Source of the DNA: Paracoccaceae bacterium
Lineage (GTDB): Bacteria; Pseudomonadota; Alphaproteobacteria; Rhodobacterales; Rhodobacteraceae
DNA: 64,000 nucleotides
Assembly (NCBI GenBank): GCA_009773375.1
Contig: WRPH01000004.1
Location: 62,001-126,000, forward strand
Direction: 5' to 3'
Below the pieces are notes generated by a model that ran no database searches, was not told the DNA's origin, and saw only the letters and a list, made by a program, of their open reading frames with translations. Position numbers and translations under genes: made by a program. Positions 1 through 64,000 of this stretch are shown here, piece after piece (the first letter of the stretch is position 1; each line of letters opens with the position of its first letter).

Positions 1-299
1 CCATAAAGCTCTGGCTCGTCTGCCTGCCAACTGGCAGCGACCAGATCCCAATGCGGGCGCGGAATGCCCATGCGCGCCATCAATCGTTCTGAGGCCAGCA
101 CCGCCGCAACCGCCTCGCGGCACATGGCGTGCAGCTCGGTGCAGGGGTCTTCGATGTCATCTTCGACCTGTTGCAGCGTAAAGCTGTAAGCCGAGGTTTC
201 GTCCCAATAGGGCTCGCCATACATATCGGCAAAGGTGAAGCCCAGCTTTTCGGCTTCGGCACGCCAGTCGGGGCGTTCGGGTAGGGGGATGCGCTGCAC
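1..299 (-). CDS. Glutathionylspermidine synthase-like protein (YgiC/YjfC family), N-terminal part
   Basis: The visible N-terminal ~100 residues read QRIPLPERPDWRAEAE, then FADMYGEPYWDE, VEDDIEDPCTELHAMC and RMGIPRPHWDLVAASW. This matches from memory the start of E. coli YgiC (MERVSITERPDW, MYGEPYW, ELHQMC). The family is an ATP-grasp carboxylate-amine ligase resembling the synthetase half of glutathionylspermidine synthase; its true substrate in YgiC-type proteins is unsettled. The ATP-grasp domain lies beyond the left edge. I chose the GTG at 299 because GGAGAG sits 4-5 bases upstream and its position aligns with the YgiC start. An ATG at 326 is in frame but has no visible ribosome site. The frame is also open further upstream. 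Confidence 0.85.
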   Translation of the reverse strand, partial: MQRIPLPERPDWRAEAEKLGFTFADMYGEPYWDETSAYSFTLQQVEDDIEDPCTELHAMCREAVAAVLASERLMARMGIPRPHWDLVAASWQADEPELY

Positions 300-329
300 T
301 CGTCTCTCCACAGGTTCAGGGTTCATATC

Positions 330-845
330 GGCATTGCGAGGCGGGCCTGCAAGAGTAGTCGCGATGGCGCGCCGCTCTGCCGGGGATAGGGGCGACATTT
401 CCGGCACATCTGGCACGACCAGCGCCGCGTCAACAGGAGAGACCGCTGCAAAACATGACTGCTTGCATCTGTGAATGTAGCGTTGGCAGCTGTCATGCGC
501 CTGAACCGCCGATGAATATGTGCTGCTGATTGCAGGTAAGATCGCCAACGCGGCGGAAGGCGGCACCTTGGCTGCGGTGAAGGCGGCTGATGCCGTTGCG
601 GTGGTGCCGACGATCCAACGGATGTGAAAAACCGAAGAAACCTGCGCAAGTAATTCGATTTTCGTTTGAAATAAAGCGGTTGCGGCAGGCGTGGCTGGCC
701 AGATCCGCCATAAACCCTGCACCTGAACCGCCGCGCTATCGCATAACATCCGCACGATTTTGCTTAGCGGTGCGGTTTGGCGGCATCGTGCTTTCAGTCG
801 CCAAACGGTGTTGCACCGCAAGGCTCCAACCTGAAAGGACATGAC
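330..845. other. Intergenic stretch without a convincing gene
   Basis: About 500 bases between two divergently oriented genes. On the plus strand a short open frame (GTG at 520 to a TGA at 625-627) reads like coding sequence, ending in AADAVAVVPTIQRM, but it has no ribosome site and may be the tail of a lost gene. On the minus strand the frame of the left-edge gene stays open from about 480 down to its start. Both are compatible with a decayed gene. I recognise neither. Confidence 0.4.
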
Positions 846-1322
846 ATGCTGCCCGCTGTCTCAACGCTGAAACGCAATACCATTGCTGCTCTGACCGCTT
901 TCGCCATCGCCCTGCCCGCCGCCCCGGCTTTGGCCTGGGGCCAGCGTGAACAGGATGTGCTGAAAGGGGTGGTCGGTACATTGGCCGTTCAGGCCCTGAT
1001 CCGCGAGGCCAAGCGGCCGCAGCGTAACCGGCCGGTGGTGGTGCAGCCGCAACCGCAGCCAGTCTATGTGCAGCCGACGCAGAATTACACCTCGATCTAT
1101 CGCACCCCGGCGGCGCGGGCGTTCAACAGCTATTCGTCGTCAGAACGTCGGCTGATCCAGCGCCGCCTGTCGGCCTATGGCTATTACCGCGGCGGCATTG
1201 ATGGCGCGTTCGGCCCTGGCACCTATTCGGCGGTGAATGCCTATGCGCAAGATCAGGGGCAGGCGGCGCAGCTTGGCTCTACCGCCGGTGCGTTCGGGGT
1301 TTATGACGGGCTGATCTATTAA
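846..1322 (+). CDS. Exported peptidoglycan-binding-like protein
   Basis: A 158-residue protein. Residues 1-32 form a signal peptide: a short charged start, a hydrophobic core rich in Ala, and an ALA-W cleavage region. A proline/glutamine/valine-rich linker (about residues 57-80) follows. The C-terminal part has the layout of a peptidoglycan-binding type 1 module: SERRLIQRRLSAYGYYRGGI followed by DGAFGPGTYSAVNAY, i.e. helix, GYY-G-IDG-FGPGT, helix. I expect it to sit in the periplasm and bind the cell wall; there is no catalytic domain. The ATG at 846 was chosen because AAAGGA lies just upstream and it places the signal peptide at the N-terminus. A large inverted repeat follows the stop. Confidence 0.7.
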   Translation: MLPAVSTLKRNTIAALTAFAIALPAAPALAWGQREQDVLKGVVGTLAVQALIREAKRPQRNRPVVVQPQPQPVYVQPTQNYTSIYRTPAARAFNSYSSSERRLIQRRLSAYGYYRGGIDGAFGPGTYSAVNAYAQDQGQAAQLGSTAGAFGVYDGLIY

Positions 1323-1432
1323 AGCGGATTGCGTTCAATCGAATTCCCTCTGCACCCCGAACGGGTTTGCCAGAGCAAACGCTGCCCCGTGGTGCAGAGG
1401 GAATATTTGAATCCAATGAAACGCAACCCGCT
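1323..1432. repeat. 110-base imperfect inverted repeat
   Basis: The left arm (1323-1356) runs from GCGGATTGCGTTCAAT to CCCTCTGCACC. The right arm (1391-1432) is its near-complement, from GGTGCAGAGGG to AACGCAACCCGCT. A small perfect hairpin, GTTTGC/GCAAAC (1365-1380), sits in the loop. It directly follows the stop of the peptidoglycan-binding-like gene, so it may act as a transcript end or be a mobile palindromic repeat. Confidence 0.7.
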
Positions 1433-1451
1433 CTAGGCCCATGCCAAGCGA

Positions 1452-1480
1452 AAAGGCCCGGTGACGCGCACCGGGCCTTT
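1452..1480. terminator. Bidirectional terminator between the exported protein gene and hsp20
   Basis: A perfect 12-bp stem AAAGGCCCGGTG/CACCGGGCCTTT with a five-base loop. T-rich bases follow on either strand, so it can serve the convergent genes on both sides. Confidence 0.85.
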
Positions 1481-1499
1481 GTTTGTCAGCGTGACTGGC

Positions 1500-1976
1500 T
1501 TAGTTCGCCAAAACCTCGGGCGCGGCCTCGACCGCTTTGGCTTCGACATCGGCGCGGCGACCGATTTCGATGCGGCGCGGCTTCAGCGCCTCGGGGGTTT
1601 CGCGCACAAGGTCGATGTGCAGCATGCCATGTTCATGGCTGGCCCCGGTGACGCGCACATGATCGGCCAGCGCAAAGCGGCGGTCAAAGGCGCGGGTGGC
1701 GATGCCACGGTGCAGATAGGTCTTTTCGGCGGTTTCCGGGGCTTTGCGCGCGGTGACGTGCAGCGCGCCATCCTTCACCTCGACCGACAGCTCGTCTGGC
1801 GCAAAGCCGGCGACGGCGATAGAGATGCGATAGGCATCCTCGGCAGTTTTCTCAATGTTATAGGGGGGATAGGTCGGCTGCGCCACATCGGCAGTCAGCG
1901 CGCGGTCCATCAGATCGGCAATGCGGTCAAAGCCGACGGTGGCACGGTAGAGCGGAGCGAAATCAAAGTTACGCAT
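1500..1976 (-). CDS. Small heat-shock protein, Hsp20/IbpA family
   Basis: An ATP-independent holdase chaperone of about 158 residues that binds unfolding proteins in the cytoplasm. The start MRNFDFAPLYRATVGFDR and the segment YPPYNIEKTAEDAYRISIAV resemble E. coli IbpA/IbpB (MRNFDLSPLYRS, YPPYNVE). The alpha-crystallin domain spans roughly residues 36-130 and ends in the typical PRRIEIG. A 22-residue Ala/Glu-rich tail follows. A second in-frame ATG at 1982 exists, but AGAGGA is spaced correctly (5 bases) only for the ATG at 1976. It is preceded by a heat-shock-type promoter and a leader of about 100 bases. Confidence 0.93.
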   Translation of the reverse strand: MRNFDFAPLYRATVGFDRIADLMDRALTADVAQPTYPPYNIEKTAEDAYRISIAVAGFAPDELSVEVKDGALHVTARKAPETAEKTYLHRGIATRAFDRRFALADHVRVTGASHEHGMLHIDLVRETPEALKPRRIEIGRRADVEAKAVEAAPEVLAN

Positions 1977-2087
1977 GGTCATCCTCTTGCAAGCGATGCC
2001 CGTCCTGCGACGGGGAAAAGCCTTCCCATTCGGGCAAGGCAGGGAGTTCGCCCCGAGCCCGATTGCGGCATCCCGGGGACACCGTTG

Positions 2088-2116
2088 ATTTGGGAATGGA
2101 TTTATGCGGTTTCAAG
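2088..2116 (-). promoter_or_regulatory. Sigma-32 (RpoH) type promoter for hsp20
   Basis: Read on the minus strand: CTTGAAA, a 15-base spacer, then CCCAAAT. This is close to the RpoH consensus CTTGAAA-N11-16-CCCATNT. It lies immediately downstream of the protease gene stop and about 100 bases upstream of the hsp20 start. Assigned by eye; the known target type of the gene raises the confidence. Confidence 0.7.
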
Positions 2117-2121
2117 ACCCC

Positions 2122-2919
2122 TTAGGGTTTGACAAATTTCGCGCCGCTGGCCTTGCCGCCCGACAGCATCTGCACCTTGCTGCCAGACAGCGCGACGGGG
2201 CGATTGCCCTTTGCCAGTTCGGCCATCACCACCGCCAAGGGCGCGGCCAAAGCGGTGCCCAACGATACCTTTTGCTTGTCGATATCGGCCTTGGCAGACA
2301 CCACCGAAACGATGCTGGCAAGGCCGTCATCGAAGGCAAAGATCGGCGCGCCCGATGCGCCGAAATCGACATCGCAGGACAGCACCAGCACTTCGGGGGC
2401 CTCGTCGATCACATGGCAGACCTGTTGCAGCGACGGCGCTTCGGCGCGGTCTTTGGCGTAGGAGACGACGCCCACCTCATCGCCAGTTTGCGGCCGTGCG
2501 CCAGTGCTGAACGGGGTGATCGAGGGCTGGCGGATCGGCTGATCCAGCTCCAGCACTGCCACATCGAAGGCGACGCGATCCAGATTGTTGGCACCTGAAT
2601 AGATGTAATCCGGGTGCGGCACCGCGCGCGAGACGTGGCGATACGCCTCGGCCCGGCCATTGCGCAGACCTGCCTGAAACTCGATGTCCGCCGGATCAAT
2701 CCGCGCGCCGGTGTCTTTGTCAAACAGGCAATGCGCCGCGGTCAGCACCAGATCGGGGGCGATCAAGGCCCCGGTGCAAAAGCCGTAAGTGCCAAGGTTC
2801 AGCCGCCCGACTGCGTTCCAACCCTTTGAATCATCGCCGGTTTGCAGGCTGACCAAGGCGCTTTCTTCCGCCTGGGCGGGGGTCAGCAGACACAGCAAAG
2901 CGATCAGGGCAAAACGCAT
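2122..2919 (-). CDS. Exported trypsin-like serine protease (S1 family)
   Basis: 265 residues with a signal peptide of about 17 residues (hydrophobic core, cleavage after AQA). The catalytic triad is complete: His63 in LTAAHC, Asp119 in FDVAVLELD, and Ser189 in DFGASGAPI. The usual GDSGGP is FGASGAP here, as in glutamyl-endopeptidase/V8-like bacterial members. A hydrophobic/basic tail of about 50 residues follows the protease fold. It should act in the periplasm or outside the cell; its substrate cannot be told from sequence. It is probably transcribed alone; hsp20 downstream has its own promoter. Confidence 0.88.
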   Translation of the reverse strand: MRFALIALLCLLTPAQAEESALVSLQTGDDSKGWNAVGRLNLGTYGFCTGALIAPDLVLTAAHCLFDKDTGARIDPADIEFQAGLRNGRAEAYRHVSRAVPHPDYIYSGANNLDRVAFDVAVLELDQPIRQPSITPFSTGARPQTGDEVGVVSYAKDRAEAPSLQQVCHVIDEAPEVLVLSCDVDFGASGAPIFAFDDGLASIVSVVSAKADIDKQKVSLGTALAAPLAVVMAELAKGNRPVALSGSKVQMLSGGKASGAKFVKP

Positions 2920-2976
2920 GAAATCTCCCGACGGTTGCGCAGGGGTAGGGATGAAAAGTGGCGGATTTGTGGCAGA

Positions 2977-4260
2977 TCAGTCCAGCGCGCGGGCGAGTGC
3001 GCGAGGTTTTGGCCCGCCCGTAGCCCAATCGAGCAGTTCAACCGTATGCACCACCGGCACGCCGGTCGCAGAGCCGATCTGCATCATGCAGCCGATGTTG
3101 CCCGCCGCGATGATGTCGGGGTGTTTCGCCTCCAGCGTCTGCACTTTGCGGGCTTTCAGTTGCGCGGAAATCTCGGGTTGCAGCAGGTTGTAGGTGCCCG
3201 CAGAGCCGCAGCACAGATGGCTGTCGGCGGGTTCGACCACAGTGAAGCCCGCGCGCTTCAGCAGATCTTTCGGCGCGGTCTTGATCTGCTGGCCGTGTTG
3301 CAGACTGCAGGCGGCGTGATAGGCGACGGTCAGACCCTTGGCTGCGCCTTCGGGCAGGGTAAGCTTTTGCAGCAGTTCAGAAATATCCAGCGCGAGGCTG
3401 GCAACCGCTGCTGCATCGGCGGTGCCGAGCATCTGGCCGTAATCCTTGACCGTGGTGCCGCAGCCCGAGGTGTTGATCACGATCGCATCCAGCCCGTCTG
3501 CGTTCTTTTCGGCCATGAAGGCGGCGATATTGGCGCGGGCGGCGGCGTGGCTTTCACCTTCGCGGCCCATGTGATGCGTCAGCGCGCCACAGCAGCCGAT
3601 GCCGCGCGGCACCACCACCTCGCAGCCCAGACGGCGCAGCAGGCGGATGGTGGCGTCGTTGATATCGGTGTTCAGCGCCTTTTGGGCGCAGCCGGTCATC
3701 AGCGCCACCCGCATCCGGCGCGGGCCGCTGGCGGGGAAGGTCTGCGGATCGTCGTTGCGGCTGACCGGCGGAATGGTCTTGGGAGCCATCGCCAGCATGG
3801 CGCGCAGGCGGCGGCTGGGCAGCATCGGCGCAAGCGGTCGCGCCAGTTTGGCAGCGGCCAGCGCAAGCCGAAACCGGGTCGGATAGGGCAGGGTTTTTGC
3901 CAAGACCCAGCGCAAGACACGATCTGGCAGCGGGCGTTTGTAGGTGGTTTCGACATAGGCGCGGGCCTGATCGATCAGGTGCATGTAATCGACGCCCGAC
4001 GGGCAGGTGGTCATGCAGGCAAGACAGGACAGGCAGCGATCCAGATGTTTGACGGTGCGCGCATCGGCGGGCCGCCCGGTTTCCAGCATTTCCTTGATCA
4101 GGTAAATCCGGCCGCGCGGGCTGTCCAATTCATCGCCAAGCACTTGATATGTCGGGCAGGTTGCGGTGCAAAAACCGCAATGCACGCAGGATCGCAGGAT
4201 TTTGTTGGCTTGCGCCAGTTTGGGGTCGCGCAGCTGGTCTTCGGTGAAATGTGTCTGCAT
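2977..4260 (-). CDS. glcF: Glycolate oxidase iron-sulfur subunit GlcF
   Basis: 427 residues. Two ferredoxin-type 4Fe-4S motifs lie at Cys25/28/31/35 (CVHCGFCTATCP) and Cys76/79/82/86 (CLSCLACMTTCP). Two cysteine-rich CCG modules follow, seen as RGIGCCGALTHHMG and LCCGSAGTYN. This is the standard GlcF layout and length. It passes electrons from the flavin subunits towards the quinone pool when glycolate is oxidised to glyoxylate. The start ATG overlaps the glcE stop (ATGA), so translation is coupled. It is the last gene of glcDEF. Confidence 0.95.
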   Translation of the reverse strand: MQTHFTEDQLRDPKLAQANKILRSCVHCGFCTATCPTYQVLGDELDSPRGRIYLIKEMLETGRPADARTVKHLDRCLSCLACMTTCPSGVDYMHLIDQARAYVETTYKRPLPDRVLRWVLAKTLPYPTRFRLALAAAKLARPLAPMLPSRRLRAMLAMAPKTIPPVSRNDDPQTFPASGPRRMRVALMTGCAQKALNTDINDATIRLLRRLGCEVVVPRGIGCCGALTHHMGREGESHAAARANIAAFMAEKNADGLDAIVINTSGCGTTVKDYGQMLGTADAAAVASLALDISELLQKLTLPEGAAKGLTVAYHAACSLQHGQQIKTAPKDLLKRAGFTVVEPADSHLCCGSAGTYNLLQPEISAQLKARKVQTLEAKHPDIIAAGNIGCMMQIGSATGVPVVHTVELLDWATGGPKPRALARALD

Positions 4261-5324
4261 CAGGCCATCATCCCCGGATTGAATATGCCGCGCGGATCGA
4301 ATTTTGCCCGCAAACCGGCGGTTAGCGCCGCCACCGCTGCGGGTTCGGGCGGAAACACCGGCACAGCCGCCATCCCCGGCAGCGGCCGCATCAGGGTGGC
4401 ATGGCCGATCCCTGCCACCGCGCCGCGCACATCGGCGGCCCCGGTCGGGTCCAGCAGCCAGATCAGCCCGCCGCCCCAATCGCAGATGGCTTCCAGCCCA
4501 AGGTGTTCTACGATCCGCGCCGCCTCGGTCGGTTTCAGCGAAAGCCGCCACACCGCGCCCGGCTTGTCGGCAAAGGCGGTCACATCGCGCAGCGCGGCCC
4601 AATCCGCCGCCGCTTCGTGAAACCCCAGAAACGCCCGCAACTGCCCGGCGCGATAGGCGACGGACCCTGCCATGCCTTCGAGCCGGATCATCGCCCGACC
4701 CGCCGCCCACGCCGCGCCGGAGATGTCATAGGGCGACCCCAGCGCCTTGCGCAGGGCGGCCAAGCCCTCGGCCAAGGGCAGGTCGGCGGTCAGGGTGATC
4801 TCGGCCTCGGCGATCGCCTGCACCTTGAAGCTGACCTCGGTCAAAACGCCCAAGCTGCCGTGGCTGCCCGCCATCAGCTTGACCAGATCATAGCCGGTGA
4901 CGTTCTTCATCACCCGCCCGCCGTTCTTCACCACACAGCCCAGCCCATCGACAAAGCGCACGCCCAGCAGCGCATCGCGGCAAGCGCCGACCTGCACCCG
5001 GCGCGGGCCAGAGGCGTTGGCCGCCACCACACCGCCCAGCGTTGACACCCCATCACGCGCCAAAAGCCTGCGCAGATCCGGCACCTCGAAGGCCAGCCGT
5101 TGCCGTTCGGTCGCCAGCAGCGCCTGCACTTCGGCAACAGGCGTGCCAGCCTTCGCCACCAGGGTCAGCGCGCCGGGCTCATAGAGTTCCACCCCCGACA
5201 GCCCAGCGGTTTGCAGAACCGCCGCCGTGCTGCGCCCGATCTGCCGGGTGCCGCCGCCACGGATCTGCACCGGCCCGGCGCTGCGGATGATCTCGCTTAG
5301 CTCGGCTTCTGAAGTAGGGCGCAT
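4260..5324 (-). CDS. glcE: Glycolate oxidase FAD-binding subunit GlcE
   Basis: 354 residues with one FAD-binding-4 domain in the N-terminal half (QIRGGGTR, ALTLVAKAGTPVAEVQ, STLGGVVAANASGPRR, NVTGYDLVKLMAGSHGSLGV). This is the second, shorter flavoprotein subunit of the glycolate oxidase complex. The start MRPTSEAEL was chosen because its ATG overlaps the glcD stop in ATGA; longer in-frame starts would run into glcD. The downstream end overlaps glcF in the same way. Confidence 0.94.
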   Translation of the reverse strand: MRPTSEAELSEIIRSAGPVQIRGGGTRQIGRSTAAVLQTAGLSGVELYEPGALTLVAKAGTPVAEVQALLATERQRLAFEVPDLRRLLARDGVSTLGGVVAANASGPRRVQVGACRDALLGVRFVDGLGCVVKNGGRVMKNVTGYDLVKLMAGSHGSLGVLTEVSFKVQAIAEAEITLTADLPLAEGLAALRKALGSPYDISGAAWAAGRAMIRLEGMAGSVAYRAGQLRAFLGFHEAAADWAALRDVTAFADKPGAVWRLSLKPTEAARIVEHLGLEAICDWGGGLIWLLDPTGAADVRGAVAGIGHATLMRPLPGMAAVPVFPPEPAAVAALTAGLRAKFDPRGIFNPGMMA

Positions 5325-6727
5325 CAGACTGCCCTCCGGCTGGCGGTGGCTTCGAGCGGGAAGACTTTGGCGGGGTTCAGCAGCCATTTCGGGTCGAACA
5401 CATCCTTCACCCGCAATTGCGCCTCAAGGTCGGTGGGGTTGAACTGCACCGTCATCAGATCGCGCTTTTCGATGCCGACGCCGTGTTCGCCGGTCAGGCA
5501 GCCGCCGACCTCGACGCAAAGCTTCAGGATTTCGGCACCGAACGCCTCGCACAGTTGCAGGTCGCCGGGTTTGTTGGCGTTGAACAGGATCAGCGGGTGC
5601 ATATTGCCGTCGCCCGCGTGAAAGACGTTGCCGACATCAAGGCCGAAATCTTGACTCATCTCGCCGATGCGGCGCAGCACGAAAGGCAGGGCCGATACCG
5701 GAATCGTGCCATCGAGGCACATGTAATCGTTGATCTGCCCCATCGCGCCGAAGGCCGATTTGCGACCCAGCCAGATGCGGCGAGCCTGATCTTCGTCAGC
5801 AGCCTCGCGGAATTCGACCGGGTTGTGGGTCATCGCAATCGCTTTGATCCGGGCCAGTTGTTCGTCAATCTCGGCAGGGCTGCCTTCGACTTCGATGATC
5901 AGCAGCGATTCACAATCGGGGTAGCCTGCCTTGGCGAAGGCTTCGGTGGCGCGGATGCAGGGGCGGTCCATGAACTCGATCGCCACCGGCAGGATGCCCG
6001 CCTTGATGATGTCGGATACACAGGTGCCCGCGACCTCGTTGGAATTGAAGCCAACCAGCACCGGCCGCGCGCCTTCGGGTTTGGGCAGGATACGCAGGGT
6101 GGCTTCGGTCACCACGCCCAACAGATCCATGCCGCCCGCATCCAGCCATGGCCCACCGAGTTCAACCACGGTGCCATCCATCTGCACCAAGGTCACGCCC
6201 AGCAGGTTGTTGGTGGTCACGCCATATTTCAGGCAATGCGCGCCGCCCGAATTCATCGCGATATTGCCAGCAATGGCGCAGGCCAACTGGCTGGACGGAT
6301 CGGGGGCGTAGAACCAGCCATCGGCCTCGACCGCGCCGGTGACCGACAGGTTGGTGCGCCCGGATTGCACCCGGATAAAGCGGTTGTCGTAATCGGTTTC
6401 CAGCACCGCATGCATCCGCGCCACGCCCAGCACGACGCAATCGGCAGTCGGCAAGGCCCCGCCCGCCAGCGAGGTGCCAGAGCCGCGCGGCACCACCGGC
6501 ACGCCTTCTTCGTGGCAAATCTTCAAGACAGCAGCCACCTCGGCGGTGCTGCGCGGCAAGACGGCGGCAAGGGGTGCGCAGGCATAGGCGGTCAGCGCGT
6601 CGCATTCATAGGCGCGGGTCTCGGCGGGATCGGTGATCACCGCATCGCCCGGCAGAACCGCGCGCAACCGGGCGGCAATCGTGGCCTTGCGCGCCAGAAC
6701 GTTGGCGTTGGGAATGGGCATCTGCAT
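5324..6727 (-). CDS. glcD: Glycolate oxidase subunit GlcD (FAD-linked oxidase)
   Basis: 467 residues. An N-terminal FAD-binding-4 domain (RGSGTSLAGGALP, IAGNIAMNSGGAHCLKYG) is followed by a C-terminal FAD-oxidase domain (HAGDGNMHPLIL, TGEHGVGIEKR). It catalyses glycolate (or D-lactate-like 2-hydroxyacid) oxidation with GlcE and GlcF at the membrane. The ATG at 6727 has AAGGAG seven bases upstream; a closely following ATG gives MPIPN. First gene of glcDEF, divergent from a DUF599 gene across about 110 bases that must hold both promoters. A hydroxypyruvate isomerase gene 9 kb away belongs to the same C2/C3-acid metabolism. Confidence 0.95.
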   Translation of the reverse strand: MQMPIPNANVLARKATIAARLRAVLPGDAVITDPAETRAYECDALTAYACAPLAAVLPRSTAEVAAVLKICHEEGVPVVPRGSGTSLAGGALPTADCVVLGVARMHAVLETDYDNRFIRVQSGRTNLSVTGAVEADGWFYAPDPSSQLACAIAGNIAMNSGGAHCLKYGVTTNNLLGVTLVQMDGTVVELGGPWLDAGGMDLLGVVTEATLRILPKPEGARPVLVGFNSNEVAGTCVSDIIKAGILPVAIEFMDRPCIRATEAFAKAGYPDCESLLIIEVEGSPAEIDEQLARIKAIAMTHNPVEFREAADEDQARRIWLGRKSAFGAMGQINDYMCLDGTIPVSALPFVLRRIGEMSQDFGLDVGNVFHAGDGNMHPLILFNANKPGDLQLCEAFGAEILKLCVEVGGCLTGEHGVGIEKRDLMTVQFNPTDLEAQLRVKDVFDPKWLLNPAKVFPLEATASRRAV

Positions 6728-6838
6728 GGCGCGGCTCCTTTGTGGTAAGGAAATATAACCAATGATGGGTGGAAACAAGCTGATCTTCCATTGATCTTGC
6801 CTCTTTCGCGCTGCCCGGCAAAGCCGTAGATTTCCCGC

Positions 6839-7531
6839 ATGCAAAGCCTGATCCTTCTTGGCCCGTTCGATACGCTTGACGCCACGGCGTTGGCGCTGAC
6901 CCTGCTGTGCTGGCTGGCGATTGGCTGGTTCATCGAGCATCCGCCCGCAGCGCGGCCCTCGGTCAGCTTGCTGATGCAGGAATACCGGCGCGAGTGGATG
7001 CGGCAGTTTGTGACCCGGCAGCCACGCATCTTTGACGCCGCGATGATCGACAGCTTGCGGCAGGGCACGGCATTCTTTGCCAGCGCGTCGATGATCGCGA
7101 TTGGCGGTGGCATTGCGCTGATCGGCAATCCGGGAATGGTGCTGGGGCTGGCGAAAGATCTGACCCTGCCGACCGATGCCACCGGGTTTCAACTGCGGGT
7201 GCTGCTGGTGGTGGTGTTCCTTGCCAATGCCTTGCTGAAATTCATCTGGGCGCATCGGCTGTTTGGCTATTGCTCGATCCTGATGGCGGCGGTGCCGAAT
7301 GATCCCGAAGACCCGGTGGCCAGCTTTCGCGCCGCGCAATCGGCAGAGCTGAACATCACCGCCGCGAAAAGCTTCAACCGCGGCCTGCATTCGATCTATT
7401 TTGCGCTGGGCAGCCTGGGTTGGCTGCTTGGCCCCTATGCGCTGATCGGCACCACGCTGCTGACCTCGTCGGTGCTGATCCGGCGGGAATTTGCTTCGAC
7501 CTCGCGTGAGGTCATGCGGCGGAGCGTCTGA
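6839..7531 (+). CDS. DUF599 family membrane protein
   Basis: 230 residues with about four hydrophobic segments (near residues 12-30, 80-100, 118-140 and 185-215). The segment YRREWMRQFVTRQPRIFDA, with a nearby DSLRQGTAFFASAS, is what I associate with DUF599 proteins of proteobacteria, which have no assigned function. The 3' end overlaps the convergent amidotransferase-like gene by 20 bases. Nothing in the sequence links it functionally to glcDEF on the other side. Confidence 0.8.
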   Translation: MQSLILLGPFDTLDATALALTLLCWLAIGWFIEHPPAARPSVSLLMQEYRREWMRQFVTRQPRIFDAAMIDSLRQGTAFFASASMIAIGGGIALIGNPGMVLGLAKDLTLPTDATGFQLRVLLVVVFLANALLKFIWAHRLFGYCSILMAAVPNDPEDPVASFRAAQSAELNITAAKSFNRGLHSIYFALGSLGWLLGPYALIGTTLLTSSVLIRREFASTSREVMRRSV

Positions 7532-9587
7532 TCGCGCGGCCTTCCACCAGCCATGCCGCCACCGCCAGACCGGCTGCCAGCATCAGCATCAGCCAAGCAG
7601 GCACCAGCGCCGAAACCCGCAGGTCTTCGGTGACATAGGCCTCGCGCGGGTTGATGCCAAGCCAGCCGCGCCCTGCAGCCGGGCGGCCTTCGCGCACTTG
7701 CCGAAGGCCGGGCACGCCGTCTTCCAGCCGGGCAATGCCGCCCTGCATTCCGGCGACAACCGGCTGCAACCCGGTGCCGCTGGCGATGGTTTCGACAAAT
7801 TCGCGCGGCGCGGCAGGGCCAACCGCCACCACGCGCAGCAGATCGCCCTGTTGCAGCCGGTAAAGCCCCATCTGCGGCGCTTGCCAATCCAGCCGGAACA
7901 GGCCGGGCGACACCTGCGGCATCGGCAGCACCACGGCTGCGCCATCCGGGCCGGTGATGGTCAGATCGCCCGGCGGCTGTTCTGACAGGGTGCGGCGGGT
8001 GATGGTCAGCACATCGGCGCGGGCTGTGGCGGTCAGCGCCTCTTCCTCCAGTTCGGGTTCCTTCAGCATCCAGTGGGCCAGCCGCCGCAGCAGCTCCAAC
8101 TGCGGCCCGCCACCTTCGTAGCCGCGCCCCCACAGCCAGGCCTGATCCGAAGCCAGCACCGCGACGCGGCCCTGTTCAACCCGATCCAGCACCAGCAGGG
8201 GCTTGTCTTGCGGCCCCGACATCACTACCTGCCCGCGCAGGGGGGTAACATCAATCAGCCGGAACCAACGACCCCATCCAGTTTCGGCAACATGCGCGTC
8301 CAGCCCTTCGGTGACCGGATGGCGCTTGCCCAGTTCGGTCAGCGCCGGTTTGAAGCCCTGTTCGATCACCTGACTGGTGGGTTCCACTGGCAAAATCTCG
8401 GCCAGAGGCGAGCGCCACAGGCTATCGACCGCGCCAAACTCTGGACCGGAAGCGACCAGCACCGTGCCGCCGTTCTTTACATATTGCACAACGTTATCAA
8501 TATATTCCATCGGCAGGATGCCGCGCATCCGATAGCGGTCAAAGATGATCAGATCGAAATCCTTGATCTTTTCCACGAACAACTCGCGGGTCGGAAAGGC
8601 GATCAGCGACAGTTCTTCCACCGGCACGCCGTCTTGCTTTTCCGGCGGGCGCAGAATGGTGAAATGCACCAGATCAACGCTGGGGTCGGATTTCAGCAGG
8701 TTGCGCCAGACCCGTTCGCCGGCATGCGGCTCACCCGACACCAGCAGCACCCGCAGTCGGTCGCGCACGCCGTTCACCTGCACCACGGCGGCGTTGTTGC
8801 GGTCGGTCAATTCGCCTTCAACGCCATCGACGGCGAATTGCAGCACGTTGATGCCCGCATGCGGCAGCCGGATCGGCAGTTCCATATCGGCATTCAGCGG
8901 CACCTCGAAGCGCAGCGGCGCGTCGGCATCGACCGTGACCGTCAGCATCACCGAGGTTTCGGCGGGGTCGGGTGCTGCACCCTGATCCTCGATCCGCAGT
9001 TTCAGCAGAAATTCCTCGCCCAGAATGGCGAAGGCGGGGGCGTCGGTGATCACAAGGCGGCGGTCCCAGTCGGTTTGCTTGCCGGTCAGCAGCACATGCA
9101 GCGGCGCGGGCAGGGCGGGGGCAAGGCCCAGATCATGCACTTGCCCGTCTGTCACCAGAATCGTGCCGGCGATGCGGGCGCGCGGCTCTTCGGCCATCGC
9201 CTGCGCCAGTGCGGTCATCGCAAGGGTGCCTGCGTTCTCGGGGCCGTCGCCAAAGCGCACCAGCCGCAGTTCGGTGTTGTCCAGCGCTGCGACTTCGGCG
9301 GTGATCCGCGCCACCGCCAGATCAGATTGTGCCGCCCGGTCCGACAGGCCTTGGCTGGCGCTTTCATCGATAAGCAACAGCACGATATCCGACAGTGGCT
9401 TGCGGTCTTCTTCCTGCAACGACGGGTTGGCCAGCGCCAGCCCCAGCACCGCAAAGGCCAGCCCGCGCAGCAGCCAGCCACGCAAGCCGCGCAGCAGGGC
9501 AAAGCCGATCAGCAGTCCGGCGATAATTGCCAGGCTCCAGATCACCGGCATTGCCACCAAAGGATCGAACACCACGCTGCGGTTCAT
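7512..9587 (-). CDS. Membrane protein with glutamine-amidotransferase-like domain (fourth gene of MoxR operon)
   Basis: 691 residues. Two membrane segments (about residues 13-33 and 36-55) lie at the N-terminus and one (about 660-680) near the C-terminus, with a large domain between. Residues ~65-160 resemble a von Willebrand A-like fold, with IVLLLIDESASQGL in place of DxSxS and LVTDGQVHDLG. Residues ~290-480 resemble a class I glutamine amidotransferase-like fold (VLLVSGEPHAGERVWRNLL, DLIIFDRYRMRG, NGGTVLVASGPEFG), but without a catalytic Cys in the elbow. This suggests binding or scaffolding rather than catalysis. Its ATG overlaps the upstream stop (ATGA). Function unknown. Confidence 0.8.
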   Translation of the reverse strand: MNRSVVFDPLVAMPVIWSLAIIAGLLIGFALLRGLRGWLLRGLAFAVLGLALANPSLQEEDRKPLSDIVLLLIDESASQGLSDRAAQSDLAVARITAEVAALDNTELRLVRFGDGPENAGTLAMTALAQAMAEEPRARIAGTILVTDGQVHDLGLAPALPAPLHVLLTGKQTDWDRRLVITDAPAFAILGEEFLLKLRIEDQGAAPDPAETSVMLTVTVDADAPLRFEVPLNADMELPIRLPHAGINVLQFAVDGVEGELTDRNNAAVVQVNGVRDRLRVLLVSGEPHAGERVWRNLLKSDPSVDLVHFTILRPPEKQDGVPVEELSLIAFPTRELFVEKIKDFDLIIFDRYRMRGILPMEYIDNVVQYVKNGGTVLVASGPEFGAVDSLWRSPLAEILPVEPTSQVIEQGFKPALTELGKRHPVTEGLDAHVAETGWGRWFRLIDVTPLRGQVVMSGPQDKPLLVLDRVEQGRVAVLASDQAWLWGRGYEGGGPQLELLRRLAHWMLKEPELEEEALTATARADVLTITRRTLSEQPPGDLTITGPDGAAVVLPMPQVSPGLFRLDWQAPQMGLYRLQQGDLLRVVAVGPAAPREFVETIASGTGLQPVVAGMQGGIARLEDGVPGLRQVREGRPAAGRGWLGINPREAYVTEDLRVSALVPAWLMLMLAAGLAVAAWLVEGRAIRRSAA

Positions 9588-12337
9588 TCGCCCAGCCTTT
9601 CCAGCAAAGCAGGCACATGCACCTGATCAGATTTATAGTTGCCGGTCAGCACATGCATGATCACATTGATGCCAAAGCGGTAAGCGATCTCGCGCTGATC
9701 TTCACCGGCATAGCCGCGCCCGACCGGGAACATCGGCACCCCATCCTGATCCACCGCCCAAGCCCCGGCCCAATCGGCACCGCCAATGATCACCGGCGTG
9801 ACGCCATCGTTCAGGTTGCGAAACGGCATGCCGTCTTGCTGTTCGGCATCGGGGGGGGGGGCCTCGACCCAGATCGCGCCACCGGCATGGCGACCGGGAA
9901 AGTCTTGCAGCAGATAGAAGCTGCGGGTCAGCACATGATCTGGCGGGATCGGGTCCAGCGGCGGAATATCAAGGCCCGCAGCGATCAGTTGCAGCATCTG
10001 GCCTTCCGGTGTGGCGGCGCCAGTCAATCCGGCAATGTCGCCGTCGCGGGTGTCAAACAGGATCATCCCACCAGTGCGCAGAAAACGGTTCAACTTGGCA
10101 TAGGCGGCAGTTGAGGGCAGCGGCTGATCCGGGCTGATCGGCCAATACAGGAAGGGGTAGAAAGCCAGCTCATCGGTTTCAAGATCGACCCCGAGCGGCG
10201 CTTCGGGTTCAACGGCGGTGCGATACCACAACTGATCGCCAAGACCGCGCAAGCCGGCCTCGGCCGTTGCATCAAGGTCCGCATCGCCGGTCAGCACATG
10301 CGCCAGCACCACGCCGCGCGTGGCCTCGATGGCGCGCAGATCATCTGGTACCTGCGCCCGGCCATCTTGCGGGGTCGCCAGCGCCAGCAGCACCAGCGCA
10401 GCCTTCGCCATGCCACCCAAGCGGCCCGAGACCCAAAGTGCCGCCAACACATCCAGCGCCAGCAAGATCATCGCTGCCGCCAAAAGCACGCCCTTCAGCG
10501 CCTGTGCCTTCACGATCTCGATGCCTTCAATCACCGTGCCCGCAGGCCAGACGGCGGCGGTCAGCGCGGTATCGGGACCGATCACGTTCAGCGCGACTTT
10601 CCGTTCACCGCTGACATATAGCCCCGGCGGCAGGGTGGCGCGTGGCCCTTGAGCCATCGCCTGTGCCAGATCGGCCCCGGCGACCCCGGCGACCTCGCCC
10701 GCGTCCGAGCCGTTGCCATAAGCATCCAGCGTGCGTTCCGGCACCCAGGTTTGCCCTGCCAGATCTTTCGCCTCGGGCTGGGCCGGTTTGGTGGAAACCG
10801 CCAGCCGTTCCAGCATCTGCACGAACAGACCCGACAGCGGCAGGCTGGACCATTCGGCATTGGCGGTCACATGCACCAGCACGACTTGCCCGGCGCCGAC
10901 TTCCTTGCGCGTCACCAAGGGCGTGCCATCGGCCAGCGCGGCAATGGTGCGTTTGGTCAGATCAGGGTCGGGCTGTGCCAGTACCTGCTGCGCCACCGTC
11001 ACATCTGCCGGGACCGGCAGGCCGTGAAACGGCGAGCCTTCGGGGAAGGGAGCCAGCGTTTTCGGTTCGCCCCAGCTCATCGTGCCGCCAACCGAGCGGC
11101 CACCTTCGCGCAGCCGCACCGGCATCAGCGCGTCTTCGTCGATCCGGCTGACATCCGACGCAGCAAGCCTTGGCCCGGCAAAGCGCAAAAGCAGCCCGCC
11201 CTTGCCCGCCCAGTCCAGCAACGCATCGGTTTCCGGCTGGGTCAGCCTGGCGACATCGGCCAGAATGATCACATCCGGGTTCGCCGGGATCACATCCGAC
11301 AAGCCGCCCGCGATCAGATCGGCAACCGGGGCCAGCGCCTGGCGCAGGTAATAGGTCGGCGACAGCAGTTGCAGGCCCTCACGGTCTGCCGCACCGGAAA
11401 TCAGCGCGATCTTGCGGCGTTTCAGGCTGTCATCGGTCAGGCTGACCGCCCCCGCCGTGCGTTGGCCCAACAACTCGAACCGGGTGATGCGGTTGCGCAG
11501 TTCCGGCGGCAGGGTCAGCCTAGTCTCTGCCTCGGCTGCTCCGGCGGCAAAGCGGAACGCTCCGCGCGCCAGTTCGCGGTCTATGCCTGACGGGTCCGGG
11601 CCGCGGGCAATCACCTCAACCTCGGTGGCATCGCCTGCCAAGCGCGCGGCTTTCAAGGCAATTGCGCCGTCTTCAAACCCGGCGGGGCGCAGCGCATAGA
11701 CCGGGCGCGGCGACAGAAAGGCGGTGACGCTGCCGTTTTCGGCCAGCGCCGCTGCCAAACCCTCGCGGCCCGGATTGTCCAACCCATCCGAGAGCCAATA
11801 GCTGTCAAATCCGCCGTCTGGCAGGGCTTGCACCCAGTCTTCATAAGCTTGCGGAGCGAAAGGCTGCGGTGCCATCGCGGCCAGACGGCCCGCCCAGGCC
11901 TCGGCATTCTGGAAGCTGATCGCATCAGGGGTATCGGTCAGCCGGATCACCGCAACCGGGCGCCCGCTGCGCCCGGCCTCGGCCAACAGCCCGCTGGCCT
12001 TGTCCAACCGGCGCGGCCAATCACGGGCATCGGCCCAGCCACCATCCAGCACGATCAACAAAGGCCCGGTTCCGGGCGCGCGGTTTTCCGGGTTCAGCAC
12101 CGGGCCTGCAAAGCCGATGATCGCCGCCGCCACCGCCAAAGCGCGCAACAGCAACAGCCACCACGGGGTTTTGTCGGCTTGCCGCTCGGCATCCACCAGA
12201 CCCAGCAGCAGCGCCACCGCCGGAAAACGACGGCGCACCGGAGCCGGTGGAACCGCGCGCAACAGCAGCCAAAGGATCGGTAGCGCGATCAGCCCCAGCA
12301 GCAGCCAAGGCGCGGTGAAGGCCAAAGCACCGATCAT
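9584..12337 (-). CDS. BatA-like N-terminus plus DUF4159 membrane protein
   Basis: 917 residues. The N-terminus (PWLLLGLIALPILWLLLRAV, then VRRRFPA) is the double-membrane-segment BatA motif, with a second hydrophobic segment near residue 62. A degenerate von Willebrand A-like region follows (LLIVLDGGWADARDW). Further membrane segments lie near residues 640-680. The C-terminal ~210 residues (ATRGVVLAHVLTGD, LRTGGMILFDTRDGD, YRFGINVIMHVLTGNYKSDQ) correspond to DUF4159. I expect a periplasm-exposed inner-membrane protein. The start MIGALAF overlaps the DUF58 stop. The codons for APPPDAE contain a run of eleven C on the coding strand (G11 at 9851-9861), a possible slippage site. Confidence 0.85.
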   Translation of the reverse strand: MIGALAFTAPWLLLGLIALPILWLLLRAVPPAPVRRRFPAVALLLGLVDAERQADKTPWWLLLLRALAVAAAIIGFAGPVLNPENRAPGTGPLLIVLDGGWADARDWPRRLDKASGLLAEAGRSGRPVAVIRLTDTPDAISFQNAEAWAGRLAAMAPQPFAPQAYEDWVQALPDGGFDSYWLSDGLDNPGREGLAAALAENGSVTAFLSPRPVYALRPAGFEDGAIALKAARLAGDATEVEVIARGPDPSGIDRELARGAFRFAAGAAEAETRLTLPPELRNRITRFELLGQRTAGAVSLTDDSLKRRKIALISGAADREGLQLLSPTYYLRQALAPVADLIAGGLSDVIPANPDVIILADVARLTQPETDALLDWAGKGGLLLRFAGPRLAASDVSRIDEDALMPVRLREGGRSVGGTMSWGEPKTLAPFPEGSPFHGLPVPADVTVAQQVLAQPDPDLTKRTIAALADGTPLVTRKEVGAGQVVLVHVTANAEWSSLPLSGLFVQMLERLAVSTKPAQPEAKDLAGQTWVPERTLDAYGNGSDAGEVAGVAGADLAQAMAQGPRATLPPGLYVSGERKVALNVIGPDTALTAAVWPAGTVIEGIEIVKAQALKGVLLAAAMILLALDVLAALWVSGRLGGMAKAALVLLALATPQDGRAQVPDDLRAIEATRGVVLAHVLTGDADLDATAEAGLRGLGDQLWYRTAVEPEAPLGVDLETDELAFYPFLYWPISPDQPLPSTAAYAKLNRFLRTGGMILFDTRDGDIAGLTGAATPEGQMLQLIAAGLDIPPLDPIPPDHVLTRSFYLLQDFPGRHAGGAIWVEAPPPDAEQQDGMPFRNLNDGVTPVIIGGADWAGAWAVDQDGVPMFPVGRGYAGEDQREIAYRFGINVIMHVLTGNYKSDQVHVPALLERLGE

Positions 12338-13200
12338 CTGCCGCCCTCCAGCGCCCTGTAGGCCCAAAGCAGCGCCGCTTGCGCCGTTTGACCGCTGTGG
12401 TGGCAATGATAATACCAGCCCATCGCCCGCGCCAATTCCATCAGCCGCGCCTTGCGCTCGGCCAGCCGATCCAGATAGCGGGCGCGCAGATCGCCTGCCG
12501 ACTGGGTTTCGTGGCGCAAGCCGCCTTGCATGGACTCAAAGATGGTGCGACCTTCGTAGGGGAAGTTTTCCTCTGCCGGATCAAGCACTTGCAGCAGCAA
12601 GCCGCGCACGCCGCGATCTGCGGCAGCGGTCAGTGCGGTTTCCAGCGGATCGAGAGCGCCGAGAAAATCCGACAGGAAAACCGCGCGGCCATGCGACACC
12701 ATGCCAGTGACATCCGGCACGCCGTAATCTGCCTGATCCACAGCCTCCAGCGCCGCCACCAGTTCCAGCAGTTGCGCCCGCCCCGGTTTCGGCACCATCC
12801 CCGACAGCCCGACCCGCTCGCCACCGCGCAGCAGCAACACCGCCAAGGCCAGTGCCAGCAGTCGCGTCCGGTCCAGCTTTGCGGGCCGATCCGCAGCCCC
12901 CGAAAACGTCATCGACTGCGCCGCATCGACCCAGATCGTCACCGATTGCGCCGCCTGCCATTCGCGTTCGCGCACGAAATGCGCATCCGAGCGGGCGGAA
13001 CGGCGCCAGTCTATGCTGCGCGCCGCGTCGCCGGCATGGGCGGGGCGGTATTGCCAAAACTCATCGCCCTGACCCGCCCGCCGCCGTCCGTGCTCGCCCA
13101 GCATCAGCGTCGCGGCCAAGTGTTCCGCCTCGGCCAGCAAGGCGGGCAGCGATTGCCCCAGCGTTTCCGCTTGCCCGCGCAGATCGAGCGATAGGTTCAC
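12334..13200 (-). CDS. DUF58 domain protein
   Basis: 288 residues. The DUF58 signature is clear: GRRRAGQGDEFWQYRPAHAG, then DAARSIDWRRSARSDAHFVR. A von Willebrand A-like segment follows (VTIWVDAAQSMTF, with DxxxSM). DUF58 proteins are regularly encoded beside MoxR ATPases and are thought to act with them in complex assembly at the membrane. It starts with GTG, whose bases overlap the moxR stop (GTGA), so initiation probably depends on coupling. No membrane segment is evident, so it is likely cytoplasmic or membrane-associated. Confidence 0.9.
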   Translation of the reverse strand: MNLSLDLRGQAETLGQSLPALLAEAEHLAATLMLGEHGRRRAGQGDEFWQYRPAHAGDAARSIDWRRSARSDAHFVREREWQAAQSVTIWVDAAQSMTFSGAADRPAKLDRTRLLALALAVLLLRGGERVGLSGMVPKPGRAQLLELVAALEAVDQADYGVPDVTGMVSHGRAVFLSDFLGALDPLETALTAAADRGVRGLLLQVLDPAEENFPYEGRTIFESMQGGLRHETQSAGDLRARYLDRLAERKARLMELARAMGWYYHCHHSGQTAQAALLWAYRALEGGR

Positions 13201-14201
13201 GCGGCGGCCTCGATCCGCAGGCTGCGCGAAATCGTCCGGTCAATCAGCCCCGACAGCGTTTCACCCCGCGCCCGCGCCGCAAAGGAAAGCGCCATGCGAT
13301 GTTCCAGCACCGGCTTTGCCATCGCCGCCACATCGGCAATCGATGGCACCAGACGACCATCGAGCAAAGCCCGCGCCCGCACCGTCAGCATCAGCGCCTG
13401 CGCCGCGCGCGGCCCCGGACCCCAAGACAGGCTGCCCGCCAGATCACGGCCCTCGGGTTCGCCCGGACGGCAGGCGCGCACCAGATCCAGAATGGCCTCC
13501 ACCACCTGATCGCCCACCGGCATCCGCCGGATCACCGCCTGCGCCGCGATCAGCTCATCAGCGGTAAACACCTGATGCGCCTCACTTTCCGTCGCCCCGG
13601 TGGTGGCCAGCAGAATATCGCGTTCATGCGCGCGGGTGGGGTATTCAACATCAACTTGCAGAAGGAACCGATCCAGCTGCGCCTCGGGCAGCGGATAAGT
13701 GCCTTCCTGTTCAATCGGGTTCTGCGTCGCCAGAACATGAAACGGCCGACCCAGCGGCCGGTGTTGGCCCGCGATTGTGACCTCGCGTTCCTGCATCGCC
13801 TGCAACAGCGCCGACTGGGTGCGGGGCGAGGCGCGGTTGATCTCATCCGCCATCAGCAACTGGCAGAATACAGGGCCTTGCAGAAACCGGAAAGCCCGGC
13901 TGCCATCGGCGGCGGTTTCCAGCACTTCCGAACCCAGAATATCGGCGGGCATCAGATCGGGGGTGAACTGGATGCGGTTGCCGTGCAGCCCCATCACGGT
14001 GGACAGGGTATCGACCAGCAGCGTCTTGCCAAGCCCCGGCAGACCCACCAGCAACGCATGTCCACCACACAACATGGCCGCCAAAACCTGATCGACCACC
14101 TTGTCTTGCCCGATGAAACGCTGGTTGATCGAGGCCTTCGCCAGGCCCAGCCGCCCGCCTAAGCTTTCGATCTCGGCGACGAGTTGGGTCGGTTCGGCCA
14201 T
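13197..14201 (-). CDS. MoxR family AAA+ ATPase
   Basis: 334 residues. Walker A is GLPGLGKT (residues 53-60). Walker B and the following conserved segment are LLMADEINRASPRTQSALLQ. Sensor and arginine-finger regions are present (VLATQNPIEQEGTYPLPEAQ, LDRFLL). The MoxR family provides chaperone-like ATPase activity for maturing protein complexes or inserting metals and cofactors. This is the first gene of the coupled operon with DUF58, BatA/DUF4159 and the amidotransferase-like protein. The ATG at 14201 has GGAG seven bases upstream. Divergent from the DUF1285 gene, so both promoters must lie within about 60 bases or inside the coding ends. Confidence 0.94.
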   Translation of the reverse strand: MAEPTQLVAEIESLGGRLGLAKASINQRFIGQDKVVDQVLAAMLCGGHALLVGLPGLGKTLLVDTLSTVMGLHGNRIQFTPDLMPADILGSEVLETAADGSRAFRFLQGPVFCQLLMADEINRASPRTQSALLQAMQEREVTIAGQHRPLGRPFHVLATQNPIEQEGTYPLPEAQLDRFLLQVDVEYPTRAHERDILLATTGATESEAHQVFTADELIAAQAVIRRMPVGDQVVEAILDLVRACRPGEPEGRDLAGSLSWGPGPRAAQALMLTVRARALLDGRLVPSIADVAAMAKPVLEHRMALSFAARARGETLSGLIDRTISRSLRIEAAA

Positions 14202-14261
14202 GACAATTCTCCACAACTGCTTATATGCTGCCATATGAGCCAAACTAGGCACCGGGCACAA

Positions 14262-14855
14262 ATGGCAAAAAGCGAAGATGTACAAATGATTGTGAAACCC
14301 TTGGCGCAAGGGCTGGCTGCGGTGCAGGCGGTGGCCAAAAAGGGGCTGCCACCGGTGCATCTGTGGAACCCGCCGTTTTGCGGTGACATGGATATGCGGA
14401 TCGCGCGGGATGGAACGTGGTTCCACGAAGGCTCGCCGATTGGGCGGATGCCGCTGGTCAAGCTGTTTTCCTCGATCCTGAAGCGCGAGGGGGACGACTA
14501 CTTTCTTGTCACTCCGGTCGAAAAGGTGCGGATCAAGGTCGATGACGCGCCGATGATCGCGGTGGATTTTGAGGTGGAGGGCGAGGGGCAGCAGCAGAAG
14601 TTGCGGTTCTTCACCAAGACCGAAGATGAGGTGCTGGCCAATGCCGCCAACCCGATCCGGGTGGCGCGCAACGCGGCGGGGGAGCCTTCGCCCTACGTCC
14701 ATATCCGCGCCGGGCTGGAGGCGTTGATTGATCGCAAATCGTTCTACCGGTTGATGGATCTGGGGGTGCATGCGCCGTATCAGGGCGAAAGCTGGTTCGG
14801 GCTTTGGTCAGATGGGTGTTTCTTTCCGGTGATTCCTTCGCTAGACCTGCGCTGA
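14262..14855 (+). CDS. DUF1285 family protein
   Basis: About 197 residues from MAKSEDVQM. The domain begins at LPPVHLWNPPFCGDMDMRI and carries DGTWFHEGSPIGR and YFLVTPVEKVRIKVDDAPM, as in DUF1285 proteins; a member of this family has been solved structurally but the role is unknown. The start is uncertain: ATGs at 14235, 14262 and 14286 are all in frame and none has a strong ribosome site. The stop overlaps the next start in TGATG, so it is coupled to the hydroxypyruvate isomerase gene. Confidence 0.85.
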   Translation: MAKSEDVQMIVKPLAQGLAAVQAVAKKGLPPVHLWNPPFCGDMDMRIARDGTWFHEGSPIGRMPLVKLFSSILKREGDDYFLVTPVEKVRIKVDDAPMIAVDFEVEGEGQQQKLRFFTKTEDEVLANAANPIRVARNAAGEPSPYVHIRAGLEALIDRKSFYRLMDLGVHAPYQGESWFGLWSDGCFFPVIPSLDLR

Positions 14856-15631
14856 TGCCTCAGTTCGCCGCCAACCTGACCATGCTGTTCACCGAGGTCG
14901 CAGCCCTCGATCGCCCCGGTCTTGCCGCTCAGGCAGGGTTCGAAGGGGCAGAGATTCTGTTCCCCTACGATTATCCAGCCAAGGATTGGGAAGCGGCGCT
15001 GGCGGGTTTGCCGCTGGTGTTGCTGAACACCCATCCCGGTGATTGGGCTGCGGGGGATCGGGGCTTTGCGGCCGTTCCCGGCGAGGAAACCCGCTTTCGT
15101 GATGGCTTCCTGCGCGCCGCCGATCTGGCGGCCCGGCTGGGGGCTGGCCGGGTGCATGTGATGGCAGGCGTCGCCAAGGGGCCGCAGGCCGAGCAGGTTT
15201 ACACCGACAATCTGGCCTGGGCTGCGGCGCAGGCTCCGGGGTTGTTGCTGACGATCGAGCCGTTGAATTCTGATGATATGCCGGGCTATTTCCTGAATGA
15301 CTTTGATCAGGCGGGGCGTATCATCGACGATCTGGGGCTGCCGCAAGTCGGCATTCAGTTCGATCTGTGGCACGCTGCCCGCATTCATGGTGATCCGGCG
15401 GCGGTCTGGGCGCGGCACAAGCAGCGGGTCAATCATATCCAGATCGCGGGCTTTCCCAACCGGAACGAGCCGGGGGGCGGCGGATTTGATCTGACTGGGC
15501 TGTGTGCGGAACTGGACGAGACTGGCTATCAGGGCTGGGTTGCGGCTGAATATCGGCCTGCCCGCGCCACCGTGCATGGGCTGGCGTGGCTGGGGGCGCT
15601 GAAGGCGCGATCAAGGCTGATCGGGGCCTGA
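14855..15631 (+). CDS. hyi: Hydroxypyruvate isomerase (TIM-barrel, Hyi family)
   Basis: 258 residues, the same length as E. coli Hyi and similar along its length (FAANLTMLFTEV, ILFPYDY, GDWAAGDRG, LLLTIEPLNS, GIQFDLWHAAR, VAAEYRP). The fold is a xylose-isomerase-like barrel; the two conserved glutamates that bind metal/substrate are in TIEPLN and AAEYRP. It interconverts hydroxypyruvate and tartronate semialdehyde in glyoxylate metabolism, which fits glcDEF nearby. The ATG overlaps the DUF1285 stop. Confidence 0.92.
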   Translation: MPQFAANLTMLFTEVAALDRPGLAAQAGFEGAEILFPYDYPAKDWEAALAGLPLVLLNTHPGDWAAGDRGFAAVPGEETRFRDGFLRAADLAARLGAGRVHVMAGVAKGPQAEQVYTDNLAWAAAQAPGLLLTIEPLNSDDMPGYFLNDFDQAGRIIDDLGLPQVGIQFDLWHAARIHGDPAAVWARHKQRVNHIQIAGFPNRNEPGGGGFDLTGLCAELDETGYQGWVAAEYRPARATVHGLAWLGALKARSRLIGA

Positions 15632-15743
15632 TTGCGGCTGTCCACGCGTGGCGTGCAACCATGTTGTTTTAAATCAATGGCTTGATGGCTTGTCTTTAAG
15701 GATTTGTTAACCTTTGAGCGCCAGCTCTGCCGCAAAGGGCGGA

Positions 15744-15779
15744 GCCTCCGGCGGGGATATTTGAGCAGAGAGGATGACC
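15744..15779 (+). repeat. Interspersed palindromic repeat, GATGACC-ended subtype
   Basis: Reads GCCTCCGGCGGGGATATTT followed by GAGCAGAGAGGATGACC. Close variants occur at 23676 (same orientation) and 60220 (opposite). It lies 110 bases after the hyi stop in a 340-base gap that otherwise shows only one further hairpin and no gene. Confidence 0.85.
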
Positions 15780-15872
15780 GGAACTGCGCTTTGGTGTTCT
15801 GATTTGTCAAAATCCGCGACAACGGCGTGAAGCCAACGCCAATCGTCGCGTCCGAGGTAGGGTGTGTGAAAG

Positions 15873-15899
15873 CCCGATTTTCGCGCCGCGAAAACCGGG
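15873..15899. terminator. Hairpin upstream of the zinc-finger gene
   Basis: Inverted repeat CCCGATTTTCGCG/CGCGAAAACCGGG (one mismatch) with almost no loop. There is no T-tract, so it may be a palindromic element rather than a terminator. Related hairpins with TTTTCGCG arms follow frcK and mogA. Confidence 0.5.
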
Positions 15900-15972
15900 T
15901 GTCACGCACCTTGCCCTTGCCCAGCGGTGCAGAGCGGTTACAATACGCGGAACCCATGCAAGGACGCCTGAC

Positions 15973-16158
15973 ATGACGCTGAAAGCCCCGGAAACCCAGA
16001 CCGTTACCAGCTGGAAAATCGCCTGTGATGGCGGTGAGGGGGCTTTGGGGCATCCGCGCGTCTGGCTGACCATCCCGGAAGACACCGGCTTTGTCGAATG
16101 CGGCTACTGCGACAAGCGCTATGAAATCGACCGCGCCCACGCGCATGACGATCACTAA
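15973..16158 (+). CDS. Zinc-finger domain protein (CHCC type)
   Basis: 61 residues. The C-terminal [17 protein letters not shown], together with an upstream Cys and a His-rich end (HAHDDH), fits the zf-CHCC domain. In eukaryotes this domain is found in the NDUFS6 accessory subunit of respiratory complex I, and free-standing copies are common in alphaproteobacteria. Start MTLKAPETQ; upstream in-frame GTG starts would add unconserved sequence that reads through a hairpin. The next gene begins nine bases after the stop, so the two are probably co-transcribed. Confidence 0.88.
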
Positions 16159-16167
16159 GGCGCAGCC

Positions 16168-16836
16168 TTGCGCCGTCTGATCCGGTTGGTCACGGCGATC
16201 ATTTGCCTACCCTTGATCTACTTTGGCGCGGCCAGTCTGGGGGCGGTGCTGCCGGGAACGCGGGCCGAGATTGCGCCGGGGACCGAGCATCTGATCGGGC
16301 TGGCGCGCGGGCCGATCCACTATGATTTTCTGCTGCCGCTGTCGCCAGAATTGCGCGAGCGCTATGGCTTTGCCGCTGCTGCCGGGGTGCCTGTCAGCCA
16401 TCCGGGGGCCGAATGGCTGGTGCTGGGCTGGGGCGCTGCCGGGTTCTATTCCACGGTTGGCAGCTATGCCGATGTGACCGCCGCCGCCGTGGTGCGGGGG
16501 GTGTTTGGTGATTCTGCGGTGATGCATCTGGATGTGGCGGGCGATGTCAGCCAGATCGACGGTATTGCTTATCTGACCCTGTCCGAGGCGCAAATGCAGG
16601 CGCTACTGACCCGGCTTGATGCCAGCTTTCAGCGCGATCAGACCGGCGCGCCGCTGGCTTTGCCGCAGCGGCTTGGCGACCACGATGGGTTTTTCGCCGC
16701 GAAGGGCCATTTCAATCTGTTGCACACCTGCAACGATTGGCTGGGCGAGACCCTGCGCGCGGCGGGGGTGCCGTTTGGCATCTGGACGCCGACGCCGCAA
16801 GCGGTGGCGTTAAGCCTTGGCTGGCATGTTGGCTAA
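16168..16836 (+). CDS. DUF2459 / TIGR02117 family protein
   Basis: 222 residues with an N-terminal membrane anchor or signal segment (LVTAIICLPLIYFGAASLGAV cannot be told apart from one). Domain features: IGLARGPIHYDFLLPL, EWLVLGWGAAGFYST, and the end HTCNDWLGETLRAAGVP, typical of DUF2459, sometimes labelled urease-associated with no demonstrated role. It starts at TTG with AAGG seven bases upstream; no ATG fits the family start. Probably exported or membrane-anchored. Confidence 0.82.
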   Translation: MRRLIRLVTAIICLPLIYFGAASLGAVLPGTRAEIAPGTEHLIGLARGPIHYDFLLPLSPELRERYGFAAAAGVPVSHPGAEWLVLGWGAAGFYSTVGSYADVTAAAVVRGVFGDSAVMHLDVAGDVSQIDGIAYLTLSEAQMQALLTRLDASFQRDQTGAPLALPQRLGDHDGFFAAKGHFNLLHTCNDWLGETLRAAGVPFGIWTPTPQAVALSLGWHVG

Positions 16837-16918
16837 GGCTGGCATCGGCTAAAGCTGGCATGGGGCGCGGCTTCGTGGCAATACTGGCCGCCAACGGATA
16901 CAACAGGGCGGGCGGATA

Positions 16919-19723
16919 ATGGCGTTTGGCAAGGGCAATCACCTTCATCTGATCGACGGCTCGGCGTTTATCTTTCGCGCTTACCATGCCTTGCCGCCGC
17001 TGACCCGCAAGTCGGATGGCATGCCGGTGGGGGCGGTGGCGGGGTTTTGCAACCTGCTTTGGGGTGAATTGACCACCACGCGCAGTCAGGAAGCGCCGAC
17101 GCATCTGGCAGTGATTTTCGATGCCGGATCAAAGACCTTCCGCAACGAGATTTACCCGCAATACAAGGCCAACCGGCCGGAACTGCCTGAGGATCTGCGA
17201 CCGCAATTCGCCTTTACCCGCGAGGCGACGCGGGCGTTCAACGTGCCCTGCATCGAGGTAGACGGCTATGAGGCCGACGACATCATCGCCACCTTGGCGC
17301 GGCGCGCGCGCGAAGCCGGGGGGACGGTGACGATCATTTCCTCGGACAAGGACCTGATGCAGCTGGTGGGCGATGGCGTTGATATGCTGGACCCGATGAA
17401 AGCCAAGCGCATCGGCCCGGACGAGGTGTTTGAAAAGTTTGGCGTGGCACCGAACCGGGTGGTGGATGTGCAATCGCTGGCCGGGGATTCGGTGGATAAC
17501 GTGCCGGGCGCGCCGGGGATTGGGCTGAAGACCGCCGCCTTGCTGATCCAGGAATACGGCGATCTGGAAACCCTGCTGGCGCGTGCCGGGGAAATCAAGC
17601 AGCCAAAGCGGCGCGAGGCTTTGCTGGATAATGCCGAATTGATCCGCATTTCCAAGCGCCTGGTGGCGCTGGACGATGATATGCCGCTGGAGTTGGGGCT
17701 GGAAACGCTGGCAATGCGCGCGCCCGAGGCTGATGTGGTGATGGGGTTCCTCAATCAGATGGAATTCCGCACCCTGACGAAACGGGTGGCGGACAAGCTG
17801 AAGGTCGAGGCTCCGGTGCTGGAGGCCGATCGCGGCATGCATGTGACCGGCGCGCATGATCCAGTGGCGGTGGAGCAGGTGGCGTTTGATACCGCCGCTT
17901 ATGAAAAGATCGACACGCTGGCGGCGCTGGAGCGCTGGATCGCCCGCATCCGCGAGGTTGGCCATGTGGCGGTGGATACCGAGACCACCAGTCTGGACGA
18001 GATGCGGGCAGAACTGGTGGGGATTTCGCTGTGCGTTGATGCCGGGCGCGCCGCCTATATCCCACTTGGGCACAAGCAGGGCGGCGGCGATCTGTTCGGG
18101 TCGTCGGAGCTGGTGGCCGGGCAGCTGCCGCTGGCGGCGGTGCTGGCGGCGCTGAAGCCGGTGTTGCAGGATGCGGCGGTGCTGAAAATCGGCCAGAACA
18201 TGAAATACGACTGGAAGATCTTCGCGCGGCATGGCGTGGAGATTGCGCCGTTCGATGACACCATGCTGATGTCCTCGGCGATGCAGGCCGGGTTGAACGG
18301 CCATGGCATGGATGCGCTGTCGGAAAAATATCTGGGCCATGTGCCGATCCCGATCAAAAGCCTGCTGGGGTCGGGGAAATCGCAGATCACCTTTGACCGG
18401 GTGGCAATCGATGATGCGGTGAAATACGCCGCCGAAGATGCCGACGTGACGCTGCGTTTGTGGGCGCTGTTCAAGCCGCAGCTGCACAAGGCGCAGGTGA
18501 CCACGGTTTATGAAACGCTGGAGCGGCCCTTGGTGCCGGTGCTGGCACGGATGGAAATGGCCGGGGTGCAGGTGGACCGCGATACGCTGTCACGGATGTC
18601 GAACGCGTTTGCGCAGAAAATGGCCGGGCTGGAGGCGGAGATTCAGGCGGTGGCCGGGCAGCCGTTCAATGTAGGCTCGCCCAAGCAGTTGGGCGAGATC
18701 CTGTTCGACAAGCTGGGTCTGCCCGGCGGCGAAAAGGGCAAGACCGGCGCTTATGCCACCGGTGCCGATGTGCTGGAGGATCTGGCCACCGAACACGCGC
18801 TGCCGGCGCTGGTGCTGGATTGGCGGCAGTTGTCGAAGCTGAAATCGACCTATACCGATGCGCTGCAAGACCATATCAACCCCGAAACCGGCCGGGTGCA
18901 TACCAGCTATTCGATCACCGGCGCGGTGACCGGGCGGCTGGCCTCTACCGATCCGAACCTGCAAAATATCCCGATCCGGTCGGAAGAAGGCCGCCGCATC
19001 CGCGAAGCCTTTGTCGCTCCAAAAGGCAAGGTGCTGGTATCGCTGGATTATTCCCAAATCGAGTTGCGCATTCTGGCGCATGTCGCCGCTATTCCGGCGC
19101 TGCAACAGGCGTTCCGCGATGGCATCGACATTCATGCACTGACCGCCTCGGAGATGTTCAACGTGCCGCTGGATCAGATGACCTCGGACATCCGCCGCAA
19201 GGCCAAGGCGATCAACTTTGGCGTGATCTACGGCATTTCCGGCTTTGGCCTTGCCCGCAACCTGCGCATCCCGCGTGCCGAGGCGCAGGGCTTCATCGAC
19301 CGCTATTTCGAACGCTTCCCCGGCATCAAGGAATATATGTCCGACACTGTGGCCTTTGCGCAGAAAAACGGCTTCGTGCAAACCCTGTTCGGCCGCAAGA
19401 TCCACACGCCGGAGATCAACGCCAAAGGCCCAGGCGCGGGCTTTGCCAAACGCGCGGCGATCAACGCGCCGATCCAGGGCACGGCGGCCGACGTGATCCG
19501 CCGCGCGATGATCCGCATGCCCGCTGCCATCGCCGATCTGCCCGCCAAGATGCTGTTGCAGGTGCATGACGAATTGCTGTTCGAGGTGGACGAAAGTGCC
19601 GCGCAGGCGCTGATCAAGGTGGCGAAGGATGTGATGGAGGGCGCCTCGCACCCGGCGGTGCATCTGAAGGTACCGCTGACGGTGGAGGCGGGGGTGGGTG
19701 CGACCTGGGCCGCAGCACACTGA
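16919..19723 (+). CDS. polA: DNA polymerase I
   Basis: 934 residues with all three domains. The 5'-3' exonuclease occupies residues ~1-290 (LIDGSAFIFRAYHA, VDGYEADDIIATLA, SSDKDLMQLV, SVDNVPGAPGIGLKTA). The 3'-5' proofreading domain occupies ~320-520, with its catalytic DTE intact in VAVDTETTSL and the later IGQNMKYDW. The polymerase domain occupies ~550-934: motif A LVSLDYSQIELRIL, motif B RRKAKAINFGVIYG, motif C LLQVHDELLFEV. It fills gaps and removes primers in replication and repair. Start has GGCGGGCGGATA just upstream. A GGGGGG-CTAG-CCCCCC hairpin follows. Confidence 0.98.
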   Translation: MAFGKGNHLHLIDGSAFIFRAYHALPPLTRKSDGMPVGAVAGFCNLLWGELTTTRSQEAPTHLAVIFDAGSKTFRNEIYPQYKANRPELPEDLRPQFAFTREATRAFNVPCIEVDGYEADDIIATLARRAREAGGTVTIISSDKDLMQLVGDGVDMLDPMKAKRIGPDEVFEKFGVAPNRVVDVQSLAGDSVDNVPGAPGIGLKTAALLIQEYGDLETLLARAGEIKQPKRREALLDNAELIRISKRLVALDDDMPLELGLETLAMRAPEADVVMGFLNQMEFRTLTKRVADKLKVEAPVLEADRGMHVTGAHDPVAVEQVAFDTAAYEKIDTLAALERWIARIREVGHVAVDTETTSLDEMRAELVGISLCVDAGRAAYIPLGHKQGGGDLFGSSELVAGQLPLAAVLAALKPVLQDAAVLKIGQNMKYDWKIFARHGVEIAPFDDTMLMSSAMQAGLNGHGMDALSEKYLGHVPIPIKSLLGSGKSQITFDRVAIDDAVKYAAEDADVTLRLWALFKPQLHKAQVTTVYETLERPLVPVLARMEMAGVQVDRDTLSRMSNAFAQKMAGLEAEIQAVAGQPFNVGSPKQLGEILFDKLGLPGGEKGKTGAYATGADVLEDLATEHALPALVLDWRQLSKLKSTYTDALQDHINPETGRVHTSYSITGAVTGRLASTDPNLQNIPIRSEEGRRIREAFVAPKGKVLVSLDYSQIELRILAHVAAIPALQQAFRDGIDIHALTASEMFNVPLDQMTSDIRRKAKAINFGVIYGISGFGLARNLRIPRAEAQGFIDRYFERFPGIKEYMSDTVAFAQKNGFVQTLFGRKIHTPEINAKGPGAGFAKRAAINAPIQGTAADVIRRAMIRMPAAIADLPAKMLLQVHDELLFEVDESAAQALIKVAKDVMEGASHPAVHLKVPLTVEAGVGATWAAAH

Positions 19724-19735
19724 CTGCCGACGGCC

Positions 19736-19782
19736 GGGGGGCTAGCCCCCCGGACCCCCCAGGATATTTAGAGACAGCTGAA
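19736..19782 (+). repeat. Hairpin plus interspersed-repeat remnant after polA
   Basis: A perfect GGGGGG-CTAG-CCCCCC palindrome, then CCCCCCAGGATATTT and AGAGACAGCTGAA. The second part resembles the GGATATTT core and AGAGAGGATGACC end of the interspersed repeat. It could end the polA transcript. Confidence 0.6.
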
Positions 19783-19792
19783 AGGGCAGGGC

Positions 19793-20140
19793 GTGATCAG
19801 GGATTGGGCAGAGTTGAAGGCTTTTGCGCTTGGCCTTAGCCTGCCCGAGATTACGCTGGCGACGCCGTGGGGCCATGAGGCGCTGAAGGCCTTTGGCAAG
19901 ATGTGGTGCTATTGGTCGTAATACGAGGACGCGGCGGTGTTCAAGACCTGCCACGATGAACGCGAGATGCTGATGGCGGCCGACCCCGCGACGTTCTTCC
20001 TGCATCCGCATTATGCGCCGCACAATCTGGTTCTGGTGCGAGGCGGCCGGATTGATCCGGCTTGGGCGCGGGTTCGATTGCTGCAGCAATGGCGGGAGGC
20101 AGCCCCGAAGCGGTTCCTGAAACATTGGGACGCGCGATGA
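19793..20140 (+). pseudogene. YjbR/MmcQ-like protein with in-frame stop
   Basis: Reads as one frame of 115 codons apart from a TAA at codon 43 (19919-19921). Before the stop: PEITLATPWGHEALKAFGKM, then WCYWS. After it: YEDAAVFKTCHDEREMLMAA and TFFLHPHYAPHNLVLVRG. This is the usual continuous sequence of small YjbR/MmcQ proteins (a cytidylate-like fold of unclear role). The first half starts at GTG; the second half alone would begin inside the domain. A nonsense mutation is the simplest explanation. The gene overlaps the next by ATGA. Confidence 0.8.
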
Positions 20141-20493
20141 CGCCGCTGGCTTTTGCGACCCCGGCGCAGTGGCACGACAGGTTGGCGGCAAACCACGCAT
20201 CGGCCAACGAGGTCTGGGCCTTGTATCACAAGAAAGCCTCTGGTGTTGCGGTGATCGACTGGCAACAGGCGGTGGAAGCGGCGCTGGTTTGGGGCTGGAT
20301 CGACGGTATCCGCAAGACGCGCTCCGAAATCGAATGGATTCAGCGATGTACGCCCCGCAAAGCGGACAGCCTCTGGAGCCGGATCAACCGGTCCCATGCC
20401 GAACGGCTGACCACTGCCAGGCACCCGGAAACCCGCGCCAAACGCATCGCCGCTTTCATCGCCCGGCTGGGCCGGGGCGAACCAATCGTCTGA
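20137..20493 (+). CDS. YdeI/OmdA-like protein, internally shortened
   Basis: 118 residues. The N-terminal part (FATPAQWHDRLAANHA, EVWALYHKK, DWQQAVEAALVWGWIDG) and RCTPRKADSLWSRINRSH match the YdeI/bacteriocin-protection family, which are normally near 190 residues. The C-terminal ETRAKRIAAFIARLGRGEPI resembles the family's extreme C-terminus. The expected ~60-residue middle-to-late part between RINRSHAERL and the ETRAKRI helix is absent, without loss of frame. The product may be non-functional. It starts in ATGA overlap with the broken YjbR-like gene. Confidence 0.65.
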   Translation: MTPLAFATPAQWHDRLAANHASANEVWALYHKKASGVAVIDWQQAVEAALVWGWIDGIRKTRSEIEWIQRCTPRKADSLWSRINRSHAERLTTARHPETRAKRIAAFIARLGRGEPIV

Positions 20494-20494
20494 T

Positions 20495-20520
20495 TTCATC
20501 TTGGCCCAAATACTCATCCC
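20495..20520 (-). repeat. Interspersed repeat, half element
   Basis: Reads TTCATCTTGGCCCAAATACT, the reverse complement of the GAGTATTT-GGCCAAGATGAA repeat seen at 48548 and elsewhere. It lies right at the end of the YdeI-like gene, between converging genes. Confidence 0.8.
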
Positions 20521-20627
20521 GGAACGCCACGGCGTTCCTGCGAGCCGGAGCCGCAAGGCGGAGGCGAGCTAAAGACCTTGCGGCGCAGCCGCGCAATCAG
20601 ATTATCGCTACAGCCGCGCGGGCGGTG

Positions 20628-20996
20628 TTATCGCTGGATCAGCGGCCCCATCACCTTGCCGCCCAGAATGTGCAGGTGGTAATGCGGCACCTCTTGCATG
20701 CCATGCGCGCCCGCGTTGGTGATGGCGCGATAGCCTTCACCCGGCGCGATCCCCAGCAGGGCGCAGACACTGGCTGCGGTGCGGTGGAAATCAACGATTT
20801 CATCGGCAGACGCCTCGGCGGCAAAGTGATCAAAGGTGGCGTAGGCGCCTTTCGGGATCAGCAGCACATGCACGGGTGCTGCCGGGTTGATGTCATGAAA
20901 GGCCAGCGTGTGTTCGGTTTCCAGCACGGTCTTGTTGGGGATTTCGCCGCGCAGGATGCGGGCGAAGATATTGGTCGGATCGTAGGTATGCGCCAT
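20628..20996 (-). CDS. HIT family nucleotide-binding protein
   Basis: 122 residues. The histidine triad is HYHLHIL (H-x-H-x-H-x-x) near the C-terminus. Other family features are IFARILRGEIPNKTVLE, LAFHDINPAAPVHVLLIPK and GEGYRAITNAG. It probably hydrolyses nucleoside phosphoramidates or dinucleotides, like the Hint branch. The start lies four bases after the stop of the glycosyltransferase gene, so the two are likely co-transcribed. Confidence 0.93.
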   Translation of the reverse strand: MAHTYDPTNIFARILRGEIPNKTVLETEHTLAFHDINPAAPVHVLLIPKGAYATFDHFAAEASADEIVDFHRTAASVCALLGIAPGEGYRAITNAGAHGMQEVPHYHLHILGGKVMGPLIQR

Positions 20997-21000
20997 GTTT

Positions 21001-22578
21001 TCAATCCACAAACAGATATTCGGTGGCGGCGATCTCGCGCGCCTTCTCGGGCGCAATATCAAGAAATTCGGCCAGAGGCACGGTGTTTTCATCGATGCTC
21101 GCGCTTTGCCGCACCCGTAACAGGTTGGGAAAACCGGCGTCGCGGATACGGTCGCCTTCAAAGCGCACATCATAGCGGATCGTCGGCAACAGCCGCTCGA
21201 TGGTTTCCTTGGGCGTGGAATCCGAGGCCAACCCCACCCGCTTGGCATGGCCGATCAGATAGTCATCGGTGAAATCGCACTCGATTTCCAGCAGCCGGAC
21301 CTTGGCCTTGTCGTTGTAGAAATCCTGCATCAGATCGACGTTGGCGGGGTCGATACAGACCACCAGCTGATCGGTCTGCCAATAATCGAACAACATCCGC
21401 ATCAGCGCGCGGCGGTGGCGGGTGCGCTTTTCCAGCGTGGTCTCAATGCCGCCCAGATGCGGCAGCGGGGTGGAGGCCTCGCTGAACAGATAGTCGAGCG
21501 CCGGCAGGTTGGTGACTTGCCGCACCCGTTCCACCAGCCGTTTTGCCACATGCCATTTCTTGCAGGTCACCATCATCAGCGTGCGATGCCGGCCCAGCGA
21601 GCTTTCGGTTTCCCAAAACCGCGGCGCGAACCGCCGCCCGATCCGCCCCCGGCCCGACAGGAACTTGAACAGCGACCGGCCCTCATTGGAAATCGAAAAG
21701 CGGACGTTGCGGGCGGCGTAAAGCTTGCCCAGCCGGTCCTTGAGGTCTTTCGCATCCGGGCTGATCTTGCGGGCAAACAGGTAATCCTGACTGAGCAGCA
21801 GATCGTAATGGTCGTTATAGAATGTGACCGGCATGCCGTAATCGGTGAACATCAGGAAGGTCAGCGTGCGGGTGCGGATTTCGTGCTCCGGCACCAGATG
21901 GCGGACGATGGTTTGAAAGAAAGTCTCGTCCGGGATCCAGGTGGTGCGGAAAAACCGCATCACGTCTTTGCGTTTCTTGCAGAAATCCAGCACCCATTCG
22001 ACGGTGCGGCGGCGCAGGCACCACCATTGGCTGCCGATCTGCATGGCGATGTCGGCGGGTACCTTGCGTTGCAGCCCCAACTTTTCCTGCCACTTCATCG
22101 AGGCGTAGAACAGCTTCTTGCTGGTACGTTCGTTGAAGAAGTGGCGGTAGATCAGCCGCTCTTCCTTGATGCCGGTCTTGATCCAGTCGGAGTTGAAATA
22201 GTCAAAGCTTTCAATGTAATCGACTTCCTCGCGGTCAAGGAAACTGTGGGCGAATTCGGCGGATTTGATCGGCATGCAATCGCCCGACAGCATGTAGAAA
22301 TGCGTCGCGCGCGGGAAGGCATCGACGGCCGCCTCCACCGCCAGCAGGGTGGCTTCAACGAGGCTCCATTCGCCCCAGCCGCATTTGGCGCGGCGTTTGG
22401 TGAAGGTGACGGACGGGTTGGCGGCCAGAACGCTGTGGATCTTGTCAAAATCCGCCGGTTTGGCGCGGCCATCGAAGTGAATCGCCACAAAGTCACCGAC
22501 TGCTGTCAGCCGCTGGGCCTGAGCGATGATCCCCTCGGGATCCTTGTGACACAGAAGGATGTAGGCGATTCTTGCCAT
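21001..22578 (-). CDS. Core-2/I-branching GT14-type glycosyltransferase with C-terminal extension (DUF5928-like)
   Basis: 525 residues. The N-terminal ~290 residues match the beta-1,6-N-acetylglucosaminyltransferase fold: IAYILLCHKDPEGIIAQAQ, HFDGRAKP, KCGWGEWSLVEATL, HFYMLSGDCMPIK, IGSQWWCLRRRTVEW and TWIPDETFFQTIV. The C-terminal ~220 residues (HRTLMMVTCKKWHVAKRLVE, FDYWQTDQLVVCIDP) form a second domain that I associate with DUF5928. No signal peptide or membrane segment is seen, so it acts at the cytoplasmic face. The divergent neighbour is a sulfotransferase, which suggests a shared role in a sulfated glycan; this is inference. Confidence 0.85.
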   Translation of the reverse strand: MARIAYILLCHKDPEGIIAQAQRLTAVGDFVAIHFDGRAKPADFDKIHSVLAANPSVTFTKRRAKCGWGEWSLVEATLLAVEAAVDAFPRATHFYMLSGDCMPIKSAEFAHSFLDREEVDYIESFDYFNSDWIKTGIKEERLIYRHFFNERTSKKLFYASMKWQEKLGLQRKVPADIAMQIGSQWWCLRRRTVEWVLDFCKKRKDVMRFFRTTWIPDETFFQTIVRHLVPEHEIRTRTLTFLMFTDYGMPVTFYNDHYDLLLSQDYLFARKISPDAKDLKDRLGKLYAARNVRFSISNEGRSLFKFLSGRGRIGRRFAPRFWETESSLGRHRTLMMVTCKKWHVAKRLVERVRQVTNLPALDYLFSEASTPLPHLGGIETTLEKRTRHRRALMRMLFDYWQTDQLVVCIDPANVDLMQDFYNDKAKVRLLEIECDFTDDYLIGHAKRVGLASDSTPKETIERLLPTIRYDVRFEGDRIRDAGFPNLLRVRQSASIDENTVPLAEFLDIAPEKAREIAATEYLFVD

Positions 22579-22724
22579 ATCGGAGACATTAAACCCTGAA
22601 ACAAGTCATTGTTTCCCTAAATACCTTGAAGAGACATTGAAAAGACAGAGTTTGTTTGCTTTTTTGTGGCGGAATGATCCGGGGCCGTTCGGCGGCTGTT
22701 GGGCGCAGGTAAGGAGAGTGGGTG

Positions 22725-23543
22725 ATGGGTTTCCCCGGAACGTGGATGACGGAGTCTGAATCAGTGGTGTATCGGGTGGTGCCGAAATGCGCCTGCTCGA
22801 CCATCGGGCAGATCATGTTCTATTCCGACCACGGCAAATTTTTCGATGGCGATATCCATGACGCCACGGAAGGGATGCACAAATGGGCGATCGATGCCAG
22901 CCAGCCGCTGATTGAGCGCAATGTAAAGCAGCACAAGTCTTATGCGTTTACCTGCGTGCGCAATCCCTACACGCGGATCCTGTCTTCGTTTTTTGACAAG
23001 ATTTGCGGCATTCAGCGCAACGGCAAACGCTATCGCGGCAATCTGGTGCCGCTGCTGGTGCAGAAATACGGCGTCGAGGTCGGCGGCGATGATGGCAAGC
23101 AAGAGTTCGACCAGATCGCCAGCTTCCGGCGGTTCTTGCTGTTCGCCCGTGACACTATCCGGTTCAAAAAGCCGATGGAGCCGGATATTCACTGGTCCGC
23201 GATGGCGGGGCATGTCTCGACTTACATCGTCAACGGCGGGCGCTATGACAAGATTTTCTTTACCGAGAAATTCGATGAGGGCATGGGCGCGGTGCTGAAG
23301 AAGATCAAGACCAAGCACAAGGTCGATCTTAAGCAGATCCCGAAGTTCAACGAAAGCGAAGGCCATGGGCCGAAGCGGCTGCACCCGGTCGAGGATTATT
23401 TTGACGATCTGTCGCGGCATCTGGTCTGGGAAATCTACAAGCGCGATTTCCAGCTGTTCAAATATGATTTCGACAACCCGGCCAACAAGATGCCGATCGG
23501 CGAGATCGATCTGGATGAGGTCCACGCCAAGCTTGGGGACTGA
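22725..23543 (+). CDS. Sulfotransferase family 2-like protein
   Basis: 272 residues. The 5'-phosphosulfate-binding loop is VVPKCACSTIGQIM and the 3'-phosphate-binding segment is FTCVRNPYTRILSSFFDKI, both hallmarks of PAPS-dependent carbohydrate sulfotransferases. Later features include TEKFDEGMGAVLKKI and the aromatic C-terminus (YKRDFQLFKYDF). It should transfer sulfate to a sugar or glycan acceptor. A GTG three bases upstream is also in frame, but AAGGAG is better spaced for the ATG. It is divergent from the glycosyltransferase over about 145 bases, which must carry both promoters. Confidence 0.87.
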   Translation: MGFPGTWMTESESVVYRVVPKCACSTIGQIMFYSDHGKFFDGDIHDATEGMHKWAIDASQPLIERNVKQHKSYAFTCVRNPYTRILSSFFDKICGIQRNGKRYRGNLVPLLVQKYGVEVGGDDGKQEFDQIASFRRFLLFARDTIRFKKPMEPDIHWSAMAGHVSTYIVNGGRYDKIFFTEKFDEGMGAVLKKIKTKHKVDLKQIPKFNESEGHGPKRLHPVEDYFDDLSRHLVWEIYKRDFQLFKYDFDNPANKMPIGEIDLDEVHAKLGD

Positions 23544-23675
23544 ACGGGGGCGACTGAATTGCCGCGCGCGGGGCGCGCAAGCCGATGTCTCGCCTCTGGG
23601 CGGTGCCCGCCAACCGGCTCGGCTGAGGGGGCGCTTCGCCCCCCACGCCAAGATCGCGCAGGCGCGATCCCGGCT

Positions 23676-23739
23676 TCCCCCCGAGGATATTTGGACAGAG
23701 AGGATGACCGTTTTCGCATCCCCTCTGCTTAAATATCCA
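23676..23739 (+). repeat. Interspersed palindromic repeat pair after the sulfotransferase gene
   Basis: CCCCCCGAGGATATTTGGA, AGAGAGGATGACC, then a degenerate inverted half (CATCCCCTCTGCTTAAATAT). The wider gap (23544-23860) also holds small GC palindromes such as GATCGCGCAGGCGCGATC and CCGGAATGCTTGCATTCCGG. No gene is seen in it. Confidence 0.8.
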
Positions 23740-23860
23740 TACCGGAATGCTTGCATTCCGGTTAGCCGAAGGCGCTGGAGACAAGCGGGCCTTGGGCCCG
23801 CGCCGGCGACCTGAAGTGCTTGCCCCGGCGGCGCTGTGGCGCTGCCGGGGCGCATCGGGC

Positions 23861-24856
23861 TCAGATGCCTTCCACTTGCAGCACGATCTTGCCGACATGA
23901 CCCGAGCTTTCCAGCCGCCAATGCGCGGTGGGGGCTTCGCTGAGCGGGTATTCACTGTCGATCACCACCCGGAATGCGCCGCGCGCGATCATTGGCCAGA
24001 CGTTGGCTTCGACCTCGGCGGCAATGGTGGCTTTGGCCTGATCGGATTGCGGGCGCAGGGTCGATCCGGTCAGGGTCAGGCGGCGCATCATCATTTCGGC
24101 GAAGTTGAGTTCGACCTTCGGACCTTGCAGGAAGGCGATTTGCACCAGGCGGCCATCATCGGCCAAGGCTTTGACGTTGCGCGGCAAATACGGGCCGCCG
24201 ACCATATCGAGGATCAGATCGAAGCCGCCGAGTTTCTTGGCTTCGTCGCCGAAATCCTCGGTCCGGTAGTTGAAGCAGCGTTCTGCGCCAAGGCTTTCCA
24301 CCACCCGGCATTTTTCGTCCGATCCGGCGGTGGCGAACACCCGCGCGCCCAAGGCTTTGGCGATCTGCACCGCCGTTGTGCCGATGCCGGACGAGCCGCC
24401 ATGCACCAGAAACCGTTCGCCCGCTTTCAGTTTGCCGCGCATGACGATGTTCGACCAGACCGTGAAGCAGGTTTCCGGCAGGCAGGCGGCCTCGCGCAGC
24501 GGCAGGTCTGCGGGGATGCGCAGGGCGTGTGATTCGTGGCAGGCGGCGTATTCGGCGTAGGCGCCGCCGGGGAACAGCGCGCAGACCTTGTCGCCGATCT
24601 GCCAGCGGTTGACGCCGGGCCCCATCGCCACCACTGTGCCCGCGCCTTCCAGACCGGGCAGCGGCGAGGCGGAAGCGGGCGGGGCGTAAGAGCCGGCGCG
24701 TTGCAGCGCGTCGGGGCGGTTTACCCCGGCATAGGCAAGCCGCACAATGATCTGGCCGTGGCCGGGCACCGGTACCGGCAGCGACACTGGTTTCAGCACA
24801 TCAGGCCCGCCGGGGGCCGAGATTTCCATGGCCAGCATAGAGGAGGAAAGCGTCAT
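23861..24856 (-). CDS. NAD(P)H quinone oxidoreductase (PIG3-type zinc-independent MDR)
   Basis: 331 residues of the medium-chain dehydrogenase/reductase family. The N-terminal GroES-like part carries YAGVNRPDALQRAG and PGLEGAGTVVAMGPGV. The nucleotide-binding part has FLVHGGSSGIGTTAVQIAKALGA. The structural-zinc cysteines of alcohol dehydrogenases are absent, as in quinone reductases. The TP53I3/PIG3 subgroup reduces quinones with NADPH. The start has AAAGG eight bases upstream. It lies 12 bases after a COQ9-family gene, so the pair may relate to quinone biology. Confidence 0.92.
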   Translation of the reverse strand: MTLSSSMLAMEISAPGGPDVLKPVSLPVPVPGHGQIIVRLAYAGVNRPDALQRAGSYAPPASASPLPGLEGAGTVVAMGPGVNRWQIGDKVCALFPGGAYAEYAACHESHALRIPADLPLREAACLPETCFTVWSNIVMRGKLKAGERFLVHGGSSGIGTTAVQIAKALGARVFATAGSDEKCRVVESLGAERCFNYRTEDFGDEAKKLGGFDLILDMVGGPYLPRNVKALADDGRLVQIAFLQGPKVELNFAEMMMRRLTLTGSTLRPQSDQAKATIAAEVEANVWPMIARGAFRVVIDSEYPLSEAPTAHWRLESSGHVGKIVLQVEGI

Positions 24857-24868
24857 CGTCGGGGCCTT

Positions 24869-25555
24869 TCAGGGTTCGCTATGGCCGGGCAGGTCGGTGT
24901 TGCGATGTGGCGCACGAATCCTGTCCAGAATCTTGAGGGGACCAGCCAGCAGCGCCTTGGCCAAGGGGTTGGCTTGCAGCGCCGCCTTGGTCTTTTCGAA
25001 CTGCATGACGTTTTCGATGCGGCGGTCAAGGAAGGCCCAGGTGTCGCCGTTGTCTTCGGAATGATCGCCCAGCCAGAACAGCACGGTGGCGGAGTAGACC
25101 GCCGACAGGGTGGCGCGTTTGGAATACCAGTTCAGATCTTGCGAGCTATCACCCAAGCTGGTCCAGATCGCGTCGGCGGTGGCCCAGATCAGCTTGGCGC
25201 CTTCGGGGGCGTGTTGCGGCAGGCTGAACAAGGCCGAGCCGCGGCGCACCAGTTCCTTGTCGGCGGTTTGCAGGCGCAGTCTGATCGCCAGCGCGACGCG
25301 GTCGCGGTAGCGCAGGGCGGCAAGATCGGTGGCGGCGAGGGCGGTTTTCATCGCGGCATCGCCGCTGCGGTGATAGGCTACAGCCAGATCAATACCGCCG
25401 CGCGGGTAAAGGGCGCGGCCAAGCGCGGGGGCAACGCCCGAATCAGCCAAGGCCGCCACAAGGGTGGTTTCTGACCAGCCGTCGAAGGCGGCGTGGGGCA
25501 GGGCGGCCGCCAGAATAAGGGCTTTTGCGCTGTCGATGCTGTTTTCCGGTTCCAT
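24869..25555 (-). CDS. COQ9 family protein
   Basis: 228 residues. Characteristic features are ILAAALPHAAFDGWSETTL, GRALYPRGGIDLAVAYH, YRDRVALAIRLRL and NWYSKRATLSAVYSATVLFW. COQ9 proteins have a TetR-like fold that binds lipids and help the COQ7 hydroxylation step of ubiquinone synthesis in mitochondria and alphaproteobacteria. The start MEPENS was preferred over an upstream in-frame start that adds unconserved sequence. Divergent from rpsU and co-directional with the quinone reductase gene. Confidence 0.93.
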   Translation of the reverse strand: MEPENSIDSAKALILAAALPHAAFDGWSETTLVAALADSGVAPALGRALYPRGGIDLAVAYHRSGDAAMKTALAATDLAALRYRDRVALAIRLRLQTADKELVRRGSALFSLPQHAPEGAKLIWATADAIWTSLGDSSQDLNWYSKRATLSAVYSATVLFWLGDHSEDNGDTWAFLDRRIENVMQFEKTKAALQANPLAKALLAGPLKILDRIRAPHRNTDLPGHSEP

Positions 25556-25647
25556 CTGATCCCCTTTCGCCGGGCATGGTAGACAAAGCGGCGGGGCTTT
25601 GCTATGCGGCCCGAGCCTGCACATTCAGTGCAACTCTAACTTAGGAA

Positions 25648-25662
25648 GGTGGTGACAACCAC
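25648..25662 (+). promoter_or_regulatory. Hairpin between Shine-Dalgarno site and rpsU start
   Basis: The Shine-Dalgarno sequence AGGAAGG (25643-25649) is 13 bases from the ATG, longer than usual. The bases between can form GTGGT-GACA-ACCAC, a five-pair stem with a four-base loop directly before the ATG, which would shorten the effective spacing. It may regulate S21 synthesis. Confidence 0.45.
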
Positions 25663-25869
25663 ATGCAGGTCAGCGTCCGCGATAATAACGTTGAGCAAGC
25701 GCTTCGCGCTCTCAAGAAAAAGCTCCAGCGCGAAGGCGTGTTCCGCGAAATGAAGCTCAAGCAACATTTCGAGAAACCCTCCGTCAAAAAAGCTCGCGAA
25801 TCCGCCGAAGCCGTGCGCCGTGCGCGCAAGCTCGCCCGGAAGAAGCTTCAGCGCGAAGGCGGTCTCTAA
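25663..25869 (+). CDS. rpsU: 30S ribosomal protein S21
   Basis: 68 residues, [20 protein letters not shown] and so on, strongly basic and typical of the alphaproteobacterial S21. It binds 16S rRNA near the decoding site and promotes initiation. It is a single-gene unit, followed by a strong terminator; unusual spacing of its ribosome site is noted separately. Confidence 0.98.
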
Positions 25870-25922
25870 GCCTCGGCTTAAGACGTTAGCGACACTGGGG
25901 GAGCGATCCTCAACCCGATTGA

Positions 25923-25949
25923 CCCCCGTCCGCAAGGCCGGGGGTTTTT
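25923..25949 (+). terminator. Rho-independent terminator of rpsU
   Basis: CCCCCG/CGGGGG stem with loop TCCGCAAGGC followed by five T. The same GCAAGG loop recurs in the lysK terminator. Confidence 0.9.
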
Positions 25950-26080
25950 CTTTGGGCTGGCTGCCGCATTTTTGGGCGGGGTGTGTTTTCTGCGCTGCGG
26001 CGAGCGAATTCGTGCGGGGATCGTAGCGGATGCGCCTAGGGTGGCGGCTTGGTGCTGCGGCACAACGCAAAGGAATCCTC

Positions 26081-26893
26081 ATGCTGATCCGGTTTGGTTA
26101 CGATATTACGGTGTCTTGTGCGCAGGACACGCCGATGATCTGCATGATGTCGGTGCGGGATGAGCGGCGGGATGATCTGCGGCTGCAGGGGAAGATTGAA
26201 ACCACGCCTGCGGTGCCGACGACGGCCTATCGCGATCTGTTCGGCAACACCTGTCGGCGGTTTGTGGCGCCTGCGGGGCTGTTCCGGTTGCGCAGTGACA
26301 GCACCATCGAGGCCAGCGATCAGGCGGATGCGTTCAAGCCGTGGCTGCAGGAAACCCCGATTGCAGATTTGCCGGATGACGTGCTGATCTACCTGCTGGG
26401 CAGCCGCTATTGCGAGACGGACCGGCTGAGCCAGATCGCCTGGGACATGTTTGGCCAGACCATGCCGGGGGCGACACGGGTGCAGGCGATTTGTGATTAT
26501 GTGCATAACCACATCCGGTTTGATTACATGAACGCCCGCGTCACCCGCACCGCCTATGAGGGCTGGCAAGAGCAGACCGGGGTTTGCCGCGATTTCGCGC
26601 ATCTGGCGATTACATTGTGCCGCTGCATGAATATCCCGACGCGCTATGTGAACGGCTATCTGGGCGATATTGGCGTGGCTGTTACCAGTCCGGGCGATTT
26701 TGCCGCCTGGATGGAGGTTTATCTGGATGGGGCGTGGCACACCTATGATCCGCGCAACAACAAGCCGCGCATCGGGCGCATTGTGGTGGCGTATGGCCGC
26801 GATGCGGCGGATGTGCCGTTGATGCATTCGTTTGGGCCGCATGTGTTGCAGAAGTTCGAGGTCTGGACCGATCTGGTGCCCGATCAGGCCTGA
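26081..26893 (+). CDS. Transglutaminase-like family protein
   Basis: 270 residues. The papain-like transglutaminase core is complete: Cys in EQTGVCRDFAHLAI, His in DGAWHTYDPRN, and Asp in the same segment. The N-terminal beta-domain (MLIRFGYDITVSCAQDTPMI) is of the type that precedes bacterial transglutaminase-like domains. It may act as a peptidase or amide-modifying enzyme; no substrate is known for this group. There is no signal peptide. AAAGGA lies six bases before the chosen ATG. The stop abuts the stop of the convergent regulator gene with no gap. Confidence 0.88.
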   Translation: MLIRFGYDITVSCAQDTPMICMMSVRDERRDDLRLQGKIETTPAVPTTAYRDLFGNTCRRFVAPAGLFRLRSDSTIEASDQADAFKPWLQETPIADLPDDVLIYLLGSRYCETDRLSQIAWDMFGQTMPGATRVQAICDYVHNHIRFDYMNARVTRTAYEGWQEQTGVCRDFAHLAITLCRCMNIPTRYVNGYLGDIGVAVTSPGDFAAWMEVYLDGAWHTYDPRNNKPRIGRIVVAYGRDAADVPLMHSFGPHVLQKFEVWTDLVPDQA

Positions 26894-27358
26894 TCACACC
26901 GCAAGCGCGGTGGTTTTGACGACCGTGCGCAGCGCGAAGCTGGATTGCATCTGCCGCACCCCCGGCAGGCGCGACAGGAAGCGGCGGTGGATGCGGGCGA
27001 AATCCTCGGTATCCTCGGCCATGATCTTGATCAGATAGTCGGCTGTTCCGGCCATCAGGTGACATTCCAGAATGTCGGGCACTTTGGCGACCTCACGCTC
27101 AAAAGCGTCCAGCAGGTCTTCGGCCTGGGATTGCAGGGTGATTTCGACGAAAACCGTGGTGGGCTTACCCATGCGGCGGGCATCGAGCAGGGCGACGTAG
27201 CCTGCGATATAGCCTGCTTCCTCCAGCAGTTGCACGCGGCGGTGGCAGGCCGATGGCGACAGGTTGACCCGTTCTGACAGATCGGCATTGGTGATGCGGC
27301 CTTCTTTTTGCAGCACACCCAGAATGCGGCGGTCGGTGGCGTCGATATCTGTGGTCAT
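26894..27358 (-). CDS. Lrp/AsnC family transcriptional regulator
   Basis: 154 residues. An N-terminal helix-turn-helix (IDATDRRILGVLQKEGRITN, LSERVNLSPSACHRRVQLLE) is followed by the RAM ligand-binding domain (VFVEITLQSQAEDLL, VPDILECHLMAGTADYLIKI). It is divergent from alanine dehydrogenase across about 140 bases. Lrp-type regulators in this position commonly activate ald in response to alanine, so I infer that role. The start MTTDID was preferred to a TTG 18 bases upstream. Confidence 0.92.
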   Translation of the reverse strand: MTTDIDATDRRILGVLQKEGRITNADLSERVNLSPSACHRRVQLLEEAGYIAGYVALLDARRMGKPTTVFVEITLQSQAEDLLDAFEREVAKVPDILECHLMAGTADYLIKIMAEDTEDFARIHRRFLSRLPGVRQMQSSFALRTVVKTTALAV

Positions 27359-27500
27359 GGTGGTTTCTTTCGTCAAACCGGCATTTCTTCGCAGAATATA
27401 CCACAGTGATCCCGGCCCGCCAGCAAAGTTTCAAAGCAATTGCAACGATTCCGTATCAGGCTGGTGACACAAGGACGCCAAGTCCATCAGGGAGAGAGCT

Positions 27501-28619
27501 ATGAAAATCGGTTGCCCAAAGGAAATCAAACCGCAAGAATTCCGTGTCGGCATGACTCCGAACGCCGCGCGCGAGGCGGTGAACGCGGGTCATGCCGTGA
27601 TGATCGAAACCAACGCCGGGGTGGGCGCGGGCTTCAGCGATGCCGATTATGTGGCGGCGGGGGCTACGATCATCGCCACGGCGGAAGAGGTGTTTGCGAG
27701 CGCCGATATGATCGTGAAAGTGAAAGAGCCGCAGGCGGTGGAACGCAAGCGGCTGCGGCCGGGGCAGGTGCTGTTCACCTATCTGCATCTGGCCCCTGAC
27801 CCGGAGCAGACGGCGGATCTGCTGACCTCGGGTGCGACCTGCATTGCCTATGAAACCGTGACCGATGATCGCGGCGGTTTGCCGTTGCTGGCGCCGATGT
27901 CGGAAGTGGCGGGGCGGCTGGCGCCGCAGGTTGGGGCGTGGACGCTGCAAAAGGCCAATGGTGGCCGTGGCGTGCTGATGGGCGGTGTGCCGGGCGTGCT
28001 GCCCGCGAAGGTGCTGGTGATCGGCGGCGGTGTTGTCGGCACCCATGCGGGCAAGATCGCGGCGGGGATGGGCGCGGATGTGACGGTGCTGGATCGCTCG
28101 GTCAACCGGCTGCGCTATCTGGATGATGTGTTCGGCGGCCAGTTCAAATGCGGCTATGCCGATGCGGCGACCACGATCGAGCTGGCGCGTCAGGCCGATC
28201 TGATCATCGGCGCGGTGCTGATCCCCGGCGCGGCGGCGCCGAAGCTTATTTCGCGCGCACAGTTGGCCGAGTTGAAACCGGGTGCTGCACTGGTGGATGT
28301 GGCGATTGATCAGGGCGGCTGCTTTGAAACCAGCCGGGCGACGACGCATCAGGACCCGATCTATGAGGTCGATGGCATCATGCATTATTGCGTCGCCAAC
28401 ATGCCGGGGGCGGTGGCGCGCACCTCGACGCTGGCCTTGGGCAATGCGACGATGCCGTTCATGCTGGCCTTGGCCAACAAGGGCTGGAAGCAGGCCTGCG
28501 CCGATGACAAGCATCTGTTGAACGGGCTGAACGTGCATGCGGGCAAGCTGACCTATGCCGCTGTGGGCGTGGCGCTTGGCTTGCCGACGATCACCGGGGC
28601 GGAAGCGCTGGCGCTCTGA
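27501..28619 (+). CDS. ald: Alanine dehydrogenase
   Basis: 372 residues, full length. It catalyses reversible oxidative deamination of L-alanine to pyruvate and ammonia with NAD. Conserved features: [20 protein letters not shown], the catalytic Lys in VKVKEPQ and His in FTYLHLAPD, the NAD-binding [20 protein letters not shown], and [21 protein letters not shown] lies upstream of the ATG. The Lrp-type gene upstream is the likely regulator. A bidirectional terminator follows at 28711. Confidence 0.98.
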
Positions 28620-28710
28620 CCGGCGGATTGCCTGCAAAACACGGCGGCGGGCTTGGGGGGCATCGAGCCCCCACGCGCCCGCGCTGATGCGTCTGCGGCA
28701 TAGGGTATGC

Positions 28711-28742
28711 AAAAGGCCCCCGGATTTCTCTGGGGGCCTTTT
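28711..28742. terminator. Bidirectional terminator between ald and mscL
   Basis: An 11-bp perfect stem AAAAGGCCCCC/GGGGGCCTTTT with a ten-base loop. It has T-rich ends on both strands and serves the convergent genes. Confidence 0.92.
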
Positions 28743-28758
28743 GGCTTGATGGGCTGGC

Positions 28759-29169
28759 TTATTTTTTCAGCGCAGCCAGAATGTCTTTCAGCAGGTCCAC
28801 TTCTGACGGGCCAGCGGGCGCTGCCGGGGCTTCGGCCTTCTTCGGCATCATCCGGTTCATGGCTTTGACCAACATGAACACCACCCAGGCGATGATCAGG
28901 AAGTTGATGACGGCGGTGATGAAGGCACCATAGGCGAATACTGCGGCACCCGCCTCTTTCGCGGCGGCCATGGTGGCTGGGTTGGTGCCGGAAAGGTCAA
29001 TGAACATGTCCGAGAAGTTCACGCCGCCCAGGATCAGGCCGATGATCGGGTTGATCAGATCACCGACAAGGCTGTTGACGATGGCGGTAAAGGCCGCGCC
29101 GATGATGATACCGACTGCCAGATCCATGACATTGCCCTTGGCAATGAAGGTTTTGAATTCGTTGAGCAT
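28759..29169 (-). CDS. mscL: Large-conductance mechanosensitive channel
   Basis: 136 residues. The N-terminal amphipathic helix and first membrane helix read [20 protein letters not shown] and [16 protein letters not shown]. The second membrane helix is [20 protein letters not shown], and the C-terminal cytoplasmic helix ends in [14 protein letters not shown]. It opens under membrane tension to release solutes on osmotic downshock. It is transcribed alone, with about 185 bases of non-coding sequence upstream. Confidence 0.97.
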
Positions 29170-29354
29170 TGCACTGTTCCCTTACATTTCCCGCCGTTTC
29201 GGCGTGGTGATCTTTTCGCGCTGTGAGCGCTATCGAAAGTATGCCACAGGATTTTCAGCAATTTAACGGGGAATTTTTCACTAAATGTGAACAATGCAGG
29301 GTTCAGCGCGGAAACGAGCGCAATCTGCACCCATTTCCGCGCAATCTGCCGGGG

Positions 29355-31697
29355 TCATTCGCCGTAGGGCACCCAGATGGTTTTCACCTCGGTCGCGGCG
29401 CGGAGGAATTCGCGACCCTCGCCCATCGTCATCCAGTCGCGGGCCTGACCGTGGTTGACCCAAGTGCGCTTGATGTTGCCCGCGGCTTCTTTTTCGATCA
29501 GTGCCGACAGCGGTTTGGACGAGAACGACCACGCCGCATCGACATCGCGGTGGCCGGCTAGGGGTTTGGCCAGTTCGGCATGGCTGCCGGTGACGATGTT
29601 CACCACACCCGCAGGCAGGTCCGAGGTATCCAGCACCTGATAGAAATCGGTCGCGGCCAAGGGGGCCACTTCCGAGGGCACCAGAACGCAGGTGTTGCCC
29701 ATCGCAATCGCCGGAGCCATCACCGAGATCAGGCCCAGCAGCGGCGCTTCATCCGGGCAAAGCGCACCGATCACGCCGCAGGGTTCGTTCATGGCGATGG
29801 CAACGCCGCGGATCGGCACGGATTTGACCGACCCGTCGAATTTGTCTGCCCAAGCGGCATAGATGAACAGGCGCTGGATGCTGGCCTCCACCTCGGCCTC
29901 GCCATGCTTGCCGGTCAGATCGCGCAGGCGGCTGGCGAATTCGGCGGCGCGGGCCGACAGGTTTTCGGCGATGTAATACAGGATTTGCGCCCGGTTGTGG
30001 CCGGTGGCCTTGCCCCAGCCTTTGGCGGCATGCGCGGCCTCGACGGCGTTGCGGATATCCTTGCGGTTGCCAAGCCCGGCATGGCCCAGCAGCTTGCCCT
30101 TGGCCGACCACACCGGCTGCACATAGCCGCCATCCGGGCGGGCCTGCTTACCGCCGATGTAAAGCTTGGCGGTGCGGTCGATGCCGTCCACTTCGGGCGC
30201 GGCAGGGGCGGCAGTGGCTTTGGCTGGGGGCAGCGGTTTGGTTTTGCGGGCGGGTTTCAGATAGGCCATCAGGCCTTCCCAGCCGCCCTCGCGCCCAAAG
30301 CCGCTTTCACGCACGCCGCCGAAACCTGCTGCGGCGTCGAACAGGTTGGTGGCGTTGACCCAGACCACGCCCGCCTTGATCTTTGGTGCCACATCCAGCG
30401 CGAGGTTGATATTCTCGGTCCACACCGTCGCGGCAAGGCCGTATTTGGTGTTGTTGGCCAGCTCTACCGCCTCGGACGGGGTGCGGAAGGTCATTGAAAC
30501 CAGCACGGGGCCGAAGATTTCTTCCTGCATCAGCGTCGAGGCGGCGGAAAGCCCGGTGATCAGGGTGGGGGGATAGTAGCAACCCGCAGGCACAGCGCAG
30601 GCGGCGTGATAGGTTTCGCCGTCTTTGTTGTTTTCCACCAAGGCCTTGATCGTCGCCAACTGCACCGGATCAACGATTGCGCCAACGTCGATGCATTTGT
30701 CCAATGGATCACCGATGCGCAGGCCATCCATCCGGCGTTTCAGCTTTTCGTGGAAGCGGTCGGCAATGCCCTCTTGCACCAGAAGACGGCTGCCAGCGCA
30801 ACAGACCTGGCCTTGGTTGAACCAGATCGCATCGACCAAACCCTCGATGGCGCTGTCGATATCGGCATCGTCAAACACGATATAGGGCGATTTGCCGCCC
30901 AGTTCCAAGGTCAGCGCCTTGCCGCTGCCTGCGGTGGCCTCGCGGATTTTGCGACCCACGGCGGTTGATCCGGTGAAGGCGATCTTGTTCACATCCGGGT
31001 GGTTGACCAAGGCCGCGCCGGTGTCGCCATCGCCGGTGATGATGTTCAAGACACCCTTGGGCAGCCCCGCCTCGCGGTTCAGCTCGGCAAACAGCAAGGC
31101 GGTCAACGGCGTATATTCGGCGGGTTTCAGCACCACTGTATTGCCAGCGGCGAGCGCGGGGGCAACTTTCCACGCCAGCATCAGCAGCGGGAAGTTCCAC
31201 GGGATCACAGCGCCACAGACGCCAAGCGGCTGTTGCCCCGGCAACTCGTTGTCCATCAACTGCGCCAGCCCGGCGTGATAGTAGAAATGCCGTGCCACCA
31301 GCGGCACGTCGATATCGCGCGCCTCGCGGATCGGTTTGCCGTTATCCATCGTCTCCAGCACCGCCAGCAAACGGGCGTGTTTTTGCACCAGTCGCGCCAG
31401 CGCATACAGATATCTGGCGCGGGCATGGCCGGGCAGCTTTGCCCATTTGGCTTGCGCCCGCCGCGCCGCCTTGACCGCCGCATCGACATCCGCCGCAGAA
31501 CCTTGCGTGACCTGCGCCAGCAGCTTGCCGGTCGCCGGGTTGCGGGTTTCAAACGTCGTGCCGGGCTTGGTAAAACTGCCGTCAATCCAATGGCCAAAGC
31601 CGTTGTGCTGACCCAGCCAAGCCAGCACCTCGGCGTTGCTTTCGGGGGCGGGGCCGTAAGCCATGCTATCAAAGATTTCACGAACAGAATTTGTCAT
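29355..31697 (-). CDS. Two-domain aldehyde dehydrogenase (ALDH16 family)
   Basis: 780 residues with two aldehyde dehydrogenase domains in tandem. The first (about residues 30-490) is complete: GAVIPWNFPLLMLAWKVAPA, catalytic Glu in LTLELGGKSPYIVF, and catalytic Cys in FNQGQVCCAGSRL. The second (about 525-780) keeps the fold (YIGGKQARPDGGY, PCGVIGALCPDEAPLLGLIS) but lacks the catalytic Cys; the corresponding region reads KRTWVNHGQARDW. This is the ALDH16 architecture, with a structurally described member from the related genus Loktanella. AAAGGA lies seven bases before the ATG. It follows deoC on the same strand, so acetaldehyde from deoxyribose breakdown is a plausible substrate. Confidence 0.9.
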   Translation of the reverse strand: MTNSVREIFDSMAYGPAPESNAEVLAWLGQHNGFGHWIDGSFTKPGTTFETRNPATGKLLAQVTQGSAADVDAAVKAARRAQAKWAKLPGHARARYLYALARLVQKHARLLAVLETMDNGKPIREARDIDVPLVARHFYYHAGLAQLMDNELPGQQPLGVCGAVIPWNFPLLMLAWKVAPALAAGNTVVLKPAEYTPLTALLFAELNREAGLPKGVLNIITGDGDTGAALVNHPDVNKIAFTGSTAVGRKIREATAGSGKALTLELGGKSPYIVFDDADIDSAIEGLVDAIWFNQGQVCCAGSRLLVQEGIADRFHEKLKRRMDGLRIGDPLDKCIDVGAIVDPVQLATIKALVENNKDGETYHAACAVPAGCYYPPTLITGLSAASTLMQEEIFGPVLVSMTFRTPSEAVELANNTKYGLAATVWTENINLALDVAPKIKAGVVWVNATNLFDAAAGFGGVRESGFGREGGWEGLMAYLKPARKTKPLPPAKATAAPAAPEVDGIDRTAKLYIGGKQARPDGGYVQPVWSAKGKLLGHAGLGNRKDIRNAVEAAHAAKGWGKATGHNRAQILYYIAENLSARAAEFASRLRDLTGKHGEAEVEASIQRLFIYAAWADKFDGSVKSVPIRGVAIAMNEPCGVIGALCPDEAPLLGLISVMAPAIAMGNTCVLVPSEVAPLAATDFYQVLDTSDLPAGVVNIVTGSHAELAKPLAGHRDVDAAWSFSSKPLSALIEKEAAGNIKRTWVNHGQARDWMTMGEGREFLRAATEVKTIWVPYGE

Positions 31698-31737
31698 GGT
31701 CTCGTCCTTTCGGCAGGGGTTCCGGTGGCTTGCATGC

Positions 31738-31809
31738 GCCTCCGGCGGGAGTATTTTTGCCAAGATGAACGCAGGCGTCCGGCTTCATCTTGGCGCAAAT
31801 ACTCTGGGG
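31738..31809. repeat. Interspersed repeat, inverted pair
   Basis: CCTCCGGCGGGAGTATTTTT then GCCAAGATGAA, a 14-base spacer, then the inverted half TTCATCTTGGCGCAAATACT. Such a pair can fold into a hairpin of more than 20 pairs. It lies between deoC and the ALDH16 gene. Confidence 0.9.
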
Positions 31810-31858
31810 TGAGCGCCACAGGCGCGAGGGGCAACGCCCCTATGCTGCGGATCATGGC

Positions 31859-32845
31859 TTAGCCGATCGCATGACGGTTGGCGGCGGAATATTGGCCGGT
31901 CAGGTAGTGTTCCAGCTGGCGTTCGATATCGCCGAGCAGCGACGAGGCGCCAAAGCGGAACAGGTCGGGTTGCAGCCACGGATGGCCAAGCTCGTCTTTC
32001 ATCAGCGCCAGATACAGCAGCGCATCCTTGGCCTTCGAAATCCCACCCGCCGGTTTGTAGCCGACCTTGATGCCGGTGCGGTCCTGATAGTCGCGGATGC
32101 AGCGGATCATCGTCAGGCTGACCGGCAGGGTGGCGTTGACCGGCTCTTTCCCGGTTGATGTCTTGATGAAATCTGCCCCGGCCATCATGCAGACCAGCGA
32201 GGCGCGGGCGACGTTGCGCAGGGTGGCCAGTTCCCCCGTGGCGAGGATGGCTTTGACATGCGCCTCGCCACATTCGGCGCGCATTTCGCGCATTTCATCG
32301 TAAAGTGCCTGCCAGTTGCCGGTCAGCACATGGCGGCGGGAAATCACGATGTCGATTTCCTTGGCGCCAGCCTTCACGCTGTCGCCGATTTCCGCCAGCC
32401 TCAGCCGGTAGGATGACAGCCCGGCCGGAAACCCGGTCGAGACGGCGGCGACCGGAATGTTGGTGCCTTCCAGCGCGCGGACGGCCGTGCCCACCATCTC
32501 GTGATAGACGCAGACGGCACCCGTGGTCAGGCCGGGCAGCCCCAGCTTTTCCAGCATCTCGGGGGCGACCGGCTGGCGGGCCTTGGCGCAGAGCCGTTTT
32601 ACCCGGCCTTCGGTGTCATCGCCCGACAGGGTGGTGAGGTCGATCAGGCTGATCGCCTTCAGCAGCCACGCCGCCTGAAATTCCTTTTTCACCGATCGCC
32701 TGCCGCCAAGCGTTGCGGCGCGGCGTTCGATTGCCGAGGTGTTGGCCTGCACCGAGGCGACCCAATCCAGATCCAGCGCCATGCCGGGGTTGCGGGTATG
32801 GGTCAGTTGGGGCAGCTGGGTCTTGGGTTCGGTCAGGGTTTGCAT
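31859..32845 (-). CDS. deoC: Deoxyribose-phosphate aldolase
   Basis: 328 residues, a class I aldolase of the longer type. It cleaves 2-deoxyribose-5-phosphate into glyceraldehyde-3-phosphate and acetaldehyde. The Schiff-base lysine is in ADFIKTSTGKEPVNAT and the second catalytic lysine in GIKVGYKPAGGISKAKDAL. A conserved Asp is in AKEIDIVISRR. The chosen start MQTLTEPKTQL avoids a low-complexity Pro/Arg-rich upstream extension. The ALDH16 gene follows about 160 bases downstream, and the ROK regulator gene lies upstream. Confidence 0.95.
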   Translation of the reverse strand: MQTLTEPKTQLPQLTHTRNPGMALDLDWVASVQANTSAIERRAATLGGRRSVKKEFQAAWLLKAISLIDLTTLSGDDTEGRVKRLCAKARQPVAPEMLEKLGLPGLTTGAVCVYHEMVGTAVRALEGTNIPVAAVSTGFPAGLSSYRLRLAEIGDSVKAGAKEIDIVISRRHVLTGNWQALYDEMREMRAECGEAHVKAILATGELATLRNVARASLVCMMAGADFIKTSTGKEPVNATLPVSLTMIRCIRDYQDRTGIKVGYKPAGGISKAKDALLYLALMKDELGHPWLQPDLFRFGASSLLGDIERQLEHYLTGQYSAANRHAIG

Positions 32846-33019
32846 CGGGGTCTCACCATGCGGGGTCGGTGCAGCTTGCAGGGGCGGGCGCGGGCTGGCA
32901 AGGGGGCTGCGCCGGGCTTGGGCGGGTTTCGCCCGCAGGGGAAAGATCCGTGGCTGCGGCGCATCGGACCGAAGCCGGACCAAGCCCATACCAATCTTCA
33001 GCGGACGCCGTTTTGTGGG

Positions 33020-34243
33020 TTACGTCTCGCGCCCGGCGGCGTTCTGGTCGATCAGATAGCGTTGTGACAGCGGGATCGCGGCAGCCCCCAGCGCGCGGGC
33101 TTGCGCGCCCAAGGTGCCCTCGCGGATCATCGGCGGGTCAATGCCGTCAAGATCCAGCGCGTGCAGGGCGGCATGGGTGCGGCGGGTGATTTCGGCGCGG
33201 ATTTCGGTCGGCATCCAGCCGTCGATCATCACCGCCTCGATCTCCAGCAAGGATGCCGCCGACAGGGCTGCCCAGGCCAGACCGTTGGCGGCCTGATCCA
33301 TCCACTCCGACAGAATACGCTCGCTGACGATCCAGCGGCCATGCTGTTCCCACAAATGATCCGAGGATTCGCCCGCAGCCGCCATCGCCGTGGCCAGCGT
33401 GGACATCGAAGCGACCGAAATCAGCCGGTTCATCTTGCCGTCGCGGCCCGGAACCGGCAATGGCCCCACGCCCGCGGCATTGCCCGAGCGGCCCAGCATG
33501 AGCTGCCCGTTCAGCACCAGACCGCCGCCGATGAAATAGCCAAAGTAGAAATACAGAAAATCCTTGGGCTTGTCGCCAGTGCCGAACACCAGTTCCGCAC
33601 CGCAGGCCGAGGTGGCGTCGTTCTGCACATAGACCGGCAGGCCGGTGATGGCGGCCAGATCGCCCTGAATGTCATGGTCGCGCCACGCGTCCATTTCCGA
33701 TTGCGGCGCGCCGATCAGCTGCACCCAGGACCACAGCTGAAACGGCATCGCCACGCCCATGCCGCTGATGCGGGTGCGCTCGGCTGCGCCAAGGCTGGCG
33801 GTCAGGTCGGGCAGCGCGCGGGCAACAAAAGCCACCACGGCGCTGGGCGAGGGGTAGCGGTAGACCTGCCTGCGGGTGGCGCGCACCCGGCCCAGAAAAT
33901 CCACCAGCGTCAGATCGGCGGATCGGCGGCCGATCTTCAGCCCCAGAAAGAACGCGCCTTCGGGGTTCAGGAACATCGGGATCGACGGCTGGCCGATGCG
34001 ACCACGCACGGGTTCACCGCGCAACAACAGCCCGTCTTGCTCCAGCGCCCGCATGATCACCGACACGGTTTGCGCCGAAAGCCCGGTGATCCGCGCGATA
34101 TCCGATTTCGCCAAGCCACCCTGCTGGCGCACCAAAGACAGCACCAGCCGTTCGTTATGGTCGCGCATCCCCGATTGATTGGAGCCGCGCAAACCAAGGT
34201 CTTCGCTGCTGCGGTCGGTCTGGATTTCCGCGCCCAAGGGCAT
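33020..34243 (-). CDS. ROK family transcriptional regulator (FrcR-like)
   Basis: 407 residues. An N-terminal winged helix-turn-helix (NERLVLSLVRQQGGLAKSDI, ITGLSAQTVSVIMRALEQDG) is followed by a ROK sugar-kinase-like domain (FFLGLKIGRRSADLTLVDF, NDATSACGAELVFG, FLYFYFGYFIGGGLVLNG). The usual zinc-binding cysteine cluster is not obvious, so it is probably a sugar-sensing repressor without kinase activity. It sits on the opposite strand from a frcBCAK-type operon, as a ROK gene does at the fructose locus I recall from Sinorhizobium. Its probable co-transcribed upstream neighbour is a mutarotase. Confidence 0.88.
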   Translation of the reverse strand: MPLGAEIQTDRSSEDLGLRGSNQSGMRDHNERLVLSLVRQQGGLAKSDIARITGLSAQTVSVIMRALEQDGLLLRGEPVRGRIGQPSIPMFLNPEGAFFLGLKIGRRSADLTLVDFLGRVRATRRQVYRYPSPSAVVAFVARALPDLTASLGAAERTRISGMGVAMPFQLWSWVQLIGAPQSEMDAWRDHDIQGDLAAITGLPVYVQNDATSACGAELVFGTGDKPKDFLYFYFGYFIGGGLVLNGQLMLGRSGNAAGVGPLPVPGRDGKMNRLISVASMSTLATAMAAAGESSDHLWEQHGRWIVSERILSEWMDQAANGLAWAALSAASLLEIEAVMIDGWMPTEIRAEITRRTHAALHALDLDGIDPPMIREGTLGAQARALGAAAIPLSQRYLIDQNAAGRET

Positions 34244-34271
34244 AGGCTTTCCTATTCGATGGTTGGCTGAT

Positions 34272-34694
34272 TCAGTGATTGGCGGGCGGCAGCGCGGCTT
34301 TGCGCAGGATCACGTTGGCATATAGTTCAGGCTCGGAAGTGGCAATGATCGCATAGGCCGACCGGATGCGCGGATAGAGTTGTTCGCCCGACAGGGGCGT
34401 CAGGCTGAATTTCTGGCCACTGGTGTGGAAAAGATCATCGACCGCGGTATGGATCACGCCGCGCTGGGCCGGGTCGTTGTGCAGGCTGGCGCGAAAAGCC
34501 GCCTCGACCGGGAAAATCTTCAGCATGGCGCGCAGCATCGGCATAAGGTGAATGCCATCGGCGCGGATCAGGCGGCGGGCATGTTCGGCGGCGGGGTAAT
34601 TGCCATCAACAAGCGCGATCTCGTCGCCATGCCCCATGGCGCGCAACGCGTGCAACAGGTCTGGACCCAAGAGGGGAGAGATACCGATAAGCAT
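34272..34694 (-). CDS. RbsD/FucU family sugar mutarotase
   Basis: 140 residues. Family features: MLIGISPLLGPDLLHALRAM, the catalytic-type MGHGDEIALVDGNYPA, GVIHTAVDDLF and YANVILRKA. These proteins interconvert anomers or pyranose/furanose forms of ribose, fucose or related sugars to feed a kinase or isomerase. It is the first gene of a minus-strand unit with the ROK regulator (28 bases apart), divergent from frcB. The sugar handled here is not certain. Confidence 0.9.
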   Translation of the reverse strand: MLIGISPLLGPDLLHALRAMGHGDEIALVDGNYPAAEHARRLIRADGIHLMPMLRAMLKIFPVEAAFRASLHNDPAQRGVIHTAVDDLFHTSGQKFSLTPLSGEQLYPRIRSAYAIIATSEPELYANVILRKAALPPANH

Positions 34695-34781
34695 GATCCG
34701 ACGGCCTTCCAGCAACGATTCCGGGCGGCAATTGCGCCCCTGTAGGCTGCCAGACTGCGGGCTGCGGGCGGGGCTGTCAAT

Positions 34782-34802
34782 AATAAATCACTCTGATTTA
34801 TT
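34782..34802. promoter_or_regulatory. Candidate ROK-repressor operator
   Basis: Perfect inverted repeat AATAAATCA-CTC-TGATTTATT in a GC-rich genome, placed between the divergent mutarotase/ROK unit and frcB. Five bases downstream is TTGACG, a possible -35 for frcB with only a weak -10 at 17-18 bases. Position and symmetry fit a repressor site for both operons. Confidence 0.55.
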
Positions 34803-34918
34803 TATCTTGACGCAAGGCCGGGAATCAGGTCATGTAACGGCATCGCTCGGCTGGAAAAGTTCCTGCGAAAGACTTTCGACGGGGGGCTAACCCCTATAAA
34901 TCCTTGGGAGGACTACCT

Positions 34919-35932
34919 ATGAAATTCAACACCAAAGCGCTGCTCGGTGCTGCTGCGATCGCTTTGATCGCGGGCTCGGCTTCGGCTGCTGATCTGGCTT
35001 GCCTGATCACCAAGAACAACACCAACCCCTTCTTCGTGAAGATGAAAGAGGGCGCAGAAGCTGCTGCAACCGCTGCTGGCATGGATTTCCAGGCCTACGC
35101 CGGTGAAAAAGACGGCGACGCTGCACCGCAGATCACCGCCATCGAAAACTGCGTCGCGGCTGGTGCCAAGGGTATCCTGATCACCGCGTCGAACGACTCG
35201 GTCGGCCCGGCTTTGAAAGAAGCCCGCGCTGCTGGCATTCTGGTGATCGCGCTCGACACCCCGCTGGCTGATACCGAAGCCCAGGACATGACCTTCGCCA
35301 CCGACAACTTCGAAGCGGGTCTGCGTATCGGCAAATGGGCTGCTGCCAAACTGGGCGCAGAAGCTGCCAACGCCAAGATCGCCATGCTCGACATCAACAA
35401 GGACAACATCTCGGTTGACGTTGCCCGCGACACCGGCTTCCTCGTCGGCTTCGGCATCGAAGTGCCGGATCTGACCGTGATGGGTTCGGAAACCGACCCG
35501 CGCGTGGTTGGCCACGAAACCTCGGACGCAAACCCGGAAGGCGGTCTGCGCGCGATGGAAACCCTGCTGGCCAAAGAGCCGGGCATCAATGTGGTTTACA
35601 CCATCAACGAGCCGGCTGCTGAGGGTGCCTATCAGGCGCTGAAGAACGCTGGCAAAGAAGGTCAGGCGATCATCGTTTCGGTTGACGGCGGCTGCCCCGG
35701 CATCGCTTCGGTCAAATCGGGCGTGATCGGCGCTACCTCGCAGCAATACCCGCTGAAGATGGCCGCAATGGGCATCGACGCCATCGCTGCTTTCGCCAAG
35801 GACGGCACCAAGCCGACTGCAACCGAAGGCCTGTCATTCTTCAACACCGGCGTCAACCTGATCACCGACCAGCCGGTTGAAGGCGTTGAGTCGCTCGACA
35901 GCACCAAAGGCACCGAGCTCTGCTGGGGCTAA
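34919..35932 (+). CDS. frcB: Sugar ABC transporter periplasmic binding protein (FrcB-like)
   Basis: 337 residues with a 23-residue signal peptide (cleavage after ASA, before DLACL). Features of the ribose/fructose-type periplasmic-binding family are CLITKNNTNPFFVKMKEG, TASNDSVGPALKEARAAGI, ALDTPL and VVYTINEPAAEGAY. It should capture a monosaccharide, probably fructose, and deliver it to FrcC. The start follows TGGGAGGACTACCT. A small GGGG-CTAA-CCCC hairpin lies in the leader. First gene of the frc operon. Confidence 0.92.
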   Translation: MKFNTKALLGAAAIALIAGSASAADLACLITKNNTNPFFVKMKEGAEAAATAAGMDFQAYAGEKDGDAAPQITAIENCVAAGAKGILITASNDSVGPALKEARAAGILVIALDTPLADTEAQDMTFATDNFEAGLRIGKWAAAKLGAEAANAKIAMLDINKDNISVDVARDTGFLVGFGIEVPDLTVMGSETDPRVVGHETSDANPEGGLRAMETLLAKEPGINVVYTINEPAAEGAYQALKNAGKEGQAIIVSVDGGCPGIASVKSGVIGATSQQYPLKMAAMGIDAIAAFAKDGTKPTATEGLSFFNTGVNLITDQPVEGVESLDSTKGTELCWG

Positions 35933-36040
35933 GATTGCCCGACAAGTGGCTTGATTAACAGAAGGGCGGCTTTACAGTCGCCCTTCTTCATAGGCGAAAC
36001 CCAAACGGGTTTCGGATCATCACGGGGGGATACCGAAGCG

Positions 36041-37120
36041 ATGACCGCAGAAGATGCACCAACCAAAACCATTTCCGATTTTGAAGCGACGCTGACCAAA
36101 GCCGATACGGCGGTCGCGGCGTTCGAGAAGGATGACAAGACGTTCATCCATGTGCTGCGCGGCTATCTGCGCAATTATCCGACGATGATTCCGGCGCTTG
36201 TGCTGCTGGTGTCGATTGCAGCGTTTTCGATCATCGCGCCGCGCTTTCTGGGCATGGGCGCGCTGTCAACCGTGCTGAAGCAGGTCACTGTGACCGGCTT
36301 TGTTGCGCTGGCGCAGACGCTGGTGATCCTGACGGCGGGGATTGACCTGTCGGTCGGGGCGATTCTGGTGGTGTCGTCGCTGATCATGGGCAACCTTGCG
36401 GTGATCACCGGGCTGCCGGTGCTGGTGGCTGTGGCTGTCGGTGTCTTCTTCGGCGGGCTGATGGGCTTTCTGAACGGCGTTCTGGTCGCCAAGATGAAAC
36501 TGCCGCCCTTCATCGTGACGCTGGGCACGCTTTCCATCTTCAACGCGCTGAAGCTGTGGTATTCGGGGTCTGAATCGATCCGCAACGTCGATATTGAAGA
36601 AAAAGCCGCGGGCTTGCTGTGGTTCGGTCAGGGCTTCAACGTCGGCGGGGCCAGCCTGACCTTTGGCGGGATCACCCTGATCTTGCTGGCCGCTTTCATG
36701 TGGTATGTGTTGAACCAGACCGCCTGGGGCCGCCATGTGCATGCCATCGGCGATGACCCGGATGCGGCGATGCTGTCGGGTATCCGTGTCGATGCGGTGC
36801 TGATTTCGGTCTATGCCGTCGCCGGTCTGATCTGCGGCTTTGCGGCCTGGATCGCGATTGGCCGGGTCGGGTCGGTTTCGCCGATTGCGTTTGATACGGT
36901 CAACCTTGGCTCGATCACCGCTGTGGTGATTGGCGGCACCTCGCTGTTCGGGGGGCGTGGGTCCATCGTCGGCTCGGTGCTGGGGGCCTTTATCGTGGGC
37001 GTGTTCAATACCGGCCTGTCGCTGGCCGGGGTGGATGATTACTGGCAAATGTTCGCGGCGGGTTGTCTTGTGATCATCGCCGTCGCTCTGGACCAATGGC
37101 TGCGGAGGGCTTCGCAATGA
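36041..37120 (+). CDS. frcC: Sugar ABC transporter permease (FrcC-like)
   Basis: 359 residues. A charged cytoplasmic N-terminus of about 45 residues precedes roughly ten membrane segments. The permease signature is present: ILTAGIDLSVGAILVVSSLI, LIVTLGTLS-type LPPFIVTLGTLSIFNAL, and GGTSLFGGRGSIVGSVLGAF. This is the RbsC/FrcC group of ABC-2 carbohydrate permeases. MTAEDAP at 36041 has GGGGGGA upstream; an in-frame upstream start would add ~30 unconserved residues. The stop overlaps the frcA start (ATGA). Confidence 0.93.
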   Translation: MTAEDAPTKTISDFEATLTKADTAVAAFEKDDKTFIHVLRGYLRNYPTMIPALVLLVSIAAFSIIAPRFLGMGALSTVLKQVTVTGFVALAQTLVILTAGIDLSVGAILVVSSLIMGNLAVITGLPVLVAVAVGVFFGGLMGFLNGVLVAKMKLPPFIVTLGTLSIFNALKLWYSGSESIRNVDIEEKAAGLLWFGQGFNVGGASLTFGGITLILLAAFMWYVLNQTAWGRHVHAIGDDPDAAMLSGIRVDAVLISVYAVAGLICGFAAWIAIGRVGSVSPIAFDTVNLGSITAVVIGGTSLFGGRGSIVGSVLGAFIVGVFNTGLSLAGVDDYWQMFAAGCLVIIAVALDQWLRRASQ

Positions 37121-37902
37121 CAATCGTTCAACCCATTCTGGAAGCACGCGGACTGATGAAGCGCTACGGCACTGTCGTGGCCATGAATGGTGCCGATTTC
37201 GACCTGTATCCGGGCGAGATCTGCGCGGTGATCGGCGACAACGGGGCGGGCAAATCCACGCTGATCAAGGCGCTGTCGGGGGCCGTGACCCCCGATCATG
37301 GCGAGATTTTGCTGGATGGTCAGCCGGTGCATTTCCGCAGCCCCGACGATGCCCGCGCTTTGGGCATCGAGACGGTCTACCAGAACCTTGCGATGTCGCC
37401 AGCGCTGTCGATTGCCGACAACATGTTTCTGGGCCGCGAATGGCGCAAGCCCGGCATCATGGGCAGCATCTTCCGCCAGATGGACCGTCCGCGGATGGAG
37501 AAATTCGCCCGTGACAAGCTGTCGGAACTGGGTCTGATGACGATCCAGAACATCAATCAGGCGGTGGAAACCCTGTCGGGTGGTCAGCGTCAGGGCGTGG
37601 CGGTGGCGCGGGCCGCGGCGTTTGGGTCGAAAGTGGTGATCCTTGACGAACCGACCGCCGCATTGGGGGTGAAGGAAAGCCGCCGGGTGCTGGAGCTGAT
37701 TCGCGACGTGCGCGCGCGCGGCATTCCGATCATCCTGATCAGCCACAACATGCCGCATGTGTTTGAAGTGGCCGACCGCATCCATATCCACCGGCTGGGC
37801 CGCCGTCTGTGCGTGATCAAGCCGTCGGAGTATTCGATGTCCGACGCGGTGGCGTTCATGACCGGGGCAAAACTGCCCGAAGGCGTGTCGGAGGCGGTAT
37901 GA
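37117..37902 (+). CDS. frcA: Sugar ABC transporter ATPase (FrcA-like)
   Basis: 261 residues with a single nucleotide-binding domain: Walker A GDNGAGKSTLIK, Q-loop VYQNLAMSP, signature LSGGQRQGVAVARA, Walker B VVILDEPTAALG, switch His in LISHNMPHV. The FrcA type has one ATPase domain, unlike RbsA with two, so it probably works as a homodimer. Translationally coupled to frcC upstream and frcK downstream by ATGA overlaps. Confidence 0.95.
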   Translation: MTIVQPILEARGLMKRYGTVVAMNGADFDLYPGEICAVIGDNGAGKSTLIKALSGAVTPDHGEILLDGQPVHFRSPDDARALGIETVYQNLAMSPALSIADNMFLGREWRKPGIMGSIFRQMDRPRMEKFARDKLSELGLMTIQNINQAVETLSGGQRQGVAVARAAAFGSKVVILDEPTAALGVKESRRVLELIRDVRARGIPIILISHNMPHVFEVADRIHIHRLGRRLCVIKPSEYSMSDAVAFMTGAKLPEGVSEAV

Positions 37903-38507
37903 CTCCGCTCGAACTGGCAGCTGTGATCCGCCAGAAGGCGACAGGGCAAGGGCGGTTTCTGACCGCCCTTGCCGGGCCTCCGGGGGCGGGCAAATCGACT
38001 CTGGCCGCCGCCTTGGTCGAGGCGCTGGGGCAGGGTGCCAAAGCCGTGCCGATGGACGGCTTTCACTATGACGACCGCGTGCTGATCGCGCGCGGTGCGC
38101 GGGGCCGCAAAGGCGCACCCGATACCTTTGATGCGCAGGGCTTTTTCCACTTGCTGCGGCGGTTGCGGGTTGAAGACGAAATAGCCATCCCACTGTTTGA
38201 CCGCGATCTGGAAATCAGCCGCGCCGGGGCTGACATTGTGACGCCGGAAGACCGTCTGCTGGTGGTCGAAGGCAACTACCTGCTGCTGAACGAAGCGCCT
38301 TGGCCCGAGGCAGCGCCGTTGTTCGATCTGACGGTGTGGATCGATGTGCCGGAAGCAGAACTCGACCGCCGCCTGCTGGCGCGCTGGGCGCATTACGGCA
38401 AGACCCCGGCCGAAGCGCGGGCATGGATTGATGGCAATGACATGCCCAATATCCGTCGCGTGACCCAGAACAGTCGCATGGCCGATGTGGTGGTGCGCTG
38501 GAGCTGA
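37899..38507 (+). CDS. frcK: Nucleoside/sugar kinase-like P-loop protein (FrcK-like)
   Basis: 202 residues. The P-loop is LAGPPGAGKSTLAAAL. Other features are VPMDGFHYDD and LLVVEGNYLLLNEAPW, shared with the uridine kinase/panK-like group that includes FrcK. Its place as the last gene of a frcBCA operon supports this, and a role in phosphorylating the imported sugar is likely but not shown. The start overlaps the frcA stop in ATGA. Confidence 0.9.
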   Translation: MTPLELAAVIRQKATGQGRFLTALAGPPGAGKSTLAAALVEALGQGAKAVPMDGFHYDDRVLIARGARGRKGAPDTFDAQGFFHLLRRLRVEDEIAIPLFDRDLEISRAGADIVTPEDRLLVVEGNYLLLNEAPWPEAAPLFDLTVWIDVPEAELDRRLLARWAHYGKTPAEARAWIDGNDMPNIRRVTQNSRMADVVVRWS

Positions 38508-38510
38508 GAC

Positions 38511-38531
38511 CGATTTTCGCCGCGAAAATCG
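38511..38531. terminator. Hairpin between frcK and the EamA gene
   Basis: Near-perfect palindrome CGATTTTCGC-C-GCGAAAATCG, starting three bases after the frcK stop, between convergent genes. It has no T-tract on the plus strand. Same TTTTCGCG arm style as at 15873 and 55823. Confidence 0.6.
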
Positions 38532-38536
38532 TGGGA

Positions 38537-39460
38537 TTATCCTTGTGGCGTCATCGCTTTGCGGCCCTTGGCGCGTTCCAGCCCCAGTTGCCGCTCGCGC
38601 CAGATGATCAGCACTCCGGCGGCAATCACCAGCGTTGCTCCGGCCAGCATCGTCCAGGTCGGCACCTCGGCAAAGACGAAATAGCCGATCAGCAGCGCAA
38701 AAATCATCGACGCATAGTCGAACGGCGCCACCAGCGAGGCATCCGCCTCGCGGTAGCTGGAGGTCAGCAAGATCTGCCCGACCCCGCCCAGCAAGCCCGC
38801 CGCCGTCAGGATCAACCCCTCGGTCAGCGTTGGCATCACCCAGCCAAACGGGATCGTCGCCAGTGACAGCACTGTCGCGGTCAGCGAGAAATAGAACACG
38901 ATGGCGGGGGTGCGTTCGGTCTGCACCAGTTTGCGCACGAACACCTGCGCCAGCGCCGCACAAACCGCACCAAACAGCACCAGCAGCGCGCCAAACGCCT
39001 CGCGGTGGCTGGCGGTATCGCCCGAGACGATCGACAGCCGCGGCGACAGCACGATCAGCACGCCGACCAGCCCCAGCCCGACCGCGCTGATCCGAAACAG
39101 CCGCACCTCTTCGCCCAGAAACATCGCGGCGAAAATCACCGTCAGCAAGGGGGCGGCATAGCCGATGGCGGTCACCTCGGGCAGCGGCAGATAACCAAGG
39201 CCGGCAAAGCCCATCCCCATGGCCAGCGTGCCCATCAGCCCGCGCCAGACATGGCCAATCGGGCTGGCGGCGCGAAAGCCGGTCGCCAGCTCACGCCGCA
39301 TCGCCAGCCAGACCACGATCACCGGGATCGCAAAGAACGACCGGAAAAATACCGCCTGCCCCGGCGGCACATGCGCGGCGGTGGATTTTATCATCGACGA
39401 CATCACGATGAACACCAGAACCGAGGCAAGTTTCAGGGCAATGCCGCGCAGGGGTCGCAT
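38537..39460 (-). CDS. EamA/DMT family transporter
   Basis: 307 residues with about ten hydrophobic segments in two EamA repeats. N-terminal repeat: [68 protein letters not shown]-terminal repeat: [38 protein letters not shown]. The substrate is unknown; related proteins export amino acids or metabolites. Start [11 protein letters not shown]. Divergent from adenine deaminase over about 100 bases. Confidence 0.9.
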
Positions 39461-39558
39461 GGGGGCGCTCGCTTGTTGGGTTTCTGCGAAACGGTTTGCG
39501 CATTTCCCGGCTGGACGAATGCGCTGCACTAAGCTTCCCTATCCGAAAGGAGATTACC

Positions 39559-41259
39559 ATGGCGAAAGCGACAGTTGCCGACAGAATTGATCAGGGCCGG
39601 GGGGTGGTGCCCGCCGACATCGTCCTGAAGGGCGGTCTGGTGTTTGACCTGATCACCGGCGATCTGGTGGCCAGCGATGTGGCGATCTGCGGCGATACCA
39701 TCGTCGGGGTGTTCGGCGCATATAGCGGCAAGCGCGAGATTGACGTGACCGGCAAGGTCTTGGTGCCGGGGTTCATCGATACGCATCTGCACATCGAAAG
39801 CAGTCTGGTGACGCCGTTCGAATTTGACCGCTGCGTCAGCCCGCATGGCGTGACGACGGCGATTTGCGACCCGCACGAGATTGCCAATGTCTGCGGCCTC
39901 ACCGGCATCCGCTATTTCCTCGACGCCTCGGCGCGGACGCTGATGGATATCCGGGTGAACCTGTCGTCCTGCGTGCCGTCCACCCATATGGAGACCACTG
40001 GTGCGCGGCTGGAGGCGGCGGATCTGGTGCCGCTGATGGATCATCCCCGCGTGATCGGGCTGGCCGAGTTCATGAACTATCCCGGCGTGCTGTTCAAAGA
40101 CCCCGGCTGCCTCGCCAAGCTGGAGGCGTTCGAAGGCCGCCATATTGACGGCCACGCGCCGCTACTGCGCGGCAATGATCTGAACGGCTATATCGCCGCC
40201 GGTATCCGCACTGAGCATGAGGCGACCACGGCGGAAGAGGGGCTGGAGAAGCTGCGCAAGGGGATGCGGGTGTTGATCCGCGAGGGGTCGGTTTCGAAAG
40301 ACCTGCACGCGCTGGCACCGCTGCTGACCGAACGGTTCGCGCCCTATCTGTGCCTGTGCACCGATGATCGCAACCCGCTGGATATCGCGGAGCATGGTCA
40401 TCTGGATTACATGATCCGCACCGCGATTGCTTTGGGGGCGGACCCGCTGGCGGTGTATCGCGCCGCCAGCCTGTCGGCGGCAGAGGCGTTCGGGCTGAAG
40501 GATCGCGGCCTGATCGCGCCGGGCAAGCGGGCGGATATTGCGGTGATTGACGGGCTGGAAAGCTGCCGGGTTGGCCGGGTGTTTGCCGGTGGGGTGGAAA
40601 TCAGCGACGCGGCCTTTGCTGCGCGGCAGCTGATTGATCCGGTGGCGCGGCATTCGGTGAAAGCGCCGCTGATCGAGCCACACCACTTCCGCACCGGCGG
40701 CAACCGGGTAGAAACGCCGGTGATCGGCATCCTGCCCGGCAAGATCATCACCCAGCATCTGACCTTTGATATTGCCCCCGAAGATGGCGACAAGCGGCCC
40801 GATATTGCGCGTGATCTGGTGAAGATCGCGGTGATTGAACGGCACGGGATCAACGGCAACCGGGCGACGGGGTTTGTGAAGGGCTTCGGCTTGGCAAGGG
40901 GGGCGATCGGATCGACGGTTTGTCACGATCACCACAATATCGCGGTGGTGGGGGCGGATTACGCCGATATGGCGTTGGCGGTGCAGCGGCTGGGCGAGAT
41001 CGAGGGCGGCTTTGTGGTGGTAGAGGGTGGCCGGGTGCTGGCGGAACTGGCGCTGCCGGTGGCGGGGCTGATGAGTTTGAACTCGTTCGAGGACGTGCAT
41101 GATGATCTGGTGGCGCTGCGGGCGGCGGCGCGGTCTTTGGGGGTGGTGCTGGAAGAGCCGTTCTTGCAGCTGGCCTTTCTGTGCTTGCCGGTGATCCCGC
41201 ATCTGAAGATTACTGATCATGGCATGGTGGATGTGGATCGGTTCGAGGTGATGCCTTAA
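39559..41259 (+). CDS. ade: Adenine deaminase
   Basis: 566 residues of the amidohydrolase family. It converts adenine to hypoxanthine and ammonia. Metal-binding motifs: [27 protein letters not shown], and [11 protein letters not shown]. The C-terminal Ade-specific part includes [20 protein letters not shown] and [14 protein letters not shown]. The ATG at 39559 has AAAGGAG seven bases upstream. It is a single-gene unit, followed by an unusual array of hairpins. Confidence 0.96.
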
Positions 41260-41361
41260 GTGGTGTCCGCGTGTGGACGGGGCTTTGGGTTATATGAAAT
41301 CAAGGGGTTATGGCGCGCCTTAACTGTGGCTTAAGTTTTGGGTGGTTTGTTGGCGCAGACC

Positions 41362-41552
41362 CGAACCGAAAGGAAACGCTGCGGGGCAGCGTTTTCCGGT
41401 TCGTTGCGCAATAGGCCGAAGGCCGGTTGCGCAAGGGAGTTTGTGCCGCAAACGGTTGCTGGAAAATCGGGGCGCGGCTGCCTGGGCGGGCGCGGTTTCG
41501 CGCCTGCCGGGGGCAGGCAGGCGCGGCCCGATTTGTTTAAGAACAAATCGGG
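41362..41552. repeat. Array of five consecutive inverted repeats after ade
   Basis: Five palindromes lie almost end to end. (1) 41362-41403, arms CGAACCG and GGAAACGCTGC. (2) 41404-41434, TTGCGCAA outer and GGCC inner arms. (3) 41439-41453, GTTTG/CAAAC. (4) 41464-41534, long arms beginning AAATCGGG. (5) 41527-41552, CCCGATTTGTT-TAAG-AACAAATCGGG. Units 4 and 5 share an arm, so they are alternative folds. The surrounding gap (41260-41579) has no gene. Confidence 0.75.
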
Positions 41553-41579
41553 CGAGGGCGGCACTTGAAGCCCTCGCGC

Positions 41580-42881
41580 TTACACCATCCGCTTTGCCAG
41601 TGCGGGCAGGGCGCGCCAGAGGGTGATGGCTCGGGTCAGGTTCAAGAGCATCAGCGCGATCCAAAGGCCGTGGTTGCCAAGCGTCGGGATCAGCACCAGC
41701 AGCGCCACCGCATAAAGGCTGACCGATACCAGCATGGCGCGCAGCATTTCCCGCGTCAGCAGCGCGCCGATGAAGATGCCGTCAAGAATCCACGAAGCAA
41801 TGCCGATCACCGGGGCGGCAATCAGCCATGGCAGATAGTGCATCGCTTCGGCCCGCACCTCGGGCGCGGTGGTCATCAGCGCGATCAGGGCAGGGCCGGC
41901 AAGGGCGAAGATCAGCGCAAGAGTGCAGGCTCCGGCAAAGCCCCATTGCATCGAGATCAGCCCGGCGCGGCGGGCCTCGCATAGCGCGCGCGCACCCACC
42001 GCTTGCCCGACAAGGGTTTCGGCGGCGAAGGCCAGACCATCGAGCGCATAGGCGGTGATCTCCAGAAATTGCAGCAGCACATGGTTGGCGGCCAGCGTCA
42101 CATCGCCAAAGCGCGCGCCAAGGAAAACGAAGCTGGCGAAGGATAGTTGCAGCAGCACCGAGCGGCCCATGATGTCGCGGCTGGCCTGAACCATCGCGCG
42201 CAACGGGGCGGGGCGCAGCAGGCGCGCGGAAGCGCCGGGCAGGTCGGCAAAGCCTGCACGGCAAAGCCAGAGGCCAAAGCCAAGGCCGGACCACTCTGCG
42301 ATCAGCGTGGCGGTCGCAACACCGCCGACGCCGTGGCCAAGCCCCAGTACGAACCACAGGTTCAGCCCTACGTTCAGGCCGTTTTGCAGCAGTTGCAGCG
42401 CCAGAACCGCGCGGGTGCGCTCCAGCGCGATCAGCCAGCCGGTGACGGCATAGAGCATGATGGTGGCGGGCGCGCCCCAGATGCGGATGGACAGATAGCT
42501 GCGGGCAAAGCTTTCAACCGCATCCGAAGCCGGGGCGATGGCGAAAGCGGCGCGGAACAGCAGGGCTTGGGTCAGCATCAATGCCAGCCCTGCGGCGGCC
42601 CCGATCAGCAAAGCGCGCAGCAACACCGCGCTGCGTTCGGCGCCGTCGCCTGCACCATGCGCCTGTGCGGCAAGGCCAGAAGTGGACATGCGCAGAAAGC
42701 CGAAGGCCCAATACAGCGTCGCCAGCACCACCGCGCCCAAGCCCACCGCGCCCATCGGCGCGGCTTGGCCCAGCTGGCCGATCACGGCGGTATTGACCGC
42801 GCCCATCGCCGGGATGGTGGCATTGGCCAGCATGATCGGGCCAGCAATGCGCAGCACGCGGGCGTGGGTGATGGTGGTCAT
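41580..42881 (-). CDS. MATE family efflux transporter
   Basis: 433 residues with about twelve hydrophobic segments. Features include VLRIAGPIMLANATIPAMGA, NTAVIGQLGQAAPMGAVGLG, and the second-half ITAYALDGLAFAAETLVGQA, followed by VGARALC, typical of MATE/DinF-type exporters. It probably exports cationic or hydrophobic compounds with a H+ or Na+ gradient. The ATG overlaps the stop of the upstream thioesterase (ATGA); last gene of a three-gene unit. Confidence 0.92.
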   Translation of the reverse strand: MTTITHARVLRIAGPIMLANATIPAMGAVNTAVIGQLGQAAPMGAVGLGAVVLATLYWAFGFLRMSTSGLAAQAHGAGDGAERSAVLLRALLIGAAAGLALMLTQALLFRAAFAIAPASDAVESFARSYLSIRIWGAPATIMLYAVTGWLIALERTRAVLALQLLQNGLNVGLNLWFVLGLGHGVGGVATATLIAEWSGLGFGLWLCRAGFADLPGASARLLRPAPLRAMVQASRDIMGRSVLLQLSFASFVFLGARFGDVTLAANHVLLQFLEITAYALDGLAFAAETLVGQAVGARALCEARRAGLISMQWGFAGACTLALIFALAGPALIALMTTAPEVRAEAMHYLPWLIAAPVIGIASWILDGIFIGALLTREMLRAMLVSVSLYAVALLVLIPTLGNHGLWIALMLLNLTRAITLWRALPALAKRMV

Positions 42882-43387
42882 GTGGGCTGGGTGATCTCGG
42901 GCATCAGGCAATGCACCGACCCCAGCGCAAACGGGCGGTCGCGGTTGTCTTGCCACGCCTCGACCTGCACCGACGCATAGCGCCGACCCGAGCGGTTGAC
43001 GCGGGCGCGGGCATAGCAATCGCGCGGCAGCCCTGCACGCAGGTAATCGACGGTAAAGTCGATGGTTTTCGGCAAGGGCGGCAGCGCCCCCGCCGTTACC
43101 GCATTCGGGTCGATGCGGCCGGTTTCCAGATCATCCCACAGGCTGGCCCAGGCCAGACCGATCAGGCCGGTGACCTCCAGAAACGAGGCGGTGACGCCGC
43201 CATGCAGCGCGGGCAGGCTGGGATTGCCGATCAGCTTGGCGTCATAGGGCAGGATCGCGGTTAATTCATCGCCACGGCGGTCGAACTGGATGCCGAGGAA
43301 CTGGATGTAGGGCACCGCACCGACAAGTGCTGCCAAAGCGGCGTCGCGGCGGTATTTGATCACCTGCACGGGTTCGGGGCGTTTCAT
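42878..43387 (-). CDS. PaaI family hotdog thioesterase, second copy
   Basis: 169 residues with a hotdog fold: PSLPALHGGVTASFLEVTGL (LHGG with the usual catalytic region), TIDFTVDYLRAGLPRDCYAR, and GRRYASVQVEAWQD. It likely hydrolyses an aryl- or acyl-CoA thioester. It is a diverged relative of the gene directly upstream, to which it is coupled by an ATGA overlap. Confidence 0.88.
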   Translation of the reverse strand: MKRPEPVQVIKYRRDAALAALVGAVPYIQFLGIQFDRRGDELTAILPYDAKLIGNPSLPALHGGVTASFLEVTGLIGLAWASLWDDLETGRIDPNAVTAGALPPLPKTIDFTVDYLRAGLPRDCYARARVNRSGRRYASVQVEAWQDNRDRPFALGSVHCLMPEITQPT

Positions 43388-43818
43388 TCGGCAGCGCCTT
43401 TCGGCCGGTCCAGCGTGAACGCGCCGGTGCCCACGGCGACGGGTCGGTCGGCGTCATCATCCACCGCCACCACCCGCACGAAGGCGACAGACCGGGTGAC
43501 GTGGTGGCATTCCGCCCGCGCGGTGATGGTCTGACCGGGCGAGGCGGGCCGCATGTAATCGATGCGCAGATCCAGCGTGGCGGTCGATACCGGGGCGGCG
43601 GGGTGGCTCATCACCGAAGCGCCCGAGGCGGTATCCATCAGCGCCGAAATCGCGCCGCCATGCAGCACGCCGGTCGCCGGATCACCGACCAGATGCGCAT
43701 CCCACGGCATGCGGATGGTGGCGGTTCCGGGGCCGAGATCGGTCAGCTGCATCCCCAGCGCGCGCGAAAACGGCAGGGCTTGGATGAATTGGCGGGCGAT
43801 GGTCAGATTATCGGTCAT
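43384..43818 (-). CDS. PaaI family hotdog thioesterase, first copy
   Basis: 144 residues from MTDNLTIA. Hotdog features: GVLHGGAISALMDTASGASV, TLDLRIDYMRPASPGQTITA, SVAFVRVVAVDDDADRPVAV. PaaI-type thioesterases clear CoA esters. An ATG nine bases upstream is an alternative start; neither has a strong ribosome site. First gene of the thioesterase-thioesterase-MATE unit, divergent from a MerR-type regulator across about 100 bases, which may control it. Confidence 0.88.
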   Translation of the reverse strand: MTDNLTIARQFIQALPFSRALGMQLTDLGPGTATIRMPWDAHLVGDPATGVLHGGAISALMDTASGASVMSHPAAPVSTATLDLRIDYMRPASPGQTITARAECHHVTRSVAFVRVVAVDDDADRPVAVGTGAFTLDRPKGAAE

Positions 43819-43917
43819 GCCGCCCATAATCCGGCCCGCGTCGCCAAGCGCAACCCCCTTCGCTGCATTCTTGCGCCTGTTGCGCCCACGTCCTAGTCTG
43901 GCTGCGGGAGGCCGCCG

Positions 43918-44292
43918 ATGTCTGATCTTCGTCTAAGCTTCAAGGAAATGTGCGCGCGCTTCGACGTGACGCCGCGCACGCTGCGCTATTATGAATATAT
44001 CGAGCTGCTGGCCCCGGAAAAGGAAGGCCGCGCGCGGTTTTACGGCCCGCGCGAGGTGGCGCGCCTGACGCTGATCCTGCGCGGGCGGCGGTTTGGCTTT
44101 TCGCTGGAGGAAATCCGGCAATGGCTGCTGATCTACCGGCAGAAAGGCACCAAACCGCAGCTGGAAAACTGGCTGCAAATGGCCGACCGCCAGCTGGCAG
44201 CACTGGAGGCGCAGCGGGCCGAATTGGAAACCAGCATCGCCGATTTGCGGGCATTAAGGGCGACGGCGGTGGAGGAGATTGGGAAGCTGTGA
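43918..44292 (+). CDS. MerR family transcriptional regulator, first copy
   Basis: 124 residues. Winged helix-turn-helix KEMCARFDVTPRTLRYYEYI, then the wing with RARFYGPREVARL, and an extended coiled-coil dimerisation helix (LAALEAQRAELETSIADL). There are no effector-binding cysteines. It is a clear paralogue of the MerR gene at 46038 (RTLR-YYE, LILRG-RFGFSLE-IRQ-L shared). It faces the thioesterase/MATE unit and may regulate it; the other paralogue heads a beta-oxidation operon. Confidence 0.92.
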   Translation: MSDLRLSFKEMCARFDVTPRTLRYYEYIELLAPEKEGRARFYGPREVARLTLILRGRRFGFSLEEIRQWLLIYRQKGTKPQLENWLQMADRQLAALEAQRAELETSIADLRALRATAVEEIGKL

Positions 44293-44425
44293 GGGGGCTG
44301 TTGGAATGACGGCATTGCGGATGAAGTGAGCTTTCGCTGCAGTTGCTCCAATGGCTGCTTTTGGACGAGGGCAGAACGGTGGTTCTTGGCAGGGACAAAA
44401 AGGCATTAGTTTTGGCCGCTGCGGG

Positions 44426-44590
44426 TCAGGATTCCGCTTGGTCATCGTTCTGGATACCGTGGCGCTGATCCCAAAAAGAAATGCGACCTTCTTCCACCTT
44501 AAACCCGATATCCATGACAGGATGCCGGACTCCATGCGCCCGTTCGAGGATTGCGCCGATGCGCTGCAACTCCTCCCCCACATCCGCCAT
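44426..44590 (-). CDS. Possible small protein, unknown
   Basis: 54 codons: MADVGEELQRIGAILERAHG, ending in EGRISFWDQRHGIQNDD and four further residues. The residue mix looks like a real protein. AGGA lies four bases before the ATG. The frame also stays open upstream, through the hairpin after the acidic-protein gene, so it could be the end of a longer, decayed gene. I recognise no family. It would be read with, or just after, the acidic-protein gene upstream on the same strand. Confidence 0.4.
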   Translation of the reverse strand: MADVGEELQRIGAILERAHGVRHPVMDIGFKVEEGRISFWDQRHGIQNDDQAES

Positions 44591-44623
44591 TGTATCCTGT
44601 TTCTGAGCACCTTCCCTGACGCG

Positions 44624-44656
44624 CAGGCGAAGACGGAGTGGTGTCTTCGCCTGCTC
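44624..44656 (-). terminator. Hairpin after the acidic-protein gene
   Basis: GCAGGCGAAGAC and GTCTTCGCCTGC are perfectly complementary across an eight-base loop, a few bases after the stop of the acidic-protein gene. No T-tract follows, so termination is likely but not certain. Confidence 0.6.
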
Positions 44657-44661
44657 AGGTT

Positions 44662-45567
44662 TCAGAACACGTCCATTTCGAAAGCATCCGTTGGCTCTTC
44701 GTCTTCAGGCATGATGATTTCGTCATCGGGCGGCAGGCTCAGCGCCGCCATCAGGTCCAAGGTGCCATCTTCGTCGGCCGCACCCTCGAAAGCGCCGTCC
44801 TCGACCGCCTGATCGTAGGCATCCAGCAGTTCGTCGGTGCTTTGCCAGCCACCTTCGGGAGCGTCGAGGCGGTAGACCTCTTGCAGATTGCCTTCTGCGT
44901 CGTTGGTATAGAAACCGACCCCTTGCAACTCCGTCACGTCGCCGCCCAGTTCATTGACGTAATGCGTCACATAGTTGTCGAAAGTCGGCTCTGTACCCTC
45001 TGGCAGGAAAGGAACGTTGAAATCGTTCGGAACCGGTTCTTCGGCCGCAATAAAGACGCCGCCCTGCGGGAAACCGTTATCATCAAACGCTTCGCCAAAG
45101 AACACCTTCTCGAAGGTCGGTTCTTCCTCGGGCTCTTCGGGAGGCGTTTCTTCGGAGATTGCTTTGATTGAGCCTTCTGGGGTCGACGTCGACGTCGCGC
45201 GGATGCCGAAGAAGTCGATTTCATCAAGGCTTTGAATGTCCAGCTCGATCGTGAGCGTGTTACCTTCGGAAACGTAAGTTTCTTTGTCTGTTCCGTCGGT
45301 TCCGAGTCCGGGATCGCTCAGTTTGACAGCACTGTCCCACTGCACGTTTTCCTCGTAGTGCGAGCCGTTCATGTTGAGCGGGCCCTTCAAGCTTTTGCTA
45401 TCACCGGAAAAATCGTCGTCTCCGAAGTAGATGGCATTCACATCCATCGCGCCTTCGGTCGTGGTGATATCGGCCAGAAACGCACCAGTGTCCGGGTCTT
45501 GATACACCGTGACAGTATACGACAGCCCTTCGGCATTATAAGTGAACGTTCTAGAGTGATCGGTCAT
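44662..45567 (-). CDS. Acidic cysteine-free protein, possibly secreted by a type I system
   Basis: 301 residues, very rich in Asp and Glu, with no cysteine and no signal peptide. The first half looks beta-rich (YTVTVYQDPDTGAFLADITT, YVSEGNTLTIELDIQSLDEI). A PPEEPEEEP hinge near residue 140 divides it from a second half with repeated acidic patches. The end, PTDAFEMDVF, has the acidic-plus-hydrophobic tail common to type I secretion substrates, although no GGxGxD calcium repeats are seen. I recognise no family. Base composition here and in the 400 bases upstream is less GC-rich than in the neighbours, which suggests acquisition. Start MTDHSRT follows a purine-rich stretch. Confidence 0.75.
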   Translation of the reverse strand: MTDHSRTFTYNAEGLSYTVTVYQDPDTGAFLADITTTEGAMDVNAIYFGDDDFSGDSKSLKGPLNMNGSHYEENVQWDSAVKLSDPGLGTDGTDKETYVSEGNTLTIELDIQSLDEIDFFGIRATSTSTPEGSIKAISEETPPEEPEEEPTFEKVFFGEAFDDNGFPQGGVFIAAEEPVPNDFNVPFLPEGTEPTFDNYVTHYVNELGGDVTELQGVGFYTNDAEGNLQEVYRLDAPEGGWQSTDELLDAYDQAVEDGAFEGAADEDGTLDLMAALSLPPDDEIIMPEDEEPTDAFEMDVF

Positions 45568-46037
45568 TGTCTTTTTCCCATTCGTGCAAGCAGAAAGAGG
45601 ACTTAAGGAAGCGAAAAACCGCACCTCGGAGCGTTTTTAAGGCACCATTAAAGCGCCTTGCACTATTCTCATTATTACCATTTTTCTGCCATATTTAAAG
45701 AAAAAGCAGATCGGGTCGCGGAAACTCACTGTTTCCAACGATGTTGCCAAATGTTCCTGTCCTGGGGCCACAGGCTCCGTTGGGGGGAGTTATCGAGAGG
45801 ACCGAGCGAGCGTCTTCATGGCCTGAGAGGCATCGTTCAGTAACAGAACATGCCATCGCACGCCTTGGAGGTCTGCTTCTAGGCCGAATGGCAGCAGAGG
45901 GCTCTTTTCTACTCCCCCCTCCCCTAACGTCACCCGAAAATCTGACGTGACGTTACATTTACGTTAACGTCAAGCACTCTACTATGCTGGGGCGAACCAC
46001 CCCATTTATGCGGCATGCCCTTTGCCGTGAGAGTGCC
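45568..46037. other. AT-richer intergenic region upstream of the LiuR-like gene
   Basis: 470 bases with no credible gene. The part nearest the acidic-protein gene (45640-45760) is strikingly AT-rich for this window and probably carries its promoter. The distal end (45920-45975) has several ACGT-containing half-sites and one full palindrome, listed separately. Confidence 0.6.
45958..45973. promoter_or_regulatory. LiuR-type operator upstream of the beta-oxidation operon
   Basis: TTTACGTTAACGTCAA is close to the palindromic site known for LiuR, the MerR-type repressor of branched-chain amino acid and fatty acid breakdown in proteobacteria. A second, imperfect copy (TGACGTGACGTTA, 45942-45954) and a TAACGTCA half-site lie just upstream. 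Position, about 65 bases before the MerR start, fits autoregulation and control of the operon. Confidence 0.7.
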
Positions 46038-46454
46038 ATGACCCAAGCTGACCCGCAGATCCAAATTGACATGCTGACCATCCGCGAGATGTGCGACGCT
46101 TACCTCGTGACGCCGCGCACCTTGCGGTTTTATGAGGCAAAGGAGCTGATCTCGCCGGTCCGGCTGGGCAGCAAGCGGCTTTATACCAAGACCGACCGCG
46201 CCCGGTTGCAGTTGATCCTGCGCGGCAAGCGGTTTGGCTTCAGTCTGGAAGATATTCGCCAGCTGCTTGATATGTATAACAGAAATGGCAGCAACGAGGC
46301 GCAGTTGTTGCGCACCTGGCAGTTGGGCCGCGATCGGCTGGCGCAGATGCAGGCGCAGCGGGCGGAGCTTGATGAAGCCATCGCCGAACTGGAAACCCAA
46401 TTGCACGAGGGCGAGGCGACGCTTGCCGCCTTTCGTCGTGCCGCCGCAGAGTAA
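46038..46454 (+). CDS. MerR family regulator, LiuR-like
   Basis: 138 residues. DNA-binding part REMCDAYLVTPRTLRFYEAK and KRLYTKTDRARLQLILRGK, followed by a long coiled coil (AQMQAQRAELDEAIAELETQ). There is no metal or drug-binding domain. Length, operator type and the acyl-CoA dehydrogenase nine bases downstream support a LiuR-like role: repression of the downstream operon, relieved by an acyl-CoA. The start MTQADPQ was chosen over an ATG at 45984, which adds unconserved sequence. Confidence 0.9.
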   Translation: MTQADPQIQIDMLTIREMCDAYLVTPRTLRFYEAKELISPVRLGSKRLYTKTDRARLQLILRGKRFGFSLEDIRQLLDMYNRNGSNEAQLLRTWQLGRDRLAQMQAQRAELDEAIAELETQLHEGEATLAAFRRAAAE

Positions 46455-46463
46455 GGACAGACC

Positions 46464-48236
46464 ATGACCAGCTACACCGCTCCCGTCAAAGACATGCAAT
46501 TCCTGCTGCACGATATGCTGGCCGTTGGCGGCTCGGATGTGCCGGGCTATGCCGATATGGACGCAGGCTTTACCGGGGCGGTGCTGGACGAGGCGGGCAA
46601 GCTGGCCAGTGATCTGCTGGCGCCGCTGAACGCGGTGGGCGACCGGATGGGCTGCGTGCTGGAAAACGGCGTGGTGCGCACGCCGGATGGCTTCAAGGGG
46701 GCGTTCGCGGCATTGAAGGCGGGCGGCTGGACGGCGCTGGACGCTGACCCCGATTATGGCGGGCAGGGGCTGCCCTATCTGATGGCCACCGCGGTGGGCG
46801 AGATTTTCGTGTCTGCCAACATGGCGTTCAACATGTATCAGGGGCTTACCCACGGTGCCTATTCGGCGATCCATGCGCATGGCACGGCAGAGCAGAAGGC
46901 GATGTATCTGCCGAAGATGGTGTCGTGTGACTGGACCGGCACGATGAACCTGACCGAGCCGCATTGCGGCACCGATCTGGGACTGATGCGGACCCGCGCC
47001 GAACCGCAGCCGGATGGCAGCTACAAGATCACCGGCACGAAGATTTTCATCTCGGCGGGCGATCATGATCTGGCTGACAATATCATCCATCTGGTGCTGG
47101 CGAAGGCTCCGGGTGGGGGTGAAGGCACGCGGGGGATTTCGCTGTTCATCGTGCCGAAGTTTTTGGTGAATGCCGATGGCAGCCTGGGCGCGCGCAATGC
47201 GCTGAGCGTTGGCAAGCTGGAACACAAGATGGGCATCAATGGCAGCGCCACCTGCGTGATGAACTATGATGGGGCTGTCGGCTGGCTTTTGGGCGATCTG
47301 CACAAGGGCATGAAGGCGATGTTCACCATGATGAACGAGGCGCGGCTGGGTGTTGGCCTGCAAGGCTATGCCGTGGCCGAAGCCGCCTATCAGAACGCGC
47401 TGGGCTATGCGAAAGACCGCCTGCAAGGCCGCGATGTGACCGGGGTGAAGAATCCGGGCGGCGCGGCGGACCCGCTGATCGTGCATCCCGATATTCGCCG
47501 CAACCTGATGGATCAGAAAAGCTTTGTCGAAGGCGCGCGGGCGTTCACCTTCTGGGCGGCGCATCTGATCGACCGCTCGGTCCGGCAGGGCGATGCGGCT
47601 GCCGAAGGTCTGGTGTCGCTGCTGATTCCAGTGCTGAAGGGCTTTCAGACCGACAAAGGCTTCGAGATGGCCGTGCAGGCGCAGCAGGTCTGGGGCGGGC
47701 ATGGCTATGTCGAAGACAACGGCATGTCGCAGTTTGTCCGCGATGCCCGGATCGCGCAGATCTATGAAGGTGCCAATGGTGTGCAGGCGCTGGATCTGGT
47801 GGGGCGCAAGCTGGCCACCGATGGCGGCAAGCATGTGATGGCGTTCTTTGATCTGGTGAAGGGATTTATAAAGGAAAATGAGGCTGACGCGCGGATGCAG
47901 GCGTTTCTTCCGCCGCTGAAAAACGCCTCGAAAGACTGTCAGGCGGCGGCGATGTACTTCATGCAGCACGCGATGAAAAACCCGAACGCGGCGCTGGCGG
48001 GGTCGTATGATTTCATGACGATGATGGGCCACACCTGCCTTGGCCTGATGTGGGCCAAGATGGCAAAAGCCGCCTATGCCGGGTTGGACGCCGGCGGGGA
48101 TGCCGATTTTCTACAGGCGAAAATCGCGACGGGCCGCTACTATATGGCGCGGCAGTTGCCCGCCACTGCGCTGCATCTGGCCCGGATCGAAAGCGGTGCC
48201 GATCCGGTGATGGCGCTGGCGGCAGAGGCGTTCTAA
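46464..48236 (+). CDS. Acyl-CoA dehydrogenase (large, C-terminal-extended type, DmdC-like)
   Basis: 590 residues. N-terminal, middle and C-terminal acyl-CoA dehydrogenase domains are followed by the extra C-terminal domain found in the ~600-residue group. Features: [37 protein letters not shown], and the catalytic Glu in [20 protein letters not shown]. This group includes DmdC, which oxidises 3-methylmercaptopropionyl-CoA, and general fatty acyl-CoA dehydrogenases; sequence alone does not decide. First enzyme gene of the operon, nine bases after the LiuR-like gene. Confidence 0.93.
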
Positions 48237-48248
48237 GCTGAGTGCAGG

Positions 48249-48271
48249 AAAATTCTTGAAGGAAGAATTTT
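48249..48271 (+). terminator. Stem-loop after the acyl-CoA dehydrogenase gene
   Basis: Perfect AAAATTCTT/AAGAATTTT stem with loop GAAGG, beginning 12 bases after the stop. The AT-rich stem and following TTTT could cause partial termination or protect the 3' end; the operon seems to continue. Confidence 0.55.
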
Positions 48272-48308
48272 CGCCCCATCCTGACACCGCAGTTCTCCGG
48301 AGATAGCG

Positions 48309-48518
48309 ATGCCCAAACGTTTCCGCCTTACCCGCCGCTTCCCGGTTGCCATGACCGAAGATGGTTACCGCCGCCTGAAAGCCTTCGCCAAAGAGGCTGG
48401 TCTGGATGAGGGCGAAGCGCTGTCGTTCCTGTTTGAGAACTATTCATCTGTGATCAACCACGACAATCTGACCCACCGGCTGCGGTTGTTCAATTCTGAA
48501 TTGGAAGGGCGCAAGTAA
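48309..48518 (+). CDS. Small conserved-looking protein, possible ribbon-helix-helix type
   Basis: 69 residues: KRFRLTRRFPVAMTEDGYRR followed by LKAFAKEAGLDEGEALSFLF. A basic strand followed by two helices resembles Arc/CopG-type ribbon-helix-helix proteins, but I cannot confirm this. GGAGATAGCG is just before the ATG. It lies between the acyl-CoA dehydrogenase and glutathione transferase genes on the same strand. Confidence 0.75.
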   Translation: MPKRFRLTRRFPVAMTEDGYRRLKAFAKEAGLDEGEALSFLFENYSSVINHDNLTHRLRLFNSELEGRK

Positions 48519-48547
48519 CCAAACATGGCACAGTTGGCCCGGCGGGA

Positions 48548-48579
48548 GCCTCCGGCGGGAGTATTTGGGCCAAGATGAA
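48548..48579 (+). repeat. Interspersed repeat, GATGAA-ended subtype
   Basis: GCCTCCGGCGGGAGTATTT then GGGCCAAGATGAA. An inverted partner follows at 48724. Confidence 0.88.
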
Positions 48580-48611
48580 GCGGCACCGCGTGCTCCACCC
48601 TGCGACCCGCT

Positions 48612-48728
48612 TTACGGCTTGGCTATCCGACTGATCGGGCGCAGGGCTTCACCTTGGGTGGCCATCGGCTCTCCAGCCTGTGCCACGCGATAATACTGCC
48701 GGGGAAGGGTTAATAAATCCTTCTTCAT
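48612..48728 (-). CDS. Possible 38-residue protein starting inside a repeat
   Basis: MKKDLLTLPRQYYRVAQAGE, ending in GEALRPISRIAKP. The composition is protein-like and there is little else in the gap. The ATG belongs to the CCAAGATGAA end of the inverted repeat copy, with no separate ribosome site. It may be a decayed gene end. No family recognised. Confidence 0.3.
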   Translation of the reverse strand: MKKDLLTLPRQYYRVAQAGEPMATQGEALRPISRIAKP

Positions 48729-48776
48729 CTTGGCGAAAATACTCTCGGGGGTCCGGGGGTGGAAACCCCCCGGCGT
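48724..48776 (-). repeat. Interspersed repeat, inverted half with GC hairpin
   Basis: TTCATCTTGGCGAAAATACT then GGGGGTCC and a CCGGGGG/CCCCCCGG hairpin. It is the reverse partner of the copy at 48548, about 145 bases away. Confidence 0.85.
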
Positions 48777-48807
48777 TTGATCCGGGCAAGACATGGGGCG
48801 ATTGGAA

Positions 48808-49443
48808 ATGACCGCGACACTGTACTGTTTTGGCGAATCCGGCAACGCCTACAAGGTTGCACTGGCGCTGACCTTCGCCGGGCTGGAGTGGCAGCCGACC
48901 TTTGTGGATTTCTTCAACGGCGGCACCCGGACGCCCGAGTTTCGTGCGCTCAATGAAATGGGCGAGGTGCCGGTGCTGGTGGATGGTGAAACCGTGCTGA
49001 CGCAATCGGGGGTGATCCTCGATTACATCAGCTCGAAAACCGGCAAGCTGGGTGGGCGGTCGGCGGCAGAGCGGCGCGAGGTGCTGCGCTGGTTGTTCTG
49101 GGATAATCACAAGCTGTCGGGCAACGCCGGCACAGCGCGGTTTCTGGCGAATTTCCTGCCCGAGGCCAAGCGTCCGGCTGGGGTTATCCCGTTTCTGCAG
49201 GGCCGCCTGAAAGCCGCTTATACCGTGCTGAATGATCATCTGGCCAATCGGTCCTGGGTGGCGGGCGGGGCGATGACCATCGCGGATCTGTCGTGCTGCG
49301 GCTATCTTTACTACCCCGAGCCGTTTGGCTTTGAGCGCAGCGACTGGCCACATATCGATGCCTGGCTGAGCCGCATTTCAAGCCAGCCGGGTTGGCAACA
49401 CCCCTATGATTTGATGCCCGGCAATCCGTCTGACCGGGCTTAA
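48808..49443 (+). CDS. Glutathione S-transferase family protein
   Basis: 211 residues. An N-terminal thioredoxin-like domain (TATLYCFGESGNAYKVALAL, MGEVPVLVDGETVLTQSGVI with the cis-Pro and the SGVI glutathione contact) is followed by an all-helical C-terminal domain (AAYTVLNDHLANRSWVAGGA, MTIADLSCCGYLYY). The SGN near residue 12 suits a Ser/Cys-type GST. Genes of this type sit in several fatty-acid-oxidation operons of related bacteria; their role there is unproven. An ATG 15 bases upstream is also possible. The thiolase gene follows nine bases after the stop. Confidence 0.9.
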   Translation: MTATLYCFGESGNAYKVALALTFAGLEWQPTFVDFFNGGTRTPEFRALNEMGEVPVLVDGETVLTQSGVILDYISSKTGKLGGRSAAERREVLRWLFWDNHKLSGNAGTARFLANFLPEAKRPAGVIPFLQGRLKAAYTVLNDHLANRSWVAGGAMTIADLSCCGYLYYPEPFGFERSDWPHIDAWLSRISSQPGWQHPYDLMPGNPSDRA

Positions 49444-49452
49444 GGAGGCAGC

Positions 49453-50664
49453 ATGACCGACGCTTTTATCTACGACGCCGTCCGTTCGCCGCGCGGCAAG
49501 GGCCGCCCGGATGGGGCTTTGCACGAGCTGACCTCGGTGGCGCTTTCGGCAAAAATCCTCAATGCAATCAAGGCGCGCAGCGGGCTGTCCGGCCATGCGG
49601 TTGAAGACGTGATCTGGGGCAATGTCACCCAGGTGGGCGAGCAGGGCGGCTGTCTGGCGCGCTCGGCGGTGCTGGCGTCTGATTTGGATGAAAGCATTCC
49701 GGGGCTGGCGATCAACCGGTTTTGCGCCTCGGGGATGGAGGCGGTCAATCTGGCTGCCAATCAGGTGAAGGGTGGCGCGGGTGCTGGCTATATCGCGGGT
49801 GGGGTCGAGATGATGGGCCGGGTTGCGATGGGCAGCGATGGTGCTGCGATTGCGGTTGATCCCGGTCTGGCGATGAAGACCTATTTCGTCCCGCAAGGGG
49901 TTTCGGCCGATCTGATTGCCACGGAATATGGCTTTACCCGCGAGATGGCCGATGCCTTGGCGGTGGAAAGTCAGGCACGCGCGGCGGCGGCATGGGCGGA
50001 TAATCGCTTTGCCAGGTCCATCGTTGCGATCACCGATCAGAACGGTCTGACTATTCTGGACCGCGATGAATACATGCGCCCCGGCACCGACATGGCGACG
50101 CTGGGCGCGTTGAAGCCTGCCTTCAAGGACATGGGCGAAACCATGCCCGGCTTTGATAAGGTGGCGTTGATGAAATATCCGCATCTGGAGCGGATCAGCC
50201 ATATTCACCATGCTGGCAACTCCAGCGGTATCGTCGATGGCGCGGCGGCGATCCTGATCGGCAATGCCGAATTTGGCCGCGCGCATGGGCTGACCCCGCG
50301 GGCGCGGATCAGGGCGACGGCGAAGATCGGCACTGACCCCACGATCATGCTGACCGGGCCGGTGCCGGTGACGCAAAAGATCCTGCGCGAAGCGGGCATG
50401 GCGATTGGTGACATTGACCTGTTCGAGGTCAATGAGGCGTTTGCCAGCGTCGTGCTGCGGTTTCAGCAGGCGTTCGATGTTGATCCGGCGCGGGTCAACG
50501 TCAATGGCGGCTCGATTGCGATGGGGCATCCGTTGGGCGCGACCGGCGCGATCATCATCGGCACCTTGCTGGATGAATTGGAGCGCACCGGCAAATCCAC
50601 CGGGCTTGCAACGCTGTGCATCGCCTCGGGCATGGGGGCCGCCACCATCATCGAGAGGCTGTGA
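49453..50664 (+). CDS. Acetyl-CoA acetyltransferase / 3-ketoacyl-CoA thiolase
   Basis: 403 residues. Nucleophile Cys91 in INRFCASGMEAVNLAA, the NEAFAS motif, His in GGSIAMGHPLGATGA, and the second Cys in TLCIASGMGAATII: the complete thiolase set. It performs the last thiolytic step of beta-oxidation (FadA-like) in this operon, with the bifunctional enzyme three genes on. AAGGAGGCAGC precedes the ATG. The stop overlaps the next start (TGATG). Confidence 0.95.
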   Translation: MTDAFIYDAVRSPRGKGRPDGALHELTSVALSAKILNAIKARSGLSGHAVEDVIWGNVTQVGEQGGCLARSAVLASDLDESIPGLAINRFCASGMEAVNLAANQVKGGAGAGYIAGGVEMMGRVAMGSDGAAIAVDPGLAMKTYFVPQGVSADLIATEYGFTREMADALAVESQARAAAAWADNRFARSIVAITDQNGLTILDRDEYMRPGTDMATLGALKPAFKDMGETMPGFDKVALMKYPHLERISHIHHAGNSSGIVDGAAAILIGNAEFGRAHGLTPRARIRATAKIGTDPTIMLTGPVPVTQKILREAGMAIGDIDLFEVNEAFASVVLRFQQAFDVDPARVNVNGGSIAMGHPLGATGAIIIGTLLDELERTGKSTGLATLCIASGMGAATIIERL

Positions 50665-51137
50665 TGCCGATCATCGACAAGACCAAGGTGCCGGTTAAAA
50701 CCGGGTCGATCTACCCCGCGCCCTATGCCGCGATGATGGCCGGGCGCAGCAGTTTGCGCTTGGGCGATGCCGGCGGGCTGACGCAGTTCGGCGTCAATCT
50801 GGTGACGCTGCAACCCGGCGCGCTGTCGTCGTTGCGGCATTGGCACGTGGCGGAGGATGAGTTCGTCATGGTCACGGCGGGCGAATGCGTGCTGGTGCAG
50901 GACGCGGGCGAGACTCTGATGCGCGCGGGTGATTGCGCGGCATTTCCGGCGAATGTGCCGGACGGGCATCACTTCATCAATCGCAGCGCAGCGCCGGCCA
51001 GTTTTCTGGTGGTCGGCAGCAAGGCGCGGCGCGAGGTGGCGACCTATTCCGACGTGGATCTGGTGGTGACGATGGAAGCGGGACAGGCGACGTTCACCCA
51101 TAAGGACGGCCGCCCCTATATCGCGCCGGAGGTATGA
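50664..51137 (+). CDS. Cupin domain protein, first of a tandem pair
   Basis: 157 residues with one cupin barrel. Motif 1 is SSLRHWHVAEDEFVMVTAGE (metal ligands HWH and E); motif 2 is FPANVPDGHHFINRS. The end contains FTHKDGRPYIAP. Single-domain cupins of this sort are annotated loosely and may be dioxygenases, isomerases or binding proteins. Coupled to the thiolase by TGATG and to the second cupin by overlap. A metal-dependent role on an acyl- or thio-compound is only a guess. Confidence 0.88.
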   Translation: MPIIDKTKVPVKTGSIYPAPYAAMMAGRSSLRLGDAGGLTQFGVNLVTLQPGALSSLRHWHVAEDEFVMVTAGECVLVQDAGETLMRAGDCAAFPANVPDGHHFINRSAAPASFLVVGSKARREVATYSDVDLVVTMEAGQATFTHKDGRPYIAPEV

Positions 51138-51595
51138 TGCCAAAGATTGCCCTGCCCGCGATTGTGACAGAACCCGGCTATCGCCACCCGGTTTTGGGGG
51201 CGGGGCTTGGGGATTATGCCTGTCAGCTGCTGTCAGACCCCGGCGGGTTGACGCAGTTCGGCGCGTTTATCGAGATTTTGCCACCCGGCTCACGCTCCAG
51301 CTTCCGGCATTGGCATGAGGCTGAGGATGAGATGATCTATCTGCTGGCGGGTGAGCTGGTGCTGATCGAAGACAGCGAAACCCTGTTGCGGGCGGGCGAT
51401 TGCGCGGCATGGCCTGCGGGGCTTGCCTTGGGGCATTGTCTGGAAAACCGTAGCGCTGCCGAGGCGCGCTATCTGGTGATCGGCACGCGCCACCGCGTTG
51501 ATACCATTCACTATCCTGACCACGATCTGATCACCCACAAAGACGGTGCGGCGCGGCGGTATACCCATGCCGATGGCCGCGAAAGGCAGGTTTAG
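51137..51595 (+). CDS. Cupin domain protein, second of a tandem pair
   Basis: 152 residues, paralogous to the preceding gene: both contain GGLTQFG, RHWH-AEDE, LLRAGDCAAWPAG-like and ITHKDG/FTHKDG segments. Cupin motif 1 is SSFRHWHEAEDEMIYLLAGE; motif 2 is WPAGLALGHCLENRS. The ATG at 51137 is four bases from GGAGG, whereas the ATG at 51134 is too close. The two proteins may form a hetero-oligomer. Confidence 0.88.
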   Translation: MPKIALPAIVTEPGYRHPVLGAGLGDYACQLLSDPGGLTQFGAFIEILPPGSRSSFRHWHEAEDEMIYLLAGELVLIEDSETLLRAGDCAAWPAGLALGHCLENRSAAEARYLVIGTRHRVDTIHYPDHDLITHKDGAARRYTHADGRERQV

Positions 51596-52039
51596 ATGCC
51601 CGCGATGAAGCTGCTGCAATCCTATCTGGATCAAATCGGCACGGCGGTTCTGGTGGGCGATTGGGACACCTATCGCGCGCATGTCGAGTTGCCGTTCACC
51701 CTGATCACCGAAACCGCGACGCTGAACGTCGATACCGAGGAAGACCTGCGCAAGGGCTTCGACAGCTTTTACGACATGCTGAAGTTTCAGAAGGTGACCC
51801 AGTATATCCGCTTGGCGGATTCTGCCGTTGACCTCAGTGATACGCTGATTGTGGGCCGCTATGTGTCGCATTTCATCGCCGGGGCGCATCGGATCATTCC
51901 GCCATTCCGGTCCACTATGACGCTGCGCCTGATCGGCAATCGCTGGCGCGCGGTTGCCATCACCAACTCCATCTCGAACATGCAGTGGCCGATACAGGTG
52001 CCGCGCGTGGATCAGCCCCTGAAAGGAGCCGACAAATGA
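51596..52039 (+). CDS. NTF2/SnoaL-like small protein
   Basis: 147 residues. The pattern LLQSYLDQIGTAVLVGDWDT, then YRAHVELPFTLITETAT and later FRSTMTLRLIGNRWRAVAIT suggests the cone-shaped alpha+beta barrel of the NTF2/SnoaL superfamily (an aromatic-lined pocket used for binding or isomerisation). I cannot name a subfamily. It begins at the base after the cupin stop and its stop overlaps the next start (ATGA), so it is part of the coupled unit. Confidence 0.75.
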   Translation: MPAMKLLQSYLDQIGTAVLVGDWDTYRAHVELPFTLITETATLNVDTEEDLRKGFDSFYDMLKFQKVTQYIRLADSAVDLSDTLIVGRYVSHFIAGAHRIIPPFRSTMTLRLIGNRWRAVAITNSISNMQWPIQVPRVDQPLKGADK

Positions 52040-54219
52040 CCGACTTTACCTATGCCGTAGACGCTGATGGCGTGGCGACGATCACCTGGGATGTGGCGGC
52101 CAAGTCGATGAACGTGATGTCAACGCAGGCCTTCGCGCGGCTGAGCGATCTGGTTGATCTGGGGCTGGCCGATCCGGGCGTGAAGGGGATGATCATCACC
52201 AGCGGCAAGAAGGATTTTGCCGGCGGGATGGATCTGAACGTGATCGCCGAGATGCGGGCCGGGGGCGCGCAGGCGATCTTTGACGGCGTGATGCGGATGC
52301 ATGGCGTGTTGCGCAAGATTGAACTGGCGGGGATGGATTTCAAGACCAGGAAGGGCGGCAAGCCGATTGTAGCGGCGCTGCCGGGCACCGCGCTGGGCAT
52401 CGGGCTGGAACTGCCGCTGGCCTGTCACCGCATCATTGCCGCTGATAACCCCAAGGCCAAGATCGGCTTGCCGGAAATCATGGTCGGGATTTTCCCCGGC
52501 GCGGGAGGGACGACGCGGCTGGTGCGCAAGCTGGGTGCGATGATGGCGGCCCCCTTCCTGCTGGAGGGCAAGCTTTCAGACCCGAAGGCGGCGAAAATGG
52601 CCGGGCTGATTGACGAGGTGGTCGCGCCCGAGGCGTTGTTGGTGCGGGCGAAGGAATGGGTGCTGGCGGCGAAGGATGCCGATCTGGTCAAGCCGTGGGA
52701 TGACAAGGGCTACAAGATGCCCGGCGGCGCGCCCTATCATCCGGCGGGGTTCATGACCTTTGTCGGCGCGAATGCGATGGTGCTGGGCAAGACCATGGGG
52801 GTTTACCCGGCGGCGAAGGCCCTGCTGGGCGCGGTCTATGAAGGCGCCTTGGTGCCGTTTGACGTGGCTTTGCGAATCGAGGCGCGGCATTTCACCGGCG
52901 TGCTGCTGAACCCGTCTTCGACAGCGATGATCCGCAGCCTGTTCATCAACAAAGAGGCGCTGGAGAAGGGCGCGAACCGGCCTGCCGTGGCGGATCAGTC
53001 GGTGAAAAAGCTGGGGGTGATCGGCGCGGGGATGATGGGGGCGGGGATCGCCTATGTCGCAGCACTGGCGGGGATCGAGGTGGTGCTGATCGACGCCGCC
53101 CAAGACAGCGCGGATCGTGGTAAGGCGCATTCCGCCGATCTGCTGGACAAGGGCATTCAGCGCCGCAAGGTGACGGCCGAGAAGAAGGCCGAGGTGCTGG
53201 GGCGGATTTTGGCCACCACCGATTATGCCGCGTTGGCGGGCTGTGATCTGGTGGTGGAAGCGGTGTTCGAAGATCCGAAGGTCAAGGCCGAAGTCACCGC
53301 GAAAGTGGAGGCTGCGGTGGGGGCGGAGTGCATCTTTGCGTCGAATACCTCGACCCTACCGATCTCAGCGCTGGCCAAGGCGTCGGCGCGCGCCGATCAG
53401 TTCATCGGTATCCATTTCTTCAGCCCGGTCGACAAGATGAATCTGGTCGAGATCATCCGCGGCAAGCAAACCGGGGATCGGGCGGTGGCGAAGGCGCTGG
53501 ATTTCGTCCGCGCCATCCGCAAGACGCCGATCGTGGTGAACGACGCGCGGTTCTTCTACGCCAACCGCTGCATCATTCCCTATATCAACGAAGGCATTCG
53601 CATGGTGGCCGAAGGGGTCGCGCCCGCCTTGGTGGAAAACGCCGCCAAGCTGGTGGGGATGCCGCTGGGGCCGCTGCAACTGGTCGATGAAACCTCGATC
53701 GATCTGGGGGTGAAGATCGCAAAAGCCACGCGGGCGGCGATGGGCGCGGCGTATCCCGATGGCGCGGTGGATGCGGTGCTGTTCTGGATGGCGGATCAGG
53801 GGCGGCTGGGGAAAAAGTCGAACGCCGGGTTCTATGCTTATGACGCAGCGGGCAAACGCGAAGGGCTGTGGACTGGATTGGCGGTGCAGTATCCGCATGC
53901 CAGCGACCCGGATTTGACCACGGTGCAGCACCGTCTGCTGATGGCGCAGGTGCTGGAGGCGGTGCGGGCGCTGGAAGACGGCGTGCTGACCGACATCCGC
54001 GAAGGCGATGTCGGCGCGATCCTCGGTTGGGGCTTTGCGCCGTGGTCGGGCGGGCCGTTTGCCTGGCTGGATATGATCGGGGCTTCGCGCGCGGTCGAGA
54101 TTTGCGATGCGCTGGTGCAGGCGCATGGCGCGCGGTTTGAAGCCCCCAAGCTGCTGCGCGACATGGCGGCGCAGGTGCAAAGCTTTTATGGCCGGTTCGC
54201 GGCGCAAAAGGCCGCGTAA
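52036..54219 (+). CDS. Bifunctional enoyl-CoA hydratase / 3-hydroxyacyl-CoA dehydrogenase (FadJ/FadB-like)
   Basis: 727 residues. The N-terminal crotonase domain (about 1-190) carries KDFAGGMDLNVI and GLPEIMVGIFPGAGGTTRLV. The NAD-binding domain (about 330-510) carries LGVIGAGMMGAGIAYVAALA, LVVEAVFEDPKVK, FASNTSTLPI and FIGIHFFSPVDKMNLVEII. Two C-terminal dehydrogenase domains follow (FYANRCIIPYINEG, GWGFAPWSGGPFAWLD). It hydrates enoyl-CoA and oxidises the hydroxyacyl-CoA, feeding the thiolase encoded upstream. Start with AAGGAG upstream and ATGA overlap. Last gene of the operon. Confidence 0.96.
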   Translation: MTDFTYAVDADGVATITWDVAAKSMNVMSTQAFARLSDLVDLGLADPGVKGMIITSGKKDFAGGMDLNVIAEMRAGGAQAIFDGVMRMHGVLRKIELAGMDFKTRKGGKPIVAALPGTALGIGLELPLACHRIIAADNPKAKIGLPEIMVGIFPGAGGTTRLVRKLGAMMAAPFLLEGKLSDPKAAKMAGLIDEVVAPEALLVRAKEWVLAAKDADLVKPWDDKGYKMPGGAPYHPAGFMTFVGANAMVLGKTMGVYPAAKALLGAVYEGALVPFDVALRIEARHFTGVLLNPSSTAMIRSLFINKEALEKGANRPAVADQSVKKLGVIGAGMMGAGIAYVAALAGIEVVLIDAAQDSADRGKAHSADLLDKGIQRRKVTAEKKAEVLGRILATTDYAALAGCDLVVEAVFEDPKVKAEVTAKVEAAVGAECIFASNTSTLPISALAKASARADQFIGIHFFSPVDKMNLVEIIRGKQTGDRAVAKALDFVRAIRKTPIVVNDARFFYANRCIIPYINEGIRMVAEGVAPALVENAAKLVGMPLGPLQLVDETSIDLGVKIAKATRAAMGAAYPDGAVDAVLFWMADQGRLGKKSNAGFYAYDAAGKREGLWTGLAVQYPHASDPDLTTVQHRLLMAQVLEAVRALEDGVLTDIREGDVGAILGWGFAPWSGGPFAWLDMIGASRAVEICDALVQAHGARFEAPKLLRDMAAQVQSFYGRFAAQKAA

Positions 54220-54222
54220 GGG

Positions 54223-55156
54223 TCAGTTCGGGCGGCGCTTGGCGGCAGATTTCTTGGTGAATTTGCCGGCAGCGCGGGTCTTGGCGGCCACCATTGCTTG
54301 CGAGTTGGTCACTTCTTCAGAGGTCAGCTTGCGCCAGCTGTCCAGACGGCGGGCATCGACGCGGCCCGCCTTGATCGCCGCCTGCACGGCGCAGCCGGGC
54401 TCGACGCTATGCTTGCAGTCGCGGAAACGGCAATCGGCGGCAAGGTCGATCAGGTCGGCGAACAACACGTCGATGCCGTCTGCCACATCGGTCAGCTGCA
54501 ATTCGCGCACGCCTGGGGTGTCGATCAGCCAGCCACCTTGCGGCAGCGGCAGCAGATAGCGCGCGGTGGTGGTGTGGCGTCCCTTGGCGTCATCTTCGCG
54601 GACCGCCCCGGTCGCCAGTGTGCCGCCCGACAAGCTGTTGGCCAGCGTGGATTTTCCCACCCCGGAAGACCCCAGCAGCACCACGGTCTGACCGGCCCGG
54701 CACCACGGCGCAAGCGCTGCCACATCGCCGGATTTGGCGTTCAGCGCCACCACCGCCATGCCTTGCGACAGCCCTTGGGCGGCAGCAACATAGGGGGCCG
54801 GGTCGGCCTGATCGGCCTTGGTCAGCACCACCACCGGGGTAATTCCGGCGGCATGCGCCAGCACCAGATAGCGTTCCAGCCGCGCCTCGTTGAAGTCGGC
54901 GTTGCAACAGGCTGGCGCGGGCCAGCACGCGGGCGACGCGCGGGCCATCGGCCAGCACCCAATCGCCCACCGCCATCGCCGCCACCGACAGGTTGGGCGG
55001 GCAGATCAGTTCCACCGGCCCGTCTGCCGTCAGCGCCTGCACCCGGTCGCGGTGCAGCGAGGCCAGCCGCGCGGGCCGCAGGGCGGCGTCTTCGGCGGTG
55101 ATCTGGTCGGAAAACTGGGCAGACCAACCAAGATCGGCAAGCGATAAATGCGACAA
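54223..55156 (-). pseudogene. rsgA: rsgA (ribosome maturation GTPase A) broken by a frameshifting deletion
   Basis: The N-terminal OB-fold part (TTG at 55156 with AAAGGA six bases upstream; SLADLGWSAQFSDQ, NLSVAAMAVGDWVLADGPRV) reads in one frame down to ARASLLQR near 54898. The GTPase part (CNADFNEARLERYLVLAHA, VVLTKADQ, LLGSSGVGKSTLANSL, LIDTPGVREL) and the Cys-rich tail (CRFRDCKHSVEPGCAV) continue in another frame. The usual ~20-25 residues between them, including the IAANVDT segment, are missing. The junction bases TGCAACGCC would encode both LQR and CNA, which suggests deletion between 9-base direct repeats. Functional RsgA cannot be made from this copy unless the sequence is in error. 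Confidence 0.82.
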
Positions 55157-55277
55157 GCGGCGTCCTTTTTGGCCCAAAGCGGGCAGGGTCAGCTTAGCCT
55201 CCGCCGCCTTGCGCGACAAGCCGGGGCTTGCGCGCGGCGGCATTTGCGCGGAGTCTGCGGCAAAACAGGAGCATGCC

Positions 55278-55802
55278 ATGGCCCGTATCGCCGTTCTGAC
55301 CGTTTCCGACCGCGCCAGCCGCGGCGAATATGAAGACCGCGGCGGTCCGGCCTGCGAAGACTGGCTGCGCCGGGTCATCACCTCGCCAGTGGAAATCCTG
55401 CGCCGGATCACCCCGGATGGCCGCGCCGAGGTGGCCGCGCAGCTGTGCGATCTGGCGGATGTCTGGGGGGCTGATCTGATTTTGGCGACGGGCGGCACCG
55501 GGCCATCCCCGCGCGATCAGACGCCCGAGGCGATGGCGGATGTGATCGGCATGGACCTGCCGGGCTTTGGCGAGCAGATGCGGGCGGCGAATGGCCGGGT
55601 GGTGGCCACCGCGATTCTGTCGCGGCAGGGCGCGGGCGTGCGCGGCAAGACGCTGATCATCACCCTGCCGGGCAGTCCGAATGCGATTGGCACCAGTCTG
55701 GAGGCGGTATTCGCCGCCGTGCCCTATTGTCTGGACCTGATCGGCGCCGCGCGGATCGAAACTGATCCCGCGATCATCAAGGCGCATCGCCCGAAAGTTT
55801 AG
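55278..55802 (+). CDS. mogA: Molybdopterin adenylyltransferase (MogA)
   Basis: 174 residues. MoCF fold with ARIAVLTVSDRASRGEYEDR, ILATGGTGPSPRDQTPEAM and ITLPGSPNAIGTSLEAV. It adenylylates molybdopterin before molybdenum insertion. MogA rather than MoaB is favoured by length and the PSPRDQTPEA loop. AGGAG sits six bases before the chosen ATG. Divergent from rsgA; followed by a strong palindrome. Confidence 0.92.
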   Translation: MARIAVLTVSDRASRGEYEDRGGPACEDWLRRVITSPVEILRRITPDGRAEVAAQLCDLADVWGADLILATGGTGPSPRDQTPEAMADVIGMDLPGFGEQMRAANGRVVATAILSRQGAGVRGKTLIITLPGSPNAIGTSLEAVFAAVPYCLDLIGAARIETDPAIIKAHRPKV

Positions 55803-55822
55803 CGGTTTGCGTTTGTTTTGAA

Positions 55823-55855
55823 TCACTTTTCGCGCCCAGGCCGCGCGAAAAGTGA
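55823..55855. terminator. Strong hairpin between mogA and the DUF4864 gene
   Basis: 13-bp perfect stem TCACTTTTCGCGC/GCGCGAAAAGTGA with loop CCAGGCC, nested inside a longer inverted repeat (GCGGTTTGCG near 55802 and CGCAAACCGCC near 55876). It separates convergent genes. There is no long T-tract. Confidence 0.7.
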
Positions 55856-55886
55856 CCACCACCCGTAAGATAAAGCGCAAACCGCC

Positions 55887-56288
55887 TTAAGCTCCGGCCC
55901 CCTGATCGGGCAAAAGCTGCACCGCGTTGATCTGCCAGCCTTCGGCGGTTTCGATCATCATGTAATCCAGCAGATAGGTCTTGCCCGCCGCATCGGTGAT
56001 CATCACCCGTTGCCACAGGTTGCCCGCCACCTCGCGCAGCTCCAGCATCTGCACGGCGCGGTGCCGCCACACCATCGGATAGCCCTGCTGCACCATCGCG
56101 CCGAAATTCTCGGGCGACCCGAAGATGCCTTTGATGGTGGGCGAGGCAAAGCCGAAAGCGCCGGCAACATCATCGCTCTGGAACGCATCGAGCTGCTTCC
56201 GGATGGTTTCGCGGATCGGCGCATCCTGCGCCAGCGCGGGCAGCGCAAGAACGGCAGCCAAGACAACGGCATAAAGGTTCAGTCGCAT
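55887..56288 (-). CDS. DUF4864 exported protein
   Basis: 133 residues with a 20-residue signal peptide (LNLYAVVLAAVLALPALA, cleavage after ALA). The mature part (IRKQLDAFQSDDVAGAFGFA, YPMVWRHRAVQMLELREV, GWQINAVQLLPD) matches DUF4864, an NTF2-like periplasmic family of unknown role. The start MRLNLY follows AAGGGG. Downstream of the lysK terminator on the same strand. Confidence 0.88.
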   Translation of the reverse strand: MRLNLYAVVLAAVLALPALAQDAPIRETIRKQLDAFQSDDVAGAFGFASPTIKGIFGSPENFGAMVQQGYPMVWRHRAVQMLELREVAGNLWQRVMITDAAGKTYLLDYMMIETAEGWQINAVQLLPDQGAGA

Positions 56289-56350
56289 TGCAACCCCTTT
56301 CAGTGGCGTCCCCACTGAAAAGGATAGGGCAGGTGCGGCTTTCGTCAAAC

Positions 56351-56379
56351 AAAAACCCCCGACGCAAGGCCGGGGGTTT
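56351..56379 (-). terminator. Rho-independent terminator of lysK
   Basis: Stem AAACCCCCG/CGGGGGTTT with loop containing GCAAGG. Read on the minus strand it ends in five T. It begins six bases after the lysK stop and resembles the rpsU terminator. Confidence 0.9.
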
Positions 56380-56384
56380 CAGGT

Positions 56385-57965
56385 TCAGGCGATCAGTTCG
56401 CCATTCAGGCCGCGATCCAGCAGGGCGATGGATTCCTCCACCCCGTAAAGCGCGATAAATCCGCCAAAACGCGGGCCGTCGGATGCGCCTAAAAGCACCT
56501 CATACAACGCCTTGAACCAGTCGCGCAGCGGCTCAAAGCCGTGATCCTTGCCGACGGCGAAGACCATGGATTGCAGCGCCTCGTCGTCCAGACCGCCCGC
56601 CCACGCGACAAGACGCGCGCGCAGATCCTGCATTGCGGCACGCTCCAGATCGCTGGGCAGCCGGAACTTGCGCGACGGCGCGATGCGGTCGGCGAAATAG
56701 CGCACCGCGAAACCAGCGGCGGCGTCCAGATCGGGGTTGCCTTCGGGCGAGGCATCCGGCGCATAGCGCTTGATAAAGCCCCACAGCCCCTTGGCATCCT
56801 TCGCCCCGGCGACGCTTGCCAGATTGAGCAGCATCGAGAACGGCACCACCATCTTCGAGGCGGGCGGATTGCCCTGATGAATATGCCAGACCGGGTTATT
56901 CACTTGCGCATCAATGTCTTGCGTCGGGTAGGCGCGCAACTGCTGGTGATATTCATCCATCGCGCGCGGGATCACATCGAAATGCATCCGCTTCGCCGTC
57001 TTCGGCTTTTGATACATGAAATACGACAGGCTTTCCGATGAGGCATAGGTCAGCCATTCATCAATCGTCAGGCCGTTGCCCTTGGATTTGGAGATTTTCT
57101 GGCCCTGATCATCGAGGAACAGCTCATAGCTCATATGGTTCGGCTTGCGCCCGCCCAGAACCTCGCAAATCCCGTCATAGATCGGGGTGTTGGTGGAATG
57201 GTCCTTGCCATACATCTCAAAATCGACATCCAGCGCCGCCCAGCGGGCACCAAAATCGGGCTTCCATTGCAGTTTGACGTTGCCGCCGGTGACCGGAAGC
57301 GTCCATTCGCGGCCATCCTCATCATCGAAGGTGATGGTGTGGTTGACGGCATCGACGTTCTTCATCGGCACATACAGCACCCGCCCGGTTTCCGGGTGGA
57401 TCGGCAGGAAACAGGAATAGGTCTGCTGGCGTTCTTCACGCAAAGACGCCAGCATGATCTTCATGATCGCATCATACCGCTCGGTCGCCAGCTTCAGCGT
57501 GTCATCGAAGCGGCCGGATTTATAGAACTCGGTGGCGCTGATGAATTCATATTCAAAGCCGAAGGTATCAAGGAAGCGCCGCAGCATGGCGTTGTTATGC
57601 GCGCCAAAGCTGGGGTATTCGCCGTAAGGATCGGGCACCGCAGTCAGCGGCTTTTGCATGTGCTGGCGTAGCATATCCTGCTCCGGCACGTTTTCCGGCA
57701 CCTTGCGCATGCCATCGACATCATCGGAAAAACAGATCAGCCGGGTCGGAATGTCGGAAATCGCCTCGAAGGCGCGGCGGATCATCGTCGTCCGCGCCAC
57801 CTCGCCAAAAGTGCCGATATGCGGCAAACCCGAGGGGCCATAGCCGGTTTCAAACAGCACATAGCCCTTTTCCGGGGCCTTCTTTTCATAGCGTTTCAGC
57901 AGCGCGCGGGCCTCTTCAAAGGGCCAAGCTTTCGATTTCATCCCAGCATCGCGCAAAGCGGACAT
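56385..57965 (-). CDS. lysK: Lysyl-tRNA synthetase, class I
   Basis: 526 residues. This is the class I (archaeal-type) enzyme used by most alphaproteobacteria instead of class II LysS. The HIGH-like motif is [19 protein letters not shown] and the KMSKS-like motif is [10 protein letters not shown]. Other features: [18 protein letters not shown] and [20 protein letters not shown]. It charges tRNA-Lys. The ATG at 57965 has AAAGGAG nine bases upstream; a second in-frame Met nine codons later is possible. Divergent from the TerB-like gene. Confidence 0.97.
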
Positions 57966-58075
57966 CGCGGCAGTCTCCTTTCGCGCCAACCCCATGTTGT
58001 CGCAATCCCTGTGTCCTCTATTGCCGCGCGGGCTCGGGGTCAATATTCTGCACCGCAATGAACAGGAGAGCAAAC

Positions 58076-58498
58076 GTGCCCGATACCCCCCCCTCGCTGT
58101 CACCGCAGGACGCGCTTGTCGCGGTGATGATCGCCGTGTCTGCCTCGGATGAACAGATGCGCACGCCGGAACTGGTGGCGATCCAGCGCATGGTCAACCA
58201 TATGCCGGTGTTTGCCGATTATGACGCCGACCGCATCCGGGTGGTGGCGCAGACGGTGTTCGATCTGTTCGAGGAAGAAGACGGGCTGGACGCGCTGTTC
58301 GGCCTGATCCGCGATGCGCTGCCCGAACGGCTGCACGAAACCGCCTATGCGCTGGCCTGCGACGTGATTGCTGCAGATGGTCGTCTGGCCGAAGTGGAAC
58401 TGCGCATGCTGGAGGAGGTGCGCGAGGAACTGGCGCTCGATCGCTTGCATTCCGCCGCGATCGAATGGGGCGCAAGGGTGCGGCATCTGAAGCCCTGA
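58076..58498 (+). CDS. TerB-like (tellurite resistance family) protein
   Basis: 140 residues, all helical. [20 protein letters not shown] with two acidic patches, then [20 protein letters not shown], fits the TerB/DjlA N-terminal fold, which binds metal through D/E clusters such as [10 protein letters not shown] role in tellurite resistance should not be assumed. The GTG at 58076 has AGGAG seven bases upstream; an ATG at 58058 is in frame but overlaps that ribosome site. Confidence 0.82.
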
Positions 58499-58508
58499 TC
58501 CGGGCGGC

Positions 58509-58721
58509 GGTGCGTGCAAGCACGCACCCTACCTCACCTTCGTCAGGACAGGTTGGAGTTGGGGGCGGCGTAGGACGCTCCGCGGGGGGATATTTTTGCC
58601 AAGATGAAGTCGCAAAGCCACAGCGCATTCATCTTGGCAAAAATATCCCCGCCGGAGGCACTTATGCGTCGCGCAGGCCCGAGCCGATGGTCCAGAGGTA
58701 GGGTGCGTGCTTGCACGCACC
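58509..58721. repeat. Nested palindrome: two repeat families in one 213-base structure
   Basis: Outer arms (58509-58534 and 58696-58721) are reverse complements and each contains GGTGCGTGC/GCACGCACC, itself a palindrome. Inner arms (58576-58608 and 58628-58659) are the interspersed repeat: GGGGATATTTTTGCC, AAGATGAA and their complement. The structure fills the gap between the TerB-like and dacB genes, which converge. Confidence 0.9.
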
Positions 58722-58739
58722 GCAGGTGCCGATCCGGGA

Positions 58740-60206
58740 TTACAGGTAAAGCCCGGCCCAGCGGTGCAGCAACTGGCTGTGCAGGCGGCGGGCGCGTTTG
58801 ACCCAGGCCGCATCGCCCTCGGGATTTTCGCGTTGCTCGACCGGCACGGCGGCACGGCGGGGCAGATCGCTGGTGAACACCGCAAAGGCCAGACCGCGGC
58901 CCGCATCGGCCACCACATAGCCCGAAAGGTTGGAGACGAAATTCATCGTGCCGCTTTTCGCCCGGACCCGCACCGCCGCCTTGTCTTGCGCCTTGCCGTC
59001 CGCGCCGGGCAGGCCCAGATCGCGCAGCAAGCCCTCCAGCAGCGCGCCGGTGGGGGTGCTGCGGGCTTTCAGCATCACCGCCAGCATCTCGGCCGGGGTG
59101 ATCCGCGATTTCGGCCCCAGCCCGGAATGATCGCCAAACACCCCCGAAATGCCGAAGCGTCGCTGCGCCCAGGAGGTCATCACCGCCGCTGACCCCTCCA
59201 GCGACCCGGCACCCGATGCGGCCAGCCCTACCGCCTCGGCGGTCAGGTTGGTCGAGAATTTCAGCATCTTGCGCAGCAGGTCGGGCAGCGGTTCGCTGTC
59301 ATGCCGCACGATGTCCTCGGCCCCGACGGGCAGGGCGTGGATCACCTCGGCTCGGGGCAGTTTGATGCCTTGCGCGGCGCAGAGCGTCTGGAACACCTCG
59401 GCGACATAGACCGCCGGGTGCCGCACCGGCAGCCAGCGGCTGCCGTCCTTGCCCAAGGCTTCGGCGGCAACCGTCCAGTGATCCTGCGCCGCGCCCGGTT
59501 GATAGGCAAACAGCGGCAGATCGCGCTGCGCCACCTGCATCGTCGCCATCTGCACCGGCGGCACAAAGCGTATGCCCTCGGCGTTCATCATCAGCTGATG
59601 GCCGCCATTCGCCGCCTTCCAGACGAAATTCACCCGGTTGTAGTTCAGCATCAAGCCCGAGATCGCCGGATTATAGCCGACAAAGGCCGGCTGATCGGCG
59701 GCAATCTGAAACCGCTCGGGCAGCGCGCCTGCATAGGCAAGCAAGCGGCCATTGACTTCGCGCACGCCTCTGGCCGCCAAAGCCGCCACCAGATCGCCCA
59801 TCTTGTCGGTATCAAAGCTCGGGTCGCCGCCGCCTGCCAGAATCAGATCGCCGTCAAGCCGCCCATCGGTCAGCTTGCCCAGCCGCATCACCCGCGTCGT
59901 GAAACGATGCTCCACCCCCAGCTTTTCCAGCGCAAACAGCGCCGTCACCGCTTTCGTCACCGAAGCGGGCGGCAAGGCCTGCGCTTCGCCCGCAGCTTCC
60001 AGCACCCGCCCGGTCGCCAGATCGGCCACCACATAGCCCACCGCGCCGGTCAGCTTGGCGGCCTTGACCAGCCTCGCCGCCCCCGCATCCGTGTCTTTCG
60101 GCCTGCGCGGCTTTGGCCGCAGCGATGCCGACGGTGCCTCGGCCCAGACCGGAGCCGCCACCCCCACCAGCAGCGCGCCCAACAGCCACCTGCGCCCTAC
60201 CTGCAT
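58740..60206 (-). CDS. dacB: D-alanyl-D-alanine carboxypeptidase/endopeptidase (PBP4 family)
   Basis: 488 residues with a signal peptide (VGRRWLLGALLVGVAAPVWA). Penicillin-binding motifs are all present: SVTK at Ser82/Lys85, KFSTNLT (SxN), and KSGTMN (KTG-type). GDLILAGGGDPSFDTDKMG is typical of the PBP4 insert domain. It cleaves D-Ala-D-Ala ends and cross-links of peptidoglycan in the periplasm. Follows nadD on the same strand after an interspersed repeat. Confidence 0.95.
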   Translation of the reverse strand: MQVGRRWLLGALLVGVAAPVWAEAPSASLRPKPRRPKDTDAGAARLVKAAKLTGAVGYVVADLATGRVLEAAGEAQALPPASVTKAVTALFALEKLGVEHRFTTRVMRLGKLTDGRLDGDLILAGGGDPSFDTDKMGDLVAALAARGVREVNGRLLAYAGALPERFQIAADQPAFVGYNPAISGLMLNYNRVNFVWKAANGGHQLMMNAEGIRFVPPVQMATMQVAQRDLPLFAYQPGAAQDHWTVAAEALGKDGSRWLPVRHPAVYVAEVFQTLCAAQGIKLPRAEVIHALPVGAEDIVRHDSEPLPDLLRKMLKFSTNLTAEAVGLAASGAGSLEGSAAVMTSWAQRRFGISGVFGDHSGLGPKSRITPAEMLAVMLKARSTPTGALLEGLLRDLGLPGADGKAQDKAAVRVRAKSGTMNFVSNLSGYVVADAGRGLAFAVFTSDLPRRAAVPVEQRENPEGDAAWVKRARRLHSQLLHRWAGLYL

Positions 60207-60219
60207 TGCAAAACCCCTT

Positions 60220-60255
60220 GGTCATCCTCTCTGTTCAAATATCCTCGGGGGAGGC
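60220..60255 (-). repeat. Interspersed palindromic repeat, GATGACC-ended subtype, reverse orientation
   Basis: GGTCATCCTCTCTGTTCAAA then TATCCTCGGGGGAGGC, the reverse complement of the type at 15744 and 23676. It lies between nadD and dacB. Confidence 0.85.
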
Positions 60256-60313
60256 TGCGATGCAATCGCAGACGGGGGCAGAAGGCCCCTGAAACCGCCT
60301 GATCACAGGGTTT

Positions 60314-60910
60314 TCACTTCTTCCATTCGCCGCGCGCCCGGATCGCGCTGGAAGAGGCGCTGTTCAGCGGAATATTCACGAAGCACCAGGCCGGAGCCTT
60401 GCGGTCGCGCAAATTCTCGCCCCGGTCGATCTGATGCACCCGGAACGCCCGTGCCGCCACACTGGTGCGGGCTGCCACACCCGATCCGGGCCGGGCCAGC
60501 ACGCCAATCGGCACCGACCGCAGAATATCGCGCCAGCGGCCCCATTTGTGAAACTGCACCAGATTGTCGGCTCCCATCAGCCAGACGAAACTCACGCCGG
60601 GATAGATCGCGCGCAGCGCATCAATCGTATCCGCCGTTGCCCGCGTGCCCAGTTTGGCCTCCAGATCGGTGATCCTGACTCGCGGGTCTGGCATCACCGC
60701 CCGCGCCCGCGCCAACCGCTCGGCCATCGGCGCAGGCTGCCGGGCCTTCAGCGGGTTGCCGGGCGTCACCAGCCACCAGACCTGATCCAGCCCCATCCGT
60801 TTGAGCGCCTCGCGGCTGATATGGGCATGGCCTTCATGGGCCGGGTCAAACGACCCGCCCAGAAGTCCAATGACCATACCCTTGTGGGCAATGGGGAAAC
60901 CTGCCCGCAT
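60314..60910 (-). CDS. nadD: Nicotinate-nucleotide adenylyltransferase
   Basis: 198 residues. Nucleotidylyltransferase signature [20 protein letters not shown] (HxGH-type HEGH), [27 protein letters not shown], and the C-terminal [11 protein letters not shown]. It makes deamido-NAD from nicotinate mononucleotide and ATP. The start [12 protein letters not shown] matches the usual start in related bacteria, although its ribosome site is weak; an ATG 33 bases downstream is the alternative. Divergent from ettA over about 200 bases. Confidence 0.95.
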
Positions 60911-61110
60911 CAGGCCAGTCTCTGGCCGGGGAAATGTCGCCGTTTCAATTGGCCTGCCGGGGCCAACACAAGGGTCAGGCTCATTGATCTTTGTCCAAGC
61001 TCTGCAATCCCGCGCTGCCCTATGAAACCGGGCGCAACAATCCGCGCGCACGTTGCCCTTGTCCACAACAATCGCTACATGACGTTCAACAACGGATCAG
61101 GAGCACCGAA

Positions 61111-62766
<1,656 letters not shown>

Positions 62767-62892
62767 AGACGGTTCTGGGCGGGCCTCTCGCTTTGGGGCT
62801 TGCTCGGCTTCCGGTTGATCCGGATCGCGCGCCTTGCGTTTGATCTGTGAAGCGCGCACGCTACACCGCTTTATGGATCACAGGAGGGTCAG

Positions 62893-62970
62893 ATGAAGGG
62901 GATCGTTGCCTGGTTACTGGGCGTGCCAATTTTTGTCATCGTGTTGCTCTACTTTTTCGACTATTTTTAG
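62893..62970 (+). CDS. 25-residue single-span membrane peptide
   Basis: MKGIVAWLLGVPIFVIVLLY plus FFDYF. Nearly the whole peptide is one hydrophobic helix with a lysine near the N-terminus and an Asp near the end. AGGAGG is five to six bases before the ATG, a strong site. No homologue is known to me by name, though tiny membrane peptides beside stress genes are common. It lies beside the DUF3309/CsbD genes. Confidence 0.65.
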   Translation: MKGIVAWLLGVPIFVIVLLYFFDYF

Positions 62971-63000
62971 TCGCCTCGGCAAAACGTCCAAGCAAAATGG

Positions 63001-63026
63001 GTAGGGCGGGGAAATCCCCGCCCTAC
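63001..63026. repeat. Perfect palindromic hairpin
   Basis: GTAGGGCGGGG-AAAT-CCCCGCCCTAC, 11-bp stem and four-base loop, between the tiny membrane peptide gene and the convergent DUF3309 gene. It could work as a terminator in either direction. Confidence 0.75.
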
Positions 63027-63052
63027 ATTGCCAAAGTGCTACGCCTTGGGGC

Positions 63053-63217
63053 TTACATCCGCCCCGTCAGCACCAGGATCAGCACGACGATCAGGATGAC
63101 GCCGATCACACCAACGCCGCCGTGGCCAAAGCCGTAGCCATAGCCGCCAAAGCGACCGCTGAAGCCACCCAGCAGGAAAATGATCAAGATGATCAGTAGA
63201 ATAGTGCCTAACGACAT
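63053..63217 (-). CDS. DUF3309 family small membrane protein
   Basis: 54 residues: MSLGTILLIILIIFLLGGFS, a glycine/tyrosine-rich loop (GGYGYGFGHGG), then VGVIGVILIVVLILVL and TGRM. Two hydrophobic spans around a Gly-rich turn are what I know from DUF3309, found in many stress-inducible loci. It starts 33 bases after csbD on the same strand, so the two probably share a transcript. Confidence 0.88.
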   Translation of the reverse strand: MSLGTILLIILIIFLLGGFSGRFGGYGYGFGHGGVGVIGVILIVVLILVLTGRM

Positions 63218-63250
63218 GGAATCTCTCCGTCTTTCAAAGGGAAGGGTAGG

Positions 63251-63436
63251 TTACTTGTCTTTCAGCGCGTCTTTGACCGCGTCTTTCACGCCGCCAATCG
63301 CGTTCTGCACGGTGCCTTCAAGCTTGTCGGCCTGACCTTCTGATTGCAGTTTGGCGTCGCCCAGCAGTTTGCCAACAGCGACTTTGGCCTTGCCCTCGAC
63401 AACTTTCGCCGAGCCGATGATCCGGTCTTTGTCCAT
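63251..63436 (-). CDS. CsbD family stress-response protein
   Basis: 61 residues. MDKDRIIGSAKVVEGKAKVA and GKLLGDAKLQSEGQADKLEG are the CsbD signature (repeated GxAKxxxGKxK). In Bacillus, CsbD is a general-stress protein of unknown function; it is predicted to be a small disordered or helical cytoplasmic protein. AGGAG lies upstream of the chosen ATG. Confidence 0.92.
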   Translation of the reverse strand: MDKDRIIGSAKVVEGKAKVAVGKLLGDAKLQSEGQADKLEGTVQNAIGGVKDAVKDALKDK

Positions 63437-63646
63437 GGTGCTTCTCCTGTGACACATCCGTGTGGTCAGGGGGCAGGATAGGCAAGAATGCGCTGGCCAA
63501 CGATAATCTGGATCAGCATTGCCGCGATTCTGATGCGGCGACAGCGCGCGTGTCTATGCCTGTCGGCTAAAGGACGGATACAACCCACCGCACCAATCGG
63601 GTGCCAAATCGTGGCGGGTTGCATCCCCGTCATGTCGAAACCAGCC

Positions 63647-64000
63647 TTAGCGGGCGATGGTCACCGAGCAATGCGCCCGGGCGGCCACATCTGCGGCCAC
63701 CGATCCAAGCACCAGCCGCGACAGCCCGCGCTTGTCGCCGGTGCCCATCACGATATGGTCAATCTGGTGGGTTTCGGCATAGCCGACGATGCCGGATGCC
63801 GCCTCGCGGTCGATCACGATGGCGGTGTGCACATCGGACTGGCCGTTCTGGCCTGCCACCGCTACCGCGTCATCCAGCAGCTTTTGCGCTTCAGCGTCGG
63901 ACCAATGATGGATCAGCGGCCCGCGCCCGCCACCATGCGCGACGTTGACGACACAAATCGTCAGGGCCGCGCCGTATTTCGTGGCCAGTTCCGCCGCAGC
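63647..64000 (-). CDS. Universal stress protein (UspA family), C-terminal part
   Basis: 118 residues visible; the N-terminus lies beyond the right edge. The ATP-binding loop near the end, IVMGTGDKRGLSRLVLGSVA (G-x2-type start, then GS), and the final CSVTIAR identify the family. The N-terminal strand with the conserved Asp is not in the window. It is expected to be a cytoplasmic nucleotide-binding stress protein and continues the stress cluster with CsbD and DUF3309. Confidence 0.9.
   Translation of the reverse strand, partial: AAAELATKYGAALTICVVNVAHGGGRGPLIHHWSDAEAQKLLDDAVAVAGQNGQSDVHTAIVIDREAASGIVGYAETHQIDHIVMGTGDKRGLSRLVLGSVAADVAARAHCSVTIAR

Follow-up and report, generated by a model that had tools for sequence, protein, structure and literature searches.

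RsgA (also YjeQ, YloQ or EngC) is a circularly permuted GTPase acting in late 30S maturation. A review (PMC6912228) describes it as widely conserved though not essential, and another (PMC10582724) reports that the deletion of rsgA in E. coli is suppressed by the overexpression of Era. Here, we describe an rsgA gene from a 64,000-nucleotide stretch of Paracoccaceae DNA, hereafter called the window, which was very probably inactivated in the recent past when 80 nt flanked by a repeated short sequence, TGCAACGCCG, were deleted.

Both halves of RsgA are clearly recognisable in the window, in different frames (Table 1), as claimed by the first-pass annotation and as borne out by the minus-strand translations, the alignments and the profile scores. 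Yet, a functional RsgA has its OB fold and its GTPase in a single open frame, which is not the case here. The N-terminal half counts 83 codons ahead of the repeat and likely starts at the TTG at 55156, which is preceded by AAGGA 6 bases upstream; its translation (LSHLSLADLGW...GDWVLADGPRVARVLARASLLQRR) departs from RsgA thereafter. This OB-fold half is 69.5–73.3% identical to those of four intact relatives over about 101 aligned positions. Taken alone, it matches no model of Pfam or NCBIfam, and the Pfam domain RsgA_N (PF16745) did not detect it in a profile search of the genome, where the two sub-cut-off matches of this model (17.4 and 11.8 bits) both lie on other contigs. The identity of the N-terminal half is therefore taken from the alignment alone. 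Frame 1 stays open past the junction until a stop at 54590, so that the predicted product would have 188 residues, native up to residue 87 or so.

Frame 2, one base on from frame 1, reads CNADFNEARLERYLVLAH... until its stop, and this C-terminal half scores 133.6 bits against PF03193 (cut-off 30) and 129.8 bits against TIGR00157 (cut-off 100), while two longer NCBIfam models of RsgA remain far under their cut-offs (140.2 bits where 360 are required, and 84.9 where 483 are). Its translation features the motifs TKAD, NAKSGD, GSSGVGKS, TTT and DTPG, which we take to be the permuted series G4-G5-G1-G2-G3, and it retains the motif CRFRDCKHSVEPGC (CRFRDCKH...C), predicted from sequence to bind zinc. 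The best solved chain by sequence for this half is 6h4d_A, and the 12 PDB sequence matches are 11 proteins named RsgA, EngC or YjeQ and one EngC-domain protein. Among named GTDB contigs, the best four matches all belong to Cypionkella, with 82–85% identity over the C-terminal half, in a search that may exclude the genome of the window and very near ones.

Table 1. Features of the disrupted rsgA locus (positions in the window).
Feature	Position	Strand	Basis or remark
Junction, one surviving copy of the 10-base repeat TGCAACGCCG	54897..54906	(-)	comparison with relatives
rsgA N-terminal (OB-fold) half, frame 1	54908..55156	(-)	alignment to 4 intact relatives
Frame-1 reading from TTG 55156 to stop 54590	54590..55156	(-)	188 aa, the first 87 or so native, the others foreign
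rsgA C-terminal half, frame 2 (permuted GTPase and zinc motifs)	54223..54906	(-)	PF03193, TIGR00157; stop 54223
Possible stand-alone GTPase of 241 aa	54223..54948	(-)	open frame from ATG 54948

We compared the locus to its counterparts in 14 further genomes from the same genus (the Cypionkella group; rsgA loci L010–L023). All 14 have a match to rsgA and all read through the junction region in one frame, with an additional 80 nt at this point in 13 of them (L010–L022) and 77 nt in the last one (L023); none carries the shortened sequence in a single frame, a pattern that the first-pass annotation had named as speaking against a deletion. One genome (G014) has a second, more distant copy of the gene (L024), which also aligns in one frame; this copy was missed by our junction-pattern count and is not included in the figure of 14.

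The first-pass annotation attributed both the loss and the frameshift to a deletion between 9-base direct repeats. The repeat itself is found in the relatives, in register, while its length has to be corrected to 10 bases (TGCAACGCCG): in two of the nine relatives tested (L011 and L014), the same ten bases recur without mismatch at the two ends of the segment, and the flanks match at 10 of 10 positions in two, 9 of 10 in three and 8 of 10 in four of these loci (L010–L018). Moreover, the left flank of the window is the one adjoining the left copy and its right flank the one adjoining the right copy, as expected from the loss of one repeat and of the segment. A deletion between direct repeats at the origin of the frameshift is thus well supported by the sequences of the relatives. 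The 9-mer TGCAACGCC, considered as evidence of a repeat by its count in the window, was rejected: it occurs once for 1.7 occurrences expected by chance, so its mere presence proves nothing, and the evidence is instead the two in-register copies in the relatives. At the junction, frame 1 still encodes LLQRR and frame 2 CNA, in line with the LLQR and CNA first proposed, so that 23 residues (A99–S121 of L011) are lost to both frames, within the 20–25 or so estimated at first.

In this scenario, the 80-nt segment separating the two copies of TGCAACGCCG would have disappeared, in all likelihood through slippage during replication or some other deletion at short homologies, with a single repeat copy and a shifted reading frame as the outcome. 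Ribosomes starting at the TTG would then make about 87 native residues followed by some 100 foreign ones. The residues encoded in neither frame include G101, G103, QLIAANVD (107–114) and V119, all invariant in the nine aligned relatives, and in an AlphaFold model of the intact L011 (mean pLDDT 75) two strands (106–110 and 115–121) fall within the lost segment, which is thus predicted to hold the linker between OB fold and GTPase as well as the strand that opens the permuted GTPase core. Since the lost piece contains the LIAANVD motif, which along with a complete OB/GTPase junction is absent from both frames of the window, and this first core strand, the gene is most likely null, neither half being expected to function as RsgA.

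A second rsgA, for which the first-pass annotation suggested a search, was not found in the draft genome (71 contigs, 92.7% estimated completeness): the profile search with RsgA_GTPase returned one match over the cut-off (134.1 bits), the other 12 reaching at most 25.6 bits. Other 30S factors are present in the genome, i.e., RbfA, RimM, KsgA and Era (recognised from sequence), and the loss of RsgA may be tolerated through such factors.

Apart from the deletion, the gene shows no decay. Neither half has an internal stop. The 13 loci aligned with it (L010–L022) agree with one another in 123 columns, none of which is changed in the window, while the same count gives 0 to 5 for each of the other rows; the C-terminal half accounts for 101 of these unchanged columns and the N-terminal half is informed by 22 only. 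These columns contain about 265 nonsynonymous sites (44.3 + 221.0), and under neutrality the lack of any change would cap the age of the break at some 0.011 changes per site (95%), for a dS of about 0.7 between the window and its nearest relatives. The dN/dS picture, computed from these sequences, is mixed as regards a relaxation of selection. In the N-terminal half, the ratios of the window to L010–L014 (0.19–0.39) exceed those of these five loci among themselves (0.04–0.16), and the same holds in the C-terminal half (0.08–0.13 vs. 0.03–0.06). When measured against L015, the window is higher than the others in the N-terminal half (0.53 vs. 0.31–0.42) and just under them in the C-terminal half (0.186 vs. 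0.193–0.240).

Because nothing has decayed beyond the deletion, the break is either very recent or an artefact of assembly, PCR or strain mixture, in which case the rsgA of the organism would be intact and the deletion of the contig false or carried by a minority. That the deletion is the sole lesion of the gene and that the genome is a draft both go in the direction of an artefact. Yet, the change is not a homopolymer slip but a loss of 80 nt whose two ends share a short homology in the relatives. Usual assembly k-mers are far longer than a 10-base repeat, which makes a collapse by the assembler unlikely. In addition, rsgA is the only gene judged to be truly split when the ORFs of the corresponding regions of four relatives are considered (about 54.2–60.9 kb), the other split flags over this interval being, as judged by eye, shadow frames or overlapping alignments, and other broken copies of rsgA are known in the family sample (see below). 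We thus regard an artefact as unlikely, and the break as probably genuine, a recent deletion at short repeats of an ordinary kind.

That the C-terminal frame is expressed alone, as a GTPase–zinc protein devoid of OB fold and retaining some function, appears still much less plausible. The G and zinc motifs are kept, the frame is open over 241 codons from an ATG, and the invariant C-terminal columns are all intact, but no ribosome-binding site is evident by eye at this ATG (54948), such a protein would lack the first core strand along with the invariant LIAANVD motif, and the N-terminal half is just as undecayed, as far as its few informative columns can tell. Finally, a programmed +1 frameshift fusing the halves into a shortened RsgA is hardly credible even though the frames are one base apart at TTGCAACGCC, as the two-frame split is seen at the junction in 0 of the 14 genus relatives and a frame-shifting ribosome would still make a protein without about 23 linker and core residues, and thus without part of the GTPase core.

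The surroundings of the gene also differ from those in four of its relatives. In the window (interval 51985–54223), a fadJ-like gene (under the FadJ cut-off) ends 3 bases short of the rsgA stop codon, while in four genus relatives the gene lying 3' of rsgA is presumably dnaX, judging from its start; synteny is hence broken at the 3' end of rsgA. At the DNA level, no near match was found in plasmids, and the distant matches amounted to 32 records, none with at least 80% query coverage, in searches that may exclude the window's own genome and very near ones.

The first-pass annotation considered that RsgA is rarely lost, which does not hold for the family. In a sample of 295 genomes (about one per genus, of which 260 are good), RsgA_GTPase has a match at E ≤ 1e-12 in 144 genomes (130 of the good ones) and none in 151 (130 of the good ones), when the best 11 candidates per genome are scored, while RbfA is found in 285 genomes (257 of the good ones), nearly all candidates being scored in this case. 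With the same threshold, nine of 14 named control genomes were matched, the bacteria without a match being Caulobacter vibrioides, Thermus composti and Deinobacterium chartae. Since Sulfolobus and Methanosarcina, included as controls, are matched by the model too, a match does not by itself establish a true RsgA. Our search of the open-licence literature returned no report of rsgA loss in the family (Rhodobacteraceae/Paracoccaceae).

The window is not the only case of a broken rsgA among the 144 matched genomes, at least three others having one (G155, G167 and G036). In G155, a one-contig genome, the gene is cut just after the P-loop and its halves are 2.35 Mb apart (L142 and L143 on G155:C1, at about 501 kb and 2854 kb). 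In G167 (L144) and G036 (L145), it lies in two frames, which may reflect a real frameshift or a sequencing error. Conversely, five genomes have two strong matches each (G014, G207, G219, G263 and G307).

To follow this distribution along the phylogeny of the family, we used a marker tree inferred by a quick method from DapB and RbfA (404 columns), for which 100 marker regions were taken from the 295 genomes and five without dapB were dropped, leaving 95 genera (51 with RsgA and 44 without). This tree is weak, 42 of its 92 inner branches being open and one row (g294) being very long, and two genomes with broken copies (G000 and G155) were scored as having RsgA. The minimum number of changes in presence is 24 on the full tree, 16 when branches below 80 are collapsed and 11 when those below 95 are collapsed, for means of 31.8, 24.9 and 13.4 with shuffled labels; 1, 0 and 46 of 500 shuffles, respectively, were at or below the observed values. 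The congruence between RsgA and the marker tree (Mantel r 0.42, with 6 of 2000 permutations as high) was computed on 13 genomes, i.e., those of the 29 with an extracted RsgA that are also in the tree. This fits a partly vertical descent and is compatible with transfer too, for which reason gains of RsgA are indistinguishable from losses. Annotated rsgA genes occur on plasmid records of Leisingera sp. S132, Rhodobacter sp. CZR27 and Paracoccus seriniphilus, which makes a gain by transfer possible.

On balance, we lean towards RsgA being a repeatedly discarded and sometimes plasmid-borne factor in this family, the window offering a view of one loss shortly after the event. If true, about half of the genera would complete their 30S subunits without RsgA, and the family would therefore be a natural comparison set for the dispensability of the protein. 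The patchiness of RsgA makes testable which changes in ribosomal proteins or assembly factors accompany life without it, and is a better lead than the deletion of the window, which matters mainly as a fresh example within a patchy family.

When compared to described RsgA proteins, the C-terminal half of the window gene shares the permuted G motifs and the zinc motif, but the OB half lies in the other frame and the OB/GTPase junction is missing. With respect to pseudogenes born from slipped mispairing, for which no difference was found (the ancestral sequence of the window gene being deduced from its relatives), the shared features are the survival of a single repeat copy, the disappearance of its counterpart together with the segment and the shift in frame, as in a textbook, ordinary event.
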